Assembly: GCF_040712075.1 (NCBI RefSeq)
Contig: NZ_JBFCVL010000001.1
Span: 193,501 to 257,500, forward strand
Direction of reading: 5' to 3'
Length of the DNA stretch: 64,000 bases
From: Fodinicurvata sp. EGI_FJ10296
GTDB taxonomy: Bacteria > Pseudomonadota > Alphaproteobacteria > DSM-16000 > Inquilinaceae
Translations under genes and position numbers: made by a program
Part shown: one piece after another, positions 1-64,000 of the stretch
How the letters are laid out: each line of letters begins with the position of its first letter
Position numbering within the stretch: the stretch's first letter is position 1
Notes under the pieces: generated by a model
The model's database searches: none
What the model saw: only the letters and a program-made list of their open reading frames with translations
What the model was told of the DNA's origin: nothing

Positions 1-249
1 TTGAATGTCATCGCAAGACCTTTTTCGATTCGGCGAACCCGACCCAGCTATGCGCAAACTGCATGTTGCGCTGCGACAAGCTATCGGTTTAGACAGTCCT
101 CATTGAATCTGGACCCGGTGAAACTCCGGGTGGCTCTGCCGGCCGCCAATCCGCCGGACTCCCAATCTCGTGGACATCCGATCCGCCCGCCCGCTGCGGC
201 ACTGCCTGGGTGCGGCGCAAAGGATCGGCTTCGTCCATTCGGAACCAGC

Positions 250-1737
250 ATGCCCTCACTGACTGCCTATCGCGACCAATGGTTCGGCAATATTCGCGGC
301 GATCTGCTCGCCGGACTCGTCGTTGCCCTTGCCCTCATTCCCGAGGCAATTGCCTTTTCGATCATCGCCGGCGTCGATCCCAAGGTCGGCCTTTACGCGT
401 CGTTCTCGATTTCGGTGCTGATTGCCTTCGTCGGCGGCCGCCCGGGCATGATTTCCGCCGCGACGGCCGCCACTGCCGTCCTGATGGTGACGCTCGTCCG
501 CGATCACGGGCTGGAATATCTGCTGGCCGCGACGGTACTGGCGGGCCTGCTGCAGATGGCGGCCGGTGCCCTGAAGCTTGGCTATGTCATGCGTTTCGTC
601 TCGCGGTCGGTCATGACCGGCTTCGTGAACGCGCTGGCGATCCTGATCTTCATCGCGCAGATCCCCGAACTGGTCGGCGTCCCCTGGCTGACCTATGTCA
701 TGGTCGCGGCCGGTCTCGGCATCATCTATCTGTTGCCCTATGTGACCCGCGTGGTCCCCGCACCGCTGGTCTGCATCGTCGTGCTGACTGGTGCGGCGAT
801 GCTGTTCGGTTTCGACAATTTGCGAACCGTGGGCGACATGGGCGAACTGCCGTCGACTCTGCCGGTGTTCCTGATACCGCAGATTCCGCTGACCTTCGAA
901 ACGCTGATGATCATACTGCCCTATTCCGCCGCCGTCGCGGTGGTGGGGCTGCTGGAATCGCTGATGACGGCACAGATCGTCGACGACCTGACCGACACGC
1001 CGTCGAACCGCAATCAGGAATGCGTCGGTCAGGGCATCGCCAACACCGCGACCGGCTTTATCGGCGGCATGGCCGGCTGCGCCATGATCGGCCAGTCGAT
1101 CATCAACGTGAAATCGGGTGGTCGTGGCCGGCTGTCGTCCTTTGCCGCCGGCGTCTACCTGCTGTTCATGATCCTGGTTCTGGGCGATCTGGTCACGCAG
1201 ATCCCGATGGCGGCGCTGGTCGCGATCATGATCATGGTGTCGATCGGCACCTTTTCATGGTCATCGATCAAGAACCTCAAGGATCATCCGCGGTCCTCGT
1301 CGATCGTGATGCTGGCCACCGTCGTCACGGTGGTGGTCACCCACAACCTGGCGATCGGTGTTCTGACCGGGGTGCTGCTGTCGGGACTGTTCTTCGCCTG
1401 GAAGATCGCGCAGCTTTTCCGCATTTCCTCGACCCTGAGTGCTGACGGTCGGCACCGGACCTATACCATCGAGGGCCAGCTGTTCTTCGCCTCGGCTGAA
1501 GATTTCATGGCCGGTTTCGATTTCAGGGAATCGCTTGAGAACGTCACCATCGACCTCAGCCGGGCGCATATCTGGGACATTTCCAGTGTCGCTGCCCTGG
1601 ATATGGCGATCCTGAAATTCAGACGCGATGGGGCCGAGGTCGATATCGTCGGGCTCAACAAGGCCAGCGAGACAATCGTCGACCGGCTTGCTATACACGA
1701 TCAACCCGGCGCGCTGGAAAAGCTGACGGGCCATTGA
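250..1737 (+). CDS. SulP/SLC26 family anion transporter with C-terminal STAS domain
   Basis: This is an inner-membrane anion transporter or exchanger of the SulP family; substrates in bacteria include sulfate and bicarbonate, and the sequence does not decide which. The first ~400 residues are a run of hydrophobic helices that opens with the family signature '[20 protein letters not shown]'. The last ~95 residues form a soluble STAS domain. The frame stays open back to base 1, but that extension (rich in Arg and Pro, no membrane segment) looks non-coding. The ATG at 250, just before '[10 protein letters not shown]', gives 495 aa, a normal length. A universal stress protein follows 76 bp downstream, a pairing seen with bicarbonate or sulfate SulP genes. 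I see nothing recognisable in bases 1-249. Confidence 0.92.
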
Positions 1738-1813
1738 TGCATAACACGGGCGCGGGCCGGGAGTTTTCCCGCCCGCCGCATCGCCGCCGCGCTGCGATGC
1801 CGGGAGGACACGA

Positions 1814-2668
1814 ATGACCGACAAGATTATCGCCCTGGTGGACGGCTCCATCTATTCAAAGAGCGTTTGCGAAAACGCCGCCTGGATCGCCGGGCGCACT
1901 GACGCGGCGATCGAGCTGTTTCATGTTCTTGGCCGCCGCGAAGCCGCTGGCGCATCCGACCTTTCCGGGTCGATCGCGTTGGGCGCGCGCACGGCGCTGC
2001 TGGAGGAACTGAGTTCGCTTGACGAGCAGCGGGGCAGGCTGGCTCAGAAGCGCGGCCGGGCGATCCTCGACGACGCCGAAGCCCTGCTGAAAAGTTCAGG
2101 CATGGAAACAGTCACGACCCGGCTGCGCAACGGTGACCTTCTGGAGACCGTCAGCGAATTCGAGACCGGCGCCGACATGATCGTGATCGGGAAACGCGGC
2201 GAGGCCGCCGATTTCGCGAAACTGCATCTGGGCTCCAACCTCGAACGCATCGTCCGGGCCGCGAAAAAGCCGATCTTCGTCGTCGCTCGTGCTTTCCGGC
2301 CGATCAAACGGGTGCTGGTCGCGTATGACGGCGGCGTCAGTGCGATGAAGGCGGTTGACCACATTGCCCGCAACCGTCTGTTCAGCGGGCTCGACATCAC
2401 CGTGCTTTCGGTCGGGCAGGATACGGACGAAGGGCGCAAACGGCTCGAAGACGCACGCCTGACATTGACCGCCGGCGGTCACGAGGCAACGACCGATCTC
2501 GTCCCCGGCCAGCCGGAAACCGTGATCTCGAAAAAAGTCGAAAGCGAAGGCTTCGATCTTCTGGTCATGGGGGCTTACGGCCATTCACGCGTCCGCAGCC
2601 TGATCATCGGCTCCACCACGACGGAAATGGTCCGCTCCTGCAAGATTCCGATACTGCTGTTCCGATAG
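1814..2668 (+). CDS. Universal stress protein, two tandem UspA domains
   Basis: A cytoplasmic protein of 284 aa made of two UspA folds in tandem. The first domain (about residues 1-158) starts 'KIIALVDGSIYSKS'. The second (about 163-284) starts 'KRVLVAYDGG'. The second domain keeps the ATP-binding signature G-x2-G-x9-G-[ST], visible as 'GAYGHSRVRSLIIGSTT'. The first is degenerate there ('GKRGEA...HLGSNLERI'). A good ribosome site (gggagga, 1802-1808) precedes the ATG. It probably shares a transcript with the SulP gene and may modulate that transporter or serve as a general stress protein; the partner role is inference. Confidence 0.9.
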   Translation: MTDKIIALVDGSIYSKSVCENAAWIAGRTDAAIELFHVLGRREAAGASDLSGSIALGARTALLEELSSLDEQRGRLAQKRGRAILDDAEALLKSSGMETVTTRLRNGDLLETVSEFETGADMIVIGKRGEAADFAKLHLGSNLERIVRAAKKPIFVVARAFRPIKRVLVAYDGGVSAMKAVDHIARNRLFSGLDITVLSVGQDTDEGRKRLEDARLTLTAGGHEATTDLVPGQPETVISKKVESEGFDLLVMGAYGHSRVRSLIIGSTTTEMVRSCKIPILLFR

Positions 2669-2782
2669 GACCGTGCGCCACGCACTCCAAGTGCGACCAT
2701 GGTAACCAAATAATTAATTGTCCGTTAGGGAATGAAAGGGTAATAGAACCGGCTTTCACACTATTGCCCCCAGGTGTCGTTG

Positions 2783-4711
2783 ATGGCGTCGGATCCTCTG
2801 ACCGGCACGTATAATTTCCTTCTGGTTTTCATGTCGTTCGCCGTGGCTTGCCTGGCCTCCTATGCCGCGCTGGACATTGCCAACCGCATCCGGGGCAGCG
2901 GGGGCGCGCGCAAAGCCGGCTGGATTGCCGCAGCGGCCGCCGCTTTGGGCGGCGGCATCTGGTCGATGCATTTCATCGCCATGCTTGCCTTCGCCCTGCC
3001 GGTCGATATTGGCTACGACGTCGGATTGACGCTTCTATCGCTGGTAATCGCGATCGGCGTCACCGGAGTGGCGTTCACACTCATCAGCTATCCAGGCGGC
3101 AAGGTGGGGCCGGCACGCATTCTTGGCGCCGGTCTCATCATGGGGGCCGGGATCGCATCGATGCATTATACCGGCATGGAAGCCATGATCCTGCCGGCGC
3201 GCCTCGACTACACCCAGGGCCTGTTCATCCTTTCGATCGTCATCGCCATTGCCGCCGCCACAGCCGCACTCTGGATTTCAACCCGTGAAACCGAGTGGCG
3301 TGCCCAGCTCGCCGCCTGTTTCGTGATGGGCACAGCGATCGCCGGTATGCACTATACCGGCATGGCGGCGACCTGCATTGAATCGGCGCCTGACCTGACG
3401 GGATTTGGCGGCGTCCAGTTTCATCAGGAGAGTCTGGCCGCCATTATTGCGGTGAGCACGATCTTCATTCTGGTTCTGGCGATGGTCTCCGCGGCCGCCG
3501 ACAGCCGAATCGGGGCGCTGCGCCAACGTGAGGCCGACCTGCTGCGCGACAGCGAGGCCCGGTTCCGCAATCTCGTGCTCAATACCGGCGATCTGATCCT
3601 GGTGACTGACACGAAAGGGTTCATTACCTATGCCGCGCCGTCATCGCCGGCAATCGTCGGGCTGACGCCGGAACGGCTGATCGGCTCAAGGATCATCGAC
3701 CATGTCGACGCCGCGGCCGCCGGGGCTGTCACAGCGGTCCTGACAGGGTTTGCCGAGAGTGAATCCGCCGCCGGAGCGGAACCGATCACGGCTATCTGGC
3801 ATGGCGAAAGCCACGGCAGCATCATCTTCGACGTCATACTGCGCGACCTTCGCGACGAGCGGTCCGTCGGCGGGATCGTCGTCACGCTCAAGGATATCAC
3901 GCAGCGCGAGCAGGCTTTCCGAGCCATGCGTGAAGCCCGTGATCTGGCAGACCGCGCGGTGGAGGCGAAAACCAGGCTGATCGGTCTGCTGGGCCACGAA
4001 CTGAAGACGCCGCTGAACGCCATCATCGGATTTTCCGAATTGTGGGCCGCCGACGTGGCCAGCGGCTCGAAGCAGGCGGAACACGCCGCAATCGTGCGCG
4101 ATAGCGGCCAACGACTGGACCGTCTGATCAACCAGGTGCTGGAACTGACATCGGTGCAATCGGGATCGGTGACCGTACAATCGCGACGCCTGGATGTGTA
4201 CGACCTGCTCGCCCGCCGGGTCGCCAGTGCTGCCGCTACGGCCGCGGCGGCCGATGTAACACTTGAACTGGCAGATACCCTCAGGGGCGGGACGGTCGAA
4301 GCTGACGACGTTTGCCTCGGCAAGATTCTGGGCACCCTTATCGATAATGCCGTAAAATTCAGCAGCGCCGGCGATGCGGTCAGCATCGACGCGGCCATTT
4401 CGGGTGACGGCACCGGATCGGTAATCACGGTCAGCGACCGCGGTCCGGGACTGGATGAAGAAACCTGTGACCAGGCCTTCGAACCGTTTTTCCAATCCGG
4501 CAGCATTTATACCCGCAGCCACGATGGTGCCGGTCTCGGCCTGGCGATCGCGAAAGCCTATGCCGATCTCTGCGGTTTCCGCCTCTCGCTGTCGCCACGC
4601 CCCGGAGGCGGATTGGCGGCGTCGATCACGGTGCCGGGAGGCGGCACGCCATGCAACGACCAGGCTGTCGTTGCCCAGGCCGCAACCACCGGACAGCCCT
4701 TCGGCCGATAG
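2783..4711 (+). CDS. MHYT-PAS hybrid-type sensor histidine kinase
   Basis: A membrane sensor kinase of about 642 aa. The N-terminal seven-helix MHYT domain (about residues 1-240) shows three repeats of the metal-binding motif: SMHFIAM, SMHYTGM and GMHYTGM, proposed in the family to sense O2, CO or NO through copper. A PAS domain follows (about 265-380, 'RNLVLNTGDLILVTD'). Next come HisKA with the phospho-acceptor His in 'GHELKTPLNAIIGF' and an HATPase_c domain with N ('LIDNAVKF'), G1 ('SDRGPGLD') and G2 ('GAGLGLAI') boxes. No receiver domain or cognate regulator lies next to it. The frame allows a GTG at 2774, but the ATG at 2783 is better spaced from an AGG-type ribosome site. Confidence 0.9.
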   Translation: MASDPLTGTYNFLLVFMSFAVACLASYAALDIANRIRGSGGARKAGWIAAAAAALGGGIWSMHFIAMLAFALPVDIGYDVGLTLLSLVIAIGVTGVAFTLISYPGGKVGPARILGAGLIMGAGIASMHYTGMEAMILPARLDYTQGLFILSIVIAIAAATAALWISTRETEWRAQLAACFVMGTAIAGMHYTGMAATCIESAPDLTGFGGVQFHQESLAAIIAVSTIFILVLAMVSAAADSRIGALRQREADLLRDSEARFRNLVLNTGDLILVTDTKGFITYAAPSSPAIVGLTPERLIGSRIIDHVDAAAAGAVTAVLTGFAESESAAGAEPITAIWHGESHGSIIFDVILRDLRDERSVGGIVVTLKDITQREQAFRAMREARDLADRAVEAKTRLIGLLGHELKTPLNAIIGFSELWAADVASGSKQAEHAAIVRDSGQRLDRLINQVLELTSVQSGSVTVQSRRLDVYDLLARRVASAAATAAAADVTLELADTLRGGTVEADDVCLGKILGTLIDNAVKFSSAGDAVSIDAAISGDGTGSVITVSDRGPGLDEETCDQAFEPFFQSGSIYTRSHDGAGLGLAIAKAYADLCGFRLSLSPRPGGGLAASITVPGGGTPCNDQAVVAQAATTGQPFGR

Positions 4712-4834
4712 CCTTTACGAACGGGGATTGCGCCCCAGGTTTCGATGGGCCATGGTTCGTGACCGCAATATGGCAGAAATATCGGCATCGGTGACGCGAC
4801 GCTGCGACAGTTTTTCACCACAATACGAGTGCGC

Positions 4835-6448
4835 ATGACATACGAAAACGCAGTCCCGCCTGAAGGGCAGACCAACCCGATCAAGACCGGATACAGAGTC
4901 GGACAAGACAATATCGCCTCTCGATTCGGTCCGATATGGTTCGACATTCATAACCCGGTTTTCGTCATATCCGGCCTTGGCATCATTGCGTTCACCGTCC
5001 TGACGATACTTTTTCCGGACCGCGCTTCCGAAACGTTCACCTTGCTCCGTGATACGGTAACATCCCGGTTCGACTGGTTCTTTCTGGCTGCGGGTAATGT
5101 TTTCGTTGTCTTCTGCCTCTTCCTGATCGTATCGCCGCTCGGCCGGGTGCGGTTGGGCGGCATTGATGCCAAGCCCGACTATTCCTATCCCGGGTGGTTC
5201 GCGATGCTGTTCGCTGCCGGTATGGGCATCGGGCTGATGTTCTATGGCGTTTCGGAACCGCTCGGCCACTTCGCCGCCTCGTTCGCGGATACAGCAGGAT
5301 CGCCGGAAAGCTGGGCACCGCTTGGCGGCGCACCGGGCGAAGAACTGGCATCGCGGCGTCTGGCCATGGCTGCAACCATCTTCCACTGGGCCCTGCATCC
5401 CTGGGCGATCTATGCCGTCGTCGCGCTGGCGCTTGCGCTGTTCAGTTTCAACAAGGGCCTGCCGCTCAGCATCCGGTCGATCTTTTATCCGATCCTGGGC
5501 GAGCGGGTCTGGGGCTGGTGGGGCCACGCCATCGATATCCTGGCGGTTTTCGCCACGCTGTTCGGTCTTGCCACGTCGCTTGGCATCGGCGCGGAACAGG
5601 CCAATGCCGGCCTTGAATTCCTGTTCGGCCTGCCAGTCACCGATACGTCCAAGGTTCTTCTGATCGTCGGCATCACAGCCGTCGCATTGGTTTCGGTCGT
5701 CGCCGGTCTGGACGCCGGGGTCAAGCGGCTGTCGGAAATCAACATGATGCTGGCCGCCGCATTGCTGCTTTTCATCGTCGTGGCCGGACCGACGCTGACG
5801 ATCCTGACCGGCTTTTTCGGCAATCTCGTTGCCTATGGGCAGTATCTGTTGCCGCTGTCGAACCCGATCGGCCGCGCCGACGACAACTTTCGCCAGGGGT
5901 GGACGGCCTTCTACTGGGCGTGGTGGATTTCCTGGTCGCCGTTTGTCGGCATGTTCATCGCCCGCGTGTCGCGCGGGCGCACGGTACGAGAGTTCATAAC
6001 CTGCGTGCTGATCATTCCGTCGCTTGTCTCGGTATTCTGGATGACCGCGTTCGGCGGCACAGCTGTCACGCAGCTGCTTGTCGACGGTTACCAGGGCGCG
6101 ACCGGCGCCGCTCTGGAACTGCAGCTTTTCATGGTGTTGCAGGAACTCCCACTGACGGCCATCGCCTCGTTCATCGGCATCGTCCTGGTCATCGTGTTCT
6201 TCGTCACGTCGTCGGATTCCGGTTCGCTGGTGATCGACACGATCACCGCCGGCGGCAAGGTCAATGCGCCACTGCCGCAGCGGATTTTCTGGTGCACCTT
6301 CGAGGGTCTGGTGGCGATCGCGCTGCTGCTCGGCGGCGGGCTCACGGCACTGCAGGCAATGGCCGTTTCCACCGGCTTGCCGTTCACGGTCGTTCTGCTC
6401 GGGGCGTGCTATGCCATCTTCAAGGGTCTGGCCAGCGAACCCCGTTAA
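4835..6448 (+). CDS. BCCT family transporter (betaine/choline/carnitine type)
   Basis: A secondary transporter for quaternary-ammonium osmolytes, inner membrane, 537 aa with about 12 hydrophobic segments. Family hallmarks are visible: 'GMGIGLMFYGVSEPLGHF' (Gly-rich helix 3), 'YWAWWISWSPFVGMFIARVS' (Trp-rich substrate box plus the R-x-S-x-G-R-T turn) and 'TSSDSGSLVID'. There is no long cytoplasmic C-terminal extension like that of osmosensing BetP. ATG 4835 is preferred to the GTG two codons upstream. The gene stands alone, closed by the terminator at 6484, and fits the osmoprotectant theme of the 33-40 kb region. Substrate is not determinable here. Confidence 0.92.
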   Translation: MTYENAVPPEGQTNPIKTGYRVGQDNIASRFGPIWFDIHNPVFVISGLGIIAFTVLTILFPDRASETFTLLRDTVTSRFDWFFLAAGNVFVVFCLFLIVSPLGRVRLGGIDAKPDYSYPGWFAMLFAAGMGIGLMFYGVSEPLGHFAASFADTAGSPESWAPLGGAPGEELASRRLAMAATIFHWALHPWAIYAVVALALALFSFNKGLPLSIRSIFYPILGERVWGWWGHAIDILAVFATLFGLATSLGIGAEQANAGLEFLFGLPVTDTSKVLLIVGITAVALVSVVAGLDAGVKRLSEINMMLAAALLLFIVVAGPTLTILTGFFGNLVAYGQYLLPLSNPIGRADDNFRQGWTAFYWAWWISWSPFVGMFIARVSRGRTVREFITCVLIIPSLVSVFWMTAFGGTAVTQLLVDGYQGATGAALELQLFMVLQELPLTAIASFIGIVLVIVFFVTSSDSGSLVIDTITAGGKVNAPLPQRIFWCTFEGLVAIALLLGGGLTALQAMAVSTGLPFTVVLLGACYAIFKGLASEPR

Positions 6449-6483
6449 CGTCCGGGACCCCCCGAAATCCGGCCTTCTTCCAG

Positions 6484-6515
6484 CGGCGGCGCCCTCGACG
6501 GGCGCCGCCGTCTTT
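6484..6515 (+). terminator. Rho-independent terminator of the BCCT gene
   Basis: A perfect 11-bp GC stem (cggcggcgccc / gggcgccgccg) with a 5-nt loop (tcgac), followed by tcttt, lies 36 bp after the BCCT stop codon. It separates that gene from the TRAP operon. The rest of the 311-bp gap 6449-6759 holds only the operator-like site at 6573. Confidence 0.85.
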
Positions 6516-6572
6516 CATTCCGCAAGCCTGGAAAGCCGCCGGGATCAGTGCTGGACAGCAATTTCAATACAA

Positions 6573-6586
6573 TGGTAACGTTTACA
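6573..6586. promoter_or_regulatory. LacI-family-type operator candidate
   Basis: The 14-bp near-palindrome tggtaacgtttaca is centred on a CG dinucleotide and matches the usual LacI/GalR operator form (TGTAAACGTTTACA-like) with two mismatches. It lies about 175 bp upstream of the TRAP operon start and downstream of the terminator, a sensible place for substrate-controlled repression. No LacI-type gene is in the window. Confidence 0.5.
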
Positions 6587-6759
6587 AAGCCAGAACGTGT
6601 AGCAAGCTGCGACTCCTCTAATCGAGAGGGGCGATCACCACCGCGAAGCAGGCCGAATACGCACGCTGGAAAGGCGGCACCGGGCCAGGGGATTCCGTTT
6701 CCGTTCGGTGCCGTAATGCGTCCCGATGAATGGACGTCAACAAAGGGAGGACCACGCTG

Positions 6760-7875
6760 ATGACGAGACGCAGTCAGACATCCGCGATTGCATTGGCTAT
6801 TGCCGGCTTTGCCCTGGCACCGGCGCTTGCAGTCGCACAATCCGAGTTTCCGACGCACACTGTCTACGACGAGCCGCTGTTTCCGGACGTCGACCCCAGC
6901 TATCATATGCGCATTGCGTATTTCGATCCGCCCAATCCGTTCGAGGCGAACGAACACGGCCAGTGCATCATCTTCAAGAACACGCTCGAACGGCAGACGC
7001 AGGGCGATATCTTCGTCGAATGCTTTCCGTCCGGGGCGCTCGGCAGCGAAACGGAGATGATCGAACAGGCGGATATCGGCGCGATCCAAGGCTTCATGGT
7101 CGCCGAAGGCGCCGTACCGGCGTTCTTCCCCGAAGTTCAGGTTCTGGCAGTCCCGTATATTTTCCGCGATCACGCCCACGCCTACCGCGTGCTTGACGGC
7201 GAGTTCGGCGACCAGATGAAGGAGGCCATTCTCGACGCGAGCGGCTTCAGGGTTCTGGCATATGGCGAGAATGGCGGATTCCGCAACTTCACGTCGAACG
7301 AGCCCATCAATTCGGTCGAGGACATCCAGGGCCAGAGCTTCCGGACCATGGATCATCCGGGCCACATGGCGATCGTGGAGGCACTCGGCGGTTCGGCAAC
7401 GCCCATCGCGTGGCCTGAGGTCTATACCTCGCTTGAGACCGGCGTGATCACGGGTCAGGAAAACCCGGTTCCGGTCATCAACTCGTCCAACATGTACGAG
7501 GTGCAGGACTATCTGATCCTTGACGGACACGTCTACTCCATCGATTTCTTCTTCATGCCGGAAGATTACTTCCAGACGCTGCCCGAGCAATATCAGTCGC
7601 TCGTGCTTCAGGCCGGCCAGAAGAGTATGGAAGTGTCCCGCGGCATCAACCGCGTGCTCGAATGGGAAGCCCTCGCCCGCTGGGAAGAAGACGGCTCGTT
7701 CGAGGAGATCATCGTTCCCTCGCCCGAAATGAAGGACGAGTTCGCCGAACTCACCCAGGGGCCGTTCCTGGAATGGTACCACGCGGAGGTCGATCCCGAG
7801 GGCGTCTGGTCCGACCGGCTGATGGAGGCCGTCGAAGAGGCGGAAGACTACTTTGCCGGCGATCGCGGCTTCTGA
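6760..7875 (+). CDS. dctP: TRAP transporter substrate-binding protein (DctP family)
   Basis: Periplasmic binding component of a tripartite ATP-independent periplasmic transporter. It has a cleavable signal peptide (about residues 1-27, hydrophobic 'ALAIAGFALAPALAVAQ') and a DctP fold through to residue 371. The family arginine region is visible in 'GFRNFTSNEPINSVEDIQGQ', the segment that grips the substrate carboxylate. The ATG at 6760 follows gggagg at 6745, so the ATG ten codons upstream is rejected. The permease genes follow on the same strand. The ligand is likely a dicarboxylate or sugar acid, judged from the dehydratase and aldolase genes downstream; this is inference. Confidence 0.9.
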   Translation: MTRRSQTSAIALAIAGFALAPALAVAQSEFPTHTVYDEPLFPDVDPSYHMRIAYFDPPNPFEANEHGQCIIFKNTLERQTQGDIFVECFPSGALGSETEMIEQADIGAIQGFMVAEGAVPAFFPEVQVLAVPYIFRDHAHAYRVLDGEFGDQMKEAILDASGFRVLAYGENGGFRNFTSNEPINSVEDIQGQSFRTMDHPGHMAIVEALGGSATPIAWPEVYTSLETGVITGQENPVPVINSSNMYEVQDYLILDGHVYSIDFFFMPEDYFQTLPEQYQSLVLQAGQKSMEVSRGINRVLEWEALARWEEDGSFEEIIVPSPEMKDEFAELTQGPFLEWYHAEVDPEGVWSDRLMEAVEEAEDYFAGDRGF

Positions 7876-7965
7876 TCAGTCGGTCGATGAACCGATGTCG
7901 GCCGGGACACCGTCCCGGCCGATGGTCGCAAGACCATCCGACGCTGAAAAAGGATCGATCCGACC

Positions 7966-8514
7966 GTGTTTACACGCCTCGTCGACTGGTATTGCGAGTT
8001 CAGCCGCCTGACCGACAAGGTCGCTGCAGGCTTCACAGTAGTTCTGGTCACCCTGTTCACGCTCGTCGTGCTGCTCCAGATATTCATGCGCTATGTGCTG
8101 TCTAACGCGCTGCCCTGGCCGGAGGAATTCGCGCGCTACGCTCTGGTCTGGGTCACGTTTATCGCCGGAAGCTGCGCGTTGCGGCGCGGCGATCATGTCG
8201 GTATCGACTTCTTCGTCGAAATGCTGCCCAGCCTGCGCCTGCGCGCCCTCATCAAGCTGATCATCGTCGGCATTCTCACCTTCCTTTTCATCACGATGAT
8301 CTATTACGGCGTGGACCTCGCCAGCCGCGCATCCGGGCGAACAACGCCGGGAATGGGCATCAGCCAGGGCTGGTTCCATACAGGACTGATCATCGGCGTG
8401 TGCTTCATGGTCGTCCAATCGATCGAGCACGGCCTCAGGGCAGCGCTGGCGCTGGTCGATCCCGACGCATCGGCCGCCCGCGCCGAGGCGATAACCTCGT
8501 CGGATCCGGTTTGA
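7966..8514 (+). CDS. dctQ: TRAP transporter small permease (DctQ)
   Basis: Four hydrophobic helices in 182 aa, the standard size and topology of the DctQ subunit. Visible family features are 'LLQIFMRYVLSNALPWPEEFARYALVWVTFIAG' split around the N-x-x-x-W-x-E-E motif (here 'NALPWPEEFARY'). The start is a GTG codon at 7966. It forms the membrane complex with the DctM protein encoded 32 bp downstream. Confidence 0.9.
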   Translation: MFTRLVDWYCEFSRLTDKVAAGFTVVLVTLFTLVVLLQIFMRYVLSNALPWPEEFARYALVWVTFIAGSCALRRGDHVGIDFFVEMLPSLRLRALIKLIIVGILTFLFITMIYYGVDLASRASGRTTPGMGISQGWFHTGLIIGVCFMVVQSIEHGLRAALALVDPDASAARAEAITSSDPV

Positions 8515-8546
8515 TCCACCAAACCTGAAACAAGGATGCGTGCCCC

Positions 8547-9827
8547 ATGCTGTCACTGGCGATGGTCCTGCTCGTTCTGCTCGTGATTGGAACGCCGGTG
8601 GCGTTCGCCATGGCACTGGCCGGACTCTGGGGCCTCCACGCCCAGGATTTCCCCTGGAGCGTCCTGGTCAACCGAATGGCCGCCGGGCCCGACAACTTCG
8701 TCCTGCTGGCGATACCGTTCTTCATGATGGCCGGGGAGTTGATGAACCGCTCGGGCATGACCGAGCAACTGGTCCGGCTTTCAACAGCGACAATCGGCCG
8801 GGCACGGGGTGGTCTGGGCCATGCCAATGTCCTGGCCAGCATTCTGTTCGCCGGCAAATCAGGCTCGGCCGTCGGCGACGTCGCGGCGCTGGGGTCGATC
8901 TTCGTGCCGGCGATGGAAAAGGAAGGCTATGACCGCCGGTTCGCAACGGCGGTGACGGCCGCATCGTCGCTCATCGGCCCGATCATACCGCCCAGCATCA
9001 TCCTGGTCATCTACGGGTCCGTGGCCCAGGTTTCGATCGGCGGCCTGTTTGCGGCCGGCATCATTCCGGGCCTGTTGCTGGCCGTGTCATGCTTCGTCAT
9101 CGTTCATCTGATCTCGTACAAGCGCCAGTATCCCAAGCGCGATCACCGTATCAGCCCGAAAGAATACCTGAAGATCTTCGGCAATGCCCTGCCGGCCCTG
9201 TTCCTGCCCGTCATCCTGCTGGGCGGCATTTTTTCAGGCGTCTTCACCGCGACCGAAGCCGCCGCCGTCGCCGTCGCCTATGCGTTTCTGGTGTCGTTCG
9301 TTTACTACCGCAAACTGAAGCTGAGCGACCTGCCCGAAATCTTTCTGGTCGCCGGTATCCGCTCCGCCGTGGTGCTGATGATCATCGCCGCCGCGGCGCT
9401 GCTCGGCTGGCTGTTCTCGACGCTGGGCGTGCCGCGCATGCTGACCAACCTGCTGTTCGGGATGGTCGGCGATCCGACCATGGCCATGATTGTGGTGGTC
9501 GGCATGCTGCTCGTCGTCGGAACAATACTTGAACCCGGCGCTGCGGTCATCCTGTTGGCGCCGATCCTGGCGCCGTCCCTGCACCAGATGGGATTCGATC
9601 CGTTCCAGGTCGCCATCATCCTGGTCATGACGCTGAATATCGGCCTGTGCACCCCGCCGGTCGGGGCAGTGCTGTTTACCGCCCAGTCAGTCTCCGGCGT
9701 GCGCATGGAGGAGATTCTCAAGGATATCTGGCCATTCCTGCTGGCGCAGGTGGTGGTCGTGGTCGGCCTTATCTTCTTCCCGGGACTGGTGATGTGGTTG
9801 CCCAACCTGGTCGGGTTCTCGTCGTGA
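8547..9827 (+). CDS. dctM: TRAP transporter large permease (DctM)
   Basis: The ion-coupled membrane channel of the TRAP system: 426 aa, about 12 hydrophobic helices, normal length. Family motifs include 'GSAVGDVAALGSIFVPAMEK', 'IGPIIPPSIILVIYG' and 'LNIGLCTPPVGAVLF' (the Pro-Pro hairpin substrate site near the C-terminus). It completes a dctPQM operon. The gene converges on the Abi-like gene, with 52 bp between stop codons and no obvious terminator. Confidence 0.93.
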   Translation: MLSLAMVLLVLLVIGTPVAFAMALAGLWGLHAQDFPWSVLVNRMAAGPDNFVLLAIPFFMMAGELMNRSGMTEQLVRLSTATIGRARGGLGHANVLASILFAGKSGSAVGDVAALGSIFVPAMEKEGYDRRFATAVTAASSLIGPIIPPSIILVIYGSVAQVSIGGLFAAGIIPGLLLAVSCFVIVHLISYKRQYPKRDHRISPKEYLKIFGNALPALFLPVILLGGIFSGVFTATEAAAVAVAYAFLVSFVYYRKLKLSDLPEIFLVAGIRSAVVLMIIAAAALLGWLFSTLGVPRMLTNLLFGMVGDPTMAMIVVVGMLLVVGTILEPGAAVILLAPILAPSLHQMGFDPFQVAIILVMTLNIGLCTPPVGAVLFTAQSVSGVRMEEILKDIWPFLLAQVVVVVGLIFFPGLVMWLPNLVGFSS

Positions 9828-9879
9828 GACGCGCCGAAGCGGACCAACAACGTCCCGGTCAAATTGGTCCATCCAATAC

Positions 9880-10968
9880 TCAATAGCGCCGGTGCGCTCT
9901 CTTGATGACTCCTGTCGGCCTGCCCGTTGTCGGATCGGTTCCGACGAGGAGGCGCATCCCCGGCTTCCGCAGATCCCCAATTGCTTCAGACAAAGGCGTC
10001 GGCCCAGGCAGCGGTTTCCAGGAGCGATCAGGAGTCAGATGATCTATCAGGTTCTGGACGGACCAATCGGACAGGTCTACAAGACCGCCAGCTTCTTGTG
10101 ACCTGTTACAAATAAAATCAGCGACATCTTCTTTAGTGAACGCAGCAGCAGGAGTATCATCAGCGCCCAGACAAACGATTGCCGCCGCACTCCTGCCAGT
10201 CGAATCAAAGACCCTCGCCAAGTTCATGTCGGGGCAGACGGCTCGGAAGTTCTTGTCCAGCCGTGACGCCAAATCCTGAATTGACCTGCCTTGGGGCGTC
10301 GGTCGCGTGCGGATTATCTTGTCGGCGGTCGCGTGATGCCGCATCCATTGCGCTGTGGTCTGGCACCGGAGATCGATCAGTTTTGCGATTGCCGACAGCA
10401 TATCAGGGGGATTTTCCGACAGAATCGGCTCATGATGGGCCACGCGGTTTCGGAACCTATTGATCTTGCACACCAATTTTTGAATGTTATCACGTCCTTC
10501 CCCCCTCTGAAGATTCGGGAAAGCGATGTTTATCTTTGTGCGCCAGACAGATGCATATTCTCTTCGAAAAATGTTCGACCAGAAATCAAAATTTAGTTCG
10601 GCAACGAGTTTGTTTTTATCAGACTGCTCTCCCGCACGAACGATGGCCTTTTGTAACGCCTCATTGCTTCGACTACTAAATGTCTTGTCGATGAAATCGC
10701 GGTCCTTATGCCAATCAGACGTTCCGGCAATTCTTGCCAGCGTTTGATCCACCGCATTGCGAAAAACGATCTCAACCACATTTAGAGGAAAAAGAAACGA
10801 TTTAGCCAACCTTGAATTGAACAGGTAGAGTTCAATGGCATGGCTTTCGTCTCCGCCTGCGCGGTCAAGATAGGCAATGAATCGCGGCTCAGAGAGACCC
10901 GCACGGATCGCAGCGCGACTCTCCACGTCATAGGGAAAGGGCACTTGACTTTCTGCCATATAATCCAT
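9880..10968 (-). CDS. Abi-like HEPN-domain protein
   Basis: A 362-aa protein whose N-terminal ~210 residues match the Abi/Abi_2-like family: 'LFPLNVVEIVFRNAVDQTL', 'LNFDFWSNIFRREYASVW' and the closing 'RNRVAHHEPI'. The last contains R-x4-H, the catalytic motif of HEPN ribonucleases used in phage abortive infection and toxins. The C-terminal ~150 residues (with a repeated-looking 'LSDWSVQNLIDHLTPDRSW' segment) are unrecognised and Arg/Pro rich. The gene is visibly richer in A+T than its neighbours and lies alone between the TRAP operon and a dehydratase, both signs of acquisition. No antitoxin or methylase partner sits beside it. The RNase role is inference from the motif. Confidence 0.75.
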   Translation of the reverse strand: MDYMAESQVPFPYDVESRAAIRAGLSEPRFIAYLDRAGGDESHAIELYLFNSRLAKSFLFPLNVVEIVFRNAVDQTLARIAGTSDWHKDRDFIDKTFSSRSNEALQKAIVRAGEQSDKNKLVAELNFDFWSNIFRREYASVWRTKINIAFPNLQRGEGRDNIQKLVCKINRFRNRVAHHEPILSENPPDMLSAIAKLIDLRCQTTAQWMRHHATADKIIRTRPTPQGRSIQDLASRLDKNFRAVCPDMNLARVFDSTGRSAAAIVCLGADDTPAAAFTKEDVADFICNRSQEAGGLVDLSDWSVQNLIDHLTPDRSWKPLPGPTPLSEAIGDLRKPGMRLLVGTDPTTGRPTGVIKRAHRRY

Positions 10969-11057
10969 AATCCTGTTGACAGAGCAGCCGATGCGGCCCC
11001 ACTGGCCCTCAAGCCACTCCGGCTTGCGTGCTATGCGCCCTCGGCACCCTAATAGAG

Positions 11058-11095
11058 CACCGGGTCAGGCAATGCCTCACCCGGTGTTTCTCTTT
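11058..11095 (+). terminator. Rho-independent terminator, isolated
   Basis: An 8-bp stem (caccgggt / acccggtg) carries an inner aggc/gcct stem with an aat loop and is followed by tttctcttt. On the + strand it terminates transcription coming from antisense of the Abi-like gene, where I see no gene. It may be left over from the locus as it was before that gene arrived, or it may belong to a short unannotated transcript. Confidence 0.7.
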
Positions 11096-11125
11096 ACAAC
11101 CAAAAACATATCTGCGCAATGCGCC

Positions 11126-11142
11126 CACCCATTAAACGGGTG
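11126..11142. promoter_or_regulatory. Dyad-symmetric operator candidate upstream of the dehydratase
   Basis: The 17-bp dyad cacccattaaacgggtg (one mismatch per arm, A centre) lies 94 bp before the dehydratase ATG. Its size and symmetry suit a dimeric repressor; no regulator can be assigned. Confidence 0.35.
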
Positions 11143-11235
11143 AGACCGGCCGTGCCTATCGCCCGCCACACTTCCAATCCTGGCGCATCCGAGTGTACTC
11201 TGCGGCAACCAGCAGAAACCGTGGGAACCTCGCCG

Positions 11236-12990
11236 ATGACCGAGAAAAAAATCGCCCCCGAACAAACCGCAGCAGAAGGCATGGATCGAGGGCTGACCAG
11301 CTATGGCGACGCCGCCTTCTCGCGTTTCCTGCGCAATGTGTTCCTGAAATCGGCCGGTCACAGCGATTTTGGCACCCAGCGCCCGGTGATCGGCATCGTC
11401 GACACCGGCAGCGACTATAATCCGTGCCACCGGACCGTTCCGGATCTGATCGAGGCAATAAAGCGCGGCGTCATGCTGGCCGGCGGCGTGCCCTTCACCT
11501 TTCCGGTAATCTCGCTGCACGAAAGCTTCGCCCATCCGACCAGCATGTATCTGCGCAACCTGATGGCCATGACGGTCGAGGAGATGATCCGCGCCCAGCC
11601 GATGGATGCCGTGGTGCTGATCGGTGGCTGCGACAAGACCGTGCCGGCCCTGCTGATGGGCGCATTCAGCGCCGACACGCCGGCCATTCTGGAGGTGACC
11701 GGCCCGATGCTGGCCGGCAGCCATCGCGGCAACCGTGTCGGAGCCTGTACCGACTGCCGCCGTTACTGGGCGGAGTATCGCGGGGGCCGCGTCGACGCCG
11801 AGGAAATCACCGAGATCGAAGCCAATCTGGCGCCCAGTGCGGGCACCTGCATGGTCATGGGCACGGCCAGCACCATGGCCTGCATGGCCGAATCCATGGG
11901 CATGATGCTGCCGGGCGGTGCGGCGATTCCGGCCGTTTATTCCGACCGTATCCGCCATGCCGAGGCGACCGGCGCCCGCGCCGTCGCGCTGGCTACGGAG
12001 AAGGTCAAGCCGTCCGATATCGTCGACCGGCGCGGGATCGAGAATGCCCTGCGCGCGTTGCTGGCAATCGGCGGATCGACCAACGGGCTGGTTCATCTGG
12101 CGGCCATGGTCGGACGCCTCGGCTATCGCCTCGACCTCGACGCGCTGGACGGGTTCAGCGCCGAGACGCCGGTCGTGGTCGACCTGAAGCCGTCGGGCAA
12201 GGATTTCATGGAGGACCTGTACCGCGCCGGCGGCATGACGCGGGTGCTTAAGGAACTGTTGGGCTCGCTGCATCTCGACGCGCCGACCGTGGCCGGCATG
12301 ACCCTGGGCGAAGTGCTGGAGGCGGTGCCCTCGGGCTGGCCGCAGGATGTCGTCCGGCCGATCGACGACCCGCTGTTCGCCGGCGCGTCGCTGGTGGTGC
12401 TGACCGGATCGCTGGCGCCGAACGGGGCGCTGATAAAGCAATCCGCCGCCGATCCGAAACTGCTGGAACACACCGGCCGCGCGATCGTGTTCGACGGGCT
12501 GGAAGACATGGCCACGCGCATCGACGATCCGGCAGTCGGCGCGCGGGCTGAGGATATCCTGATCCTGCGCAATGCCGGCCCGATCGGCGCGCCCGGCATG
12601 CCCGAAGCGGGCTATATTCCTATTCCCCGCTATCTGGCCGAACAGGGCGTCAAGGACATGGTGCGGATTTCCGATGCCCGGATGAGCGGTACGGCCTTCG
12701 GCTCGATCGTGCTGCATGTCTCGCCCGAAGCCGCCATCGGCGGGCCGCTGGGACTGGTCGAGACGGGCGACACTATCCGGCTCAGCGTCAAGGACCGGGT
12801 TCTGGACCTCGATGTCGATACGGCAACGCTGGACGCCCGTGCAGCTCGCAAGCCCAAGGCGCCGACCCTGGCCGAACAGTCATCGGAACGCGGCTACCGC
12901 AAGCTGTTCCTCGACACCGTGCAGCAGGTCGAACACGGCTGCGATTTCGACTTCATGCGCCCGGAAATCACCAAGTCCGTGCCGGGATAG
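11236..12990 (+). CDS. IlvD/Edd family dehydratase (sugar-acid type)
   Basis: A cytoplasmic iron-sulfur dehydratase of 584 aa that removes water from a dihydroxy or sugar acid. Cluster and Mg-binding segments are visible: 'DYNPCHRT', 'GGCDKTVPA' and 'VGACTDCRRYW'. The C-terminal 'RMSGTAFGSIVLHVSPEAA' is the substrate loop typical of the family. The 'GACTDC' subtype and catabolic neighbours point to the aldonate dehydratases (L-arabonate, D-xylonate) rather than biosynthetic IlvD. The ATG at 11236 is preferred, since the 39 upstream codons overlap the terminator and operator region. Neighbouring RraA-type aldolase and dehydrogenase genes could act on the 2-keto-3-deoxy product; this is inference. 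Confidence 0.85.
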   Translation: MTEKKIAPEQTAAEGMDRGLTSYGDAAFSRFLRNVFLKSAGHSDFGTQRPVIGIVDTGSDYNPCHRTVPDLIEAIKRGVMLAGGVPFTFPVISLHESFAHPTSMYLRNLMAMTVEEMIRAQPMDAVVLIGGCDKTVPALLMGAFSADTPAILEVTGPMLAGSHRGNRVGACTDCRRYWAEYRGGRVDAEEITEIEANLAPSAGTCMVMGTASTMACMAESMGMMLPGGAAIPAVYSDRIRHAEATGARAVALATEKVKPSDIVDRRGIENALRALLAIGGSTNGLVHLAAMVGRLGYRLDLDALDGFSAETPVVVDLKPSGKDFMEDLYRAGGMTRVLKELLGSLHLDAPTVAGMTLGEVLEAVPSGWPQDVVRPIDDPLFAGASLVVLTGSLAPNGALIKQSAADPKLLEHTGRAIVFDGLEDMATRIDDPAVGARAEDILILRNAGPIGAPGMPEAGYIPIPRYLAEQGVKDMVRISDARMSGTAFGSIVLHVSPEAAIGGPLGLVETGDTIRLSVKDRVLDLDVDTATLDARAARKPKAPTLAEQSSERGYRKLFLDTVQQVEHGCDFDFMRPEITKSVPG

Positions 12991-13024
12991 GCGGGCGGCA
13001 GCCGAAGACTCGAACCGGGCTCCG

Positions 13025-13205
13025 CCTGATCCGGGGCGTCTGATCAAGTCGGGGGCGGTCAGGTGCGTGTGATGGACCCCGTATGGCGATCGTTCGCGCC
13101 GCCACCCCTTGATCGTCCCCGCCTTGAGCGGGGACCTCGCTCAGCAACTTCCCGCGGCGAAAACGCGAGCTGGGCTCTCCCTTGATCCGGGTCTCAGATC
13201 AAGTC
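13025..13205. repeat. Intergenic palindromic repeat cluster
   Basis: The 279-bp gap 12991-13269 holds two related elements, at 13025-13050 and 13181-13205, each of the form tgatccggg...gatcaagtc. The second has perfect 7-bp arms (cttgatc/gatcaag). Between them is a perfect 8-bp hairpin (gtccccgc-cttga-gcggggac, 13115-13135). This looks like a REP/BIME-type element rather than a terminator, since no T-run follows. Confidence 0.5.
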
Positions 13206-13234
13206 AGCGGTGTCCGGCTGGGGTGATCAGCGAC

Positions 13235-13269
13235 TTGCCTTGCCCCTACATTTCAATTATTCTAGAAAT
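13235..13269 (+). promoter_or_regulatory. arsR promoter overlapping an ArsR-type operator
   Basis: A -35 like ttgcct (13235-13240) and a -10 like tattct (13258-13263) are separated by 17 bp. An inverted repeat atttc-N10-gaaat (13250-13269) covers the -10, the usual place for ArsR autorepression. Transcription would start at about 13270, on the arsR ATG itself, so the mRNA may be leaderless. Confidence 0.55.
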
Positions 13270-13629
13270 ATGGAGAAATCAGATGCCATCGCTGGGCTCG
13301 CCGCCCTGGCTCATGAAACACGGCTCGATGTCTTTCGGCTGCTGGTGCAAGCCGGAAGCGGGGGGCTTGCGGTCGGACGCATCGGCGCCACGCTCGGCCT
13401 CGCCTCGCCGACATTGTCGTTTCATCTCACCCAGCTGAAACATGCCGGCCTGATCGATTGCCGTCGCGAGGGGCGGAGCCTGATCTACACCGCCGACTTC
13501 AGCGCCATGACCGCTTTGCTGGACTACCTGACCGAGAATTGCTGCGCCGGTGACGGGACCGACGGCGATTGCGGACTGATGGCCGACGCCTGCCGCCCCG
13601 AACACCCGTCTCCCGACATCAAGGATTAG
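13270..13629 (+). CDS. arsR: ArsR/SmtB family arsenite-responsive repressor
   Basis: A 119-aa winged-helix repressor. The fold is clear: 'LAHETRLDVFRLLVQAG', the recognition helix 'LGLASPTLSFHLTQLKHAGL' and wing 'CRREGRSLIYTADF'. The C-terminal 'TENCCAG' holds adjacent cysteines, and further cysteines follow at 'GDCGLMADACRP'. This is the C-terminal arsenite site typical of the alphaproteobacterial ArsR group, not the N-terminal C-V-C site of plasmid ArsR. It heads the arsRCH operon and probably represses it through the dyad over its promoter. The ATG at 13270 agrees with the promoter; an upstream in-frame start would lie inside the promoter. Confidence 0.9.
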   Translation: MEKSDAIAGLAALAHETRLDVFRLLVQAGSGGLAVGRIGATLGLASPTLSFHLTQLKHAGLIDCRREGRSLIYTADFSAMTALLDYLTENCCAGDGTDGDCGLMADACRPEHPSPDIKD

Positions 13630-13635
13630 GCCACG

Positions 13636-14058
13636 ATGACCACCCCCGCCGACAAATCCGCCATCGACGTCGTCATCTATCACAACCCCGATTGCGGCAC
13701 GTCACGCAACACGCTGCAATACCTCCGCGATGCGGGCATCGAGCCCCATGTCGTGGAGTACCTGAAGACTCCACCGGCGCGGGCCAAGCTGACCGAATTG
13801 ATCGACCGCATGGGCATGACGCCGCGCGATCTGCTGCGCCGCAAGGGCACGCCCCATGACGAACTCGGCCTCGACGATCCGGCGCTGACCGACGAGGCGC
13901 TGATCGACGCGATGATGGACCATCCGATCCTGATCAACCGGCCGATCGTGGTTACGCCGTGGGGGGTGAAGCTGACGCGCCCGTCGGAAACAGTGCTGGC
14001 ACTGTTGGCCGACGGCGGCATCGCCGTCCCCGCCGCCAGGGATCAGAACGCTTCGTAA
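13636..14058 (+). CDS. arsC: Arsenate reductase, glutaredoxin-dependent
   Basis: A cytoplasmic ArsC of 140 aa that reduces arsenate to arsenite with glutathione and glutaredoxin. The catalytic cysteine is in 'YHNPDCGTSRNTL' (residue ~19). The arginines that bind the oxyanion are visible in 'LLRRKGTP' and 'ILINRPIVVTPWGVKLTRP'. Length and motifs match the E. coli plasmid type. It lies 6 bp after arsR and 27 bp before arsH. Confidence 0.95.
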   Translation: MTTPADKSAIDVVIYHNPDCGTSRNTLQYLRDAGIEPHVVEYLKTPPARAKLTELIDRMGMTPRDLLRRKGTPHDELGLDDPALTDEALIDAMMDHPILINRPIVVTPWGVKLTRPSETVLALLADGGIAVPAARDQNAS

Positions 14059-14085
14059 ATGCACGGCACACAACGGTAACGACCC

Positions 14086-14808
14086 ATGGATGACACGCTT
14101 CACGACCTGCCGAACATCGCCCCGGACCAGCTTCGGCCGATCGATGGTGCCGGACTGGCCGGACCGAACGCCCCGGACCATCCGCCGCGCATTCTGATAC
14201 TGCACGGCTCACTGCGCGCGCGATCCTATTCGCGTCTGGCGTCGGAGGAAGCGGGGCGGCTGCTGCGCTGGTTCGGATGCGAGACGCGTCATTTCGATCC
14301 CAGCGGCCTGCCCCTGCCCGATGATGCGCCCGCCGATCACCCCAAAGTGGCCGAACTGCGCGAACTGGCGCAGTGGGCCGAGGGCATGGTCTGGTGTTCT
14401 CCGGAACGCCACGGCGCCATGACCGGCATCATGAAAGCCCAGATCGACTGGATTCCGCTGGCGCTGGGCGCGGTCCGCCCAACCCAGGGCAAGACGCTGG
14501 CGGTGATGCAGGTGAATGGCGGGTCGCAAAGCTTCAACGCCGTCAACCAGATGCGCATTCTGGGCCGATGGATGCGCATGGTCACCATTCCCAACCAGTC
14601 CTCCGTGCCCAAGGCGTTCAACGAGTTCGACGAACAGGGCCGCATGAAACCGTCGGCCTATTACAACCGGATCGTCGACGTGATGGAGGAACTGGTGAAG
14701 TTCACCTGGCTCGTCCGGGGGCGATCGGCCTATTTGACCGACCGCTACTCCGAACGCGTCGAATCCGCCGAACAGCTATCGAAGCGGGTCAATCAACCGG
14801 CGGTTTGA
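14086..14808 (+). CDS. arsH: ArsH, NADPH-dependent FMN reductase of arsenic resistance
   Basis: A flavoprotein of 240 aa. In the family it oxidises trivalent methylated or aromatic arsenicals and reduces quinones, azo dyes and metals with NADPH. The flavodoxin-like phosphate loop is '[13 protein letters not shown]'. ArsH-specific segments are '[20 protein letters not shown]' and '[24 protein letters not shown]'. It ends the ars operon and overlaps by 16 bp the 3' end of the convergent aldo/keto reductase gene. No arsB or acr3 pump and no arsM lies in the operon. Confidence 0.95.
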
Positions 14809-15821
14809 TGTCCCCCCATCCTCGGCTGCCGGCCGATGACCGGGTATTTCGGATCGGTGAAGCCGGGCGTGGAGGCATGGCCAGCCGGGACGAGGCTGTC
14901 GATCAGGGCTTCATCCTCGGCGGTGAAATCGCCATCCAGCGCGTCGAGATAGCTTTGCCAGTGGGCCAGGGTTCGGGGGCCGGCGATGATGCTGTGGATG
15001 TTCCCGCTGTTCAGTGCCCAGCGGATGGCAAAGCTTGTCGGCGTCATGCCGCGCTTTTCCGCATGGGCCGCGATGGTCTGCGCCATCTGCAATGAGTCCT
15101 CCCTGAACTCGTGTTCCATCATGCGTTTGTCGCCGCGTCCGGCGCGGGTGTCGGGATCGGGTTGCTCGCCGGGCTGATATTTGCCGGTCAGCACGCCGCG
15201 CGCCAGCGGCGAATACGGCGCAATGCCGATGCCGTGATGCTGGCAGGCCGGGAACAACTCGGCCTCAGCCCCCCGGTTCAGCGCATTGTAGTGCGGCTGA
15301 CACACGATCGGCCGCGGGACGCCCTGCATATCCGCCAGCCGCACGAGTTCACACGCCTGCCAGGCCCGGAAATTCGAAAAGCCCCAATAGCGGATCCGGC
15401 CGCGCCTGACCTCCTCGCCCATGGTAGAGACGATTTCCTCCAGCGGCGTCACGCCGTCATGGCGGTGCAGATACCAGATGTCGAGATAGTCGGTCCCGAG
15501 CCGGGAAAGGCTGCCCTCCAGCGCGCGCAACAGCCATTTGCGGCTCACACCGCCGCCCGCCGGCATTTCCGGCAGCGGGTTGCCGGCTTTGGTCGCCAGA
15601 ATCCAGGCGTCGCGGTCATGGGCGATCAGACGGCCGACGATCCGCTCGGATTCGCCGCCAGTATAGGAATTTGCCGTATCGATGAAGTTGACCCCGGCCC
15701 CTCGCGCGGAGTCCACGATCGCGGCGGCCTCGTCGTCGGCCGTCGGCCCGCCGAACATCATCGTTCCCAGGCACAGTGTGGAAACGCGCAACCCGCTGCG
15801 CCCAAGCGTACGATATTCCAT
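14793..15821 (-). CDS. Aldo/keto reductase
   Basis: A cytoplasmic NAD(P)H-dependent oxidoreductase, 342 aa, (beta/alpha)8 barrel. The catalytic tetrad is visible: Asp and Tyr in '[14 protein letters not shown]', Lys in 'ILATKAGNP', His in 'IWYLHRHDG'. The nucleotide-binding segment '[19 protein letters not shown]' is of the YajO/TAS (AKR11-12-like) type. It is divergent from the RraA-type gene and could reduce or oxidise a sugar-derived carbonyl in the same pathway, but the substrate is unknown. Confidence 0.88.
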
Positions 15822-15949
15822 GGAATTTCCCCTGATTGCCCGGAGGCGCCCGCTCCCGTTGACCGGCGTTTACTGTCTTACCAAAATTTCCCATACTTCG
15901 ATAGCAACCGAACCTCTGCCGAGGACAATAACAGCGGGAAGGAACGCCG

Positions 15950-16621
15950 ATGGACATCATCCGAACGATCGAACGGCCCTCACCCGAATTGATCCGGCAA
16001 TTCGCCGATTTCGACCCGGCCACCGTATACGAGGCCCAGGGCCAGTCCGGCATGGTCGATCCGGCCATCAAGCCGGTGTGGCAGGGAGCCACGGTTCTGG
16101 GGCCGGCGCTGACCGTCCGTGGGCCGCCGGGCGACAATCTGATGCTGCACAAGGCGGTTGAAGTCGCCCAGCCCGGCGACATCATCGTTGCCGATCTCGG
16201 CGGCTATCAAGGCAAGGGCGCGTGGGGCGAGGTCCTGGCCGCCGCCGCCCAGGCACGCGGTGTGGCAGGCCTGGTCGTCGACCACGCCATCCGCGACGTA
16301 TCGGCATTACGCACGCTCGGCTTTCCGGGTTTCGCCCGGGGGCTGTCGATCGGCGCCTGCTCCAAGCGCAATCCCGGCCTGATCAATCATCCAATCATCA
16401 TCGGCGGCCAACCGGTCAATCCCGGCGACATCGTGGTCGGCGACGATGACGGCGTGGCCATCGTGCCCCGGGAACACGCCGGAACCGTTCTTGAAGCCGC
16501 CCGCGCCCGCGCGAAAAAGGAAGACGAGATCATGGCCGCACTCAAATCCGGCCGGACGACCCTGGATCTGCTGGGCCTGCACGCCGTGATCAGCGCCACC
16601 GGCATGACCGAGGAGCAATAG
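15950..16621 (+). CDS. RraA-family HMG/CHA-type aldolase
   Basis: A 223-aa protein of the RraA fold, whose enzymatic members (LigK, GalC, ProA) are Mg-dependent pyruvate aldolases cleaving 4-hydroxy-4-methyl-2-oxoglutarate or related acids. The family core is visible as 'DLGGYQGKGAWGEVLAAAA' followed by 'VVDHAIRDVSAL', which keeps the catalytic Arg-Asp pair; the usual DG before it is DH here. The C-terminal 'NPGDIVVGDDDGVAIVP' is diagnostic. It lies 4 bp from an Ldh-family dehydrogenase, so the two are one operon in carboxylic-acid breakdown. Confidence 0.87.
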   Translation: MDIIRTIERPSPELIRQFADFDPATVYEAQGQSGMVDPAIKPVWQGATVLGPALTVRGPPGDNLMLHKAVEVAQPGDIIVADLGGYQGKGAWGEVLAAAAQARGVAGLVVDHAIRDVSALRTLGFPGFARGLSIGACSKRNPGLINHPIIIGGQPVNPGDIVVGDDDGVAIVPREHAGTVLEAARARAKKEDEIMAALKSGRTTLDLLGLHAVISATGMTEEQ

Positions 16622-16625
16622 CGCC

Positions 16626-17711
16626 ATGGCCGAAGCGACCGGAAGCCCGCCCCAAGCGCCGCCCCGGTTCGACCGTGCGGCGCTGTCGGATTTCGCCGCC
16701 GCTGCGTTCGGCCGCTATGGCGTGCCGGACGATCAGGCCCGGATCGTCGCCGACGGCCTCGTCTTCGCCGATGCGCGCGGCATCGGCTCGCACGGCATCG
16801 TGCGGTTGCCGGTGTATGCCAGCCGGCTTGAGGCGGGCGTGGTCGCCGCCGACCCGGCGACCTCGGTGACGAAGGTCGCCTCCGGCGCGCTGTCGGTCGA
16901 TGGCGGCAATGGTCTTGGCCTCGCCGTCGGAACACGAGCGGCCGACGAAGCCGTTGCCCTGGCCGGGGAAACCGGGATCGCATTGGCAGCCGTCAGGAAC
17001 AGCAATCACTACGGCGCCGCCGGATTCTATGCTGAACGGGCGGTGGCGCACGACACGATCCTGATCACGGCGTCCAACGCGCCGCCCAACATGGCGCCCT
17101 GGGGCGGGAAGACGCGATTCCTGGGCACCAACCCGCTCAGCGTCGGCGTGCCGGCCGGCACCGAGCCGCCGGTGATCATCGATATGGCGACCAGCGTCGT
17201 GGCGCGTGGCAAGATTATTCTGGCCGATCACGAGGGGCGATCGATCCCCGAAGGCTGGGCCATAGACCCCGACGGTCGTCCGACGACCGATGCCCGCGCC
17301 GCGCTGGAGGGCGCCGTGCTGCCCTTTGGCGGCGCCAAGGGGTCGGCGATTTCGTTCCTGCTCGACATCCTTTGCGGCGTACTGTCGGGCGCGGCCTATG
17401 GCCATCACCTGCGCACGCTGGAGGACCTGTCGACGCAGCAGGATGTCGGCCATGTGTTCATCGCCATCCGCCCGGACGTCTTCATGCCGATGGCCGCGTT
17501 TCGACAACGCATGGACGACATCATCGGGATGCTGCGGGGCGTGCCGCCGGCGCCCGGCACCGACGCGGTGCTCTGCCCCGGCGATGTCGAACGCGCCCGC
17601 GAACGGGAAAGCGCAGAAACAGGCATTGCACTGTCGCCCGACGTCGTCGCCCAGCTCGAAACGCTGGGCCACCAGCTGGGCCTCGCGGTGCCGGCGCCCC
17701 GGCGGCACTAA
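16626..17711 (+). CDS. Ldh family (malate/L-lactate/ureidoglycolate-type) dehydrogenase
   Basis: An NAD(P)-dependent 2-hydroxyacid dehydrogenase of the malate/L-sulfolactate dehydrogenase family, 361 aa, unrelated to Rossmann-type LDH. The catalytic histidine lies in 'GIGSHGIVRLPVY'. Other core motifs are 'VRNSNHYGAAGFYAERA', 'PWGGKTRFLGTNPLSVGVPA' and 'GGAKGSAISFLLDI'. It is 4 bp downstream of the aldolase-like gene and convergent with the AraC-type regulator gene. The substrate is unknown; the neighbourhood suggests a sugar-acid or malate-like compound. Confidence 0.88.
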   Translation: MAEATGSPPQAPPRFDRAALSDFAAAAFGRYGVPDDQARIVADGLVFADARGIGSHGIVRLPVYASRLEAGVVAADPATSVTKVASGALSVDGGNGLGLAVGTRAADEAVALAGETGIALAAVRNSNHYGAAGFYAERAVAHDTILITASNAPPNMAPWGGKTRFLGTNPLSVGVPAGTEPPVIIDMATSVVARGKIILADHEGRSIPEGWAIDPDGRPTTDARAALEGAVLPFGGAKGSAISFLLDILCGVLSGAAYGHHLRTLEDLSTQQDVGHVFIAIRPDVFMPMAAFRQRMDDIIGMLRGVPPAPGTDAVLCPGDVERARERESAETGIALSPDVVAQLETLGHQLGLAVPAPRRH

Positions 17712-17726
17712 TGCCGGTGCGAACGG

Positions 17727-18677
17727 TCAGGCGCGTCGGCGCCGCCGATCGCGAGGCGTGGTGCCGAAACGCTCGCCGAAGCGGCGATAGAAGGTCGATA
17801 CGTCGTTGAATCCCGAGCGGAACGCGATCTCGGTGATCGAGACCTCGTCAAAGGCGGGATCGTCCAGCATGCGCACACATTGTTGCAGCCGGTGCCGGGC
17901 GACATGATCGTGGAAACTGATCGAGACATCGGCCAGGACCGCATGCAGCCACCGGCGCGAGATGCCCAGGTCCGCAGCAGCGCGGCCGGCGGTCAGCGTC
18001 GGATCGAACAGATGTGTGTCGATATAGGCAAGGATCCGATGGCGGTGGCGCACCGCGTTGTTCTGCCTGGCTGTCGCCCGGTCGTGCTCAGCACCCGGTC
18101 CCGCACCCGCACCGACGGCCAGTCCGACAAGGCTGCAAAGATGGGTCAGCAGCGCATTGCGGGTCGGCGGCTCGAAATGCCGGCTGTTGTCCGCCGTCTG
18201 GCGGGCATAGCGGCTGAGCAGGTTGTTGATCCCCCCGGACCGGCCCAGATGATACGCTGGCTGGCGCGGACCATGCGGCAGAAACGGGACCAGGCGGCCT
18301 TGCGGCAGACTCCACCTCAGGACGGTTGCGCCGGTCGGATGCGTGACGTCGCACCGTGACCAGCCGTCGAGCAGCACGACATCGCCGGCGCATTGGTCAA
18401 AGGCGTAACCGTCGCCCCGATACTGCCCATCACCGGCAAGATGCAGCACCAGATGGAACGGCTGCCCCGCTGCCGGCATCGCTTCCCGGATGATCCGGAC
18501 TGGCGGCACCGTGACGCGCGCCCAATGGGCGTCAGCGAATGACCGGCTTTTCAGGCGGGTGGCAACTTGCGCCTGCGGCTCATCCGACAGCCAGTGAAAA
18601 CCCTTGTCCGGAAACGCCGCGACGGGAACGGCAACGCTTTGACCGGGCCAGCTTTCGCGCGTCGTCAGACTGCCCAT
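17727..18677 (-). CDS. AraC family transcriptional regulator
   Basis: A 316-aa regulator. The N-terminal ~190 residues match the AraC_binding_2 cupin-like sensor ('GDVVLLDGWSRCDVTHP'). The C-terminal ~100 residues carry two helix-turn-helix units: 'RAAADLGISRRWLHAVLAD' and 'SITEIAFRSGFNDVSTFYRR'. Start ATG 18677 has gaggg-agg about 9 nt upstream; a longer frame to 18752 lacks such support. It may control the adjacent aldolase-dehydrogenase operon, which converges on it with 15 bp between stops. Confidence 0.88.
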   Translation of the reverse strand: MGSLTTRESWPGQSVAVPVAAFPDKGFHWLSDEPQAQVATRLKSRSFADAHWARVTVPPVRIIREAMPAAGQPFHLVLHLAGDGQYRGDGYAFDQCAGDVVLLDGWSRCDVTHPTGATVLRWSLPQGRLVPFLPHGPRQPAYHLGRSGGINNLLSRYARQTADNSRHFEPPTRNALLTHLCSLVGLAVGAGAGPGAEHDRATARQNNAVRHRHRILAYIDTHLFDPTLTAGRAAADLGISRRWLHAVLADVSISFHDHVARHRLQQCVRMLDDPAFDEVSITEIAFRSGFNDVSTFYRRFGERFGTTPRDRRRRRA

Positions 18678-18901
18678 GGCCGGGGCCTCCCTCGGATAGC
18701 CGGCCCGACATTGTGTGCGCATATTGCCGAAGCCGACTGCACAGAACGCCAATACACCATGATGACCGCAGCCTACAATACCACTTTAGGCTTGCATGGG
18801 AGGACCATGCCGGCCGCTGCGAAGCCAGCGCCATGCAAGAGTGGGCCATTCCCGGCGCGGCCACCGTCAGAACAGCATCGACACGGCCATGGGAGGCAGT
18901 G

Positions 18902-19774
18902 ATGACCGAGGCATCGGTTGGCACCGAACGCAATGAATACGTGGATTTCTGGAACGAGATCCTGGTGCCCAAATTCGTTCAGTGGAAGCACATTCTGGTC
19001 GGCGGACTCACCCATCACAGCGAGCAGGTCTTTCCCAAACTGCCGGTAAGCCGGGGCGACCGGGTGGTCGATGTCGGCTGCGGCTTCGGCGACACGGCAA
19101 TCGAACTCGCCCGCCGGGTCGGGCCGGACGGATCGGTGCTGGGGATCGACTGCTGCGACGCGTTTCTGGAATTCGGCCGGGCCGACGCCGAAGCGGCCGG
19201 GATCGACAATGTCCGTTTTGTCGACGCCGACGTGCAGACCTATCCGTTTGCGCCGGAGCACGATTTCTGTTTTTCCCGATTCGGCACCCAGTTCTTCGAA
19301 AACCCGGTCGCGGCGCTGCGCAACATGCGCACCAGCCTGAAGCCCGGCGGCATGATGACGATGATCGTCTGGCGGACGATCGACGACAATCCCTGGCTCG
19401 GCCTGCCAAAATCGATCGTCATGAACTATCTGCCGCCACCGGGCGAGGACGCCCGCACCTGCGGCCCCGGCCCGTTCTCGATGGCGGATTCCGATATGGT
19501 GGCAAAACAGTTGGAGATCGCGGGATACACCGATGTCGCGTTCGAGCGCATCGACGCGCCACTCATGGTCGGACGGACACCGGACGAAGCCGTCGCGTTC
19601 CAGCTGGCCGCCGGTCCGGCCGGCGAAGTCTATCGCGAGGCCGGCGACATCGCAGCCCGGCGCCACGACGAGATCGCCGCCGCGCTGAAAGCCGAACTGG
19701 CGCGACATGAAACGCCCGAGGGCATCGTTCTCGGCTCCAGTTCGTGGATGGTCAGCGCCCGCAATCCGGCATGA
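18902..19774 (+). CDS. Class I SAM methyltransferase, copy 1 of a duplicated gene
   Basis: A 290-aa SAM-dependent methyltransferase. Motif I is 'VVDVGCGFGDTAIELARRVG', motif II 'VLGIDCCDAFLEFGRADA', and motif IV-like 'FCFSRFGTQFFENPVAALRN'. The encoded protein is identical to that of copy 2 at 22753. The two genes differ at only eight positions, all silent, and all within the first ~150 and last 10 bases. A ribosome site (gggaggc, 18891-18897) precedes the ATG; the long frame back to 18539 overlaps the AraC gene antisense and is rejected. Unlike copy 2 it has no ECF-type promoter upstream. The substrate is unknown. Confidence 0.88.
   Translation: MTEASVGTERNEYVDFWNEILVPKFVQWKHILVGGLTHHSEQVFPKLPVSRGDRVVDVGCGFGDTAIELARRVGPDGSVLGIDCCDAFLEFGRADAEAAGIDNVRFVDADVQTYPFAPEHDFCFSRFGTQFFENPVAALRNMRTSLKPGGMMTMIVWRTIDDNPWLGLPKSIVMNYLPPPGEDARTCGPGPFSMADSDMVAKQLEIAGYTDVAFERIDAPLMVGRTPDEAVAFQLAAGPAGEVYREAGDIAARRHDEIAAALKAELARHETPEGIVLGSSSWMVSARNPA
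18902..19774 (+). repeat. Long direct repeat, unit 1 (873 bp)
   Basis: This unit matches 22753-23625 over the whole coding sequence and nothing beyond it. Differences fall at 18955, 18958, 18979, 19040, 19048 and at 19765, 19768, 19771. The 716 bases between 19049 and 19764 are identical in both units. Confidence 0.95.
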
Positions 19775-19794
19775 CTGGAAGAACCGGCCTATTG

Positions 19795-19838
19795 GATCCG
19801 CGGGCGCTGACCGGAAGCGGATATCACGTCCGCGGATC
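19795..19838. repeat. Inverted repeat between convergent genes
   Basis: Perfect 9-bp arms (gatccgcgg / ccgcggatc) flank a 26-nt spacer that contains the cupin stop codon. It sits between the convergent methyltransferase and cupin genes and may act as a bidirectional stop, though no T-run follows. Confidence 0.4.
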
Positions 19839-20306
19839 GTCTTCGTCGTTGATATAGTCGATCCCCCACGGACCGGTGCCATGCAACTGGATGACCGTAT
19901 CGACTTCGGTATAGCCGAACATCGGCTCACCCGGCGCCATGATCGCCACGCCGCCCTGCGGCAGTTCTTGCGCGCGCTCGCGGTCAAACGTATCCCCATG
20001 CGCGAAGTGAAGACTGCCGGAGATGACGGTCACCCGTTCGTAGGCCGGATGGATGTGCGGATCTATCTCGTACCCGGCCGGCAGGTTCAGGCGGAACGTG
20101 AACGGCTCCTCCGCGCCCAGGTCGCCTTCGATCACGGCAATCTCGGCTGGCGGCGCCATGGAGGCGACGTCGGACCATTCCAGTTCCGCCGGGTCGAGCA
20201 GCAGATGCCCCTCGCCCTGGTATGGCAACTCGGACGATCCGGCGAATGCCGCGCTCGATGCGATCAGGAGGGCCGCAGAGCAGGACGCTGTTACTGATTT
20301 CAACAT
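19824..20306 (-). CDS. Exported cupin-domain protein
   Basis: A 160-aa periplasmic cupin. A signal peptide (about residues 1-22, 'SCSAALLIASSAAFAGS') precedes one cupin barrel. Metal-ligand positions appear in 'EIDPHIHPAYERVTVISGSLHF' split at His-x-His and Glu, and in the second motif 'GEPMFGYTEVDTVIQLHG'. ATG 20306 has gaggagag just upstream; the frame extends to 20354 without support. The gene is transcribed away from the ECF sigma gene from a promoter of the same class (20378-20404), so it is probably a sigma target. It resembles the cupin half of ChrR-type proteins but is exported and separate from the anti-sigma. Function unknown. Confidence 0.82.
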   Translation of the reverse strand: MLKSVTASCSAALLIASSAAFAGSSELPYQGEGHLLLDPAELEWSDVASMAPPAEIAVIEGDLGAEEPFTFRLNLPAGYEIDPHIHPAYERVTVISGSLHFAHGDTFDRERAQELPQGGVAIMAPGEPMFGYTEVDTVIQLHGTGPWGIDYINDEDDPRT

Positions 20307-20377
20307 CGGTTCTCTCCTCACTGGGAATAATCCTGAAGTAATCAACACGGCCATTTTTTATCAGACCGCGTATCCGC

Positions 20378-20404
20378 AGGACGCAGGCGGGTCGCGATCG
20401 TTCC
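20378..20404 (-). promoter_or_regulatory. ECF sigma-type promoter of the cupin gene
   Basis: On the minus strand GGAAC (20404-20400) and CGTCCT (20383-20378) are separated by exactly 16 bp. The same pair with the same spacing precedes the sigma gene and methyltransferase copy 2. Its -35 lies back to back with that of the sigma gene. Confidence 0.72.
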
Positions 20405-20437
20405 CGATTTTTTGAACATCCCTGAAGAGAGAATCCG

Positions 20438-20464
20438 GGAACTTCGGCGACGCCGCTGCGTCCT
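20438..20464 (+). promoter_or_regulatory. ECF sigma-type autoregulatory promoter
   Basis: GGAAC (20438-20442), a 16-bp spacer and CGTCCT (20459-20464) lie 68 bp upstream of the sigma factor ATG. GGAAC is the classic ECF -35 core. The flanks (ccgggaacttc ... ctgcgtcctgacc) also match those at 22684. Confidence 0.78.
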
Positions 20465-20532
20465 GACCCTGGAACGAGATTTTAGCCGCACCGAGACAGC
20501 CCCCTGTTCCCGTAGCGGCGGGTGACCGCGCA

Positions 20533-21132
20533 ATGCCCGATAAAAATCAGCGCCGACGAATATTCAAAGCAGAGGTGGAGCGGCTGATGGACCGCCTCTA
20601 CGGCACCGCTTTGCGCCTGACGCGCAACCCCAGCCAGGCGGAAGATCTGGTCGCAGAGACGCTGGGCAAGGCGTGGGCCGGAATGGCGGGGCTGCAGGAC
20701 ACCCAGTGCTTTGAGAAATGGGTGTTCCGTATCATGACGAATACCTTTATCAGCGAACGCCGCCGGCAGCGGGACGTTTCGTTCAGCGAGGTCACCGATA
20801 CCGATGACGATGGCGACGAGCCGTCATCGCTGTTCGACCGGCTGCACCAGCCATTCCTGCTCTGGTGGGGCAATCCCGAACAGCAACTGCTCGACAAGCT
20901 GTTGCGGGAAGATATCGAACACGCACTGGATTCTCTGCCGGATTCGTTTCGCCTGGTCGTGATCATGGTCGAAATCCAGGGCGCAAGCTATGCCGAAGCG
21001 GCTGACACTCTGGGGGTTCCCGTCGGGACCGTGCGTTCACGGTTGAAAAGGGGCCGAGCCAGGTTGCAGGCCGCCTTGTGGCGTCAGGCGGCCCAGCGCG
21101 GCATTTGCGGCGGTTCGCCGCCCACAGGGTGA
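20533..21132 (+). CDS. ECF (group 4) RNA polymerase sigma factor
   Basis: A 199-aa extracytoplasmic-function sigma factor. Region 2 runs from 'LYGTALRLTRNPSQAEDLVAE' (core binding, -10 recognition) to 'CFEKWVFRIMTNTFISERRR'. A linker of ~45 residues follows. Region 4 is 'ALDSLPDSFRLVVIMVEIQG' with the -35 recognition helix 'AADTLGVPVGTVRSRLKRGR'. No SnoaL or other C-terminal domain is present. The anti-sigma gene follows 12 bp downstream and a methyltransferase after that. The upstream promoter implies positive autoregulation. Confidence 0.93.
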   Translation: MPDKNQRRRIFKAEVERLMDRLYGTALRLTRNPSQAEDLVAETLGKAWAGMAGLQDTQCFEKWVFRIMTNTFISERRRQRDVSFSEVTDTDDDGDEPSSLFDRLHQPFLLWWGNPEQQLLDKLLREDIEHALDSLPDSFRLVVIMVEIQGASYAEAADTLGVPVGTVRSRLKRGRARLQAALWRQAAQRGICGGSPPTG

Positions 21133-21144
21133 GGGAAAACGGCA

Positions 21145-21378
21145 ATGGCACCGGAAATCTCCTGCGAAGAGGTGATCGAGCAACTGATGACCTATCTCGA
21201 CCGGGAACTGGACGAAACCGCCGAGCGCGAGATCGATGCGCATCTTGAAGCGTGCCGAGGTTGCTTCAGCCGGGCTGAGTTCGAGCGCCGCCTTCGCGCG
21301 CGGGTCGTCGACACGGCCAATGTCAAGGCACCCGCCCATCTGCACAACCGGGTGGAAGCCCTCACCCGCCGCTTCTGA
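21145..21378 (+). CDS. Zinc-finger (ZAS) anti-sigma factor
   Basis: A small 77-aa soluble protein with the anti-sigma zinc motif H-x3-C-x2-C in 'HLEACRGC' and an N-terminal cysteine ('EISCEEVIEQL'), which together form the ZAS site. 'LMTYLDRELDETAEREIDAHL' is the usual helix that wraps the sigma factor. There is no membrane helix and no separate sensor domain, so signal sensing would have to be by the zinc site itself, as in redox-sensitive RsrA-like proteins; that is inference. It is co-transcribed with the sigma gene. Confidence 0.9.
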   Translation: MAPEISCEEVIEQLMTYLDRELDETAEREIDAHLEACRGCFSRAEFERRLRARVVDTANVKAPAHLHNRVEALTRRF

Positions 21379-21380
21379 TC

Positions 21381-21419
21381 AGCCCATTTTCTGGGCCAAT
21401 TTTCGGGGCCAATTTTCGG
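21381..21419 (+). repeat. 13-bp tandem repeat in the leader of the membrane methyltransferase
   Basis: Two exact copies of ggccaattttcgg (21394-21406 and 21407-21419) follow a degenerate third (21381-21393). The last runs into the ribosome site ggggagg of the next gene. The block fills almost the whole gap between the anti-sigma stop and the next start. Confidence 0.8.
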
Positions 21420-21429
21420 GGAGGCACGA

Positions 21430-22650
21430 ATGGTTGCGATCCTGGGCTTCTCGAAACCACAGATCACCGCCGCCATCAGGCAGATGTATTCCGAGGTCGC
21501 GTCCCGGCCGGGCAATCCGTTTCACTTTCCGGTCGGCCGCAAGGCCTGTCTGGCGGTCGGCTATCCGGTGGCGGTGCTCGACGATATTTCGGCATCGGCC
21601 GTCGACGCCTTCGCCGGCGTCGGATACCCGCATGCCGCGGCGGTCATCGGTCCGGGCCAGACGGTGCTCGATCTCGGCGCCGGATCCGGAACCGACACCC
21701 TGATCGCCAGCCGCGCCGTAGGCGCCTCGGGCCGGGTCATTGCGATGGACATCACGCCCGGCATGCTGGCGCGGCTGCGCTCGACCATCGAAGCCGGAAA
21801 CGTCGCCAACATCGAGACGGTCGTCGGCGACGCCGAACGAATACCATTGCCCGACGCAAGCGTCGACGTCGTGACCAGCAACGGCGCCCTCAATCTCGTC
21901 CCCGGCAAGAAGGAGGCGGTGGCCGAACTTCGCCGGGTGCTCAAGCCCGGCGGGTGGGTCCAGCTTTCCGACATCGTCATAAAGCGCCCCGTTCCCGTCG
22001 GTGGACGAGGCGACCCAAAGCTTTGGGCCGAATGCGTCGTCGGCGCGTCAGTGGACGACGATTATCTGGCCCTTTTTGAGGAGGCGGGTTTCACCGATAT
22101 CGAGGTACTGGCCTCGCGCGACTATTTCGCCGAAAGCGCCAGCCCGGATACCCGGCAAATCGCCTCGACGCTGGGGGCGCGGTCGATCGATGTCCGGATG
22201 CAGCGTCCGGTGTCCGCGGGACAGCCGGGCTGGCTGGCACGCATGGCCGGGCGTCTTCACCCCTCGCGACTGACCCGGCAACTGAGAGCAATCGGCGAGC
22301 GGGGTCTCTGGGGCGCCGTGGCCACGATCGCGGCATTGGCTGCCTGCTATGGGACAATCGCCCTGCTGCCGCTCCTGGCCATGCTCGGTATCGGCGTTTC
22401 TGTCAATGAGGGGATCTGGGCGTTGACCGTCGCGGCCGGCGCCATTGTCGCGATCGCGGCGATCGCCTGGAACGCGACAAGGCATCGGTCACCCTATGCC
22501 CTGATCCTCGCCCTGCCCGGCGGGCTGGCCGTGGTTTATTCGATGCTGGTTGCCTATCACCCCGCGACGGAGGCCGCCGGCTTCGCCGCGCTGATCGCCG
22601 CCGTGGGCGTGGATCTGTATCTATTGTATCGGGCCGAGTTGTGCCGCTAG
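21430..22650 (+). CDS. ArsM-like methyltransferase fused to a four-helix membrane domain
   Basis: A 406-aa two-part protein. Residues ~1-270 are a SAM methyltransferase close in layout to ArsM: 'VLDLGAGSGTDTLIASRAVG' (motif I), 'IAMDITPGMLARL', 'VDVVTSNGALNLVPGKKEA' and 'VLKPGGWVQLSDIV'. Two cysteines needed in arsenite methyltransferases are replaced (SGTDT for the RDC region, SNG for SNC); the third survives in 'WAECVVGAS'. Residues ~290-405 hold four hydrophobic helices, MerC-like in size and topology, with a single Cys in 'AACYGTIALLPL'. It is the third gene of the sigma operon, 51 bp after the anti-sigma. The substrate is unknown and true arsenite methylation is doubtful. Confidence 0.8.
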   Translation: MVAILGFSKPQITAAIRQMYSEVASRPGNPFHFPVGRKACLAVGYPVAVLDDISASAVDAFAGVGYPHAAAVIGPGQTVLDLGAGSGTDTLIASRAVGASGRVIAMDITPGMLARLRSTIEAGNVANIETVVGDAERIPLPDASVDVVTSNGALNLVPGKKEAVAELRRVLKPGGWVQLSDIVIKRPVPVGGRGDPKLWAECVVGASVDDDYLALFEEAGFTDIEVLASRDYFAESASPDTRQIASTLGARSIDVRMQRPVSAGQPGWLARMAGRLHPSRLTRQLRAIGERGLWGAVATIAALAACYGTIALLPLLAMLGIGVSVNEGIWALTVAAGAIVAIAAIAWNATRHRSPYALILALPGGLAVVYSMLVAYHPATEAAGFAALIAAVGVDLYLLYRAELCR

Positions 22651-22683
22651 TCGCGTCTTCTGCGGACGCGGCGGAAAATCCGG

Positions 22684-22710
22684 GGAACTTCCGGCATCGC
22701 TATGCGTCCT
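22684..22710 (+). promoter_or_regulatory. ECF sigma-type promoter of methyltransferase copy 2
   Basis: GGAAC (22684-22688), a 16-bp spacer and CGTCCT (22705-22710) lie 42 bp upstream of the ATG. The surrounding bases (ccggggaacttcc ... atgcgtcctcacc) closely match the sigma gene promoter. Confidence 0.78.
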
Positions 22711-22752
22711 CACCCGAAAAACGGCAACTCTGACTTTATCAAGGAGGCAACG

Positions 22753-23625
22753 ATGACCGAGGCATCGGTTGGCACCGAACGCAATGAATACGTGGATTTC
22801 TGGAATGAAATCCTGGTGCCCAAATTCGTGCAGTGGAAGCACATTCTGGTCGGCGGACTCACCCATCACAGCGAGCAGGTCTTTCCCAAATTGCCGGTCA
22901 GCCGGGGCGACCGGGTGGTCGATGTCGGCTGCGGCTTCGGCGACACGGCAATCGAACTCGCCCGCCGGGTCGGGCCGGACGGATCGGTGCTGGGGATCGA
23001 CTGCTGCGACGCGTTTCTGGAATTCGGCCGGGCCGACGCCGAAGCGGCCGGGATCGACAATGTCCGTTTTGTCGACGCCGACGTGCAGACCTATCCGTTT
23101 GCGCCGGAGCACGATTTCTGTTTTTCCCGATTCGGCACCCAGTTCTTCGAAAACCCGGTCGCGGCGCTGCGCAACATGCGCACCAGCCTGAAGCCCGGCG
23201 GCATGATGACGATGATCGTCTGGCGGACGATCGACGACAATCCCTGGCTCGGCCTGCCAAAATCGATCGTCATGAACTATCTGCCGCCACCGGGCGAGGA
23301 CGCCCGCACCTGCGGCCCCGGCCCGTTCTCGATGGCGGATTCCGATATGGTGGCAAAACAGTTGGAGATCGCGGGATACACCGATGTCGCGTTCGAGCGC
23401 ATCGACGCGCCACTCATGGTCGGACGGACACCGGACGAAGCCGTCGCGTTCCAGCTGGCCGCCGGTCCGGCCGGCGAAGTCTATCGCGAGGCCGGCGACA
23501 TCGCAGCCCGGCGCCACGACGAGATCGCCGCCGCGCTGAAAGCCGAACTGGCGCGACATGAAACGCCCGAGGGCATCGTTCTCGGCTCCAGTTCGTGGAT
23601 GGTCAGCGCCCGCAACCCCGCCTGA
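22753..23625 (+). CDS. Class I SAM methyltransferase, copy 2 of a duplicated gene
   Basis: Encodes a 290-aa protein identical to that of copy 1 at 18902. Features are the same: glycine-rich motif I 'VVDVGCGFGDTA', the acidic ribose-binding 'GIDCCDAF' and 'LKPGGMMTMIVWR'. A strong ribosome site (aaggagg, 22741-22747) precedes the ATG. The important difference is upstream: this copy has the ECF-type promoter at 22684 and so should be sigma-induced, while copy 1 lies outside that control. It is 102 bp downstream of the membrane methyltransferase. Confidence 0.9.
   Translation: MTEASVGTERNEYVDFWNEILVPKFVQWKHILVGGLTHHSEQVFPKLPVSRGDRVVDVGCGFGDTAIELARRVGPDGSVLGIDCCDAFLEFGRADAEAAGIDNVRFVDADVQTYPFAPEHDFCFSRFGTQFFENPVAALRNMRTSLKPGGMMTMIVWRTIDDNPWLGLPKSIVMNYLPPPGEDARTCGPGPFSMADSDMVAKQLEIAGYTDVAFERIDAPLMVGRTPDEAVAFQLAAGPAGEVYREAGDIAARRHDEIAAALKAELARHETPEGIVLGSSSWMVSARNPA
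22753..23625 (+). repeat. Long direct repeat, unit 2 (873 bp)
   Basis: Second unit of the methyltransferase duplication; see unit 1 at 18902. The two units are in the same orientation, 2,978 bp apart, so recombination between them would delete the cupin, sigma factor, anti-sigma and membrane methyltransferase genes. Confidence 0.95.
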
Positions 23626-23908
23626 TCTCCCGCCCGCTCCAATGGCGTTGCGCCAGCAATCGCGCCCACCACCGACCGCCTCCGGCTTCCGGTTCTGCAA
23701 CCGGCGGCTCGGGGCGGTTTTTGGCGTCTTGCCGACGGGCGCATCATCGAATAGCCTCTTTCCAAATCAAGACTGATCCCATCGGTACTGACGCCCGCAT
23801 GAACATTGATGTCAGTCCCTGCAAAATCACGGGCGGCGCAACTTCGACGAGCGCGAGAATTGCGGCAGGTCGTTCTATAAATAATAATACAGAAACGGGA
23901 GCGCATTG

Positions 23909-24277
23909 ATGGACGACACCAGGCCGGTTGGGAGAAAAATTCTCGTCGTTGAGGATGAATTTCTGATCGCCCTTCACGTTGAGAACCTGATCGAGACGAT
24001 CGGCCACAAAACGATCGGCCCCGCTGCCAGCATAAAAATGGCAAATCGTTATCTGCTGAACGAAACACCCTGTGCGGCACTGATCGACCTGAAGCTGCTG
24101 GATGAGTTTTCGACGCCGCTGGCCCGCCGGCTTCGGCAAGCCAGAATCCCTTTTGCCGTGATGTCGGCGTATGCAACCCTTCCTGACGCGTGCCTGGAAT
24201 TGTCTGACGTACCGCGTCTGGAGAAGCCTGTGCTACGGGCGCATCTGGAGCGGACCATCAACACCCTTCTGCAATAG
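23909..24277 (+). CDS. Single-domain response regulator (receiver only)
   Basis: A 122-aa receiver domain without output domain. The acidic pocket is in 'ILVVEDEFLIALHVEN', the phospho-acceptor Asp in 'AALIDLKLLDEF', the Thr/Ser switch in 'FAVMSAYA' and the Lys in 'RLEKPVLRAHL'. This type often serves HWE-family kinases. No kinase gene is adjacent, so its partner is unknown. A cgggag ribosome site precedes ATG 23909. The 283 bp before it hold no gene and no copy of the ECF promoter. Confidence 0.88.
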   Translation: MDDTRPVGRKILVVEDEFLIALHVENLIETIGHKTIGPAASIKMANRYLLNETPCAALIDLKLLDEFSTPLARRLRQARIPFAVMSAYATLPDACLELSDVPRLEKPVLRAHLERTINTLLQ

Positions 24278-24403
24278 TCGGGGCACGGCACCCGCATTTG
24301 CCTGGGTCGCTTCTCGCCGGTTCCTTCGGCCCGCCGGGTCGCGTAGCATGAGACCGGAAAACCGGGTCAGGTCGGTGACATCAGAACAGGGCGGGAGGCG
24401 GCA

Positions 24404-27400
24404 GTGCGGACAGGTGTGCTTGAGCAGGGAGACCGGCGGCCATGGCGCGCCACCCGGTCGCGAACTGCCACCGCCACTCTGGTGACCGTGCCCGTTGTCC
24501 TGGTGGCGCTGCTGTCGCCCACCAGCCGGCAGGCCCACGCGGAGTCGCCGGAAATCGGCGACATCATGCGCATGTTCGGCGCCATGGGTCAGATGGAGCC
24601 CGAATTGCTTCATGTCTGGCGCGGCACTCTGATCGGGAACGAAGCGTCGGGACATGCGGTATTCGTCGACCCCCGGTCCATGATGTCCACAATGGCCGAA
24701 GCCTTTGGCACCGCAATCGAAGAGGGCGGGGAAATCGAATCCGCGCCGCGGTCGCTGCTGATGGCAGAGCCGATGGGCTGGGATAACCCCTTCGGCAGCG
24801 TCATGAGCGGTCTTCTCGGCAGCAATCTGCGCCAGGCGCCGTCTGTATTTTCACTGGCACAGACCGGCGTCGAGATCAGTTTCGACGTGCCCGGCGCGCT
24901 GACGCCGCAGGCCGTGCCGCTGATCGATGCCGACGGGCCGGCGCCGGGCACCGGCACGCTCGGCTTCCTGACCCCGCTGGGCGACGACAACTATGCCGGT
25001 CACGCGACCGGCGGCACCCTTTTTATCGACAATGTCGAAGGCGGCATTCGGGGCCGGTTTCAGGCCAATGTCCTCTATGGCCTGCACGACACCAACGACC
25101 GCGACCAGTTCGGCACGGTCGAGGGCGAATTCTGCGAAGTCAGCCGCGACGCCCTGGGGCCGGTGGTGGAAAACGGCGGCGACGTCACCTGGGGCGCCGT
25201 GCCATGCCGCTATCAGATCCCGTTCGATGTGGCCGATCATCGGCCGGTCGATCAGCAGCAGAATGTCGACCCGGGACTACCCCGCCCCGCACTTTCTCCG
25301 TCGATCGCGATGCTGGCGGCAACGACCGCTGACGCAGCCGGTGCCCAGATCCCGGCGCCGATCGACGTGAGCTTCACCGTTCCGGTCGATCTGGCCGAGG
25401 TCGACGACCATTTCCGCATATTCACCATGTCCAGCGCCGGCAACGAACTGGAGGTCGACGGCACGCTGCAAAGGACGACCGACCGGCGGTTCCGGTTCCG
25501 GCCCGATACCGGCGCGCTGGAAACCGGTGTTGTCTATGAAGCGCGCATCGCGGGCGGTAGCAACGGTATCGTCAGCCGCGCAGGCACCACCATGGCCGAC
25601 GACAGATGGTGGCATTTTTCCACCATGGTCGACCCGGACGAGATCGACCCGGTGCTGTTTCAGACCGCGCGGAACGCCGATCTGCTGGTCGGAAAACCGA
25701 CGCTGACGCGGGTTTATGTCGAATGGGAAGAGCACCCCCATATCGACCCCGGCTGGCAGGTGGAGACGTTCGAGGCGCTCCTGCGCGCCCGCGATCAGGA
25801 CAGCCGCCGGCTCTACCCGCACGAGGCAGACACCGAATTCGAAATCCGCCGTCCGGACATCAATACGGACGACGATCGCCGCAATGCCCATAACACGGCC
25901 AATCTGTTCAACTGGCTTCCAGATGACACGCATGCGTCGGTCGACCTGACGGTCGAAGTCGAACCCATCGGCCAGTACCCGGATGCAAACCCGCCGGTGA
26001 TGTTCGAGGGAGAGCGCACAATCGATATCTGGACGGGGACCCCGCGCACGCTGAACTTCGACTATTATCCGTTGCGGCTCGGCGTCTGGGCCGACGGCAT
26101 TCCGGCGGAAGATCTGGGCCGGGTCCACGCCACCGTCCGATCGTCGGAGATCTTTTCGACGCAGAACTTTCCCGTTCTTTCGACACAGGGCCGTTATCGC
26201 TCCCACATTCAGCCCAGGTTCAGCGGCAGCGGAAACCCTTCGCGGATCCTGAAATCCCTGATGCAGTCGCTGCACGATTACACCATCCGGGCCGGAGCCG
26301 ACTCCGACATCCTCGTCGGCATCTATCCCTATCCCTTCGAGACGTTCGGACAGTCGCTCGGCGACATTGATTTCCACATCGACGCCGTCGTGGATACATC
26401 GCCCTATACCCATCCCACCGTCTTCATGCCGGCCCTCTATAACGGCGATATCGACGGCACCGGACTGGTCCACGAATTCGGTCACGCGCTGGGCCTTCAC
26501 CACATGCCGACATCGGCCAGCGCCGAGCAGCGCAACCAGGTTGCTGCCACCTGGAGCACACCGGGATCCCGCTTTCCCGGCATCGAGGGCTTTCGGATCG
26601 CGCCGGGCGGCGAAAGCGGATCGAACAAATCCCATGAAGAGGGCAATCAGGAGGGCGCCAACAACAATCTGCTGCCAATGATGTTTCCGGTCGGTCTGGC
26701 ACAGCAGGATTCGTTCATACTCAACAACTATTACGATCTGCTGCTCGACATATTCGAGAACCATCTTCAACTGACCGAGGCGCCAACTGATCCGGCGCCC
26801 GCAGAGACGCGGCCCTATACGCGCCTTGCATCGCTATCGCCTGTACTTCCAGGGAACGAACCGGGGTTGCTGGTCTCGGGGCGCATATTCTCAGGTGACG
26901 GGCGGGCCGAGATCGACGGCGTCCATCGGATCGACCGCGTGCGCGCCGCCGATGACGGCCCATTGACGGCCGAACTGATCGGGCCCGCAGGCACAGTGCT
27001 GGCCGCCGCTTCCTTCGCGGCCCCGGGGCGGACAAGCGCGGAGACCCTGGCCGGGGGCAATGCCGGGGAAGAAGTGCCGGATTTCTTCAGCCTGACCTTG
27101 CCCCATGACCCCGACGCCGTGCGCCTCGTCATCCGCGACGGCGAGCAGGTGCTGGCCGACCGCCGCCGTCCCGCCACGCCGCCGAAACTGCAGCTTTCGC
27201 TCGCCGCGAACGACGAAGACGGCATCGACCTGACATGGGAAAGCGCCGGTGCCGCGCCGCTGACTCATACGGTTTTTTACAGTCCCGACGGATCGGCGCC
27301 GTGGACATTGCTGGCCGTCGATATCGCGGAAACCAATTTGACCGTACCGCCCAACCGGGTCGTGCCGGGGCCGCAGCCGCTGATCCGCGTCACCGCCAAT

Positions 27401-28255
27401 GACGGTTTTCAGGAAGTATCCGTTGACCGCCCGATCATCGTGGAGCAACCGCCCCGCCCGCTGGTGACCCTGCCGTCGGGCGACGACGCTGGTTTACGGC
27501 CGGTGATCGAAGCCACCTTTCCGGTTGCCATGGATGCCGACAGCCTGCCGGGCCGGTTCTTACTGGAGGACGCATCGGGCGATGCCGTCCCCGCCGGTGT
27601 CCGATACGACGCCGGTGCAAAGCGTGCGTTTCTGATGCCGGCCGCGGCGCTCGACCCGGCGTCCGCGTATCGCGCGGTGCTGCGCCCCGGCGTCACCGAC
27701 GCCTTCGGCAACAGCCTGAGCACCGAGGTCGACTGGACCTTCGAAACAGGACGCCCCGATCAGCCGTCGCCGGTCCGTGGCGCTTTTGACGGCGTCGGAG
27801 AAAGCCGCCCGGCTGATCCCGATTTGGCGCCCATCGTGTCCGCGCTCCCCGATGCCGCCAACGCACCGGGCCCCGTTTCGGGGAGCAATCCGCCGGGCGC
27901 GCGGCTGACGCTGGACGGTATCGTCTACGCCTTTGCCGTTGACCGATGTGTGCTCGACGCCGACCAGTCGGGGGTGACGGCGATCCACGGCACCGGAACG
28001 GACCCCGATAGCGGAGACGAAATCGTCACCACGATGCGGCGGGTACGGCTGGGCGAGGACCTGATGGAGACCGTCGTTCTGACCACGCCGCAGGGCACGT
28101 CCCTTGCCCGGCACACCCGATACGCCGGTCGCTGGATCGACCGGGACGGCCGCGACACCGGCCCGCTGGTCAGCGGGAACGGACCCTGGCGAGCCGAAGG
28201 CGTAATGCGCGGGGCAGCGGCGCGGCCCTTCAGCTTTGCCGCCACCTGTCCATAG
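24404..28255 (+). CDS. Large secreted metzincin-type metalloprotease with Ig-like domains
   Basis: A 1,283-aa exported protein. A long signal peptide (about residues 1-47, 'LVTVPVVLVALLSPTSRQAHA') is followed by an unrecognised ~260-residue region. Residues ~313-410 form an SbsA/Big_5-like Ig domain ('PAPIDVSFTVPVDLAEVDDHF'). The protease motif is 'HEFGHALGLHH' at residues 690-700, a full HExxHxxGxxH metzincin zinc site; 'LLPMMFP' near residue 760 could give the Met-turn. A second Big_5-like domain spans ~1029-1122, then a C-terminal ~150 residues with a short cysteine pair. The start is GTG 24404, with gggagg 6 nt upstream; no in-frame ATG precedes the signal peptide. It converges on a helical-repeat exported protein. 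Substrate unknown. Confidence 0.8.
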   Translation: MRTGVLEQGDRRPWRATRSRTATATLVTVPVVLVALLSPTSRQAHAESPEIGDIMRMFGAMGQMEPELLHVWRGTLIGNEASGHAVFVDPRSMMSTMAEAFGTAIEEGGEIESAPRSLLMAEPMGWDNPFGSVMSGLLGSNLRQAPSVFSLAQTGVEISFDVPGALTPQAVPLIDADGPAPGTGTLGFLTPLGDDNYAGHATGGTLFIDNVEGGIRGRFQANVLYGLHDTNDRDQFGTVEGEFCEVSRDALGPVVENGGDVTWGAVPCRYQIPFDVADHRPVDQQQNVDPGLPRPALSPSIAMLAATTADAAGAQIPAPIDVSFTVPVDLAEVDDHFRIFTMSSAGNELEVDGTLQRTTDRRFRFRPDTGALETGVVYEARIAGGSNGIVSRAGTTMADDRWWHFSTMVDPDEIDPVLFQTARNADLLVGKPTLTRVYVEWEEHPHIDPGWQVETFEALLRARDQDSRRLYPHEADTEFEIRRPDINTDDDRRNAHNTANLFNWLPDDTHASVDLTVEVEPIGQYPDANPPVMFEGERTIDIWTGTPRTLNFDYYPLRLGVWADGIPAEDLGRVHATVRSSEIFSTQNFPVLSTQGRYRSHIQPRFSGSGNPSRILKSLMQSLHDYTIRAGADSDILVGIYPYPFETFGQSLGDIDFHIDAVVDTSPYTHPTVFMPALYNGDIDGTGLVHEFGHALGLHHMPTSASAEQRNQVAATWSTPGSRFPGIEGFRIAPGGESGSNKSHEEGNQEGANNNLLPMMFPVGLAQQDSFILNNYYDLLLDIFENHLQLTEAPTDPAPAETRPYTRLASLSPVLPGNEPGLLVSGRIFSGDGRAEIDGVHRIDRVRAADDGPLTAELIGPAGTVLAAASFAAPGRTSAETLAGGNAGEEVPDFFSLTLPHDPDAVRLVIRDGEQVLADRRRPATPPKLQLSLAANDEDGIDLTWESAGAAPLTHTVFYSPDGSAPWTLLAVDIAETNLTVPPNRVVPGPQPLIRVTANDGFQEVSVDRPIIVEQPPRPLVTLPSGDDAGLRPVIEATFPVAMDADSLPGRFLLEDASGDAVPAGVRYDAGAKRAFLMPAAALDPASAYRAVLRPGVTDAFGNSLSTEVDWTFETGRPDQPSPVRGAFDGVGESRPADPDLAPIVSALPDAANAPGPVSGSNPPGARLTLDGIVYAFAVDRCVLDADQSGVTAIHGTGTDPDSGDEIVTTMRRVRLGEDLMETVVLTTPQGTSLARHTRYAGRWIDRDGRDTGPLVSGNGPWRAEGVMRGAAARPFSFAATCP

Positions 28256-28283
28256 GGTTGTGGAATGGCACCGCAGGGTGCGA

Positions 28284-30131
28284 TCAGAATTCCTGAAGCG
28301 CCTGCCGCGCGGTATCGCTGAAGGCCGGATCGTCGAGGTCGGCGACCCGTTGCAGGAATTCCCGCCACTGGTCCTCGGCAGCCGGATCGTCGGCCAGCCA
28401 GCGAGGGCGTTGGTCGAGGAAGACGGCCAGCACTTCGGGCGGGAACGGCAACCGGACGCGCTGCCCGTCGGCGAAGATCGTCGGCTCCAGCGTGCCGATC
28501 ACGCCGGCAACCGTGTTGTGGCCAAGGTCGGAAAGTGTGCCGGCCCCACCGCCTCGCCGAAGATACCGGTCGATATGGCCAAAATCGGTCGCCGGGTTGG
28601 CCAGGACCCGACCCATGAGGATGCCCGCCGTTTCCCGTGGCGGACTGTGGTCCAGCCCGGCCGTGTTTCCGGATGACAGGACCACGGCGGCAGCGGAAGA
28701 CGCCGCCCATGTGTCGGCGTGGGCGGCGTAGCCCTCGGCAATGGCCTCGATGACCGCTCCTGCATGATCGGGTGAGCGCACCAGCGCCAGCAGCACATTT
28801 TCCGGCATCGCCGTCTGGGCCGGTGTACGGCCCTGCCATAGCAGTTCGACCGTTCGCCCGGCGAAATAGTCGGGATCACGCTCGGCCAGCCGTTCCGGTG
28901 TGCGGCTGACAGCATTTGCCGCCTGCTCGCGAATTTCGGCGGGCGCATCGCCGTCCGCGATCAGATCGAAAACCGGGTCGAGTGCCGCTGCGCCAGCGTC
29001 GGGATTGCGATGCAGATATGTGATCTGCCGGTCGATCCCCACGAGCGCATGTTCCGGCGTCGGGCGCTCCTCGATCAATGCCGCCATCGACCGGGCAAAA
29101 AGGGCGTGCGCGGCTCCGGGGTCCTGGTCATGGGCGTCGACCCCCGCGGCCAGGTCACGGGCGATGACCTCCAGCGCGGTCGCCACGGCCCCGATATCCC
29201 GGTCCGATGCGGCGCCGCGCCCCTCGCGAACAAGACGAGCGGCGGCCTGATCCGCTCCCATCGGGCCGCGTGCAAACTCCGTCATCAGGTTATACCGCCG
29301 CACTTCGTCGACACCATCCAGAGACAAGGCGACATCCAGCGCCTCGGCGCTTCCGAGCGCGGCCAGCATCGCTGCAACCTCCGGCGCATTCTCCGCCGCC
29401 AGCGCGCGGTGATCGCGGACATAACCGAGCCGTTCGCGATCCCTCAGGAACGGTAGATCCGCCAGTCTCGTCAGGAAATGGCGCGTGGCATCGTCGCCAT
29501 GCCCGCGCTCGTAGACAGCGGCTTCCAGGGCCGATTGAACACCGTCGGGCAGGATGCCGATGGCCATCAGCCTTGCTGCGTGTTCGGGATCGCTCGCGGC
29601 CACGGCCAACAGGTCGCCGCGCAAGGTCGCCGTGTCGGGGCCGGCATTCACCGCCAGTTGCAACAGCGTTTCATGGGTGCGGTCGTGCGTCCCGAAATCG
29701 GGGTCGATCAGCTTTTCGCGCAGCAGATCCGTTGCCTCCGGCGCTTCCATCCGCATCAGCACGGCCAGGGCGTGCAGCGCCACTTCTTCGATCTGGTTGG
29801 CCGAGAAATCGGCATGCTCCGTCCGGGTCACCAGCGATCGGACGGCGCCACGCGCGGGCAGCGCGTCGACACCCATCGCGCCCAGATCCTCCAGCGTGCG
29901 CAGCTGCTGCATCATCATCGGGCTGTCGAGACGCTCGGCATGCTCAAGCGCGGTCCGCCCGCCATGCTCGGCTTCCGGATCGAAGGCCGGAGTGGCGGCA
30001 CCGGTCATCGCCTGCGGGTCGGGCGGTTCGTACGCCGCCGCCGGTTGCGGCCCCTGGCCGCCCATCGAAAGGACGAAGACGAGTGCTGCAGCCGCCGCGG
30101 CTCCTGTCGGTATTCTTGCCATGGCTGCCAT
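28284..30131 (-). CDS. Exported alpha-helical (HEAT-like) repeat protein
   Basis: A 615-aa protein with a signal peptide (about residues 1-33, 'AAAAAALVFVLSMGG', cleavage near 'AAAYE'). The mature part is almost entirely helical with Ala/Leu/Asp/Glu-rich repeats of ~35-45 residues ('EVALHALAVLMRMEAPEATD', 'EVAAMLAALGSAEALDVAL'), like HEAT or armadillo scaffolds. No catalytic motif is visible. It ends 28 bp from the convergent metalloprotease gene, with which it may be functionally paired. An in-frame ATG at 30122 is an alternative start. Confidence 0.65.
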   Translation of the reverse strand: MAAMARIPTGAAAAAALVFVLSMGGQGPQPAAAYEPPDPQAMTGAATPAFDPEAEHGGRTALEHAERLDSPMMMQQLRTLEDLGAMGVDALPARGAVRSLVTRTEHADFSANQIEEVALHALAVLMRMEAPEATDLLREKLIDPDFGTHDRTHETLLQLAVNAGPDTATLRGDLLAVAASDPEHAARLMAIGILPDGVQSALEAAVYERGHGDDATRHFLTRLADLPFLRDRERLGYVRDHRALAAENAPEVAAMLAALGSAEALDVALSLDGVDEVRRYNLMTEFARGPMGADQAAARLVREGRGAASDRDIGAVATALEVIARDLAAGVDAHDQDPGAAHALFARSMAALIEERPTPEHALVGIDRQITYLHRNPDAGAAALDPVFDLIADGDAPAEIREQAANAVSRTPERLAERDPDYFAGRTVELLWQGRTPAQTAMPENVLLALVRSPDHAGAVIEAIAEGYAAHADTWAASSAAAVVLSSGNTAGLDHSPPRETAGILMGRVLANPATDFGHIDRYLRRGGGAGTLSDLGHNTVAGVIGTLEPTIFADGQRVRLPFPPEVLAVFLDQRPRWLADDPAAEDQWREFLQRVADLDDPAFSDTARQALQEF

Positions 30132-30161
30132 GCCCCGTTTGTGAATTTCCTGTACGCGACG

Positions 30162-31535
30162 CTAACCTGCCGGGGCCTGTTTGTCATCGTCGGCATCGGA
30201 AAGCCGCTTATGGGCCGTGGCCGCCGTGTCCATGAAATCGGCCAGATCGGCCGGGTCAGCGAGGGTGCGGTGGGCCGACCGATCGAGCTTTTGCTGGTGG
30301 GCCAGAAGCGCCGCCCGGCGTTCCGGCACATCGACCACGATGGCAAGATGGCTGATGATCCGGCTCATCTCGATCAGCACGGCGGCGTTCCCGGCGGCGG
30401 CCTGACGGATCTGGTTGAAGGAAGCGTCCAGAAGCCCGGCAAATTCGGGCGGCCGGGCCAGCAGGCGCACCCGCCCGTCGCCGTCGCGATAGCGCTCGGG
30501 CGGGGGCGGCCGCTGGCTGACGCTTTCCAGCGACGCGCCAAGCCGGTCGACCACCAGCAAGGCAGTAAAGGGGTCATTGATACCCGTGGACAGTGCTCTC
30601 ACGGCAATCTCGACCAACTGACGGACGGAGTATTCCAGGTCCTGGGTCGCCGTCCGCTCGGCACCGATGACGACGGCCCGCTTGATTTCGTCAGTGAACC
30701 CCAGGCTCGGTACCGCGTGCGAGAACATCTCCACATGATGGCCACCGCACAGCAGAAACTTTCCGGCACGAAAGTTCAGCCGCAGCAGCATATCCTCGCG
30801 CGCCGCCAGCGCCACCAGCCGGTCATGGTCGATAACCTGCACATGGCCCGCCTGCCCCAGTGCCACCCACTCGCGGCGATCGTAGCGGGCCATCTCCCGG
30901 GCATCATCGTCAGCGTCGGTCGGGGTGTCGTCAGTCTTGGCACTGGCGATTACCTGCTCCAGATCGTTGGCCACATGCGTGACAACGGTATCGGCAATGA
31001 TCGAACGGGCGATCTTCTGGACATAGAACAGCAGAGCGAACAGGCAGATCATCGCCAGCAGGCTGGCCAGAGAAACGGCCAGATGCGGCACGCTGGCGCT
31101 GTCGGCGTCGTCGCTGAGGCTGCGCAGGACGAACAGCGTATAAAGAATCGTGGCCATGAACAGTCCGAGCACGGCCTGGATCTGGCGATCGCTGAGGAAG
31201 TTCGCGATCAGCCGCGGCCCCAGTTGCCCCGCAGCCAGCGACAGGACCACCATGGTGATCGAGACGACCAGCGACGTCATGGTGATCATGCCCGACATGA
31301 TTGCGGACAGCAGGTTTCTGGCGGTTTCCGGATCGCCGCTATAGAGCCACCAGACATCGCCCTGATTGACGTCGAACAAGCCGGAATACAGCAGGACCCA
31401 GGCGAGACCGACGGCCACCAGACTCATGAGCGCCGGAACCAGACCCAGGCTGGACTGGAGCCTCACTGCGATATTTCTTATCTGTTCCAATCGACCCACA
31501 CCATCTGCCACAGGGATTTGCCGGAGACGCCGCAA
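30162..31535 (-). CDS. DUF2254 family membrane protein
   Basis: A 457-aa inner-membrane protein of DUF2254. Helices near residues 30-55, 78-105, 120-140 and 150-170 are followed by a large soluble C-terminal half. Family-typical segments are 'GMITMTSLVVSITMVVLSLA' and 'ALSTGINDPFTALLVVDRLG'. The biological role of the family is unknown. It lies 30 bp downstream of the start of the helical-repeat gene's coding strand neighbour and is transcribed in the same direction, so they may share a transcript. Confidence 0.88.
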   Translation of the reverse strand: MRRLRQIPVADGVGRLEQIRNIAVRLQSSLGLVPALMSLVAVGLAWVLLYSGLFDVNQGDVWWLYSGDPETARNLLSAIMSGMITMTSLVVSITMVVLSLAAGQLGPRLIANFLSDRQIQAVLGLFMATILYTLFVLRSLSDDADSASVPHLAVSLASLLAMICLFALLFYVQKIARSIIADTVVTHVANDLEQVIASAKTDDTPTDADDDAREMARYDRREWVALGQAGHVQVIDHDRLVALAAREDMLLRLNFRAGKFLLCGGHHVEMFSHAVPSLGFTDEIKRAVVIGAERTATQDLEYSVRQLVEIAVRALSTGINDPFTALLVVDRLGASLESVSQRPPPPERYRDGDGRVRLLARPPEFAGLLDASFNQIRQAAAGNAAVLIEMSRIISHLAIVVDVPERRAALLAHQQKLDRSAHRTLADPADLADFMDTAATAHKRLSDADDDKQAPAG

Positions 31536-31635
31536 GGGAGGTGGACCGGAACGGGGCCGGCACCCTCCATCACGCCAATGAATGGTACCGCCTCGCGCGA
31601 TGATAGCGAGTCAGAAACGAAGGCAGGGCCACTGC

Positions 31636-32667
31636 TCATAGAACCATGACCAGCACAACGCCCAGATAGACGATCGCGATCGCCGTGCTCTCGAACCCGA
31701 TTCCGGCGAATCCCTGGCGTTCCCGCCTGAGCAGCCCAAGCAGCAGGATGGCGGCCATCAGAATGGTAGCGCTGGCCAGAAACTGGTCCTCGGCCGAAAA
31801 CTCGGCGTACAGCGATCCCTCGCGGTAGGCCAGGTCTGCGCCCGCCAGGAACAGCACATCGAAGCAGTTTCCTCCGATGATGTTGCCCACAGCAAGATTG
31901 AGCGCACCCCGCCGCACGGCGGCAACGGCAATGACGAGTTCCGGCAGAGATGTGACCACCGCGGTGAACAAGGCGCCGACGGCACTTTGGGAGAACCCGG
32001 TACGCCCGGCGATCGCCACGCCGGTCTGGGATACCGCATATCCCGCCACGGCCAGGATCGCAGCGAGGACGACGAACCTGAACCAGAGCGCCCCTGTGCT
32101 GACCGCGCTCATGGTGCTGTCATCCGCCTCCTCACGCTGGGTCTCGCTCGTCCGACGCGGTTGCCACATGGGGTGCGTGCCGGTCAGCCGCAAAAGGCGC
32201 AGGCCGAAAAGGTAGGCCAGAACGAGAACCGGGGTGGCAGGACTGATGCCATAAAACGATACCGGCGGCAGAGTGGCGGGTATCAGCGCCAGCGTGAGCA
32301 GCACGATCAGCAAAGCCGCCTGCACCATATTGCCGACTGAAGCGGCCGCGTGTTCGAGGTTGACCTTGCGATAGGCCAGATCGGCAATACACAGAAAGGC
32401 GGTTTGCGCGGCGATCCCGCCGAACGCATTGCCGGTCGCGAGGCTCACATGCCCCTGCCCTGCGGTGATGACGGATGTGATAATGCCGGGAAGGGAGGTG
32501 CTGGCGCCGAGCAGGACAGCGCCGACCATTGCCTCGCCCAGGCCGGTACGGTCCGCGAGTTCGTCGGCGACGCCGGCTAGTCGCGTACCGGCAACAGCGA
32601 TGACGGCTGCTGCTGCGAAAAAGACAATAATGATGACAGAAAGCGGTAGGGCTGAGATTTCCGGCAA
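31636..32667 (-). CDS. Na+/Ca2+ exchanger-type (CaCA superfamily) membrane protein
   Basis: A 343-aa inner-membrane cation antiporter with ten hydrophobic segments in two homologous halves. The alpha-repeats carry 'LLGASTSLPGIITSVIT' and 'FTAVVTSLPELVIAVAAVRRG' plus 'AVGNIIGGNCFDVLFL', the ion-binding acidic/serine motifs of the superfamily. The first repeat has Gly where the second has Glu, so ion choice is uncertain. I favour a TTG start at 32667 with gaggag 9 nt upstream. The frame continues to an ATG at 32781, but those 38 residues look non-coding. Confidence 0.82.
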   Translation of the reverse strand: MPEISALPLSVIIIVFFAAAAVIAVAGTRLAGVADELADRTGLGEAMVGAVLLGASTSLPGIITSVITAGQGHVSLATGNAFGGIAAQTAFLCIADLAYRKVNLEHAAASVGNMVQAALLIVLLTLALIPATLPPVSFYGISPATPVLVLAYLFGLRLLRLTGTHPMWQPRRTSETQREEADDSTMSAVSTGALWFRFVVLAAILAVAGYAVSQTGVAIAGRTGFSQSAVGALFTAVVTSLPELVIAVAAVRRGALNLAVGNIIGGNCFDVLFLAGADLAYREGSLYAEFSAEDQFLASATILMAAILLLGLLRRERQGFAGIGFESTAIAIVYLGVVLVMVL

Positions 32668-32848
32668 GCAGGGCGACTCCTCGAATCCCTGCGCGGCAGA
32701 TGGCGTCAGGCGGTCGATCGGACTTTGGTGGGCGATCGTCAGGGTGAGGCAAAACCGTGGACGGATCAGGTGCCCGATCAACGGTCACCGAACGTTATTG
32801 TTCCCCGGCATCCGCCTTTGGCAGTATTTACCGCTTTTTCCCGCTTTG

Positions 32849-33715
32849 TCAGTCGTCGTAATCGGGGATACGCAGCTGATGACCGCAGGCCTTGCAGTGA
32901 ACGGCGTCGGGGTCGTGGCGCTGGAGCGCGCATCGCGGGCACGGGAAGGTGACCTTGCTCGGCCGGAACACCGACTGGGCCAGACGGAAGAAAAGCGAGA
33001 TGCCGATGATCATGGCAGCAATCGCCGTCAGCTTTCCCGCGGGTCCGGGCAACGTGATGTCGCCGTATCCGGTCGTCGTGACCGTGGCCACGGTGAAATA
33101 GAGCGCATCGACATAGCCGTCGATGCCGTAGCCGCGATAGGCAAAATTCGTATAGACGAAGCCCGAGACAACGAACAGGAAGGTCAGCAGATTGACCGTC
33201 GCATGCGTGGCGTCGCGCCATTCATGATAGCCGCGCCGCTCCAACGGCCGCCACAACACGCCGCTGCGCGACAGCGACCAGAGTCTGAGAATGCGCAGAA
33301 AACCGAAATTGCCCAGCGCATACGGGAAAAGCAGCGTGACCAGAATCAGAATATCGACCCAGACGGTGATCTTCAGGAACCGCCGGCGAACGTTCCACGA
33401 CGCCAGCGTGCGGGCCACGATATCCAGCGCGATCAGGGCGGCGATCGAATAGTCGATCCACAGATAATGCGCCTCGCCCCGTAGGACCGGGGTCAGGATG
33501 AAGAACCCGATCACGATCAGATCGAGCGTCAGGGTGGCAATCTGGAAGCGCACGGCGTCCGGCGTCGTGCCGTGATAGAGATGCCGCAGGCGGACCCGCA
33601 GGCGGCCGAACCGACCGAGGCCCGACTGTTCGGCGGGTTCCGCCGCGCCTTGATCCTTGCCCTGGCGTTCATCTCTGATCGGCTTGTCGGTCACTGGATT
33701 CATACTCCCGAACAT
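32849..33715 (-). CDS. Voltage-gated-type potassium channel with C-terminal zinc ribbon
   Basis: A 288-aa inner-membrane channel. Helices S1-S4 span residues ~55-160, with 'LRILRLWSLSRSG' as a short S4-like segment. The pore loop has the K+ selectivity filter 'TVTTTGYGDI' before the last helix. The C-terminal ~40 residues carry 'CPRCALQRHDPDAVHCKACG', four cysteines that form a zinc ribbon instead of the usual RCK domain. It is divergent from a K+/H+ antiporter gene, consistent with potassium balance. An in-frame ATG at 33703 is an alternative start. Confidence 0.87.
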   Translation of the reverse strand: MFGSMNPVTDKPIRDERQGKDQGAAEPAEQSGLGRFGRLRVRLRHLYHGTTPDAVRFQIATLTLDLIVIGFFILTPVLRGEAHYLWIDYSIAALIALDIVARTLASWNVRRRFLKITVWVDILILVTLLFPYALGNFGFLRILRLWSLSRSGVLWRPLERRGYHEWRDATHATVNLLTFLFVVSGFVYTNFAYRGYGIDGYVDALYFTVATVTTTGYGDITLPGPAGKLTAIAAMIIGISLFFRLAQSVFRPSKVTFPCPRCALQRHDPDAVHCKACGHQLRIPDYDD

Positions 33716-33842
33716 TCAAAACCGGCGCACCATTTTTGCAGCGCACAGGGGCGATGGCGCCACGGCGAATCCGGATCGTGGTAGAGTCCGGCGATTCGTC
33801 ATCGATGCGATCCTTGACCGTCGAATAGCAGAGAAGCACGCC

Positions 33843-35651
33843 GTGCTCGACCCGTATTCCATCACCATACTGGCCGCGGCGGGACTTACCATCCTTTCGG
33901 TGCTGACGAGCCTGATCTCGTTCCGGGTCGGAACGCCGCTGCTGCTGATTTTTCTGCTAATCGGACTGGCCGCCGGCGAAGACGGTATTGGCGGCATCGA
34001 CTTTCACAACCCGAGCGCCGCCTATTTCATCGGCAATGTCGCGCTGGCCGTCATCCTGTTCGACAGCGGCTTCGGGACCCGATTGACCACGTTGCGGCTG
34101 GCGGCAGGTCCGGCGGTGGTCCTTGCGACCGTCGGCGTTCTGCTGACGGCGGCGCTTGTGGCACTTCCGGCCCATTTCCTGCTCGGCTTCGACGTCATGG
34201 AAGCGCTGCTGCTGGGCGCGATCATTTCATCGACCGACGCCGCGGCGGTCTTCTTTCTGTTGCGGATCGGCGGCATCCAGATCCGCGAACGCGTCCGCGC
34301 AACGCTGGAAGTCGAATCCGGCTCCAACGATCCCATGGCGATCTTCCTGACCATCGCCCTGGTCGAGGCGATCACGGCCGGACACACCAACCTGGCCGCC
34401 TTGTCGGGCGACCTGATCACTGCCTTCGTGATGCAAATGGGCCTGGGCGCGCTGGCGGGTCTTGCCGGCGGGTTTCTGATCTCGTCAACGCTGAACGCCT
34501 TGCGGCTGGAGGCCGGGCTGACGCCGATCATCGTGCACGCGGCATCGCTGGCGGTGTTCGCGGTGACGGCCCTGTCCGGCGGCAGCGGGTTTCTGGCGGT
34601 GTATGTGGCCGGGCTGGTCGTTGGCAACAGACGCACCATCGGGATGCTGTCGCTGCGCCGGTTTCAGGACGGGCTGACCTGGCTTGCCCAGATCACCATG
34701 TTCCTGATGCTGGGACTGCTGGCAACGCCGTCGGAATTTCCGACCATCATGCTACCCGCCGTCGTCATCGCCGTGTTCCTGACATTGTTCGCCCGACCGG
34801 CGGTCGTGGCCCTCTGTCTGGCGCCGTTCGGCTATTCCATCCGCGAAATCGGCTTCATTGCGTGGGTCGGCCTGCGCGGTGCGGTGTCGATCCTGCTGGC
34901 CATCCTGCCCGTCCTCGGCGGTCTGGAAATGGGCCAGGATCTGTTCAACATGGCCTTTCTGATGGTCCTGACGTCGTTGCTGATCCAGGGCTGGACCATC
35001 GGCCCCATGGCCCGGCGCCTGCGGCTGACGGTACCGCCGCGCATCGGCCCGGTCGACAAGGTGGAGCTGGAACTGCCGGGGTCGGCCAATCACGAACTGG
35101 TGGTCTATCGGCTGGCGCCGAACTGTCCGGTGGCACGCGGGCAACGGCTGCCTCGCTGGGCGCGGCCGTCACTGATCGTCAGGGATGGCCGCTCGATGCG
35201 CCTGCATGACGCCGGGCGGGTTCGGGCCGGTGACTTCGTCTATATCTTCGCCGTGCCCCGTATGATCCCGCTGCTCGACCGGCTGTTCGCAACACCCGCG
35301 GCCCTGGATGATGACGATCTCGAATTCTTCGGCCAGTTCAGTCTGGATCCGAAACGGCCGCTGGGCGATATCGCCCGGATCTATGACCTGAACGTCAGCG
35401 ACGACGTCGGGGCGCTGTCGCTGCGCGACTATCTCCGCCGAAAACTCGGTGCCGTTCCGACACGCGGCGACCGGCTGACGCTTGGCGCCGTCGACCTGAT
35501 CGTCCAGGAAACCGGTGAGGATGGCGACATCGAGAAAGTCGGCCTGGCACTGGTGCCCGACCGGCCGGAACCGGTCTCGCCGCTCAAGCGGGTTCGTCGC
35601 TGGATCCGACGGCAAATCGCCGCTCCAGCCGCTCGAAAAGCTGATCGGTGA
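33843..35651 (+). CDS. cvrA: K+/H+ antiporter, CPA1 family, with TrkA-C and CorC/HlyC domains
   Basis: A 602-aa monovalent cation/proton antiporter of the CvrA/NhaP2 type. About 12 membrane segments (residues 1-400) include 'AIISSTDAAAVFFLLR' and 'ATLEVESGSNDPMAIFLT', the TDAAAV and SND-P ion-binding motifs. The cytoplasmic tail has a TrkA_C domain (~405-500) and a CorC/HlyC-like domain (~510-590, 'TRGDRLTLGAVDLIVQE'). The GTG at 33843 ('LDPYSITILAAAG') fits the family N-terminus; 62 upstream in-frame codons overlap the divergent channel promoter. The last 68 bp overlap the convergent ABC permease gene. Confidence 0.9.
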   Translation: MLDPYSITILAAAGLTILSVLTSLISFRVGTPLLLIFLLIGLAAGEDGIGGIDFHNPSAAYFIGNVALAVILFDSGFGTRLTTLRLAAGPAVVLATVGVLLTAALVALPAHFLLGFDVMEALLLGAIISSTDAAAVFFLLRIGGIQIRERVRATLEVESGSNDPMAIFLTIALVEAITAGHTNLAALSGDLITAFVMQMGLGALAGLAGGFLISSTLNALRLEAGLTPIIVHAASLAVFAVTALSGGSGFLAVYVAGLVVGNRRTIGMLSLRRFQDGLTWLAQITMFLMLGLLATPSEFPTIMLPAVVIAVFLTLFARPAVVALCLAPFGYSIREIGFIAWVGLRGAVSILLAILPVLGGLEMGQDLFNMAFLMVLTSLLIQGWTIGPMARRLRLTVPPRIGPVDKVELELPGSANHELVVYRLAPNCPVARGQRLPRWARPSLIVRDGRSMRLHDAGRVRAGDFVYIFAVPRMIPLLDRLFATPAALDDDDLEFFGQFSLDPKRPLGDIARIYDLNVSDDVGALSLRDYLRRKLGAVPTRGDRLTLGAVDLIVQETGEDGDIEKVGLALVPDRPEPVSPLKRVRRWIRRQIAAPAARKADR

Positions 35652-36372
35652 TGATCGCCATCAGGCCGACCAGCACGGCCCCTTGCGTGATATAGGCCAT
35701 GTTCTGAACGACAAGGCCGGAAATGATCGGTGTCCCCAGGCTGTTCGCGCCGACGGTCGACGCGATGGTCGCGGTACCGATATTCACGATGACCGACACC
35801 CTGACGCCGGCGATGATCACCCGCATGGCCAGCGGCAGTTCAACCCGGAACAGGATTCGGCTGCGTGACATGCCCATGCCGCGGGCCGCTTCCAGCGCCG
35901 CCGGCGATACCGATTGCATGCCCGCGATGGTGTTCTGCACCACCGGCAACAGGCCATAGAGCGCCAGCGCGACCAGGGCGGGGACGAAGCCGAAACCGGC
36001 GATCGGCACCATTACCGCCAGCACTGCCGGCGGCGGAAAGGTCTGGCCGATGGCAGCGATCGCCGAGATCATCGGCTTGAACTCTTCCCCGGTCGCCCGG
36101 GTCGCGAAAATTCCCGCCGATACGCCAACCGCGACCGAGATCAGGCTGGACACGCCGACCAAAACCAGATGATCGCGGGTCAGTTGAACGAATGTCTGAC
36201 GCGTGAACATGGTGTTTTCCAGGTCCGGCATCAGCATCCGGAATATCGGCTCCAGCGCCGGCATGAAAAAAACCAGCAGCACGAACACCACGATCAGCCA
36301 GGGCAGCACGCCCTGGCCGCGCAGCAGCCCGCCCATTTCCCTACCGGACCGGCGTACTTCGGCTGCCGTCAT
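35584..36372 (-). CDS. Osmoprotectant ABC transporter permease (YehW/OpuC type)
   Basis: A 262-aa permease with six hydrophobic segments and the binding-protein-dependent transport signature 'EAARGMGMSRSRILFRVELPLAM' split over the EAA loop. 'NIGTATIASTVGANSLGTPI' is typical of the OpuC/YehW family. It is the last gene of the four-gene operon OsmF-YehY-YehX-YehW order, overlaps the ATPase gene by 4 bp, and its 3' end overlaps the convergent antiporter gene by 68 bp. Confidence 0.9.
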   Translation of the reverse strand: MTAAEVRRSGREMGGLLRGQGVLPWLIVVFVLLVFFMPALEPIFRMLMPDLENTMFTRQTFVQLTRDHLVLVGVSSLISVAVGVSAGIFATRATGEEFKPMISAIAAIGQTFPPPAVLAVMVPIAGFGFVPALVALALYGLLPVVQNTIAGMQSVSPAALEAARGMGMSRSRILFRVELPLAMRVIIAGVRVSVIVNIGTATIASTVGANSLGTPIISGLVVQNMAYITQGAVLVGLMAIITDQLFERLERRFAVGSSDEPA

Positions 36373-37472
36373 GCCGGCGCCACCCGGCGGGGCTGGGCAG
36401 CGGGTTGAGCCGGGGGACCCGCATGCGACACCAGCGCGTCGAGCCCGACTTCACCGGTGAGTCGACCTGCCTCGTCCACGACCGGCAGCCGGTCGACACC
36501 GTTCCACACCATCCGCGACAGCGCCTCGCGCGCCGACATGCCCGACGTGGTCAGCCAGTCCTCGGGCACCGCCGTGCTGGCGCCGTCGCGCGACAACAGC
36601 CGCACTGGCCTGCCGTCTTCGGACAGAAGCCAGAGATGCCCCGCCGATTCAAGCCGCCGGCCCCGATCGTCATCGCCGATATCCGGCGCGGCCGACGGCG
36701 CATCGCAGCGTCGGTCGGCAACGGCTTCGCACGACAACAGCTTGAGGCCCAGATCGGATTTGCCGACGAAGTCGCGGACAAAGGCGTTCCGGGGCCGGGT
36801 CAGGATTTCCACCGGCGTGCCGACCTGCACCAGCCGCCCCTCGTCCATCAGGGCAACCTGGTCGCCAAGGCGCATGGCTTCGTCGATATCGTGGGTGACA
36901 AACACGATCGTCTTGCCGGTCGCCCGATGAACGCGGGCCAGCTCCTCTTGCAGGGCGTCGCGCGTGATCGGGTCGAGCGCGCCGAACGGCTCGTCCATCA
37001 GCAGCAGATCGGGATCGGCTGCCAGCGCCCGCGCAACACCCACCCGCTGGGCCTGACCGCCGGAAAGCTGGTGCGGATACTTGGCCCGGAACTCCGCCGG
37101 GTCCATCTTGAACAGCCCCAGCAGTTCGTCGATCCGCGATTCCACCCGCTGCGCCGACCAGCCAAGCATTCGCGGTACCACGCCGATATTCCCGGCCACC
37201 GTCCAATGCGGGAACAGGCCGATGGTCTGAATCGCATAGCCGATCCTCTGGCGAAGCGTTTCGGCCTTGATCGATGTCACGTCGCGGCCGTCGATGGCGA
37301 TGCGGCCCCGGCTGTGCGGGATCAGCCGGTTGATCATCTTCAACGTCGTCGACTTGCCGCTGCCCGACGATCCGATCAGGACGCAGAACGACCCGCTGTC
37401 GATGGTCAGCGAAAAATCCGACACCACGTCGGTGTCGCCATAAGTCTTGTAGACGCCATCCAGTTCGATCAT
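36369..37472 (-). CDS. Osmoprotectant ABC transporter ATP-binding protein with CBS region (YehX/OpuCA type)
   Basis: A 367-aa ATPase that powers import of glycine betaine or choline-like solutes. Walker A is 'GSSGSGKSTT', the signature 'LSGGQAQRVGVARALA', and Walker B 'LLLMDEPFGALD'. Residues ~260-350 form a degenerate CBS-like regulatory part ('WNGVDRLPVVDEAGRLTGEV'), the element that senses ionic strength in OpuA/OpuC ATPases. It overlaps both permease genes by 4 bp, so translation is coupled. Confidence 0.92.
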   Translation of the reverse strand: MIELDGVYKTYGDTDVVSDFSLTIDSGSFCVLIGSSGSGKSTTLKMINRLIPHSRGRIAIDGRDVTSIKAETLRQRIGYAIQTIGLFPHWTVAGNIGVVPRMLGWSAQRVESRIDELLGLFKMDPAEFRAKYPHQLSGGQAQRVGVARALAADPDLLLMDEPFGALDPITRDALQEELARVHRATGKTIVFVTHDIDEAMRLGDQVALMDEGRLVQVGTPVEILTRPRNAFVRDFVGKSDLGLKLLSCEAVADRRCDAPSAAPDIGDDDRGRRLESAGHLWLLSEDGRPVRLLSRDGASTAVPEDWLTTSGMSAREALSRMVWNGVDRLPVVDEAGRLTGEVGLDALVSHAGPPAQPAAQPRRVAPA

Positions 37473-38689
37473 GCCTGCCCTCGCGGTTGGCTGAGGCTGA
37501 TAAAGACCTGGAGCACGCCGTCGGCCAGCACAGCCATCGCAATGGTCGGTATGGCGCCCAGCAGTACCAGATCGATCGCGTTCTGCCCCAGTCCCTGAAA
37601 AATGAACGACCCCAGGCCGCCCGCCCCGATCAAGGCGGCAACCACGGCCAGACCGATCAACTGGACCACGACGATCCGCAGCCCGGACAGCAGGATCGGC
37701 AGCGCCAGCGGTGCTTCGACCTTGAGCAATATAGCCAGCCGGCTCATCCCCATACCGCGTGCCGCCTCGATGACGGCGGTGGGCACGGCGGCGAATCCCG
37801 CATAGGTGTTACGCGCGATCGGCAGCAGCGCGTACATGACCAGCGCCAGCAACGCGGGCGCCATGCCGATGCCCCGGACACCAAGATCGAAAAGCAGCGG
37901 CACGGCCGCGCCCAGCGCCGCCAGCGGCGCGATCAGCAAGCCGAACAATGCAATACTGGGGATGGTCTGGAAGAAATTGAGCAGTCCGAAGACGCCGCCG
38001 CGCACCGGTTTCCGGCGCAGCGCCCACAGGCCCAGCGCGATGCCGATCAGCAGGGCCGGCCCCAGCGCCCCCGCAACCAGGAAGATGTGCCGGGACATGG
38101 CGGCGGTAAAGGCCGACCGCCGGTTCGCATATTCCCGCAGGATGGAAAGGTCGTCGAAGACGCCGGCGGCAAACAGCGCAAAGACCGCCGCACCGACCGC
38201 AAGACCATAGCCGACGGCGACGAGTGAGCCGACGCGAAGGCGCTGCAGCCCATCCATCATGATCAGCGTAAGTGAGAATACCGCGACCCAGAAGGCGCCG
38301 CCCAGGGATGTCCGGGCCGCCGTCATTTCGGGATCGGTCATTCGGGTGGCAAAGTCACCGGCCCCATACATGATGGTCAGCAACAGCAGTGGCGCCGCAC
38401 CCAGGGCAACCAAGGGGCCACCGATCCCGGCGCCGGCTCCCGCCCCGGTTCGTCCGGCCGCCAGGCGGGGCAGGACCAGCCGGCTCAGGGCAGGAGTCGC
38501 GGCAACCGCGAGCACCAGGGTCAGCACAGCCGCGATCGCCAGATGCCAGGGCGACAAGGCCTCTGCGATGCCGAAGGCAGTCCCGGAAACGATGCGGTTG
38601 GGCGCATGGCTGGCGAACGGCATCAGCGATACCCCGACGACGCCTGAAACGAGCAGCGTCGTCAGCACACGGTTGGCGATGATGGTCAT
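37469..38689 (-). CDS. Osmoprotectant ABC transporter permease, large form (YehY type)
   Basis: A 406-aa permease, longer than the second one because of an extra N-terminal membrane block (about residues 1-180). The transport domain has the EAA loop 'EAARGMGMSRLAILLKVEAP' and 'FFQTIPSIALFGLLIAP'. Size and order relative to the ATPase and small permease match YehY of the E. coli osmF-yehYXW operon. The operon differs from OpuC sets with two equal permeases. Confidence 0.88.
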   Translation of the reverse strand: MTIIANRVLTTLLVSGVVGVSLMPFASHAPNRIVSGTAFGIAEALSPWHLAIAAVLTLVLAVAATPALSRLVLPRLAAGRTGAGAGAGIGGPLVALGAAPLLLLTIMYGAGDFATRMTDPEMTAARTSLGGAFWVAVFSLTLIMMDGLQRLRVGSLVAVGYGLAVGAAVFALFAAGVFDDLSILREYANRRSAFTAAMSRHIFLVAGALGPALLIGIALGLWALRRKPVRGGVFGLLNFFQTIPSIALFGLLIAPLAALGAAVPLLFDLGVRGIGMAPALLALVMYALLPIARNTYAGFAAVPTAVIEAARGMGMSRLAILLKVEAPLALPILLSGLRIVVVQLIGLAVVAALIGAGGLGSFIFQGLGQNAIDLVLLGAIPTIAMAVLADGVLQVFISLSQPRGQA

Positions 38690-38746
38690 CCTTCGCCCTC
38701 GCCAGACCTTGTTCCGGGAATGCGCCGCGCCGAACCCACCGGCACG

Positions 38747-39703
38747 TCAGTTGATGAAGCCTTCTTCCTCAAGATACGAGCGGGCGACCTGCCCTGCGTC
38801 CCGCCCCTCGACGATGATCGCCGCGTTGAGGGATTGCAGCGTCTGCAGGCCCAGCGTCTCGAAGACCGGATCGATGATGTCGCGGATCTCGGGATGCTCT
38901 TCCAGCACCTCGCCCCGCACGACAGGCGCCGGCTCGTAAACCATCTGGACGCCCTGCGTATCCTCCATGACCACCAGACCGACCGCCGACAGCGCGCCGT
39001 CGGTGCCATAGACCATGGCGGTGTTGGTGCCGTTGGTCTGTTCGGCGGCCGCGCGGATGGTCGCCGCCGTGTCGCCGCCGCTCAGAACCAGCATCTGGTC
39101 GTCGGTCAACTCGAAGCCGTACGCTTCCTGAAAGGCGGGCAGTGCGTTCGGCGACTCCACGAACTCCGCCGACGCCGCCAGCATGGCGTCGCCGCCACCG
39201 GAAACCCAGGCACCGAAATCCTCCATGGTTTCGAGATCGTTCTCGGCCGCCACATCCTGGCGCACGGCGAGCGCCCAGGTGTTGTTGGCCGGGGCCGGCG
39301 TCAGCCAGACCAGATTGTTTTCCTGCGCATCCAGTTGCGAGACCAATTCATAACCCGCGCCCCGATTGTTCCAGGCCTGGTCACCCTGACGGTCGAAGAA
39401 GAACGCGCCATTGCCGGTATATTCGGGGTAGATATCGATCTCGCCCGCGATGAGCGCCTGGCGCACGACGCTGGTCGCACCCAGCTGGATCTTGTTATCG
39501 ACCGTGAAGCCCGCATCCTCCAGCAGGATCATCAGCATGTTGCCGAGCAGGGCGCCTTCGGTGTCGATCTTCGATCCGACGGTAATGTCCTGAGCCTGGG
39601 CCTGAGCCACAGGGGCTGCCGCCATGAGCGCGGCAACGGCCGATCCGGCCAAAACACCGGCAAGTCGGCGGGCCGCGGGGAAGCGTTTGGTTTCCGTGAT
39701 CAT
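38747..39703 (-). CDS. osmF: Osmoprotectant-binding periplasmic protein (OsmF/OpuCC type)
   Basis: A 318-aa periplasmic binding protein. The signal peptide is about residues 1-37 ('LAGVLAGSAVAALMAAAPVA'). The mature part starts 'QDITVGSKIDTEGALLGNML', then 'GEIDIYPEYTGNGAFFF', the glycine-betaine/choline-binding fold (OpuAC family). ATG 39703 has gagg 9 nt upstream; the frame continues upstream without support. It heads the operon. The ligand, betaine-like or otherwise, is not settled by sequence: E. coli OsmF itself binds betaine poorly. Confidence 0.88.
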   Translation of the reverse strand: MITETKRFPAARRLAGVLAGSAVAALMAAAPVAQAQAQDITVGSKIDTEGALLGNMLMILLEDAGFTVDNKIQLGATSVVRQALIAGEIDIYPEYTGNGAFFFDRQGDQAWNNRGAGYELVSQLDAQENNLVWLTPAPANNTWALAVRQDVAAENDLETMEDFGAWVSGGGDAMLAASAEFVESPNALPAFQEAYGFELTDDQMLVLSGGDTAATIRAAAEQTNGTNTAMVYGTDGALSAVGLVVMEDTQGVQMVYEPAPVVRGEVLEEHPEIRDIIDPVFETLGLQTLQSLNAAIIVEGRDAGQVARSYLEEEGFIN

Positions 39704-39938
39704 GGCAGGCATTCCTCGTTGTCGGTTTGGAGACGGAAAAGCGGGCGCCGGGGACGCGAGCGGCAACTGTGCCGCGATCGTCGATCCGTCCATGCTCAGT
39801 CGGCAACAAGCCGATCGGTTCAAGCGCGCCCCTGGATTGTCAGAATCTGCGAATGGTCTGCGACTTTAGCGGGCGGCATCCGCCCAACGCAAGACCGTTT
39901 AACGGCCACCGCCGCTTCCCCGGCTTGCCCGCTCACGG

Positions 39939-39958
39939 TTAGCGGGAAATCCCGCTAA
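39939..39958. promoter_or_regulatory. Perfect dyad, operator or hairpin candidate
   Basis: Perfect 9-bp arms (ttagcggga / tcccgctaa) are separated by only two A residues. It lies between the osmF start and the end of the lysis cassette. The close spacing suits a DNA-binding dimer better than an RNA hairpin, and no T-run follows on either strand. Confidence 0.4.
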
Positions 39959-39986
39959 AGATACCATTTCTCAACGGGGACGCCGC

Positions 39987-40334
39987 CTATCGGGAGAGGC
40001 GCGCTTCGACCATTTCGGCCACGGCGGCATCGGTAAGGCCCAGGCGGCGGACTGTCTGCGGAACATGTCCGCCAATATAGCCGATGGCATCGGCCACCAC
40101 GGCATTGCGAACCTCGACGCGGGCGAGATCGGCACCCTGGTCGACGGCCCGGCTGCGCGCATAGGACACGGCCCAGCCGACGGCGTCCTGGAGCCGGCGG
40201 GACAAATCGCTTTCCGCTTCGATGCCGAGCCGGTCGGCAAGCCGCTTCGCCGCCCAGCTGCCCGCCCCCAGCAGCATCGCCGCGCCTACGTTGATCACGG
40301 TTTCAAGAACCGGGCTCAGATCCAGGAATTCCAT
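39987..40334 (-). CDS. Phage holin-like small membrane protein (LLH type)
   Basis: A 115-aa protein with one N-terminal membrane helix ('VINVGAAMLLGAGSWAAKRL') followed by a helical soluble part, as in the phage LL-H holin family. The ATG at 40334 has ggagg 7 nt upstream. Its 5' end overlaps the endolysin gene by 19 bp. It is the last gene of the cassette. Function as holin or regulator is inferred from the endolysin next to it. Confidence 0.65.
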   Translation of the reverse strand: MEFLDLSPVLETVINVGAAMLLGAGSWAAKRLADRLGIEAESDLSRRLQDAVGWAVSYARSRAVDQGADLARVEVRNAVVADAIGYIGGHVPQTVRRLGLTDAAVAEMVEARLSR

Positions 40335-40996
40335 AGTCGCCTCCACAAAGATGATGATGTGATCGATGGTGTCGGGTGCTGCGGCGCTGCGCGGGCCCTG
40401 CGCACCGGCCCGGTCGCCCCGTCTCTCGCCCCAACTCTTTCCCCGTCTCGCCAGGGAGCCAGGGCTTCGGCTTCCTGGTGACAGGCGACGGCGCGCCGCG
40501 ACCAGCCGAGACCGAATGTCGGAAAGGTCGACAGCCGCCCGTAATAGGCCAGTCTTCGGGCGGTATAGTCGTCGAAGCAGGTCGGGTCGTCCGCCCTCGC
40601 CATCGCGGCGGCCAGCGTTTGTCCACCGACCAGCCCGTCGACAGTGACGTCGAGGGCCTGCTGCAACAGCCGGACAGCCCGGGCCGGGCCGGCGTTGACC
40701 GCCATATCGAAGACGGCGAAAGCCAGATGCACCGGCAGATCGGGGCCGTGACAGGCCCGCCAGTAGCCATGGCGATAGATATCAAAGACGTGTATCTCGG
40801 GAATGGATTTGAGGTCGTCCACACCCGGTTCGGGGAGTCCGTTACGGCGCGCCCAGCCGCGATAGGTGGCAAGCGTAATGCCAAAGTTGGTCGCCCCACC
40901 CGGATCTTCAGGATGGTCGGCGAACCCGCCTTCGTGCCGCAGAACGAAGTCGAGTGCGCGCTCGAACGCATCGCCGGCGCTCTGATTGGCGGTCAT
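40316..40996 (-). CDS. GH108 endolysin (lysozyme-like muramidase)
   Basis: A 226-aa peptidoglycan hydrolase of glycoside hydrolase family 108. The catalytic Glu is in 'FVLRHEGGFADHPEDPGGAT', followed by 'NFGITLATY', the hallmark of this phage lysozyme family. The C-terminal PG_binding_3 part contains 'LLQQALDVTVDGLVGGQTLA'. Start ATG 40996 overlaps the stop of the upstream gene by 4 bp (ATGA). No signal peptide is visible, so release would depend on a holin. No phage structural genes are nearby. Confidence 0.88.
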   Translation of the reverse strand: MTANQSAGDAFERALDFVLRHEGGFADHPEDPGGATNFGITLATYRGWARRNGLPEPGVDDLKSIPEIHVFDIYRHGYWRACHGPDLPVHLAFAVFDMAVNAGPARAVRLLQQALDVTVDGLVGGQTLAAAMARADDPTCFDDYTARRLAYYGRLSTFPTFGLGWSRRAVACHQEAEALAPWRDGERVGARDGATGPVRRARAAPQHPTPSITSSSLWRRLWNSWI

Positions 40997-41412
40997 GTCG
41001 ACAGCATCTCGCGCAGACCCAGCCAGGTGGCCGTGGCGGCGGCACCAAGCACGAGGCCGATGGCCGTCCGGCGAAAGATCGGCATGATCTGCTCGTGGGC
41101 AAGGCGCTGGTTGCGCAGGAACATGCGGTCGCGCTGGTATTCCGGATCCGCCGAGCGCAGGCGCGCATCGCGGAGCCAATCCGCATCCTGGCGGGTTGCA
41201 CGGGTGTCGGTGGTGTCGAACCCCAGCCGTTCGAGCACATCGCGGACTGCCGTATGGGCCGCTTGTTCCGCTGCGTCGCGCGCGGCATCGGCAACCGCCT
41301 CACGAACGGCATTCTGGGCGGCTGCGCAGGCCAGTTCGCGGACGATGTCCACACTCAGAGCGGGGTCGCCCGGCGCCGCCGACGGGGGCGCCGGTTCGGT
41401 CGTTACTGTCAT
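40993..41412 (-). CDS. Small membrane-anchored protein of the lysis cassette
   Basis: A 139-aa protein, unrecognised. An Ala-rich helix (residues ~25-65, 'RELACAAAQNAVREAVADA') is followed by a charged region and one C-terminal membrane helix ('RTAIGLVLGAAATATWLGL'). This is the shape of spanin-like or GTA-associated small proteins found beside endolysins. It is translationally coupled to the endolysin gene. Confidence 0.6.
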   Translation of the reverse strand: MTVTTEPAPPSAAPGDPALSVDIVRELACAAAQNAVREAVADAARDAAEQAAHTAVRDVLERLGFDTTDTRATRQDADWLRDARLRSADPEYQRDRMFLRNQRLAHEQIMPIFRRTAIGLVLGAAATATWLGLREMLST

Positions 41413-41499
41413 ATCCTGTCCTGATCTGTACGTTTGCGGGAATAGGCCCGGAGGCCATCGCCCGGCAGCCGACGCCCGGCATCAAGCGATGCAACGGAC

Positions 41500-41532
41500 A
41501 AAAAAAACCCGCCATCCCCGAGGGGTGGCGGG
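41500..41532 (-). terminator. Strong Rho-independent terminator upstream of the lysis cassette
   Basis: Reading the minus strand, the stem cccgccacccc / ggggatggcggg (11 bp with one wobble) is followed by eight T residues. It lies 88 bp before the first lysis gene and about 30 nt after a promoter-like sequence. Transcripts reaching the lysis genes would need to pass it, or else start between 41500 and 41412. Confidence 0.88.
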
Positions 41533-41564
41533 CTTACACGTCCGGCTGCTAGGACGATAATCCT

Positions 41565-41589
41565 ATTATAGCCTTGCTGTCGCTGTCAA
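41565..41589 (-). promoter_or_regulatory. Promoter-like sequence before the terminator
   Basis: On the minus strand a perfect TTGACA (41589-41584) and a perfect TATAAT (41570-41565) occur, but only 13 bp apart. With TAGGAT as -10 the spacing is 18 bp. A transcript from here would end at the 41500 terminator after ~60 nt, forming a small RNA or attenuated leader. Confidence 0.45.
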
Positions 41590-41648
41590 GACGCTAGGGG
41601 ACCGGCAGACGGCTGTTCGGCGGCTTCCCCGGCTACCAATTCCCCAAA

Positions 41649-42209
41649 TCAGCGTTTCCAGCTCCCCCGCGTTGCCGCGTTGCTCTCCATGCGCACGAGT
41701 TCCCGGTTCAGCGACCGGAACTCGCGGTCCAGGGCCCGGATCTCCAGGCGTAGCGCGCGGCGTTCGTCCTCGTCGACGCCATCGCTGGCAAGTCGGTTTT
41801 CCAGGCGGTCGATGTCGCGCTCGACGCTTGCCAGTTCCTGCGAAACCTGGTGAATGGCCCTGCCATCGCGATAGCCCGCCAGGAACCCGGCTTCATCGCC
41901 GGGCGGACAGACCCCCTGATAGCTACCGCCGCTTCGGCCGACCTCGAAACCGCTTTCCGGCGTGCAGTACCGCGCAAGTCCGTCGTCGCGACCCTGGAAA
42001 TAGGCCTCCGGGTTGGGGATAATACCGTATTCGCCGCAGGCCTCGGCGTGATTGTTGAGCCGCGAGCGGGGCTGGCCGTTGGCGCCGTCGAGCCGGCCGA
42101 GTTCGTACCAATTCGCCGTTCGGCACTCACCTTCGGATAATGTGGCGCAGGCCGATACGCCCCACGCCAGCAGAACCATGGCCGTGACCCCGACGAAACC
42201 GTGTTGCAT
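41649..42209 (-). CDS. DUF2799 family lipoprotein
   Basis: A 186-aa outer- or inner-membrane-anchored lipoprotein. The signal peptide ends in the lipobox 'WGVSAC' with the acylated Cys at residue ~19. The family signature is the double 'NWYELGRLDGANGQPRSRL' and 'YFQGRDDGLARYC' pattern with paired cysteines. The last ~60 residues form a coiled coil ('SVERDIDRLENRLASDGVDE'). The frame extends to 42581, but the ATG at 42209 is the only start before a signal peptide. Confidence 0.82.
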   Translation of the reverse strand: MQHGFVGVTAMVLLAWGVSACATLSEGECRTANWYELGRLDGANGQPRSRLNNHAEACGEYGIIPNPEAYFQGRDDGLARYCTPESGFEVGRSGGSYQGVCPPGDEAGFLAGYRDGRAIHQVSQELASVERDIDRLENRLASDGVDEDERRALRLEIRALDREFRSLNRELVRMESNAATRGSWKR

Positions 42210-42397
42210 TTTTCCATCCCGCGTTTTTTGCTGCCGGATCGGCGCTGGTGCCCCCAAGATCGCGGGGGATCTGTGCCAGAATACGACGGCCCCGGACATC
42301 GATGCAAACGCCTTGGGATACGCACGGCTCGGAAAGCGTCTGCGGCGCGACGGCATACTGAAGGCGCGATTGTGCGGTAAAACTTGTCTGTCCGGAC

Positions 42398-42820
42398 CTA
42401 CTGGCTGATATAGGCCCGCAGCAGCGTCGCTTCTTCTTCGATATCGGCCATACGGCTCTTCACGACGTCGCCGATCGACACCATGCCGACGACACGACCG
42501 GCGTTCATTACAGGAAGATGCCTGATCCGCCTTTCGGTCATGGTATGCATCAGATCGCTGATACTGTCCGACGGCGCGCAAGTATAGACTTCGGCCGTCA
42601 TGACCTCTCCGACGGTCGAGGCGATATCGCCCTGGCGGGCGATGACGCGGACAAAATCGCGTTCCGACACGAGACCGAGCAACCGCTCGTCCTTGTCCAT
42701 GACGAGAAGGGCGCCAACCTTGCGTTCGGCCATCGTCGCGGCGGCTTCTCGAACCGTCGCGTCGGGGGTGACGCTGTAAACGGCTGACCCCTTGACCTGA
42801 AGGATCGATGCAACAGTCAT
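42398..42820 (-). CDS. CBS-domain pair protein
   Basis: A 140-aa cytoplasmic protein made of two CBS motifs that form one Bateman module, the type that binds adenine nucleotides. The first ends 'MDKDERLLGLVSERDFVRVI', the second 'RHLPVMNAGRVVGMVSIGDV'. ATG 42820 follows ggggagg at ~9 nt. It stands alone; no partner enzyme or channel is fused. Stand-alone CBS proteins of this length are common in alphaproteobacteria and poorly understood. Confidence 0.9.
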   Translation of the reverse strand: MTVASILQVKGSAVYSVTPDATVREAAATMAERKVGALLVMDKDERLLGLVSERDFVRVIARQGDIASTVGEVMTAEVYTCAPSDSISDLMHTMTERRIRHLPVMNAGRVVGMVSIGDVVKSRMADIEEEATLLRAYISQ

Positions 42821-42965
42821 GATCTGCCTCCCCTGTTCAGGTGGCCGGAACGCGCGACGCCGACGCACGGCTCCGATGGGACAGCATACAACATTACCGC
42901 CGACATTGACCATCCGGATCAAACAATCGGGGGCAAATTACTGCGGTCAGTTGCCGATCAGCCGT

Positions 42966-43487
42966 TCAGTCTTCCTCGTCCGTCTCCGGGTCTTCATCAC
43001 CCGACTCCTCGGCAGTTTCCTCACCGGGGAAGCCGCTTTCGCCGCCACCGCCAGCTCCGGCATCGGGGCCGTTCATGGAGTCCACGATCGTTGAACCGGA
43101 TCCGGTCGACTCGAGCTCGGCCTCCATCTCGGCCTCGACATCGTCAGCCGTGACTGTCGGGATGCCTTCTTCGACCGCAGCCAGGATGGTTTCCTCCAGA
43201 TCGTCCAGTAGACCCATGGCCATCTCGTCGTTGCCGCCGGCGCACGCCTCGGAGGCCTGCTGTTGCAGCGTGAAGATGTCGTTCAACGCACCGGACGGGA
43301 TCTCCATATCCTTTTCCCGAATCAGATCCTCGATCTCCGCCATGCGCGTGTTGCAGTCAACAGCGGCATCAGCGGAACTGCTGGAATCGGTGCCCGATTC
43401 GGCAAATGCCGACGCCCCCAAAGTCAGCAACAATGCCGACGCCAGCGATGCGAAGCCGTATCTGGATAACCTGCTATCAATGATCAT
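42966..43487 (-). CDS. Exported acidic protein of unknown function
   Basis: A 173-aa protein, not recognised. A signal peptide (about residues 1-26, 'ASLASALLLTLGASAFAES') is followed by a helical region with two cysteines ('VDCNTRM', 'EACAGG') that could form a disulfide. A Gly-rich hinge precedes a strongly acidic tail ('EESGDEDPETDEED'). The tail could bind Ca2+ or another cation; this is inference. An ATG at 43514 is an alternative start. A 7-bp inverted repeat (43516-43533) lies just upstream. Confidence 0.6.
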   Translation of the reverse strand: MIIDSRLSRYGFASLASALLLTLGASAFAESGTDSSSSADAAVDCNTRMAEIEDLIREKDMEIPSGALNDIFTLQQQASEACAGGNDEMAMGLLDDLEETILAAVEEGIPTVTADDVEAEMEAELESTGSGSTIVDSMNGPDAGAGGGGESGFPGEETAEESGDEDPETDEED

Positions 43488-43698
43488 CGTGTTTTCTTCG
43501 TCCCCATTGGCCATCGAGACCGATACCGGTCTCCAAAGGATTTTCCGCCGGACCCCTACCCTGCCATGCCGGTCCGGCCAACGATTCCGGCTACGCGGGC
43601 GCGATGGGTCCTGAGCCCATCTTATCAGACAGGTGCCGGTCCGGATTCTATCCCCCCGAAATCCATGTTCGGACCTCCGGGCCGGCAGTTCCACCTCG

Positions 43699-44181
43699 TC
43701 ACTCGTCGTCGATACGGCCGATGCGCTCCTGAATGTAGTTCTGGATGCCGACCATACGGACCAGATCCTGCTGCGCCTCGACCCAATCGATATGCTCCTC
43801 GGTCTCCCGCAGGATCTTCAGCAGAATGTCCCGCGACACGTAGTCGTTGGCCTGTTCCGCGGCCTTGATCGCCTCCTTGAGGTCGGCCTGGTTCTGCTTT
43901 TCCAGCCCCATATCGGCGGTGAACATTTCTTCCACCGACTCACCGACCTTCAAGCTGTGCAAATCCTGAAGATTGGGCAAGCCGTCGAGCATCAGTATCC
44001 GCTCGATCAGCAGGTCGGCGTGCTTCATTTCGCCGATCGATTCCTCGTATATCTTGTCGGCGAGGGTGAGAATTCCCCAGTTTTTCAGAATCCGCGCATG
44101 CAGGAAATACTGATTGGTCGCGGAAAGCTCGTTCGTGAGAATCCCGTTCATATGCTTGATGACGTTCGGGTCACCCTTCAT
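43699..44181 (-). CDS. bfr: Bacterioferritin
   Basis: A 160-aa heme-containing ferritin that oxidises and stores iron as a 24-mer. Ferroxidase ligands are visible: Glu in 'GILTNELSATNQYF', 'YEESIGEMKHADLLIERIL' with E-x2-H, and 'RETEEHIDWVEAQQD' with E-x2-H. The heme-ligand Met is in 'KHADLLIERILMLDG'. The start at 44181 has aggag upstream. It is divergent from bfd, which encodes the ferredoxin that releases its iron, across a 186-bp control region. Confidence 0.95.
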   Translation of the reverse strand: MKGDPNVIKHMNGILTNELSATNQYFLHARILKNWGILTLADKIYEESIGEMKHADLLIERILMLDGLPNLQDLHSLKVGESVEEMFTADMGLEKQNQADLKEAIKAAEQANDYVSRDILLKILRETEEHIDWVEAQQDLVRMVGIQNYIQERIGRIDDE

Positions 44182-44331
44182 CGTATTCTCCTGTCGTCTC
44201 CGGTTACCGGTCCGGCAGCAATTACTGCCGCCGCTCCGCCATACATCAGGCACGAATATCACGCCTCAAACTGAGGCAACCTGACGGGCCGATCAATAAG
44301 CAAGCACGAACTGCGAAGAAGGAGCAGGCGA

Positions 44332-44360
44332 TTGACAATCATTCGCAACTCGGATAGCAC
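44332..44360 (+). promoter_or_regulatory. bfd promoter with overlapping Fur/Irr-like box
   Basis: TTGACA (44332-44337), a 17-bp spacer and a poor -10 tagcac (44355-44360) lie just before the bfd ATG at 44368. The spacer carries gacaatcattcgcaa, which resembles half of a Fur/Irr-type iron box. Transcription would start at or next to the ATG. A 6-bp hairpin (gcctca-aac-tgaggc) lies at 44263-44277 on the bfr side. Confidence 0.5.
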
Positions 44361-44367
44361 GTTCGGC

Positions 44368-44694
44368 ATGATTATCTGCTCATGCAACGTCCTTAGCGAA
44401 CGATGCATCGATGGCGCGATCAGAAGTGGCGCCCGACGCATGAGTGACGTCTATGCCTGTCTGGGTTGCGCGCCGCAATGCGGCCGGTGCGCCCGATCGA
44501 TCAGGGAACGACTCCGGGCGGGTACGGATGAGCCGGCGCTGACGCGCAACGGGCCATCGTACGGTCGGGTCATTACCCTTATGCCGGAAACCGGGAAACC
44601 GGAAACCGAAGCGCGGGATCACGTTCCCGTTCAGGCCCCGAGTCACGCCCCGAGTCGGGCCCCGGGTCAGGCCCCGGGTCAGGCCCTGAGATAG
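44368..44694 (+). CDS. bfd: Bacterioferritin-associated ferredoxin with a repeat-encoded tail
   Basis: A 108-aa protein. The first ~52 residues are a Bfd-type [2Fe-2S] domain with four cysteines: 'IICSCNVL' (C-x-C) and 'PQCGRCARSIRERL' (C-x2-C), preceded by 'ACLGC'. It donates electrons to bacterioferritin to mobilise iron. Typical Bfd stops near residue 65; here ~50 further residues end in a low-complexity A-P-x tail encoded by 12-bp repeats. The start is ATG 44368, giving 'MIICSCNV', which matches the family N-terminus. Confidence 0.85.
   Translation: MIICSCNVLSERCIDGAIRSGARRMSDVYACLGCAPQCGRCARSIRERLRAGTDEPALTRNGPSYGRVITLMPETGKPETEARDHVPVQAPSHAPSRAPGQAPGQALR
44632..44691 (+). repeat. 12-bp tandem repeat at the 3' end of bfd
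   Basis: Five contiguous units of consensus caggccccgggt (44632, 44644, 44656, 44668, 44680). They encode (Q/H/R)-A-P-(S/G) four-residue steps of the Bfd tail. The last unit overlaps the 3' end of the convergent unknown gene. Confidence 0.9.
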
Positions 44695-45737
44695 ATCTTC
44701 GACAGGTCGCCACGCGCCGACAGAAACCCGAGCCGGATCTTCTGCCAGAGTGTCGCCACGGACGCTCGTCCCGGCGCGGCGAGGAACACCGAGCCAACAT
44801 CGTAGCGGTCGATCGCGGCCTTCAGATCGGTATTCCACAGCCGCCGCTGGTTGGAGTGGAACTCGACCGGTATGGCGGAACCAGCGCCGCCGACGCTGTC
44901 GCGCACCGCCGCCTGCGCTGCCTCGCCGATTCCGGCCGCACTGTCGGTCCACACCACGACCGCCGAGAAGGATCCGGCATACCGACTGAGGAAATCGAGC
45001 AGCGGGCCGCTGGCAGAGTCCCCGGGCCACAGGACCATCAGGGCCGACCGGTCGGCGCCCTCGGATAGAGCGGCGCCATGTGCGGGACCAGAGCCGGAAC
45101 CCGCACATCGCCGCACCTGTATGGCCGGCACGCCCGCCGTAGTGGCCAACCGTTGCGCATTTCCGCCGGATCGGGGGAACGGCGCTGGCGCCTGATCGTC
45201 GAATAGCACAAGATCGTACTGCACAACCGGCACCCTGCCGTCGAAAAGCGCGCCGGAATCGCGCCAGCCGAGGCTTTTGACATCGATCGGCCCTGCCAGC
45301 CCGCGGCCGGCGAGTGCCGCCTCCAGGCCGTCGATCCCGGGCGCCGCGTCGACGGATTCGCTGGCCGTCCCGCCTCCGCCCTCACCATCGGCCAGCGAGG
45401 GTTCCGGCCGATGGACACCCATCACATCGACATAGGTACAGAACTCGCGATAGCTCTCGATGAAAACGACATCCAGCACTATTTCATCGCCGCACAGACG
45501 GGCGAGCTTGTCGGCCAGACAGCAGAAGTGCCCATTGCTGTTGTCGACGACCGCCAATACGCGCGGCCGGGCCGGCCATGGCCTTGCAGCCGCAAGCGTG
45601 CCGGCAACCGTGGCCGCAGCGCTTGGATCGACGCTTCGGCCCGACAGAGCAGCCGTCAGGCCGCAGGCAGAGATCCCGCCGACAGCCGCTGCTCCGCCCA
45701 TGCGGGGATGGACGCTTTGAAGACCCGAATGCATCAC
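44679..45737 (-). CDS. Protein of unknown function, possible nucleotide-binding-fold
   Basis: A 352-aa protein that I do not recognise. An N-terminal Ala/Gly-rich stretch (residues 1-55) is followed by an alternating strand-helix pattern ('RVLAVVDNSNGHFCCLADKL', 'DEIVLDVVFIESYREF', 'SALMVLWPGDSASG', 'SAVVVWTDSAAGIG') that suggests a Rossmann or USP-like fold. No catalytic signature is visible. A Gly-rich, acidic linker lies near residue 120. Its 3' end overlaps the bfd 3' end by 16 bp. Coding status rests on length and codon pattern. Confidence 0.6.
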   Translation of the reverse strand: MMHSGLQSVHPRMGGAAAVGGISACGLTAALSGRSVDPSAAATVAGTLAAARPWPARPRVLAVVDNSNGHFCCLADKLARLCGDEIVLDVVFIESYREFCTYVDVMGVHRPEPSLADGEGGGGTASESVDAAPGIDGLEAALAGRGLAGPIDVKSLGWRDSGALFDGRVPVVQYDLVLFDDQAPAPFPRSGGNAQRLATTAGVPAIQVRRCAGSGSGPAHGAALSEGADRSALMVLWPGDSASGPLLDFLSRYAGSFSAVVVWTDSAAGIGEAAQAAVRDSVGGAGSAIPVEFHSNQRRLWNTDLKAAIDRYDVGSVFLAAPGRASVATLWQKIRLGFLSARGDLSKIYLRA

Positions 45738-46135
45738 CGGCAGCCCCCTCCATATACCACACCTTTTTAGTGTGATTCGTTGCGGGATTACCTTGTGTAT
45801 TTACACCATTTTCTCCGACCAAACAATGTGATTAATATCAGACTATCGTCTTGGAGTGTGGTTTTGTGCGTCCGCGCCATTCAGCCGCGCCGACTCTCTC
45901 TCCTGCTCGTCCCCGACACCGATTGGGGCCCCGAGCCGGCGGCACCCGGTTCGTGTGTCACGATCGAGAGGTGCTGCACGAGGTCCCGGGCCGGCACTGC
46001 GTCACTTCGTGCCGCGCAGCGCCCGGGACGATCAGGGTGTGGAACTCACGTTTCCCGCAATCGATGCTAATGTGTGAGCACAAAAAAGGGGACGACACCC
46101 ACCGGCGCCGCCCCCAATCGATACAAGCGCGAATG
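45738..46135. other. Intergenic region, 398 bp
   Basis: The right end holds the acnA terminator (46082-46115). The left ~120 bp is A+T-rich for this genome, contains a short inverted repeat (cacac-ctttttag-tgtgat) and probably carries the promoter of the unknown gene at 45737. I see no gene or RNA in the middle. Confidence 0.5.
46082..46115 (-). terminator. Rho-independent terminator of acnA
   Basis: On the minus strand a bulged GC stem begins with a G-run and closes with cccc, followed by six T residues (the A-run at 46082-46087 on the + strand). It starts 20 bp after the acnA stop codon. Confidence 0.6.
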
Positions 46136-48913
46136 TTACTCCGCAGCCTGCTTCGGCTGGTCGACCATGCCGCGCAGGACGTAGTGAAGAATGCCGCCGT
46201 GGCGGTAGTATTCCAGTTCGTCCAGCGTATCGATGCGCACCAGCAGCGGGATCTCGTCCTTGCTGCCGTCGGCCCGGTTTATGGTCATCGTGATCTCGGC
46301 GCGCGGTGCGAGGCCCTCGGCGATGCCGTCGAAATCGAACGTTTCGTCGCCCTTGAGCGCAAGGTCGCCACGGGTCGTGCCGTCCTTGAACTGCAGCGGC
46401 AGGACACCCATGCCGACGAGGTTCGACCGGTGGATGCGCTCGAAGCTCTCCGCCACCACGGCCTTGACGCCCAGCAGTCTGGTGCCCTTGGCCGCCCAGT
46501 CGCGGCTGGAGCCGGTGCCGTATTCCTTGCCGGCAATGATGGCCAGGGGCACGCCCGCGTCCTGATAGCGCATCGCGGCATCATAGATCGGCATTACGTC
46601 GCCCGACGGCATATAGCGGGTATAGCCGCCCTCGATGCCGGGGACCAGTTCGTTGCGGATCCGGATATTGGCGAAAGTGCCGCGCATCATGATTTCGTGA
46701 TTGCCGCGACGCGCGCCATAGGAGTTGAACTCGCGCGGCGGCACCTGACGATCGGTCAGGTACGACCCGGCGGGGCTGTCTTTCTTGATCGCGCCGGCCG
46801 GCGAGATGTGGTCCGTGGTCACGCTATCGCCAAGCGACGCCAGCACCCGCGCGCCCGTGATGTCCGTGATTGGATCGGGCGTCCGGCTCATGTTCTCGAA
46901 GAACGGTGGCGACTTCACATAGGTCGACCCGACATCCCAGGTATAGGTGAGGCCGCTGCTGGTCTTGACCGACTGCCACTCCTTGGGCCCTTCGAACACG
47001 TTGTCGTAGCGCCGGCGGAACATGTCCGGCGTCAGCACGGTCTCGATCGTGTTGCGGATCTCCTCGTTGCTTGGCCAGATATCCTTCAGATAGACGGGCT
47101 TGCCGTCCCTGTCTTCGCCCAGCGGCTCGTTGGCGACATCGACCTTGGTCGATCCGGCCAGGGCGAAGGCCACGACCAGCGGCGGCGAGGCCAGATAGTT
47201 GGCCTTGGCATGCGGGTTGATCCGGCCTTCGAAATTCCGGTTACCCGACAGAACCGACGAGACGATCAGGTTGCCCTTTTCGATGGCATTGGCGATCGGC
47301 TCGGATAGCGGGCCGGAATTGCCGATACAGGTGGTGCAGCCATAGCCGACGAGATTGAAGCCGAGTGTGTCGAGATCGTCCTGAAGTCCGGCAGCTTCCA
47401 GATAATCCGTCACCACCTGGGATCCGGGCGCCAGCGACGTCTTTACCCACGGCTTGACCTTCATGCCCCGCGCCGCGGCGTTTCGGGCCACCAGACCGGC
47501 CGCCAGCATGACCGCCGGGTTCGAGGTGTTGGTGCAACTGGTGATCGCAGCGATGACGACGTCACCATGATCCAGTTCATAGTCCGCGCCTTCGACCGGT
47601 ACCGGATTGGAAAGCCCGTTACCCGATCTGGCGGCTGGTGCCGTGGCACCGGCCTCATCGGCCATCCGGCCTTCGGCGCCGGTGGCGTCGATGCCCAGTT
47701 CCCTGGACAAATGGCGCACGAACTCAGCCGACGCCTCGGTCAGCAGCACGCGGTCCTGCGGGCGTTTGGGTCCGGCGAGCGACGGCACGACATCGCCCAG
47801 ATCGAGTTCCAGCGAATCCGTGAATTCCGGCTCCGGCGCGTCGGCGTCGCGCCACATGCCCTGAGCCTTGGCATAGGCTTCGACCAGGCGCACCTCGTGT
47901 TCCGGGCGACCGGTGAACTGCAGGTAGCGCAGGGTTTCGTTGTCGATCGGGAAGAAGCCGCAGGTCGCGCCGTATTCCGGCGCCATGTTGCCGATCGTCG
48001 CCCGGTCGGCCAGCGTCATCTGGTCCAGCCCGTCGCCATAGAACTCGACGAATTTGCCGACGACGCCCTTGTTGCGCAGCATCTGCGTCACGGTCAGAAC
48101 CAGATCGGTCGCGGTGGTTCCCTCTTTTGGCTTGCCGGTGATCCGGAAGCCGATCACCTCGGGCACGACCATGGAAATCGGCTGGCCGAGCATCGCGGCC
48201 TCGGCTTCGATGCCGCCGACGCCCCAACCCAGAACGGCCAGACCGTTGACCATGGTCGTGTGGCTGTCGGTGCCGACGAGGGTGTCGGGATAGGCAACGG
48301 TATTGCCGGTCTTGTCGTCCTTTTCGTACCAGACCGTCTTGGCCAGGTATTCCAGGTTCACCTGATGGCAGATGCCGGTGCCCGGCGGTACGACGCGGAA
48401 GTTGTCGAACGCCGTCTGACCCCAGCGCAGAAACGAATAACGTTCCTGATTGCGCTCGAACTCGCGCTCGACATTATGCTTGAAGCTGTCCGGTCCGCCG
48501 AATTCATCCACCATGACCGAATGGTCGATGACCAGATCGACCGCCGTCAGCGGGTTGATCCGTTCGGCCTCGCCGCCAAGGCTGATCATGGCTTCGCGCA
48601 TCGCGGCCAGATCGACCACGGCCGGCACGCCGGTGAAATCCTGCATCAGAACCCGCGCCGGACGATAGGCGATTTCGGCTGTCGATGATTTCGTCTTGAG
48701 CCAATCGGCGACGTTCTTCACATCGTCAACCTTGACCGAGCGGCCGTCCTCGAATCGCAGCAGATTCTCCAGAAGAACCTTCAACGAGAATGGCAGCCGC
48801 GAGATGTCGCCGACATGCTCCTTGGCGGCCTCCAGGCTGAAATAGTCATAGTCCTTGCCGTCCACGCTCAGCGTACGACGTGTCTTGAGTGTATCTTGCC
48901 CTGTAAACGTCAC
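46136..48913 (-). CDS. acnA: Aconitate hydratase A
   Basis: A 925-aa TCA-cycle enzyme that interconverts citrate and isocitrate through a [4Fe-4S] cluster; as apo-protein it is related to iron regulatory protein 1. Cluster cysteines are in '[15 protein letters not shown]' and '[14 protein letters not shown]'. The swivel domain has '[20 protein letters not shown]' and '[20 protein letters not shown]'. The start is a GTG at 48913 with aggagg 8 nt upstream; the frame extends 18 codons further without support. It is monocistronic, with the terminator at 46082. Confidence 0.97.
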
Positions 48914-49220
48914 TGTGGTGTCCTCCTGCCTTCGACCGCGGCCGTGGCCCGTCGACTGTCCCGCCATCCGGTTCCAGCGTTTATCGCATATGGCGGACTA
49001 TGTAGGCGTTTTTTCCGATCGACGCAAACCGCTCTGGTAGGCAGCAGTATACAGGTGCATCGGGCTTCCCCTGTCAGAGCCCCGATCGGCATGGGGCTGC
49101 GAAGTCGAACCCGCATAGGGCAACGAATGGCGCCGGATCAGAAGTACGGCATTTATTTGCTTCCGGTTTGAACAGGGTCGGCTCAATGATGGGCGCAAGC
49201 GCGGCAACCCGAGACGTCGA
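48914..49220. other. Intergenic region between acnA and a membrane protein gene
   Basis: This 307-bp divergent gap must hold the acnA promoter and that of the 49221 gene. I find no convincing -10/-35 pair, riboswitch or repeat in it. Confidence 0.4.
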
Positions 49221-49877
49221 ATGGATGAGTTTCACACCGATGCGCCGGCGAAATCGCGGGCGCAAGTCAGCAGACCCGGGCGCGCGGCCATCACCGCCGG
49301 GCTCGCCGCCTTCGCGGCCGGAGGCGCCGCCGCAAGCGCTGCCATGCTCGAAGGTGCAGTTTTCTCGGGGCTCATGGCCGCAATTGTGTGGCTTGCCTCG
49401 GGGTTCACCGGTGCCGCCGGTTTCGGGCGCACCGGCGCATCGGCGCCATCGTACGTCAAGGGTCTTCGTCTGATTGTCGGCGGGTCGGCCGTCGCGTTCG
49501 CGATCGCGGCTTCTGCGGGCGGCCTCGTCGTTTTGCTGACCGGTATCCTCGCCGCCGTTCTGGGCTTGCTGCTCGTTCCGTCTGTTTCGGCGCTGTTCGG
49601 CGCCGGAACGCCTTCGTCGGAGTCGTCACGCCATGGTCGCGATGCAGGGTGGGATCAGGAAGGGAACAGGAGCCGGATTCCGGGCGGAATCGACGACCGC
49701 GGCTTCTGGCAGGTCAACAGCGCCCTGGGCGGGAGCGGCATGTGGGGATATGGGTTCAAGCGGGCCTACAATCCCGTCACGGGCGAAGCCGGCGAGTGGC
49801 TCGGCCCGGGATTGATCCGCAAGTCCGACGGCACCGTCATTCGCGTCGACGCCGAGGGTCGGCCGCACACAGGCTGA
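49221..49877 (+). CDS. Small membrane protein of unknown function
   Basis: A 218-aa protein, not recognised. Residues ~20-60 and ~80-130 hold three or four hydrophobic helices rich in Ala and Gly ('AAITAGLAAFAAGGAAASAA', 'GLVVLLTGILAAVLGLLLVP'). The last ~75 residues are soluble with a Trp/Gly pattern ('FWQVNSALGGSGMWGYGFKR', 'GEWLGPGLIRKSDGTVIRVD') that resembles a short beta-hairpin repeat. No neighbours suggest a role. Confidence 0.6.
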   Translation: MDEFHTDAPAKSRAQVSRPGRAAITAGLAAFAAGGAAASAAMLEGAVFSGLMAAIVWLASGFTGAAGFGRTGASAPSYVKGLRLIVGGSAVAFAIAASAGGLVVLLTGILAAVLGLLLVPSVSALFGAGTPSSESSRHGRDAGWDQEGNRSRIPGGIDDRGFWQVNSALGGSGMWGYGFKRAYNPVTGEAGEWLGPGLIRKSDGTVIRVDAEGRPHTG

Positions 49878-50034
49878 GGGGGCTGCGCTTGAATCGCGGA
49901 CCATGAAGTATCAGCGCCGACGGGACATTCCGGGGCGCGCGTCGGACACGCCAGTTCTCATCCTCCCCATCCCGTTTCTTTCAAAAGTAGAATTAATTTT
50001 GCATTTACGCTCGTTATGGTAGATAACCGAAAGG

Positions 50035-52197
50035 TTGCAGGTTTCGGCAATTCAATCGGCCCAGGGCGACCGCCGTCGCAATGACGGCGTCCGCTCCAGC
50101 CAGCCTGCGGCCGCCGATAGCTGGCAGGATCCATCGTTGACGCTCGAACCCCTCACCTCAGCCGTCGGACCGCGCGATGGCGCGACATCCGGCAGGACCG
50201 CCGATCCTGGCGCGCCGCCGAAAGCGGAAGCCGACTCCGGATATCGTTCGCCGCAGCCGACGTCCCCGGCGGAAGGGCTGCACGCCGCAGCACCGCTCGA
50301 ATTACCCTTCGCGTCGACCCGCGGACTGGTCTTCGCCGTCGCCTATATCGTCGTCTGGTACATGACGTGGAACCTGTCCGGCCTGTTGCCAGGCGGCACC
50401 GGCGTCAGTCTCTGGTATCCTACCGCCGGCCTTACCATGGCTCTGTTGCTGGCTTTCGGCGGACGGGTGATGCCGCTTGCCTTCATCGCCGGATTCGTGG
50501 GCATCGTGGCGGCCGACCGCACCACGCCATCGATCCAACTCCTGATATTCGCCGCGCTCGGCAGTGGAATCCCGGTTCTGTGCTATGCTTTGGCGGCTCG
50601 GTTTCTCACCGGCACACTTTCATTCGACCGCCGGGTTGCCAGCCTCCGGTCGGCGGTGCTCTTTCTGATCGTGATGCCTCTGGCGGCGATGGCGACGTCG
50701 TTCGCAACAGTCGCGCCGGTCTTCCTGTCTGGTGGATTGCCGGCCCGCGCCTTCATCGATATGTGGCTCGGATGGTGGCTCGGCGATCTCCTCGGATTGC
50801 TGACGGTGACACCGGCCTTGCTCGTCATCGTCGCGCCGATCGTCTCGGACTGGGCCGTTCGGCGGCCGGTGCGTCTGGCCGCGGCCACCCGGCAGCGCGA
50901 TCCGGCAACCAGCAGCATGGCAGGTCGCATCTTCGTCGCCGCTGCACTGGGTATTGCCGGCGTCGCCCTGTTGGCGGCTGCGGGATTGCCCTATTCCCGG
51001 CCCGATCATACGGCAATCGACGGGCGCATAGGACTGGAATTCGGGTTCCTCTTGTTCCTGCCCCTGATCGGGGTCGGAATCCGCTTCGGCGTCCGCGGCA
51101 CCACGGTCGCCATCCTGGCGATCACGCTGACCGTCGCACTGGCCGTCGCCTGGACGGGAACCAGCGTTTCTTCCGGCCCCTATCAGCTGCTGATCGGCTC
51201 CATGGCCGCTATGGGCCTGGCACTCGGTGCCGCCGTTTCCGCGCGCAACGACGCCATGGCCAGTGTCGAGGCGGCCCGTCAGGATCTGGAAAACCGGGTC
51301 GCGGAACGAACCCGGGCACTACGCGATGAAGTCGACCGCCGCAGCCGGGCCGAGGCGCAGGCCCGAGCCGCGCAAGCCGCCGCCGAAGCCGCGAGTTCGG
51401 CAAAATCGACCGCGCTGTCCCAGATGACGCATGAATTCCGGACGCCGCTGAACGCCATCATCGGCTTCAGCGACATGATGCGCGGCGAACTTCTGGGCCC
51501 ACTCGGCTCGCCCAAATACGTGAGCTATGCGGAGCATATCAACAGCAGCGGGCAGCACCTGCTCGCCCTGCTGGACGACATCATCGATCTTTCGCGGGTG
51601 GAGGCCGGAATGATCACCGTCGCCGCAGACCGGATCGATCTTGCCGACCTCGCGCGCGAGGCATCCGCCTTGCTGGCCCCGGACAGCGAACCCAAGAAGA
51701 TCCGACTGACGCTGAATGTTCCCGACGAAGCGCCAATCATCGGCGACGCCTGCCGGGTCCGTCAGATCCTGCTCAACCTGCTGTCGAATGCCGTCAAATA
51801 CACGCAGGCCGGAGGGGCGGTCGAGATGGCGGTGACGACGCTGGACGATGGCCGGGTGCAGTTGTCGATCACCGATAACGGGCGGGGCATTGACCCCGAT
51901 GATCTGGCCCATCTCGGCCAGCCATTCTTTCGCGGCCATCACGCCGAACGGCTGGAGGAAAGCGGTTCGGGCATCGGCCTGACCGTGGTGTTTCAATACG
52001 CCCGCGCTCACAACGCGACGGTCGCCTTCGACAGCAATCCCGGCGACGGCACCCGCGTGACCGTCGTGTTCCCGCGTCCGGCTCGCAGCAATGATCTTGC
52101 GCCGGCCGAAACGGCCCAGATGAAGGCGACCCCCACTATGGCAGCGGATCCCCCGAAACACGGGTTGACGGCGGCCGCTATGGCAGCGGGGCAATGA
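50035..52197 (+). CDS. MASE1-domain sensor histidine kinase
   Basis: A 720-aa membrane kinase. An unusual polar N-terminus (~95 residues) precedes a MASE1 sensor with eight helices ('VVWYMTWNLSG', 'GVSLWYPTAGLTMALLLAFG', 'WLGWWLGDLLGLLTVTPALL'). A coiled coil leads to HisKA with phospho-acceptor His in 'SQMTHEFRTPLNAIIGFSDM' and HATPase_c with N box 'LNLLSNAVKY', G1 'ITDNGRGIDP' and G2 'SGSGIGLTVV'. The start, TTG 50035, is uncertain, as the frame has no Met before the first helix. No response regulator is adjacent. Its 3' end overlaps the convergent hydrolase gene by 20 bp. Confidence 0.87.
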   Translation: MQVSAIQSAQGDRRRNDGVRSSQPAAADSWQDPSLTLEPLTSAVGPRDGATSGRTADPGAPPKAEADSGYRSPQPTSPAEGLHAAAPLELPFASTRGLVFAVAYIVVWYMTWNLSGLLPGGTGVSLWYPTAGLTMALLLAFGGRVMPLAFIAGFVGIVAADRTTPSIQLLIFAALGSGIPVLCYALAARFLTGTLSFDRRVASLRSAVLFLIVMPLAAMATSFATVAPVFLSGGLPARAFIDMWLGWWLGDLLGLLTVTPALLVIVAPIVSDWAVRRPVRLAAATRQRDPATSSMAGRIFVAAALGIAGVALLAAAGLPYSRPDHTAIDGRIGLEFGFLLFLPLIGVGIRFGVRGTTVAILAITLTVALAVAWTGTSVSSGPYQLLIGSMAAMGLALGAAVSARNDAMASVEAARQDLENRVAERTRALRDEVDRRSRAEAQARAAQAAAEAASSAKSTALSQMTHEFRTPLNAIIGFSDMMRGELLGPLGSPKYVSYAEHINSSGQHLLALLDDIIDLSRVEAGMITVAADRIDLADLAREASALLAPDSEPKKIRLTLNVPDEAPIIGDACRVRQILLNLLSNAVKYTQAGGAVEMAVTTLDDGRVQLSITDNGRGIDPDDLAHLGQPFFRGHHAERLEESGSGIGLTVVFQYARAHNATVAFDSNPGDGTRVTVVFPRPARSNDLAPAETAQMKATPTMAADPPKHGLTAAAMAAGQ

Positions 52198-53014
52198 AAT
52201 CCGCCATCAGGGGCATGACCGAATCGAATGCCTGAAAGTGTGGAATGTGGCGGCAACCCGGGATCATGCGGGTCGAGACCGGCCCGCCGACACCGGCGAC
52301 GATCAGGTCGAGTTGCCGGGGCGTCCCGTACTCATCGTCCTCGCCCTGGATGACCAGGAGCGGGGCCGTGATGCCCGGCAGATCGTCCAGCATTGAAAAG
52401 CGCGCGAATTCCGGCGTCAGCCACACATCGGCCCAGCCGGAGAAAGTCGCTGCGGTCTTTTCGCCGTGATACCGCTCCAACCCCGGCCGGAGTCGGCCCT
52501 CGGGGTCGTCGAACGCCGCCTGTGCGGCGCGGATGCCCGCCAGGGTCCGCGACTCCACGACGACATGGGGCGCTTCTATGACCAGTCCCGCCACCAGATC
52601 GGGCCGCCGGGCGGCAAGGATCAGGGCGATGGTCGCGCCGTCGCTATGGCCGACCGGCACGCAGGTCTCCAGTCCCAATGCTTCGATCACCGCCGGCAGT
52701 GTCTCCAGCGCCTCGTCGTACAGGTAATCCGGTTGGCGCTGGCGGGTCAGCGCGGGCGACCGGCCGAAACCCAGCCGGTCGTAGACAAAGGCGCGACGCC
52801 CGGTGGCCGCGGCGATTGTTGCCGGGACATCCATCGCCCCCGATACCCATTGCCGCACGCTGCCCAGCCCTTCGTGAAGAAAGACCAGCGGCGCACGATC
52901 TCCGGCCGCCTCGGGCTCAACCCACTCGCCATACAGCCGCACGCCTGAAATATCCAGATCGACCGGCCGACGCCTAACGGCCGGTTCGGCTGACGTTAAA
53001 CCCGCAGCATTCAC
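52178..53014 (-). CDS. Alpha/beta hydrolase
   Basis: A 278-aa serine hydrolase. The oxyanion-hole strand is 'PLVFLHEGLGSVRQW', the nucleophile Ser lies in 'PVGHSDGATIAL' (G-x-S-x-G), the acid Asp in 'LLVIQGEDDEYG' and the His in 'PGCRHIPHFQAF'. The substrate is unknown. I favour the GTG start at 53014 with gaggag 10 nt upstream; the frame runs on to 53089 with no domain content. Confidence 0.87.
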   Translation of the reverse strand: MNAAGLTSAEPAVRRRPVDLDISGVRLYGEWVEPEAAGDRAPLVFLHEGLGSVRQWVSGAMDVPATIAAATGRRAFVYDRLGFGRSPALTRQRQPDYLYDEALETLPAVIEALGLETCVPVGHSDGATIALILAARRPDLVAGLVIEAPHVVVESRTLAGIRAAQAAFDDPEGRLRPGLERYHGEKTAATFSGWADVWLTPEFARFSMLDDLPGITAPLLVIQGEDDEYGTPRQLDLIVAGVGGPVSTRMIPGCRHIPHFQAFDSVMPLMADFIAPLP

Positions 53015-53212
53015 GCCGTTGCCACTCCTCACCGTCTTTGATCTCGATAATCGGGTATCGCATATCGTCCCGCCTGCAAAAAGGACCATTCTTGCAGCCG
53101 TTCCAAATCAATCGCGGCGAGCATTCGTAGAAGTTCCAGCCCGCAGCAATGACATTCCTGCTTAAACTACTCGTAATGGTAGTGTATGACCGACGCCCGC
53201 CCCCTATGAGGG

Positions 53213-53232
53213 GGTTGACTTGGAAATCAACC
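53213..53232. promoter_or_regulatory. Dyad operator candidate of the toxin-antitoxin-like operon
   Basis: Inverted repeat GGTTGA-N8-TCAACC (53213-53232) overlaps a TTGACT -35-like hexamer (53215-53220), 26 bp before the first gene. This is the usual site for repression by an HTH antitoxin. A short hairpin (ccccct-atg-aggggg, 53200-53214) abuts it. Confidence 0.55.
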
Positions 53233-53257
53233 ATGATAGCGTAAAGCGGTTAGGTCG

Positions 53258-53608
53258 ATGGATGTAAAGTTTTCACACAATGCGGGTGGAAAGCTGAAGC
53301 AAATTGCAGCCAACAATCCGGCGGCCTATGTGGAAATCCGCGCGAAGCTCGACGCAGTTCGAAACTTTGGATTGGCAACGGAACCACTGGTCGCAGTCAT
53401 CGACAACACATATGAATTATATATACTGGAAGTACCATCCACCCCATTGTATATATTGTCAATTAACGACCCTGGATCTAATTTAATTGTTGTTGGCTTT
53501 ATAAATCGAATACCGCCCTATAACAAGGGGATTTTGATACTGGCAGGTATCGCGGCCACAGAAATCAGTCTGAATCCTCGCAACATCGATCTGGTTCAGT
53601 GGATATAA
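53258..53608 (+). CDS. Putative RelE/HigB-like toxin of a three-gene operon
   Basis: A 116-aa protein of clearly higher A+T content than its surroundings. The start 'MDVKFSHNAGGKLKQIAANN' (charged helix with Lys) followed by alternating strands ('YELYILEVPSTPLYILSIND', 'NLIVVGFINRIPP') resembles the RelE/ParE/HigB fold, though catalytic residues cannot be assigned. The gene precedes an HTH protein by 3 bp, the toxin-first order of higBA systems. Function is inferred mainly from context. Confidence 0.55.
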   Translation: MDVKFSHNAGGKLKQIAANNPAAYVEIRAKLDAVRNFGLATEPLVAVIDNTYELYILEVPSTPLYILSINDPGSNLIVVGFINRIPPYNKGILILAGIAATEISLNPRNIDLVQWI

Positions 53609-53611
53609 GCC

Positions 53612-54064
53612 ATGAAAGAGAAACCTGATAACTTCGTAGGTCTCGATGATGTCCATGAAACGATCATGGCAGAGTCACAGGAGGTCCGGGTTCTGTGGGA
53701 TAGAACGGCAAAAAAGAGAAAATTTGCGCTTTTGTTGGCCGGCATCCGGAAAGAGGCCGGATTGAGCCAGCGAGACGTCGCCGACCGCGCGGGCTGGGGA
53801 AAGGCCTACGTCTCCAGGCTTGAAGGGGCGCAGGGCGGCATCCCCGAGATTGAAACGCTCGAACGCTTCTTTCGCGCTTGCGGCAGTGCGTTCGGTCTGG
53901 TCACCGGTTCGCCGGGAGCAAAAGGACATTTTCATGTCACCCATGCCATAACGATTTCTGGAACCGATGACATGCACCCGCAGGTATTCGAACGATTGGA
54001 AGAAATGGACCTCGACATCGACACCGAGAAAACGCCCGATCACATGTTGTCGTTTGAACGTTGA
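53612..54064 (+). CDS. XRE-family HTH protein, putative antitoxin
   Basis: A 150-aa protein with a helix-turn-helix domain at residues ~45-100: 'LLAGIRKEAGLSQRDVADRA' and 'GWGKAYVSRLEGAQGGIPEI'. N-terminal ~40 residues may bind the toxin, and the C-terminal ~45 residues are acidic ('ERLEEMDLDIDTEKTPDHM'). It lies between the toxin-like gene (3-bp gap) and a membrane-protein gene (3-bp gap) and probably binds the dyad at 53213. Confidence 0.75.
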   Translation: MKEKPDNFVGLDDVHETIMAESQEVRVLWDRTAKKRKFALLLAGIRKEAGLSQRDVADRAGWGKAYVSRLEGAQGGIPEIETLERFFRACGSAFGLVTGSPGAKGHFHVTHAITISGTDDMHPQVFERLEEMDLDIDTEKTPDHMLSFER

Positions 54065-54067
54065 CGA

Positions 54068-54349
54068 ATGAAGTATGTTGACTTGATCGGACCCGGACTG
54101 GGCCTTGTCGGCGTGATCCTGCTTTCCTTTCCGGCAATCTATGCCGAAAAATACGGACGGCTCTTGGGCCGACTGAACAAACTCGACAAGCAACGCTTCT
54201 CCGATGCCGAGAGTGAGGCGCACGCCACGGCGCTCTCAGCCCTTGCGGACCATCGCGATCGTTGGACAAGGGGCAAAAGTCTGTGCCTATTTGCGGGTCT
54301 CGCTATGGCTGTCCTGTCGTATTTCATCGCGCTGATCGAGCGGCTCTGA
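54068..54349 (+). CDS. Two-helix membrane protein, third gene of the TA-like operon
   Basis: A 93-aa protein, not recognised. A helix at the N-terminus ('IGPGLGLVGVILLSFPAIYA') and one at the C-terminus ('SLCLFAGLAMAVLSYFIALI') flank a charged cytoplasmic loop of ~45 residues. It follows the HTH gene by 3 bp and looks co-transcribed. A third membrane gene is not usual in type II toxin-antitoxin operons. Confidence 0.65.
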   Translation: MKYVDLIGPGLGLVGVILLSFPAIYAEKYGRLLGRLNKLDKQRFSDAESEAHATALSALADHRDRWTRGKSLCLFAGLAMAVLSYFIALIERL

Positions 54350-54572
54350 CACGACAGCCGGGGGCACAGCTCTCGTCTCCACCCCGCGGACTCCGGGGAC
54401 TGAATCCCTGAATTCCGAACGGCCGCAAGTCGTTCTTGCAACTTCCGAAGAAGCTCCCTTACAGTCTACCGAAACGCGGGCACCAGAACAGGACCCGCAA
54501 CTCCGGATCGCCGGGGGAATCGAACAAGAACGGCGGCGGCACCCCGCTGCGGCCGACGGGGGGAGGAAGCGG

Positions 54573-55409
54573 ATGGCGCTGGGCGATCATGCCGCCAAGG
54601 ATCCGGCCCGGCCGGCGGATCGGCAGGACGAGACGCCGATCCTGCGGGCCGATGCCATCAACCTGTCGTTCGGCGGCATTCATGCCCTGACCGATGTCAG
54701 TTTTCACGTCAGACAGGGCGAACTTTTCTCGATCATCGGCCCCAATGGCGCGGGCAAGACCTCGATGGTCAATTGCATTTCCGGACGCTACACGCCGACT
54801 TCGGGGACGATCGAGTTCCAGGGCAAGGACATCGGCCGGCTGCGGCCCAACGCCCGCGCCGATCTCGGCATCGGCCGCACCTTCCAGAACCTCGCGCTCT
54901 TCTCGCACATGTCCGTGCTCGACAATATCATGGTCGGGCGCCATCACCTGCTGAAGAACAATTTCCTGACCGGCTCGCTTTACTGGCTTACCGGCGCCAG
55001 AACCGAGGAACTCGCCCATCGCCGGGAGGTCGAGGACATCATCGACTTCCTGGAAATTCAGCATGTCCGCAAGGCAGTGGCCGGCACGCTTTCCTATGGA
55101 CTGCGCAAGCGCGTTGAACTGGCCCGCGCGCTGGCCCTGAAGCCGAGTCTGATCCTTCTCGACGAGCCCATGGCCGGCATGAACCTCGAAGAAAAAGAGG
55201 ACATGGCCCGGTTCATCATCGACATCAACGAGGAATGGGGTCTGTCGGTCATCATGATCGAGCACGACATGGGCGTGGTCATGGACATCTCGCACCGGGT
55301 CATGGTGCTGGATTTCGGCCGCAAACTGATCGAAGGCGAACCCGACGCGGTGATGGCCGACCCGCAGGTGCGCAATGCCTATCTGGGCGACGAGGAGGCG
55401 GCGCAATGA
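54573..55409 (+). CDS. livG: Branched-chain-type ABC transporter ATP-binding protein LivG
   Basis: A 278-aa ATPase of the LivG group. Walker A is 'GPNGAGKTSM', the signature region 'LSYGLRKRVELARALAL' (LSYG instead of LSGG, usual in this subgroup), and Walker B 'LILLDEPMAGM'. The C-terminal 'VMADPQVRNAYLGDE' is the LivG tail. ATG 54573 follows gggagga by 6 nt. Its stop overlaps the ligase start (ATGA). Confidence 0.93.
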   Translation: MALGDHAAKDPARPADRQDETPILRADAINLSFGGIHALTDVSFHVRQGELFSIIGPNGAGKTSMVNCISGRYTPTSGTIEFQGKDIGRLRPNARADLGIGRTFQNLALFSHMSVLDNIMVGRHHLLKNNFLTGSLYWLTGARTEELAHRREVEDIIDFLEIQHVRKAVAGTLSYGLRKRVELARALALKPSLILLDEPMAGMNLEEKEDMARFIIDINEEWGLSVIMIEHDMGVVMDISHRVMVLDFGRKLIEGEPDAVMADPQVRNAYLGDEEAAQ

Positions 55410-57352
55410 CCGGCCCGTCCCTGCCCGATACCAAAACCCTGAACACGCTGCCCAAGCTGCTGGCCTACAACGCCCGGCACTGGCCGGACGAAACCGCGAT
55501 GCGGGAAAAAGCGTTCGGCATCTGGAACGTGCTGAGTTGGCGTCAGGTCAATACCCGCGTCGCCGAAATGGCCCTGGCCATGCGCGCCCGGGGGATCGGG
55601 CAAGAGGACGTCGTCGGCCTGATCGGCGACAACCGTCCGGAATGGGTGATGGGCGAAATCGCCGCCCATGCCGTCGGCGCCATGAGTCTCGGCCTCTATC
55701 GGGATTCTCTGGACGACGAAATCGACTTTCTCGTCAATCAGGCTCAATGCCGCCTGATGATCGTCGAGGACGAAGAGCAGGTCGACAAACTGCTCAATAT
55801 CGGCGATCGGCTGGATTGCGTCGAGACGATCGTCTACTGCGATCCGCGCGGCCTGCGCAAATATGACGATCCCCGCCTCATCGACCTGAAGGATTTTCTT
55901 GCCGCCGGGCGGCAGGTGCTGGACGGAGCGACCGATGCCTGGGACCGCATGGTCGCAGCCACCGATGGTGAAGCCGTCGCCATCCTGTGCACGACCTCCG
56001 GCACGACCTCGAAACCGAAAATGGCCATGCTGCGGTCGCGGGCGCTGATCGCGCATTGCGCGTCCTACCTGTCCGTCGACCCGAAGCTGCCCGAGGACGA
56101 ATACGTATCCGTTCTGCCGCTGCCCTGGATCATGGAGCAGATCTACGCCCTGGGCATGGCCATGATCAGCCGGATGACCGTCAATTTCGTCGAGGAACCC
56201 GAGACGACGATGGCGGATATGCGCGAGATCGGGCCGACCTTCATCCTTCTGGCGCCGCGGGTGTGGGAAGGTATCGTCGCTGATGTTCGGTCCCGAATGA
56301 TGGACTCCTCAGCGTTCAAGAACCGGATGTTCGATCTGGGAATGAAGCACGGGCTTCGGGCGCTCGACGCCGGTCGAACGTCGCCACTGGCGGACCTTCT
56401 GCTGTTCCGGGCGCTCAAGGACCGTCTGGGCTTCACCCGTCTTCGATCCGCGGCCACTGGCGGTGCCGCGCTCGGGCCGGAAACCTTCCGCTTCTTTCTG
56501 GCGATGGGCGTTCCGCTGCGCCAGCTGTACGGGCAGACCGAGCTGCTCGGCGCCTATACGATCCACCGGGGCGGCGATATCGACTTCGATACGGTCGGCC
56601 TGCCATTTGACGACAGCGTGTCGGTACGCATCGACAACCCCGATCCCAACGGCGTCGGCGAGATCGTGACAAAGCACCCGAACATGTTCGCCGGTTACTA
56701 CAAGAACGAGGAAGCCACCCGCGAAGACATCAACGACGCCGGCGAAATGCATACCGGCGATGCCGGATACTTCAACGCCAAAGGCCATCTCGTCGTCATC
56801 GACCGGATCAAGGACCTCGCGGTCACGGTCAACGGCGACCGTTTCAGCCCCCAGTTCATCGAGAACAAGCTCAAATTCTCGCCATTCGTGGCCGAGGCCG
56901 TCATCCTTGGCCATGAACGCCCCTATCTGGCCGCCATGATATGCATCCGGTTTCCAATCGTCTCCAAATGGGCGGAGAAGAACAGGATTTCGTTTACCAC
57001 CTACACCGATCTTTCGGCACGGGACGAGGTTTATTCCTTGCTGGAGGCCGAGGTCCGCAAAGTAAACGAGACGCTCCCGGCCGCGCAGCGAATCCGCAAA
57101 TTCCTGTTGCTTTACAAGGAACTCGACGCGGATGACGGCGAGTTGACACGCACGCGCAAGGTCCGGCGCGGCGTCATCCACGAAAAATACGGCGACATCG
57201 TCGACGCCATGTACGCCGACGAGGCTGCAATCCCCGTCGATACGACGATCGCCTTTCAGGACGGCACGAAGCAACGCATCCGCACGACGCTCCGGGTCGT
57301 CGATCTGGATGCCGGCGGAGCGGCCCACGCGGCGCGGTCGGCGGCCGAATAA
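55406..57352 (+). CDS. AMP-forming acyl-CoA ligase (long-chain fatty-acid/aryl type)
   Basis: A 648-aa adenylate-forming ligase that activates a carboxylic acid to its CoA thioester. The phosphate-binding loop is 'CTTSGTTSKPKMAM', the ATP/substrate motif 'LYGQTELLGAYT', the hinge 'HTGDAGYFNAKGHLVVIDRI' and the A8 region 'VTVNGDRFSPQFIENKL'. Length and 'RVWEGIVADVRSRM' place it with the long-chain acyl-CoA synthetases. It is translationally coupled to livG and embedded in the transporter operon, suggesting the imported solute is a carboxylic acid activated on entry; this is inference. Confidence 0.9.
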   Translation: MTGPSLPDTKTLNTLPKLLAYNARHWPDETAMREKAFGIWNVLSWRQVNTRVAEMALAMRARGIGQEDVVGLIGDNRPEWVMGEIAAHAVGAMSLGLYRDSLDDEIDFLVNQAQCRLMIVEDEEQVDKLLNIGDRLDCVETIVYCDPRGLRKYDDPRLIDLKDFLAAGRQVLDGATDAWDRMVAATDGEAVAILCTTSGTTSKPKMAMLRSRALIAHCASYLSVDPKLPEDEYVSVLPLPWIMEQIYALGMAMISRMTVNFVEEPETTMADMREIGPTFILLAPRVWEGIVADVRSRMMDSSAFKNRMFDLGMKHGLRALDAGRTSPLADLLLFRALKDRLGFTRLRSAATGGAALGPETFRFFLAMGVPLRQLYGQTELLGAYTIHRGGDIDFDTVGLPFDDSVSVRIDNPDPNGVGEIVTKHPNMFAGYYKNEEATREDINDAGEMHTGDAGYFNAKGHLVVIDRIKDLAVTVNGDRFSPQFIENKLKFSPFVAEAVILGHERPYLAAMICIRFPIVSKWAEKNRISFTTYTDLSARDEVYSLLEAEVRKVNETLPAAQRIRKFLLLYKELDADDGELTRTRKVRRGVIHEKYGDIVDAMYADEAAIPVDTTIAFQDGTKQRIRTTLRVVDLDAGGAAHAARSAAE

Positions 57353-57369
57353 CAGGGGGACGGGCGACC

Positions 57370-58266
57370 ATGGATTTCTTCTTCCTGCTGCAGCTGCTGA
57401 TCGTCGGCACCATCGTCGGCACCCTCTACGGTGTCGTCGCCATGTCGTTCGTGCTGATCTACAAGGCCTCGCATGTCGTCAATTTCGCCCAGGGAGAATT
57501 TCTGCTAATTGGCGCCTGGGTTTGCTGGTGGTTCCTGACCGAGTTTCAGTTGCCGTTCGTTTTCGGCTTTCTGTTCACGCTCGTATTCATGATGATCTTC
57601 GGCATGCTGCTTCAGGTGCTGGTGCTCAGGCCGATGATCGGCGAGCCGGTGATCTCGGTCATCATGGTCACGATCGGCCTGTCACTGTTCTTCCAGGCCC
57701 TGATGAAATGGATTTTCGGGACCACCGCCGAGCCGTTTCCGCCGATCTTCGAGTCCCGATACGTCGAACTGTTCGGCATCATCAATATTCAATCCGTCTA
57801 TATCATGTCGATCGTCGTCAGCGGCCTGATCATGCTGTCATTTGCCTGGTTCTTCAAATATTCCCGCACCGGCCTCGCCATGCGGGCGACGGCCTTCGAC
57901 CAGCAGGCGGCGCAGTCGATGGGCGTGTCCGTCAAACAGGTTTTCGCCATGGCCTGGGCGATTTCCGCGATGGTTTCCGCCGTGGCCGGCGTCGTCATGG
58001 GAGTGGTGAACGGCGTCAGCCATGCCCTGGCCTTCATCGGCATCAAGGTGTTTCCGGCCGTCATTCTCGGCGGTCTCGACAGCGTGGTGGGGGCGGTGAT
58101 CGGCGGCCTGATCATCGGCCTGCTCGAAGCCGTGTCGCAGTTCATCGATGTCGAACTGGGATTGGGCATGAACCTTTATCAAGTTGCGCCGTTCTATGCC
58201 CTGATCATCATCCTGATGTTCAAGCCGTACGGCCTGTTCGGAACACGCGACATCGAGCGCATCTGA
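57370..58266 (+). CDS. livH: Branched-chain-type ABC permease LivH
   Basis: A 298-aa inner-membrane permease with eight or nine helices. LivH-type segments are 'LIYKASHVVNFAQGEFLLIG' near the N-terminus, 'GLAMRATAFDQQAAQSMGV' (EAA-like loop) and 'VFPAVILGGLDSVVGAVIGG'. It lies 17 bp after the ligase gene. Confidence 0.93.
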   Translation: MDFFFLLQLLIVGTIVGTLYGVVAMSFVLIYKASHVVNFAQGEFLLIGAWVCWWFLTEFQLPFVFGFLFTLVFMMIFGMLLQVLVLRPMIGEPVISVIMVTIGLSLFFQALMKWIFGTTAEPFPPIFESRYVELFGIINIQSVYIMSIVVSGLIMLSFAWFFKYSRTGLAMRATAFDQQAAQSMGVSVKQVFAMAWAISAMVSAVAGVVMGVVNGVSHALAFIGIKVFPAVILGGLDSVVGAVIGGLIIGLLEAVSQFIDVELGLGMNLYQVAPFYALIIILMFKPYGLFGTRDIERI

Positions 58267-58369
58267 TCTGAACGAAAGAAATGGGGGCACAGAGAAGCCC
58301 CATGATCGAACGTCTGAAACGGCGGTTCCGCGCGGAGCCGATCGAAAGACGAAGCAGGGGGCGGACGGG

Positions 58370-59443
58370 ATGGCAGGTGTGCAGATGAGGCCGGCAGGCG
58401 ATTTTCGGACCGGCTATGGCCGGGACACGACGATCTTCGACGACCGGGCCAGTTTCCTGACCGTCGTTATCCTGATCGCGATCGCCGCCTGCGCGCCGCT
58501 GCTGCTGAGTGGGTATGGCCTGAACCTGATGATCCAGATCGGCTATCTGGGCATCGCGGCGCTGGGATTGAACATCCTTGTCGGCTTTACCGGGCAAATC
58601 TCGATCGGCCACAGCGTGTTCTTCGGCTTCGGCGCCTTTGCCAGCGTCTTCATCCACCAGCGCACCGGCATCCCGGTCTTCTTCTGCATCCCGCTGGCCG
58701 GATGCTTCACCGCCGCCATCGGCCTGATCTTCGGCATCCCCGCCGCCCGCATCAAGGGGCTGTATCTTGCCATTGCCACTCTGGCGGCGCAGTTCATCCT
58801 GCAGGATTTCTTTGCCCGGGCCAGCTGGTTTACCGGCGGCGTGGCCGGCACTCTCGCCGATCCGGTCAGCATCTTCGGCTATCAGCTGATCGCCGACCAA
58901 ACGTACTTCTATCTCGTCCTGGCTTATGTCGTCGTGATGTACGTTCTGGCGGCGAACCTGATGCGCACACGCGACGGCCGGGCGTTGATCGCCGTACGCG
59001 ATCATTATCTGTCGGCCGAAATCATGGGCGTGAACCTGACGAAGTACCGGATCCTGTCCTTCGGCATCAGTTCATTTTACGCCGGCATCGGCGGCGCGCT
59101 GTACGCCCACTATCTGGGGTTCGTCTCGGTGGAAGCGTTCACCATTCTGTTTTCCATCCAGTTCCTGGGCATGATCATCATCGGCGGTCTCGGCTCGATC
59201 ATGGGCACGCTCATGGGAACCGCGTTCATGGTGCTGCTTCCGGAAACCATGGATGCCATCGGGCGCGCCCTGACCGACACACCGATCGACACCGCGCTCA
59301 GCCTGCGGTCGAACATCGCCTTCCTGCAGGAAATGGCGATCGGCCTGGCCATCGTTCTTTTCCTGATCTTCGAGCCGGACGGGCTTGCCCATCGCTGGCG
59401 CCAGATCAAGGCGTACTGGAAGCTGTACCCGTTCTCGTATTAA
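58370..59443 (+). CDS. livM: Branched-chain-type ABC permease LivM
   Basis: A 357-aa permease, partner of LivH. Typical parts are 'GYLGIAALGLNILVGFTGQI', 'SIGHSVFFGFGAFASVF', 'ALIAVRDHYLSAEIMGVNLT' and 'MIIIGGLGSIMGTLMGTAFM'. It has the usual N-terminal polar extension. A 103-bp gap to livH holds no clear terminator. Confidence 0.93.
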   Translation: MAGVQMRPAGDFRTGYGRDTTIFDDRASFLTVVILIAIAACAPLLLSGYGLNLMIQIGYLGIAALGLNILVGFTGQISIGHSVFFGFGAFASVFIHQRTGIPVFFCIPLAGCFTAAIGLIFGIPAARIKGLYLAIATLAAQFILQDFFARASWFTGGVAGTLADPVSIFGYQLIADQTYFYLVLAYVVVMYVLAANLMRTRDGRALIAVRDHYLSAEIMGVNLTKYRILSFGISSFYAGIGGALYAHYLGFVSVEAFTILFSIQFLGMIIIGGLGSIMGTLMGTAFMVLLPETMDAIGRALTDTPIDTALSLRSNIAFLQEMAIGLAIVLFLIFEPDGLAHRWRQIKAYWKLYPFSY

Positions 59444-59529
59444 GAGCACCATAGTCACAACCAGGGGCAAATCCCGACCGGCCGCGACCCGAGAACAACG
59501 GCCGGACACGAACTCGGAGGAAGACCACC

Positions 59530-60813
59530 ATGAAACGACAGAAACTTCTCGGACTTGCGGCCGCTGGCGCCCTGTTGACCGCCGGAACGGCTCACAGCCA
59601 GGATATCGAGGTCGGCCACCTCGCCGACCTGACCGGCGCGACATCGGCCATCGGCGTCGAATACGCCCTGGGCGTGCGTCACGCCCTGGAATGGTTGAAC
59701 GAACAGGGCGGCGTCGACGGCCGGCAGATCAACTTCGAAACGGTCGACTATTCCTATCAGGCCCCACGGGCGGTCTCGACCTATCGCCGCTGGGCGGGGC
59801 GCGGCGTCGTCTCGATCCTGGGATGGGGCACGGCCGATACCGAGGCGCTTGTCGACAGCGTGACACAGGACGAAATCCCCTATATCTCGGCCTCCTATGC
59901 CGGCACCCTGACCGACCCGACCGGGGACGCACCACGCTCGACCAAGGGCGCCCCCTACAACTTCTTCTATGGCCCCAGCTATTCCGACGCCTGCCGCGGT
60001 CTCGTCTCGTGGGCGGCCGACGATTGGGCGGAACAGGGCGAGGATCGCGCGCCGCGCTTCGTTCATATGGGCGCGAACCACCCGTTCCCGAACAGCCCCA
60101 AGGCCGCTTGCGCCGAATATGCTGAAGAACTCGGATTCGAGGTTTTGTCCGAGATCACGTATTCGCTGGCGCCGGAAGACTTCAGTTCGCAATGCCTGAC
60201 GCTGAACCGCAACGAAGCCGACTACGCCTATATCGCCAACACGGTTGATTCCACGACGTCGCTTCTGAACGCCTGCGCGGGCGCCGAGGTCGATGTGCAG
60301 TTCCTGTCGGGTGTGTGGGGACTTGACGAGAACGTCATGCGATCCGCCGGACAGAACGCGGACGGTGTCGTTCTGGCGGTGCGAACCGGCGCGACCTGGA
60401 CCGACACCGACGTGCCCGGCATCCAGCTGATCAACGAGATCTCCGATATGCAGGACGAGACCGGGGAAATGTACCGTCCGCTGTCCTATCTCGCCGGCGT
60501 GTGCGCCTCGATGTATATGGCCGAGGCAATGGAGATCGCTGCAGAGTCCGGCGATATCACAGGACCCGCCATCCGCGATGCCTTCTACGAGCGCAGCGAC
60601 TGGGTACCGGAAGGCTTCGAAGGCGTCTGCCTGCCGTCCAACTGGTCGCCCGAAGACCATCGCGGCATGATGACGGTGCCGATCTACCGGGCCAGCGTCA
60701 CCGAAGATGTTCAGGGCCGCGAGGTTCGCGAACTGATCGACGCCGGCGCGATGGAACTGCAGCACCTGACCACCGTCGAGTTGCCGCGCCGCGAGGAATG
60801 GCTCGGCTATTGA
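59530..60813 (+). CDS. Branched-chain-type ABC transporter substrate-binding protein
   Basis: A 427-aa periplasmic binding protein of the Peripla_BP_6 (LivJ/LivK) family. A signal peptide (about residues 1-23, 'LLGLAAAGALLTAGTAHS') precedes 'DIEVGHLADLTGATSAIGVE', the N-terminal ligand pocket. 'WLNEQGGVDGRQINFETVDY' is typical of the subgroup linked to aromatic and acyl ligands rather than leucine. Four or more cysteines are present, unusual for LivK. RBS ggagga lies 8 nt before the ATG. Confidence 0.9.
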   Translation: MKRQKLLGLAAAGALLTAGTAHSQDIEVGHLADLTGATSAIGVEYALGVRHALEWLNEQGGVDGRQINFETVDYSYQAPRAVSTYRRWAGRGVVSILGWGTADTEALVDSVTQDEIPYISASYAGTLTDPTGDAPRSTKGAPYNFFYGPSYSDACRGLVSWAADDWAEQGEDRAPRFVHMGANHPFPNSPKAACAEYAEELGFEVLSEITYSLAPEDFSSQCLTLNRNEADYAYIANTVDSTTSLLNACAGAEVDVQFLSGVWGLDENVMRSAGQNADGVVLAVRTGATWTDTDVPGIQLINEISDMQDETGEMYRPLSYLAGVCASMYMAEAMEIAAESGDITGPAIRDAFYERSDWVPEGFEGVCLPSNWSPEDHRGMMTVPIYRASVTEDVQGREVRELIDAGAMELQHLTTVELPRREEWLGY

Positions 60814-60904
60814 GCCGCAGCCGGTCGGACGACCGGTAACGGTTACCCGCTGATCGGGACCGGCGGCGCAATGCCGTCGGTCCCCGCCCGGAAGCGAGAG
60901 ACGC

Positions 60905-61747
60905 ATGACCGACATCGCCACCGCTACGGCGGCCCCGGATCCGCATGACGCCGGCAGCGGAGATCTGCTGGTCGTCAACAATGTCGAAGTCGTTTATGAC
61001 GACGTCATTCTGGTGTTGCGCGGCCTGTCACTCAATGTCCCGAGGGGTGGGATCGTCGCCCTGCTGGGCGCGAACGGCGCGGGCAAATCGACGACACTGA
61101 AGGCCATTTCGGGCTTGTTGAAGACCGAAGACGGCGAGGTCACACGCGGCTCCATCGTCTATGACGGCCACGACATCACCGGCAATGATGCGGGCGCGAT
61201 CGTGCGCCAGGGCATTTTTCAGGTCATGGAGGGCCGGCGCATTTTCGGCGACATGACGCCGGCGGAGAATCTGTGGCTGGGCGCCCATACCCGCCGGGAC
61301 AAGGACATTCGCGCCGACATCGACATGGTCTATTCCTATTTCCCCAGGCTGCGCGAGCGCACCGGCCTTGCGGGCTATCTTTCCGGCGGCGAACAGCAGA
61401 TGCTGGCGATCGGGCGGGCCCTGATGGCGCGGCCCCGGCTGATCCTGATGGACGAACCGTCGATGGGGCTGTCCCCCATGCTGGTGAAGGAAGTCTTCGA
61501 GATCATTCGGCAGTTGAATCAGGACCTCGGAATCACGATCCTGCTGGTCGAACAGAATGCCCGGATGGCCCTGCAATGCGCCGACTATGCCTATATCATG
61601 GAGAACGGCAAGGTCGTTCTGGACGGCGACGCCAAGGCGCTGATGGACAACGAGGACGTCAAGGAGTTCTATCTCGGCGGCGGCGGTGAGCAACGCAAGA
61701 GCTTCAAGAACATCAAGAGCTACAAGCGCCGCAAGCGGTGGCTTTGA
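60905..61747 (+). CDS. livF: Branched-chain-type ABC transporter ATP-binding protein LivF
   Basis: A 280-aa ATPase, second of the pair. Walker A 'GANGAGKSTT', signature 'LSGGEQQMLAIGRALM', Walker B 'LILMDEPSMGLSP' and the LivF-type 'QGIFQVMEGRRIFGDMTPAE'. A basic C-terminal tail ('SFKNIKSYKRRKRWL') is longer than in E. coli LivF. It completes the importer and lies 53 bp before the Rsm22-family gene. Confidence 0.93.
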   Translation: MTDIATATAAPDPHDAGSGDLLVVNNVEVVYDDVILVLRGLSLNVPRGGIVALLGANGAGKSTTLKAISGLLKTEDGEVTRGSIVYDGHDITGNDAGAIVRQGIFQVMEGRRIFGDMTPAENLWLGAHTRRDKDIRADIDMVYSYFPRLRERTGLAGYLSGGEQQMLAIGRALMARPRLILMDEPSMGLSPMLVKEVFEIIRQLNQDLGITILLVEQNARMALQCADYAYIMENGKVVLDGDAKALMDNEDVKEFYLGGGGEQRKSFKNIKSYKRRKRWL

Positions 61748-61799
61748 CGCCGAATCCGACGCCCGACCTTTCCCGCGACCTGAACATGAGGCACGACGC

Positions 61800-62855
61800 A
61801 TGATGGCACCATTGGCCCTGCCGGAACCGGTGGCCGAGGCGCTGGGGCGCATGCTCGATCCGGCCCGGACCGGACAGGGGGCCGGGCAGGGGGCCATGAT
61901 CGAGCGGTACCGCAACCGCCGCGAACCCGGCGCCGCCGGTCTGGTCTCCGACGCGGAACGCCGTGCCTATCTCCGCCACCGGTTTCCGGCAACATTTGCC
62001 GCCGTATCGGCCGCTCTGGCGACGATGCCGCCCGCTCTTGCGGCCGGGATCGCCGACGCCGTCGATCTGGGCGCCGGAACGGGGGCGTCAGCCGCCGCTG
62101 CGGCCGTGCGACTTCCGGGGCTGACGGCCATGACGATCATCGATTCCGATCGTGCCGCTCTGGCGCTCGCCGAACCGCTGGTCGCTGCGGCGAACCCGGA
62201 TCTCGCGGTCACCACCCGCACGGCCGATGCTGCGGCCGGTCTGGCGCGGGTCCATTCGGGCGGCGCCGACCTCGTCATGGCGTCGTACCTTCTCAACGAA
62301 CTTCCGGGCGACCGCGCCGACACGGTCACCGACGCGATGTGGCACAGCGCCCGCCGGGCGGTTCTGATCGTCGAGCCGGGCAGCCGCGTCGGATTCGCAG
62401 CGCTGATCCGCGCCCGGCAGCGGTTGATCGATCTCGGCGCCCGGCTACTCGCGCCCTGCCCGCATGTCCGGGCGTGCCCGATGGGAGAGCCGGGACAAGG
62501 CGACGACTGGTGCCACTTTCCGCTGGGCTACGACGATCCGTTCGAGGACCAACAGGGCCGATCGACCGAGAAGATCAGCTTCGTGCTGGCCATCCTGCCC
62601 TCGGATGAAACCGACGCCGACGGCATCGCATCCCCCGCCGACAACCGTATCGTCAAGGCGCCGATGCGGCGCACGGGCCATGTCGTGCTCGACCTCTGCA
62701 CCCGAAGCGGTACGCTGGAGCGACGCACCGTCACCAGACGCCAGGGCAAGGACTACAAGGCCGCCCGCGCCGCCGACTGGGGCGATGCCTGGCCGGATAC
62801 CCAAGCTGGCGACCTATCCGGGGGCCCATCCGATACCGAGGGAGATCCGTCATGA
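61800..62855 (+). CDS. Rsm22-family methyltransferase-like protein
   Basis: A 351-aa protein of the small-ribosomal-subunit Rsm22 family, related to the mitochondrial ribosome-assembly factor METTL17. The SAM-type motif I is 'AVDLGAGTGASAAAAAVRL'. The family cysteine cluster is 'LAPCPHVRACPMGEPGQGDD' then 'WCHFPLGY', the proposed Fe-S or zinc site. The conserved 'EPGSRVGFAALIRAR' follows 'ASYLLNELP'. ATG 61800 has gagg 8 nt upstream. Its stop overlaps the next start (ATGA), so it is co-translated with a CoA ligase, an odd place for a ribosome factor. Confidence 0.82.
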   Translation: MMAPLALPEPVAEALGRMLDPARTGQGAGQGAMIERYRNRREPGAAGLVSDAERRAYLRHRFPATFAAVSAALATMPPALAAGIADAVDLGAGTGASAAAAAVRLPGLTAMTIIDSDRAALALAEPLVAAANPDLAVTTRTADAAAGLARVHSGGADLVMASYLLNELPGDRADTVTDAMWHSARRAVLIVEPGSRVGFAALIRARQRLIDLGARLLAPCPHVRACPMGEPGQGDDWCHFPLGYDDPFEDQQGRSTEKISFVLAILPSDETDADGIASPADNRIVKAPMRRTGHVVLDLCTRSGTLERRTVTRRQGKDYKAARAADWGDAWPDTQAGDLSGGPSDTEGDPS

Positions 62856-64000
62856 CCACACCCACCCGACCCGGTGAGCAGGGCTCAGATATCCCCGGGC
62901 CCTTCGACGCAAGGGAAACGCGCGATCCGGCCGAGCGTGAGGCCGCGCAGTTCGCTGCCCTGGCTTCGCTGTTGGACCGGGCAAAGCAGAGCGTTCCCGC
63001 CTATGTCGATACCCTGGCCGACATCGACCCGGCCGCCGTCACTGACCGCGAAGGTTTGGCAGCACTGCCGCTGGTGCGGAAATCGGACCTGCCGGAGCGC
63101 CAGAGCCGGCATCCCCCCTTTGGCGGCATGACGGGCACAGCGACCTCGGCACTGGCGCGGATCTTCGCATCACCAGGGCCGATCTACGACCCCGAGGCGC
63201 ACCGGACGGACTACTGGCGCACTGCCCGCGCTTTGCATGCCACGGGCATCCGGCCGGGCGACATCGTCCAGAACTGCTTTTCCTATCATTTCACGCCGGC
63301 CGGCTCGATGTTCGAAACCGGCGCCCATGCGCTCGGCTGCGCCGTCATCCCCGCCGGCGTGGGCAATACCGAGCTTCAGGCCCGGGCGCTCAACGACCTG
63401 GGGCCGCGCGCCTATGTCGGCACGCCCGACTTTCTCAAGACGATCCTGGAAAAGGTCGACGAGCTTGGCCTGGACGCGTCGTCGTTGACCCGCGCCCATG
63501 TCTCCGGCGGGCCGCTGTTCCCGGCGTTGCGCAGCTTTTACCAGGGCCGCGGCGTCACCTGCCTGCAAAGTTACGGCACCGCCGATATCGGCTTGATCGC
63601 CTATGAAACGCTGGGCCCGGACGGCATCAATCCGGGCCTTGTCGTCGACGAAGATGTGATCGTCGAGATCGTCCGGCCCGGCACCGGCGACCCGGTTCCG
63701 GCGGGCGAAGTTGGCGAGCTGGTGGTCACCACCCTCAATCCCGATTATCCGCTGATCCGGTTCGCCACCGGCGACATGTCGGCGGTACTGGACGCGCCCA
63801 GCCCTTGCGGCCGGACCAATATGCGCATCAAGGGCTGGATGGGCCGGGCCGACCAGACGACCAAGGTCAAGGGCCTGTTCGTTCATCCGTCGCAGGTGGC
63901 CCAGGTGCAGCGCCGGCACCCCGAACTTGCCCGCGTCCGGCTGGTCGTCAGCGGCGGTTCGGGCCCCGACGTCATGACGCTGAAGGCCGCGCTGAAAGAC
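62852..64000 (+). CDS. Phenylacetate-CoA ligase-like AMP-forming enzyme, 3' end outside window
   Basis: The frame is open for 383 codons to the window edge and lacks its stop. The product belongs to the PaaK-like adenylate-forming enzymes. Visible segments are 'AALPLVRKSDLPERQ', 'HATGIRPGDIVQNCFSYHF', 'LQSYGTADIGLIAYE' (the A5-like motif), 'VGELVVTTLNPDYPLIRFAT' and 'GDMSAVL'. The usual S-S-G-T-T-G loop is degenerate ('GMTGTATSALARIF'). It starts on an ATGA overlap with the Rsm22-type gene and is probably the second acid-activating enzyme of the operon. Confidence 0.87.
   Translation, partial: MTTPTRPGEQGSDIPGPFDARETRDPAEREAAQFAALASLLDRAKQSVPAYVDTLADIDPAAVTDREGLAALPLVRKSDLPERQSRHPPFGGMTGTATSALARIFASPGPIYDPEAHRTDYWRTARALHATGIRPGDIVQNCFSYHFTPAGSMFETGAHALGCAVIPAGVGNTELQARALNDLGPRAYVGTPDFLKTILEKVDELGLDASSLTRAHVSGGPLFPALRSFYQGRGVTCLQSYGTADIGLIAYETLGPDGINPGLVVDEDVIVEIVRPGTGDPVPAGEVGELVVTTLNPDYPLIRFATGDMSAVLDAPSPCGRTNMRIKGWMGRADQTTKVKGLFVHPSQVAQVQRRHPELARVRLVVSGGSGPDVMTLKAALKD

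Follow-up and report, generated by a model that had tools for sequence, protein, structure and literature searches.

A putative attenuated leader of phage-late layout in front of a GH108 lysis cassette in Fodinicurvata sp. EGI_FJ10296

The window, by which we mean the whole stretch of 64,000 nucleotides of the Fodinicurvata sp. EGI_FJ10296 genome analysed here, carries a cassette of three minus-strand genes, the second of which (gene 2; 40316-40996) encodes a GH108 endolysin with a PG_binding_3 domain. Both domains score over their Pfam cut-offs (GH108 with 90.8 bits) and the PHROG library places the protein in its endolysin category; this identity is solid. Against the NCBIfam holin-associated muramidase equivalog the protein reaches 91 of 240 bits, below the cut-off. 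Gene 1 (40993-41412) encodes 139 aa with a single, weak hydrophobic stretch towards the C-terminus, and gene 3 (39987-40334) encodes 115 aa with an N-terminal hydrophobic stretch. Neither has a match in Pfam or NCBIfam, and because both match only PHROGs of unknown function (phrog_6420 and, in a scan run from 40346, phrog_17576 respectively), calling either of them, gene 1 included, a holin is a guess. Lysis genes had been predicted downstream of the leader, which is borne out for the endolysin and, for the two other ORFs, goes no further than these PHROG families. The start of gene 2 overlaps the stop of gene 1 (ATGA). The genome holds three further GH108 cassettes, each within a prophage-like element; gene 1 is 45-47% and gene 2 59-60% identical to the three prophage copies, and gene 3 is 42-43% identical to the two of the three copies that were aligned. 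Judged by these relatives, the cassette is of phage type. Its flanks are made up of ABC-transporter-like genes (named by eye) on one side and of DUF2799, CBS and ferritin-like genes (Pfam) on the other. Third-position GC of genes 1, 2 and 3 is 0.77, 0.73 and 0.77, that of nearby host genes mostly 0.7-0.84, and that of the prophage copies 0.84-0.91 for genes 1 and 2 and 0.78-0.83 for gene 3.

Upstream of the cassette, and downstream of the DUF2799 gene (41649-42209, minus strand; 81 bits in Pfam), lies a short minus-strand leader. It opens with a perfect TTGACA (41584-41589), followed at 18-bp spacing by TAGGAT (41560-41565), a pair that scores 10/12 in the promoter scan, with the -10 itself weak at 4/6. 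A TATAAT is also present (41565-41570). A gap of 13 bp is too short for the pairing of -35 and -10 elements under the usual sigma-70 spacing rule, and since the TATAAT stands only 13 nt from the TTGACA, we prefer TAGGAT as the likely -10. The original prediction is thereby upheld in its perfect -35 and in its 18-bp alternative, with TATAAT set aside as the -10. A tandem GACAGC GACAGC (41576-41587), noticed by eye, overlaps the -35 and the spacer and is a possible protein site. About 25 nt beyond TAGGAT, a GC-rich hairpin (approximately 41534-41508) and eight T residues (41507-41500) form a predicted intrinsic terminator (41500-41534). The folding energy of the 63-nt leader is -31.2 kcal/mol, whereas its shuffles average -18.65 +/- 2.89 (z -4.34), none of the 200 doing as well, with the hairpin alone at -23.0 and a T-run among the longest in our hairpin sample, in agreement with the strong terminator originally predicted behind the promoter; the tool's own terminator scan leaves this hairpin unlisted. 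An RNA running from the promoter to the terminator would measure about 54 nt. The first cassette ORF starts at 41412, 95 nt from the T-run, and because the interval from the terminator to this gene is free of promoter-like sites in the sigma-70 scan, readthrough is the likely route to expression of the cassette. The spacer of the window promoter contains no inverted repeat of 4 or more. A shared spacer element was also sought across the genome and dropped, as near matches with up to 3 mismatches numbered 18, including the site itself, against 13 for the reversed control.

The same arrangement recurs in the genome at the late operons of resident prophages. To count as a unit in our scan, a site needed a -35 matching at 5/6 or better, a -10 spaced 16-18 nt from it and, no more than 110 nt away, a hairpin with T-run; there were 14 matches in 864 kb and 3 more in an extra 400 kb, or 17 in 1.264 Mb. 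A perfect TTGACA is found in five of these, namely the window leader, the starts of three prophage late operons (those of elements C2, C3 and C5) and the leader of the ribosomal L13/S9 genes. Requiring in addition a hairpin of -18 kcal/mol or lower, four of the 14 units in the 864 kb remain: the window leader and those at L022 2764 (+), L024 1839 (+) and L027 16982 (-). The sampling behind these counts was not random, as 120 kb of it, the three prophages, had been included deliberately; the background of 1,080 kb has 12 units, one of them, the L13/S9 leader, with a perfect TTGACA. Profile matches of the C3 element comprise terminase subunits, portal, head protease, head protein and integrase. 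The C2 late operon starts with a gene for a neck or tail-completion protein, and the prophage call for C5 rests on its likeness to C3. At the three prophage leaders the T-run lies 25-27 nt from the first gene, and C3 and C5 have poor -10 elements. Upon alignment of the four leaders, common sequence is evident only between C3 and C5, so the likeness of the window leader to those of the prophages is one of layout. The predicted resemblance to phage late-gene control holds for the arrangement, and a reading in terms of such control gains support by layout only. Nor is the layout specific to phages, as the host L13/S9 leader has it too: at L173 11865 (-) a perfect TTGACA, a short leader and a hairpin with T-run precede the ribosomal L13 and S9 genes, and this looks like an attenuator, differing from the window leader in its weaker hairpin (-13.1) and in belonging to a host operon. 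In a separate observation, L022 2764-2899 (+) and L024 1839-1974 (+) represent a shared late leader with an extra hairpin before the terminator, shorter in L024, and this hairpin is a possible cis-acting antitermination RNA. Near the C3 late leader we also noted a gene with a SIR2-like domain (L022 125-1414 (-)), possibly an anti-phage defence gene.

Outside this genome the locus has few counterparts. The leader sequence finds only itself in its own genome and, among 16 relatives, gives short matches to the terminator part in three. The GH108 gene of the window is without a match in 15 of the 16 family relatives and has a weak one in the other, and the locus as a whole is present in none of the relatives examined. 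A profile of gene 1 matches strongly only in its own genome within the class sample, with weak partial matches in 5 of the 384 other genomes; neither gene 1 nor the first late gene of C3 has relatives in viral contigs. GH108 proteins occur in 692 phage records, all at less than 60% identity. The suggested search for such leaders in front of endolysin genes elsewhere lent no support to a general link. In a survey of 91 GH108 loci, with 8 excluded for having fewer than 600 bases upstream and the viral loci being the best 80 of 133, a promoter-terminator unit lies within 2.5 kb upstream at one of 83 loci, and we consequently rejected this leader as a general feature of GH108 genes.

The order of elements in the window invites comparison with several systems of late control. 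Under Q, the lambda pR'-tR' region comprises a promoter, a short leader, a terminator and then the lysis genes. The window has the same four components in the same order, and differs in that no Q gene is recognised beside the cassette and no structural genes follow. In Pseudomonas, AlpA enables the polymerase to transcribe past a terminator that precedes the alpB lysis genes; as described for P. aeruginosa alpBCDE, the lysis cassette there is chromosomal and, as in the window, a promoter and then an intrinsic terminator come ahead of its first gene (PMC7969949). A binding element is not recognised in the window; on paper the window looks like Alp, which is the nearest working model. The third system is the gene transfer agent (GTA) cluster of Caulobacter, in which GafZ passes a terminator (PMC11150451). 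It too is a phage-derived operon of an alphaproteobacterium, for which the window would offer a parallel as a candidate for anti-termination, and a DUF6456 protein is encoded in the C2 prophage of our genome; unlike in the window, the terminator passed by GafZ lies after the first gene in the account of PMC11150451, and the window spacer lacks the palindromic element of the GafZ promoter. A GTA origin of the cassette was rejected, the one marker used, PF13547, being absent from the genome and detected in the Caulobacter control. The arrangement common to control of the Q, AlpA and GafZ types, a promoter and then an intrinsic terminator ahead of genes, is thus present in the window at the level of sequence, together with the endolysin gene of a phage lysis cassette.

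Of the explanations considered, the best, to which we give about an even chance of being right, is that the window holds an attenuated leader of phage-late type controlling a lysis operon comparable to those of lambda pR' and Alp. The sigma-70-type promoter (41589-41560) would start an RNA that stops about 54 nt on at the terminator (41534-41500), keeping the cassette off. Readthrough, and with it the making of the endolysin and its two partner proteins, would follow once a factor loads on the polymerase at the promoter or close to it, or once the terminator is overcome in some other way. Given that the layout is common to three prophage late starts, the lysis genes are probably silent until the polymerase passes the stop. 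The hairpin probably also insulates them from the DUF2799 transcript.

A rather unlikely, albeit credible, alternative is that the terminator is simply the 3' end of the DUF2799 lipoprotein mRNA, with the promoter-like letters arising by chance and the lysis genes being silent or served by an unrecognised promoter. The T-run lies 142 nt past the DUF2799 stop on the same strand. Such a spacing is usual, as in a first scan 16 of 38 hairpins lay -9 to 398 nt from a same-strand gene end (the window hairpin is not among the 16, the DUF2799 gene having been missed by the gene finder). Moreover, the scan lists no other terminator-like site between DUF2799 and the lysis genes, and the -10 of the window matches at just 4/6. 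What speaks against a chance promoter is its rarity. When the 113 nt preceding the hairpin were dinucleotide-shuffled 20,000 times, a perfect TTGACA with a -10 of at least 4/6 at 16-18 nt appeared with a frequency of 5e-5 (one shuffle), and any promoter of at least 10/12 with 0.00185. We also collected 98 hairpins of -16 kcal/mol or lower with a T-run and dropped 50 inside predicted genes; these gene labels, like those in the unit scan, are approximate, because the simple gene finder overlooked two genes of the window, those for DUF2799 and GH108. Only two of the 48 outside hairpins have a promoter of at least 10/12 within 90 nt upstream, the window leader and the leader of the C2 prophage late operon, and five have an upstream TTGACA (the window, C2, C3 and C5 leaders and a site at window position 11087 (+)). 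A strict pattern of the whole unit occurs just once in the 4.83-Mb genome, at the window site; being modelled on that site and misfitting the prophage leaders, it conveys the rarity of the letters rather than significance.

Less probable still is that leader and cassette are the unused, decayed ends of an old prophage late operon whose structural genes were deleted, a history that would fit the isolation of the cassette between ABC-transporter-like and DUF2799/CBS/ferritin-like genes and the scarcity of its GH108 gene among family relatives. Yet each of the three ORFs is open, the overlap of genes 1 and 2 is in the manner of live operons, and gene 2 keeps the HEGG motif of GH108, which has a catalytic role. 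In genes 1 and 2 third-position GC is nearer to host genes than to the prophage copies, and in gene 3 hardly so, which weakly suggests a long residence without loss. That the promoter and terminator form a compact unit of about 54 nt could suit a free small RNA unrelated to the lysis genes, which we hold to be very unlikely: about 54 nt is very short for a trans-acting RNA, the leader matches in relatives are restricted to short terminator parts, and Rfam gives no match at the gathering score for the leader, in the window and L001, or for the prophage leaders.

The attenuated leader favoured above calls for a factor, and a Pfam scan of the seven proteins encoded at 39987-44184 did not recognise an antiterminator. 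A candidate type is found on another contig, where the C2 prophage encodes the only DUF6456 match in the genome (L027 19118-19666 (-)), about 2.1 kb upstream of the C2 late promoter at 16982 (-), with an IS-like gene on the opposite strand between the two (recognised by eye and by HTH domains). The spacer of this late promoter carries a perfect palindrome, GCCGTACGGC, and a terminator precedes the first late gene. Among random 17-mers, 3.6% contain an inverted repeat with arms of at least 5, and 16.6% one with 4-nt arms such as that of the C3 spacer; the C5 spacer has none. In Caulobacter, GafZ is described as an anti-terminator on reporter and ChIP evidence, with a putative element that is a near-palindrome between -35 and -10, and is likened to the C-terminal part of GafA (PMC11150451), relatives of which are annotated as DUF6456 (PMC9638019, PMC9765227). 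No palindrome of the GafZ-element type is present in the window spacer. The DUF6456 protein of C2 and its spacer-palindrome promoter are likely a Q-like pair. The protein has no relatives in viral contigs and none in phage records, and its type is listed as unknown in the PHROG library.

Profile PF20057, whose equivalence to GafZ is putative, matches in the Caulobacter control genome and in 71 of 385 class genomes. We took all 36 weaker DUF6456 matches outside our own genome (E 2e-15 to 9.5e-4; five below the family cut-off) and looked for units with a hairpin of -14 or lower at -1000 to +4000 nt relative to the match end, several of these stretches stopping at contig ends. A promoter-terminator unit was found on the same strand at 11 of the 36 and on the opposite strand at one. 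In 10 of the 11 such a unit follows the match, 100 to 3,379 nt beyond its end, with L243 having one only upstream in this range; L241 and L243 are the below-cut-off matches among the 11. The TTGACA is perfect in the downstream units of L215, L232, L233 and L238 and in the upstream units of L241 and L243, with one -35 mismatch at the remaining five loci. When the next genes were scanned at four loci, terminase subunits emerged in L235, L236 and L237, and L225 was without a match. Across 30 strong GafA-type loci, both strands together gave 4 units, spread over 3 loci and all lacking a perfect TTGACA. This gene order suggests that the prophage DUF6456 proteins are Q-like late antiterminators. A fuller reading would join two claims, that the window holds an Alp-like lysis operon which has become domesticated and is anti-terminated in trans by a resident prophage, and that phage DUF6456 proteins, as relatives of GafZ, are widespread Q-like late antiterminators of Alphaproteobacteria acting at promoter-terminator leaders. 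We consider the conjunction quite unlikely; its DUF6456 half stands alone and is the better supported one.

Should the attenuated leader prove to work as proposed, this bacterium would be keeping a lone phage lysis module under a phage-type stop-and-release control, a further case beside the Alp system of Pseudomonas. Such control, as read from the sequence, would be of a type familiar from phages in an unusual place, ordinary in kind and of interest for its context. The presence of DUF6456 genes near prophage late promoter-terminator leaders would likewise suggest, for a type of protein listed as unknown in PHROG, a role open to testing. Two further features of the window were recorded, the sul1 RNA (RF03058) at 108-163 (+), its sole Rfam match at the gathering score, and a region at 10940-11087 (+), in which promoter-like TTGACT, TATAAT and TTGACA letters and a strong hairpin lie just upstream of a dihydroxy-acid dehydratase-type gene and may constitute another attenuator.
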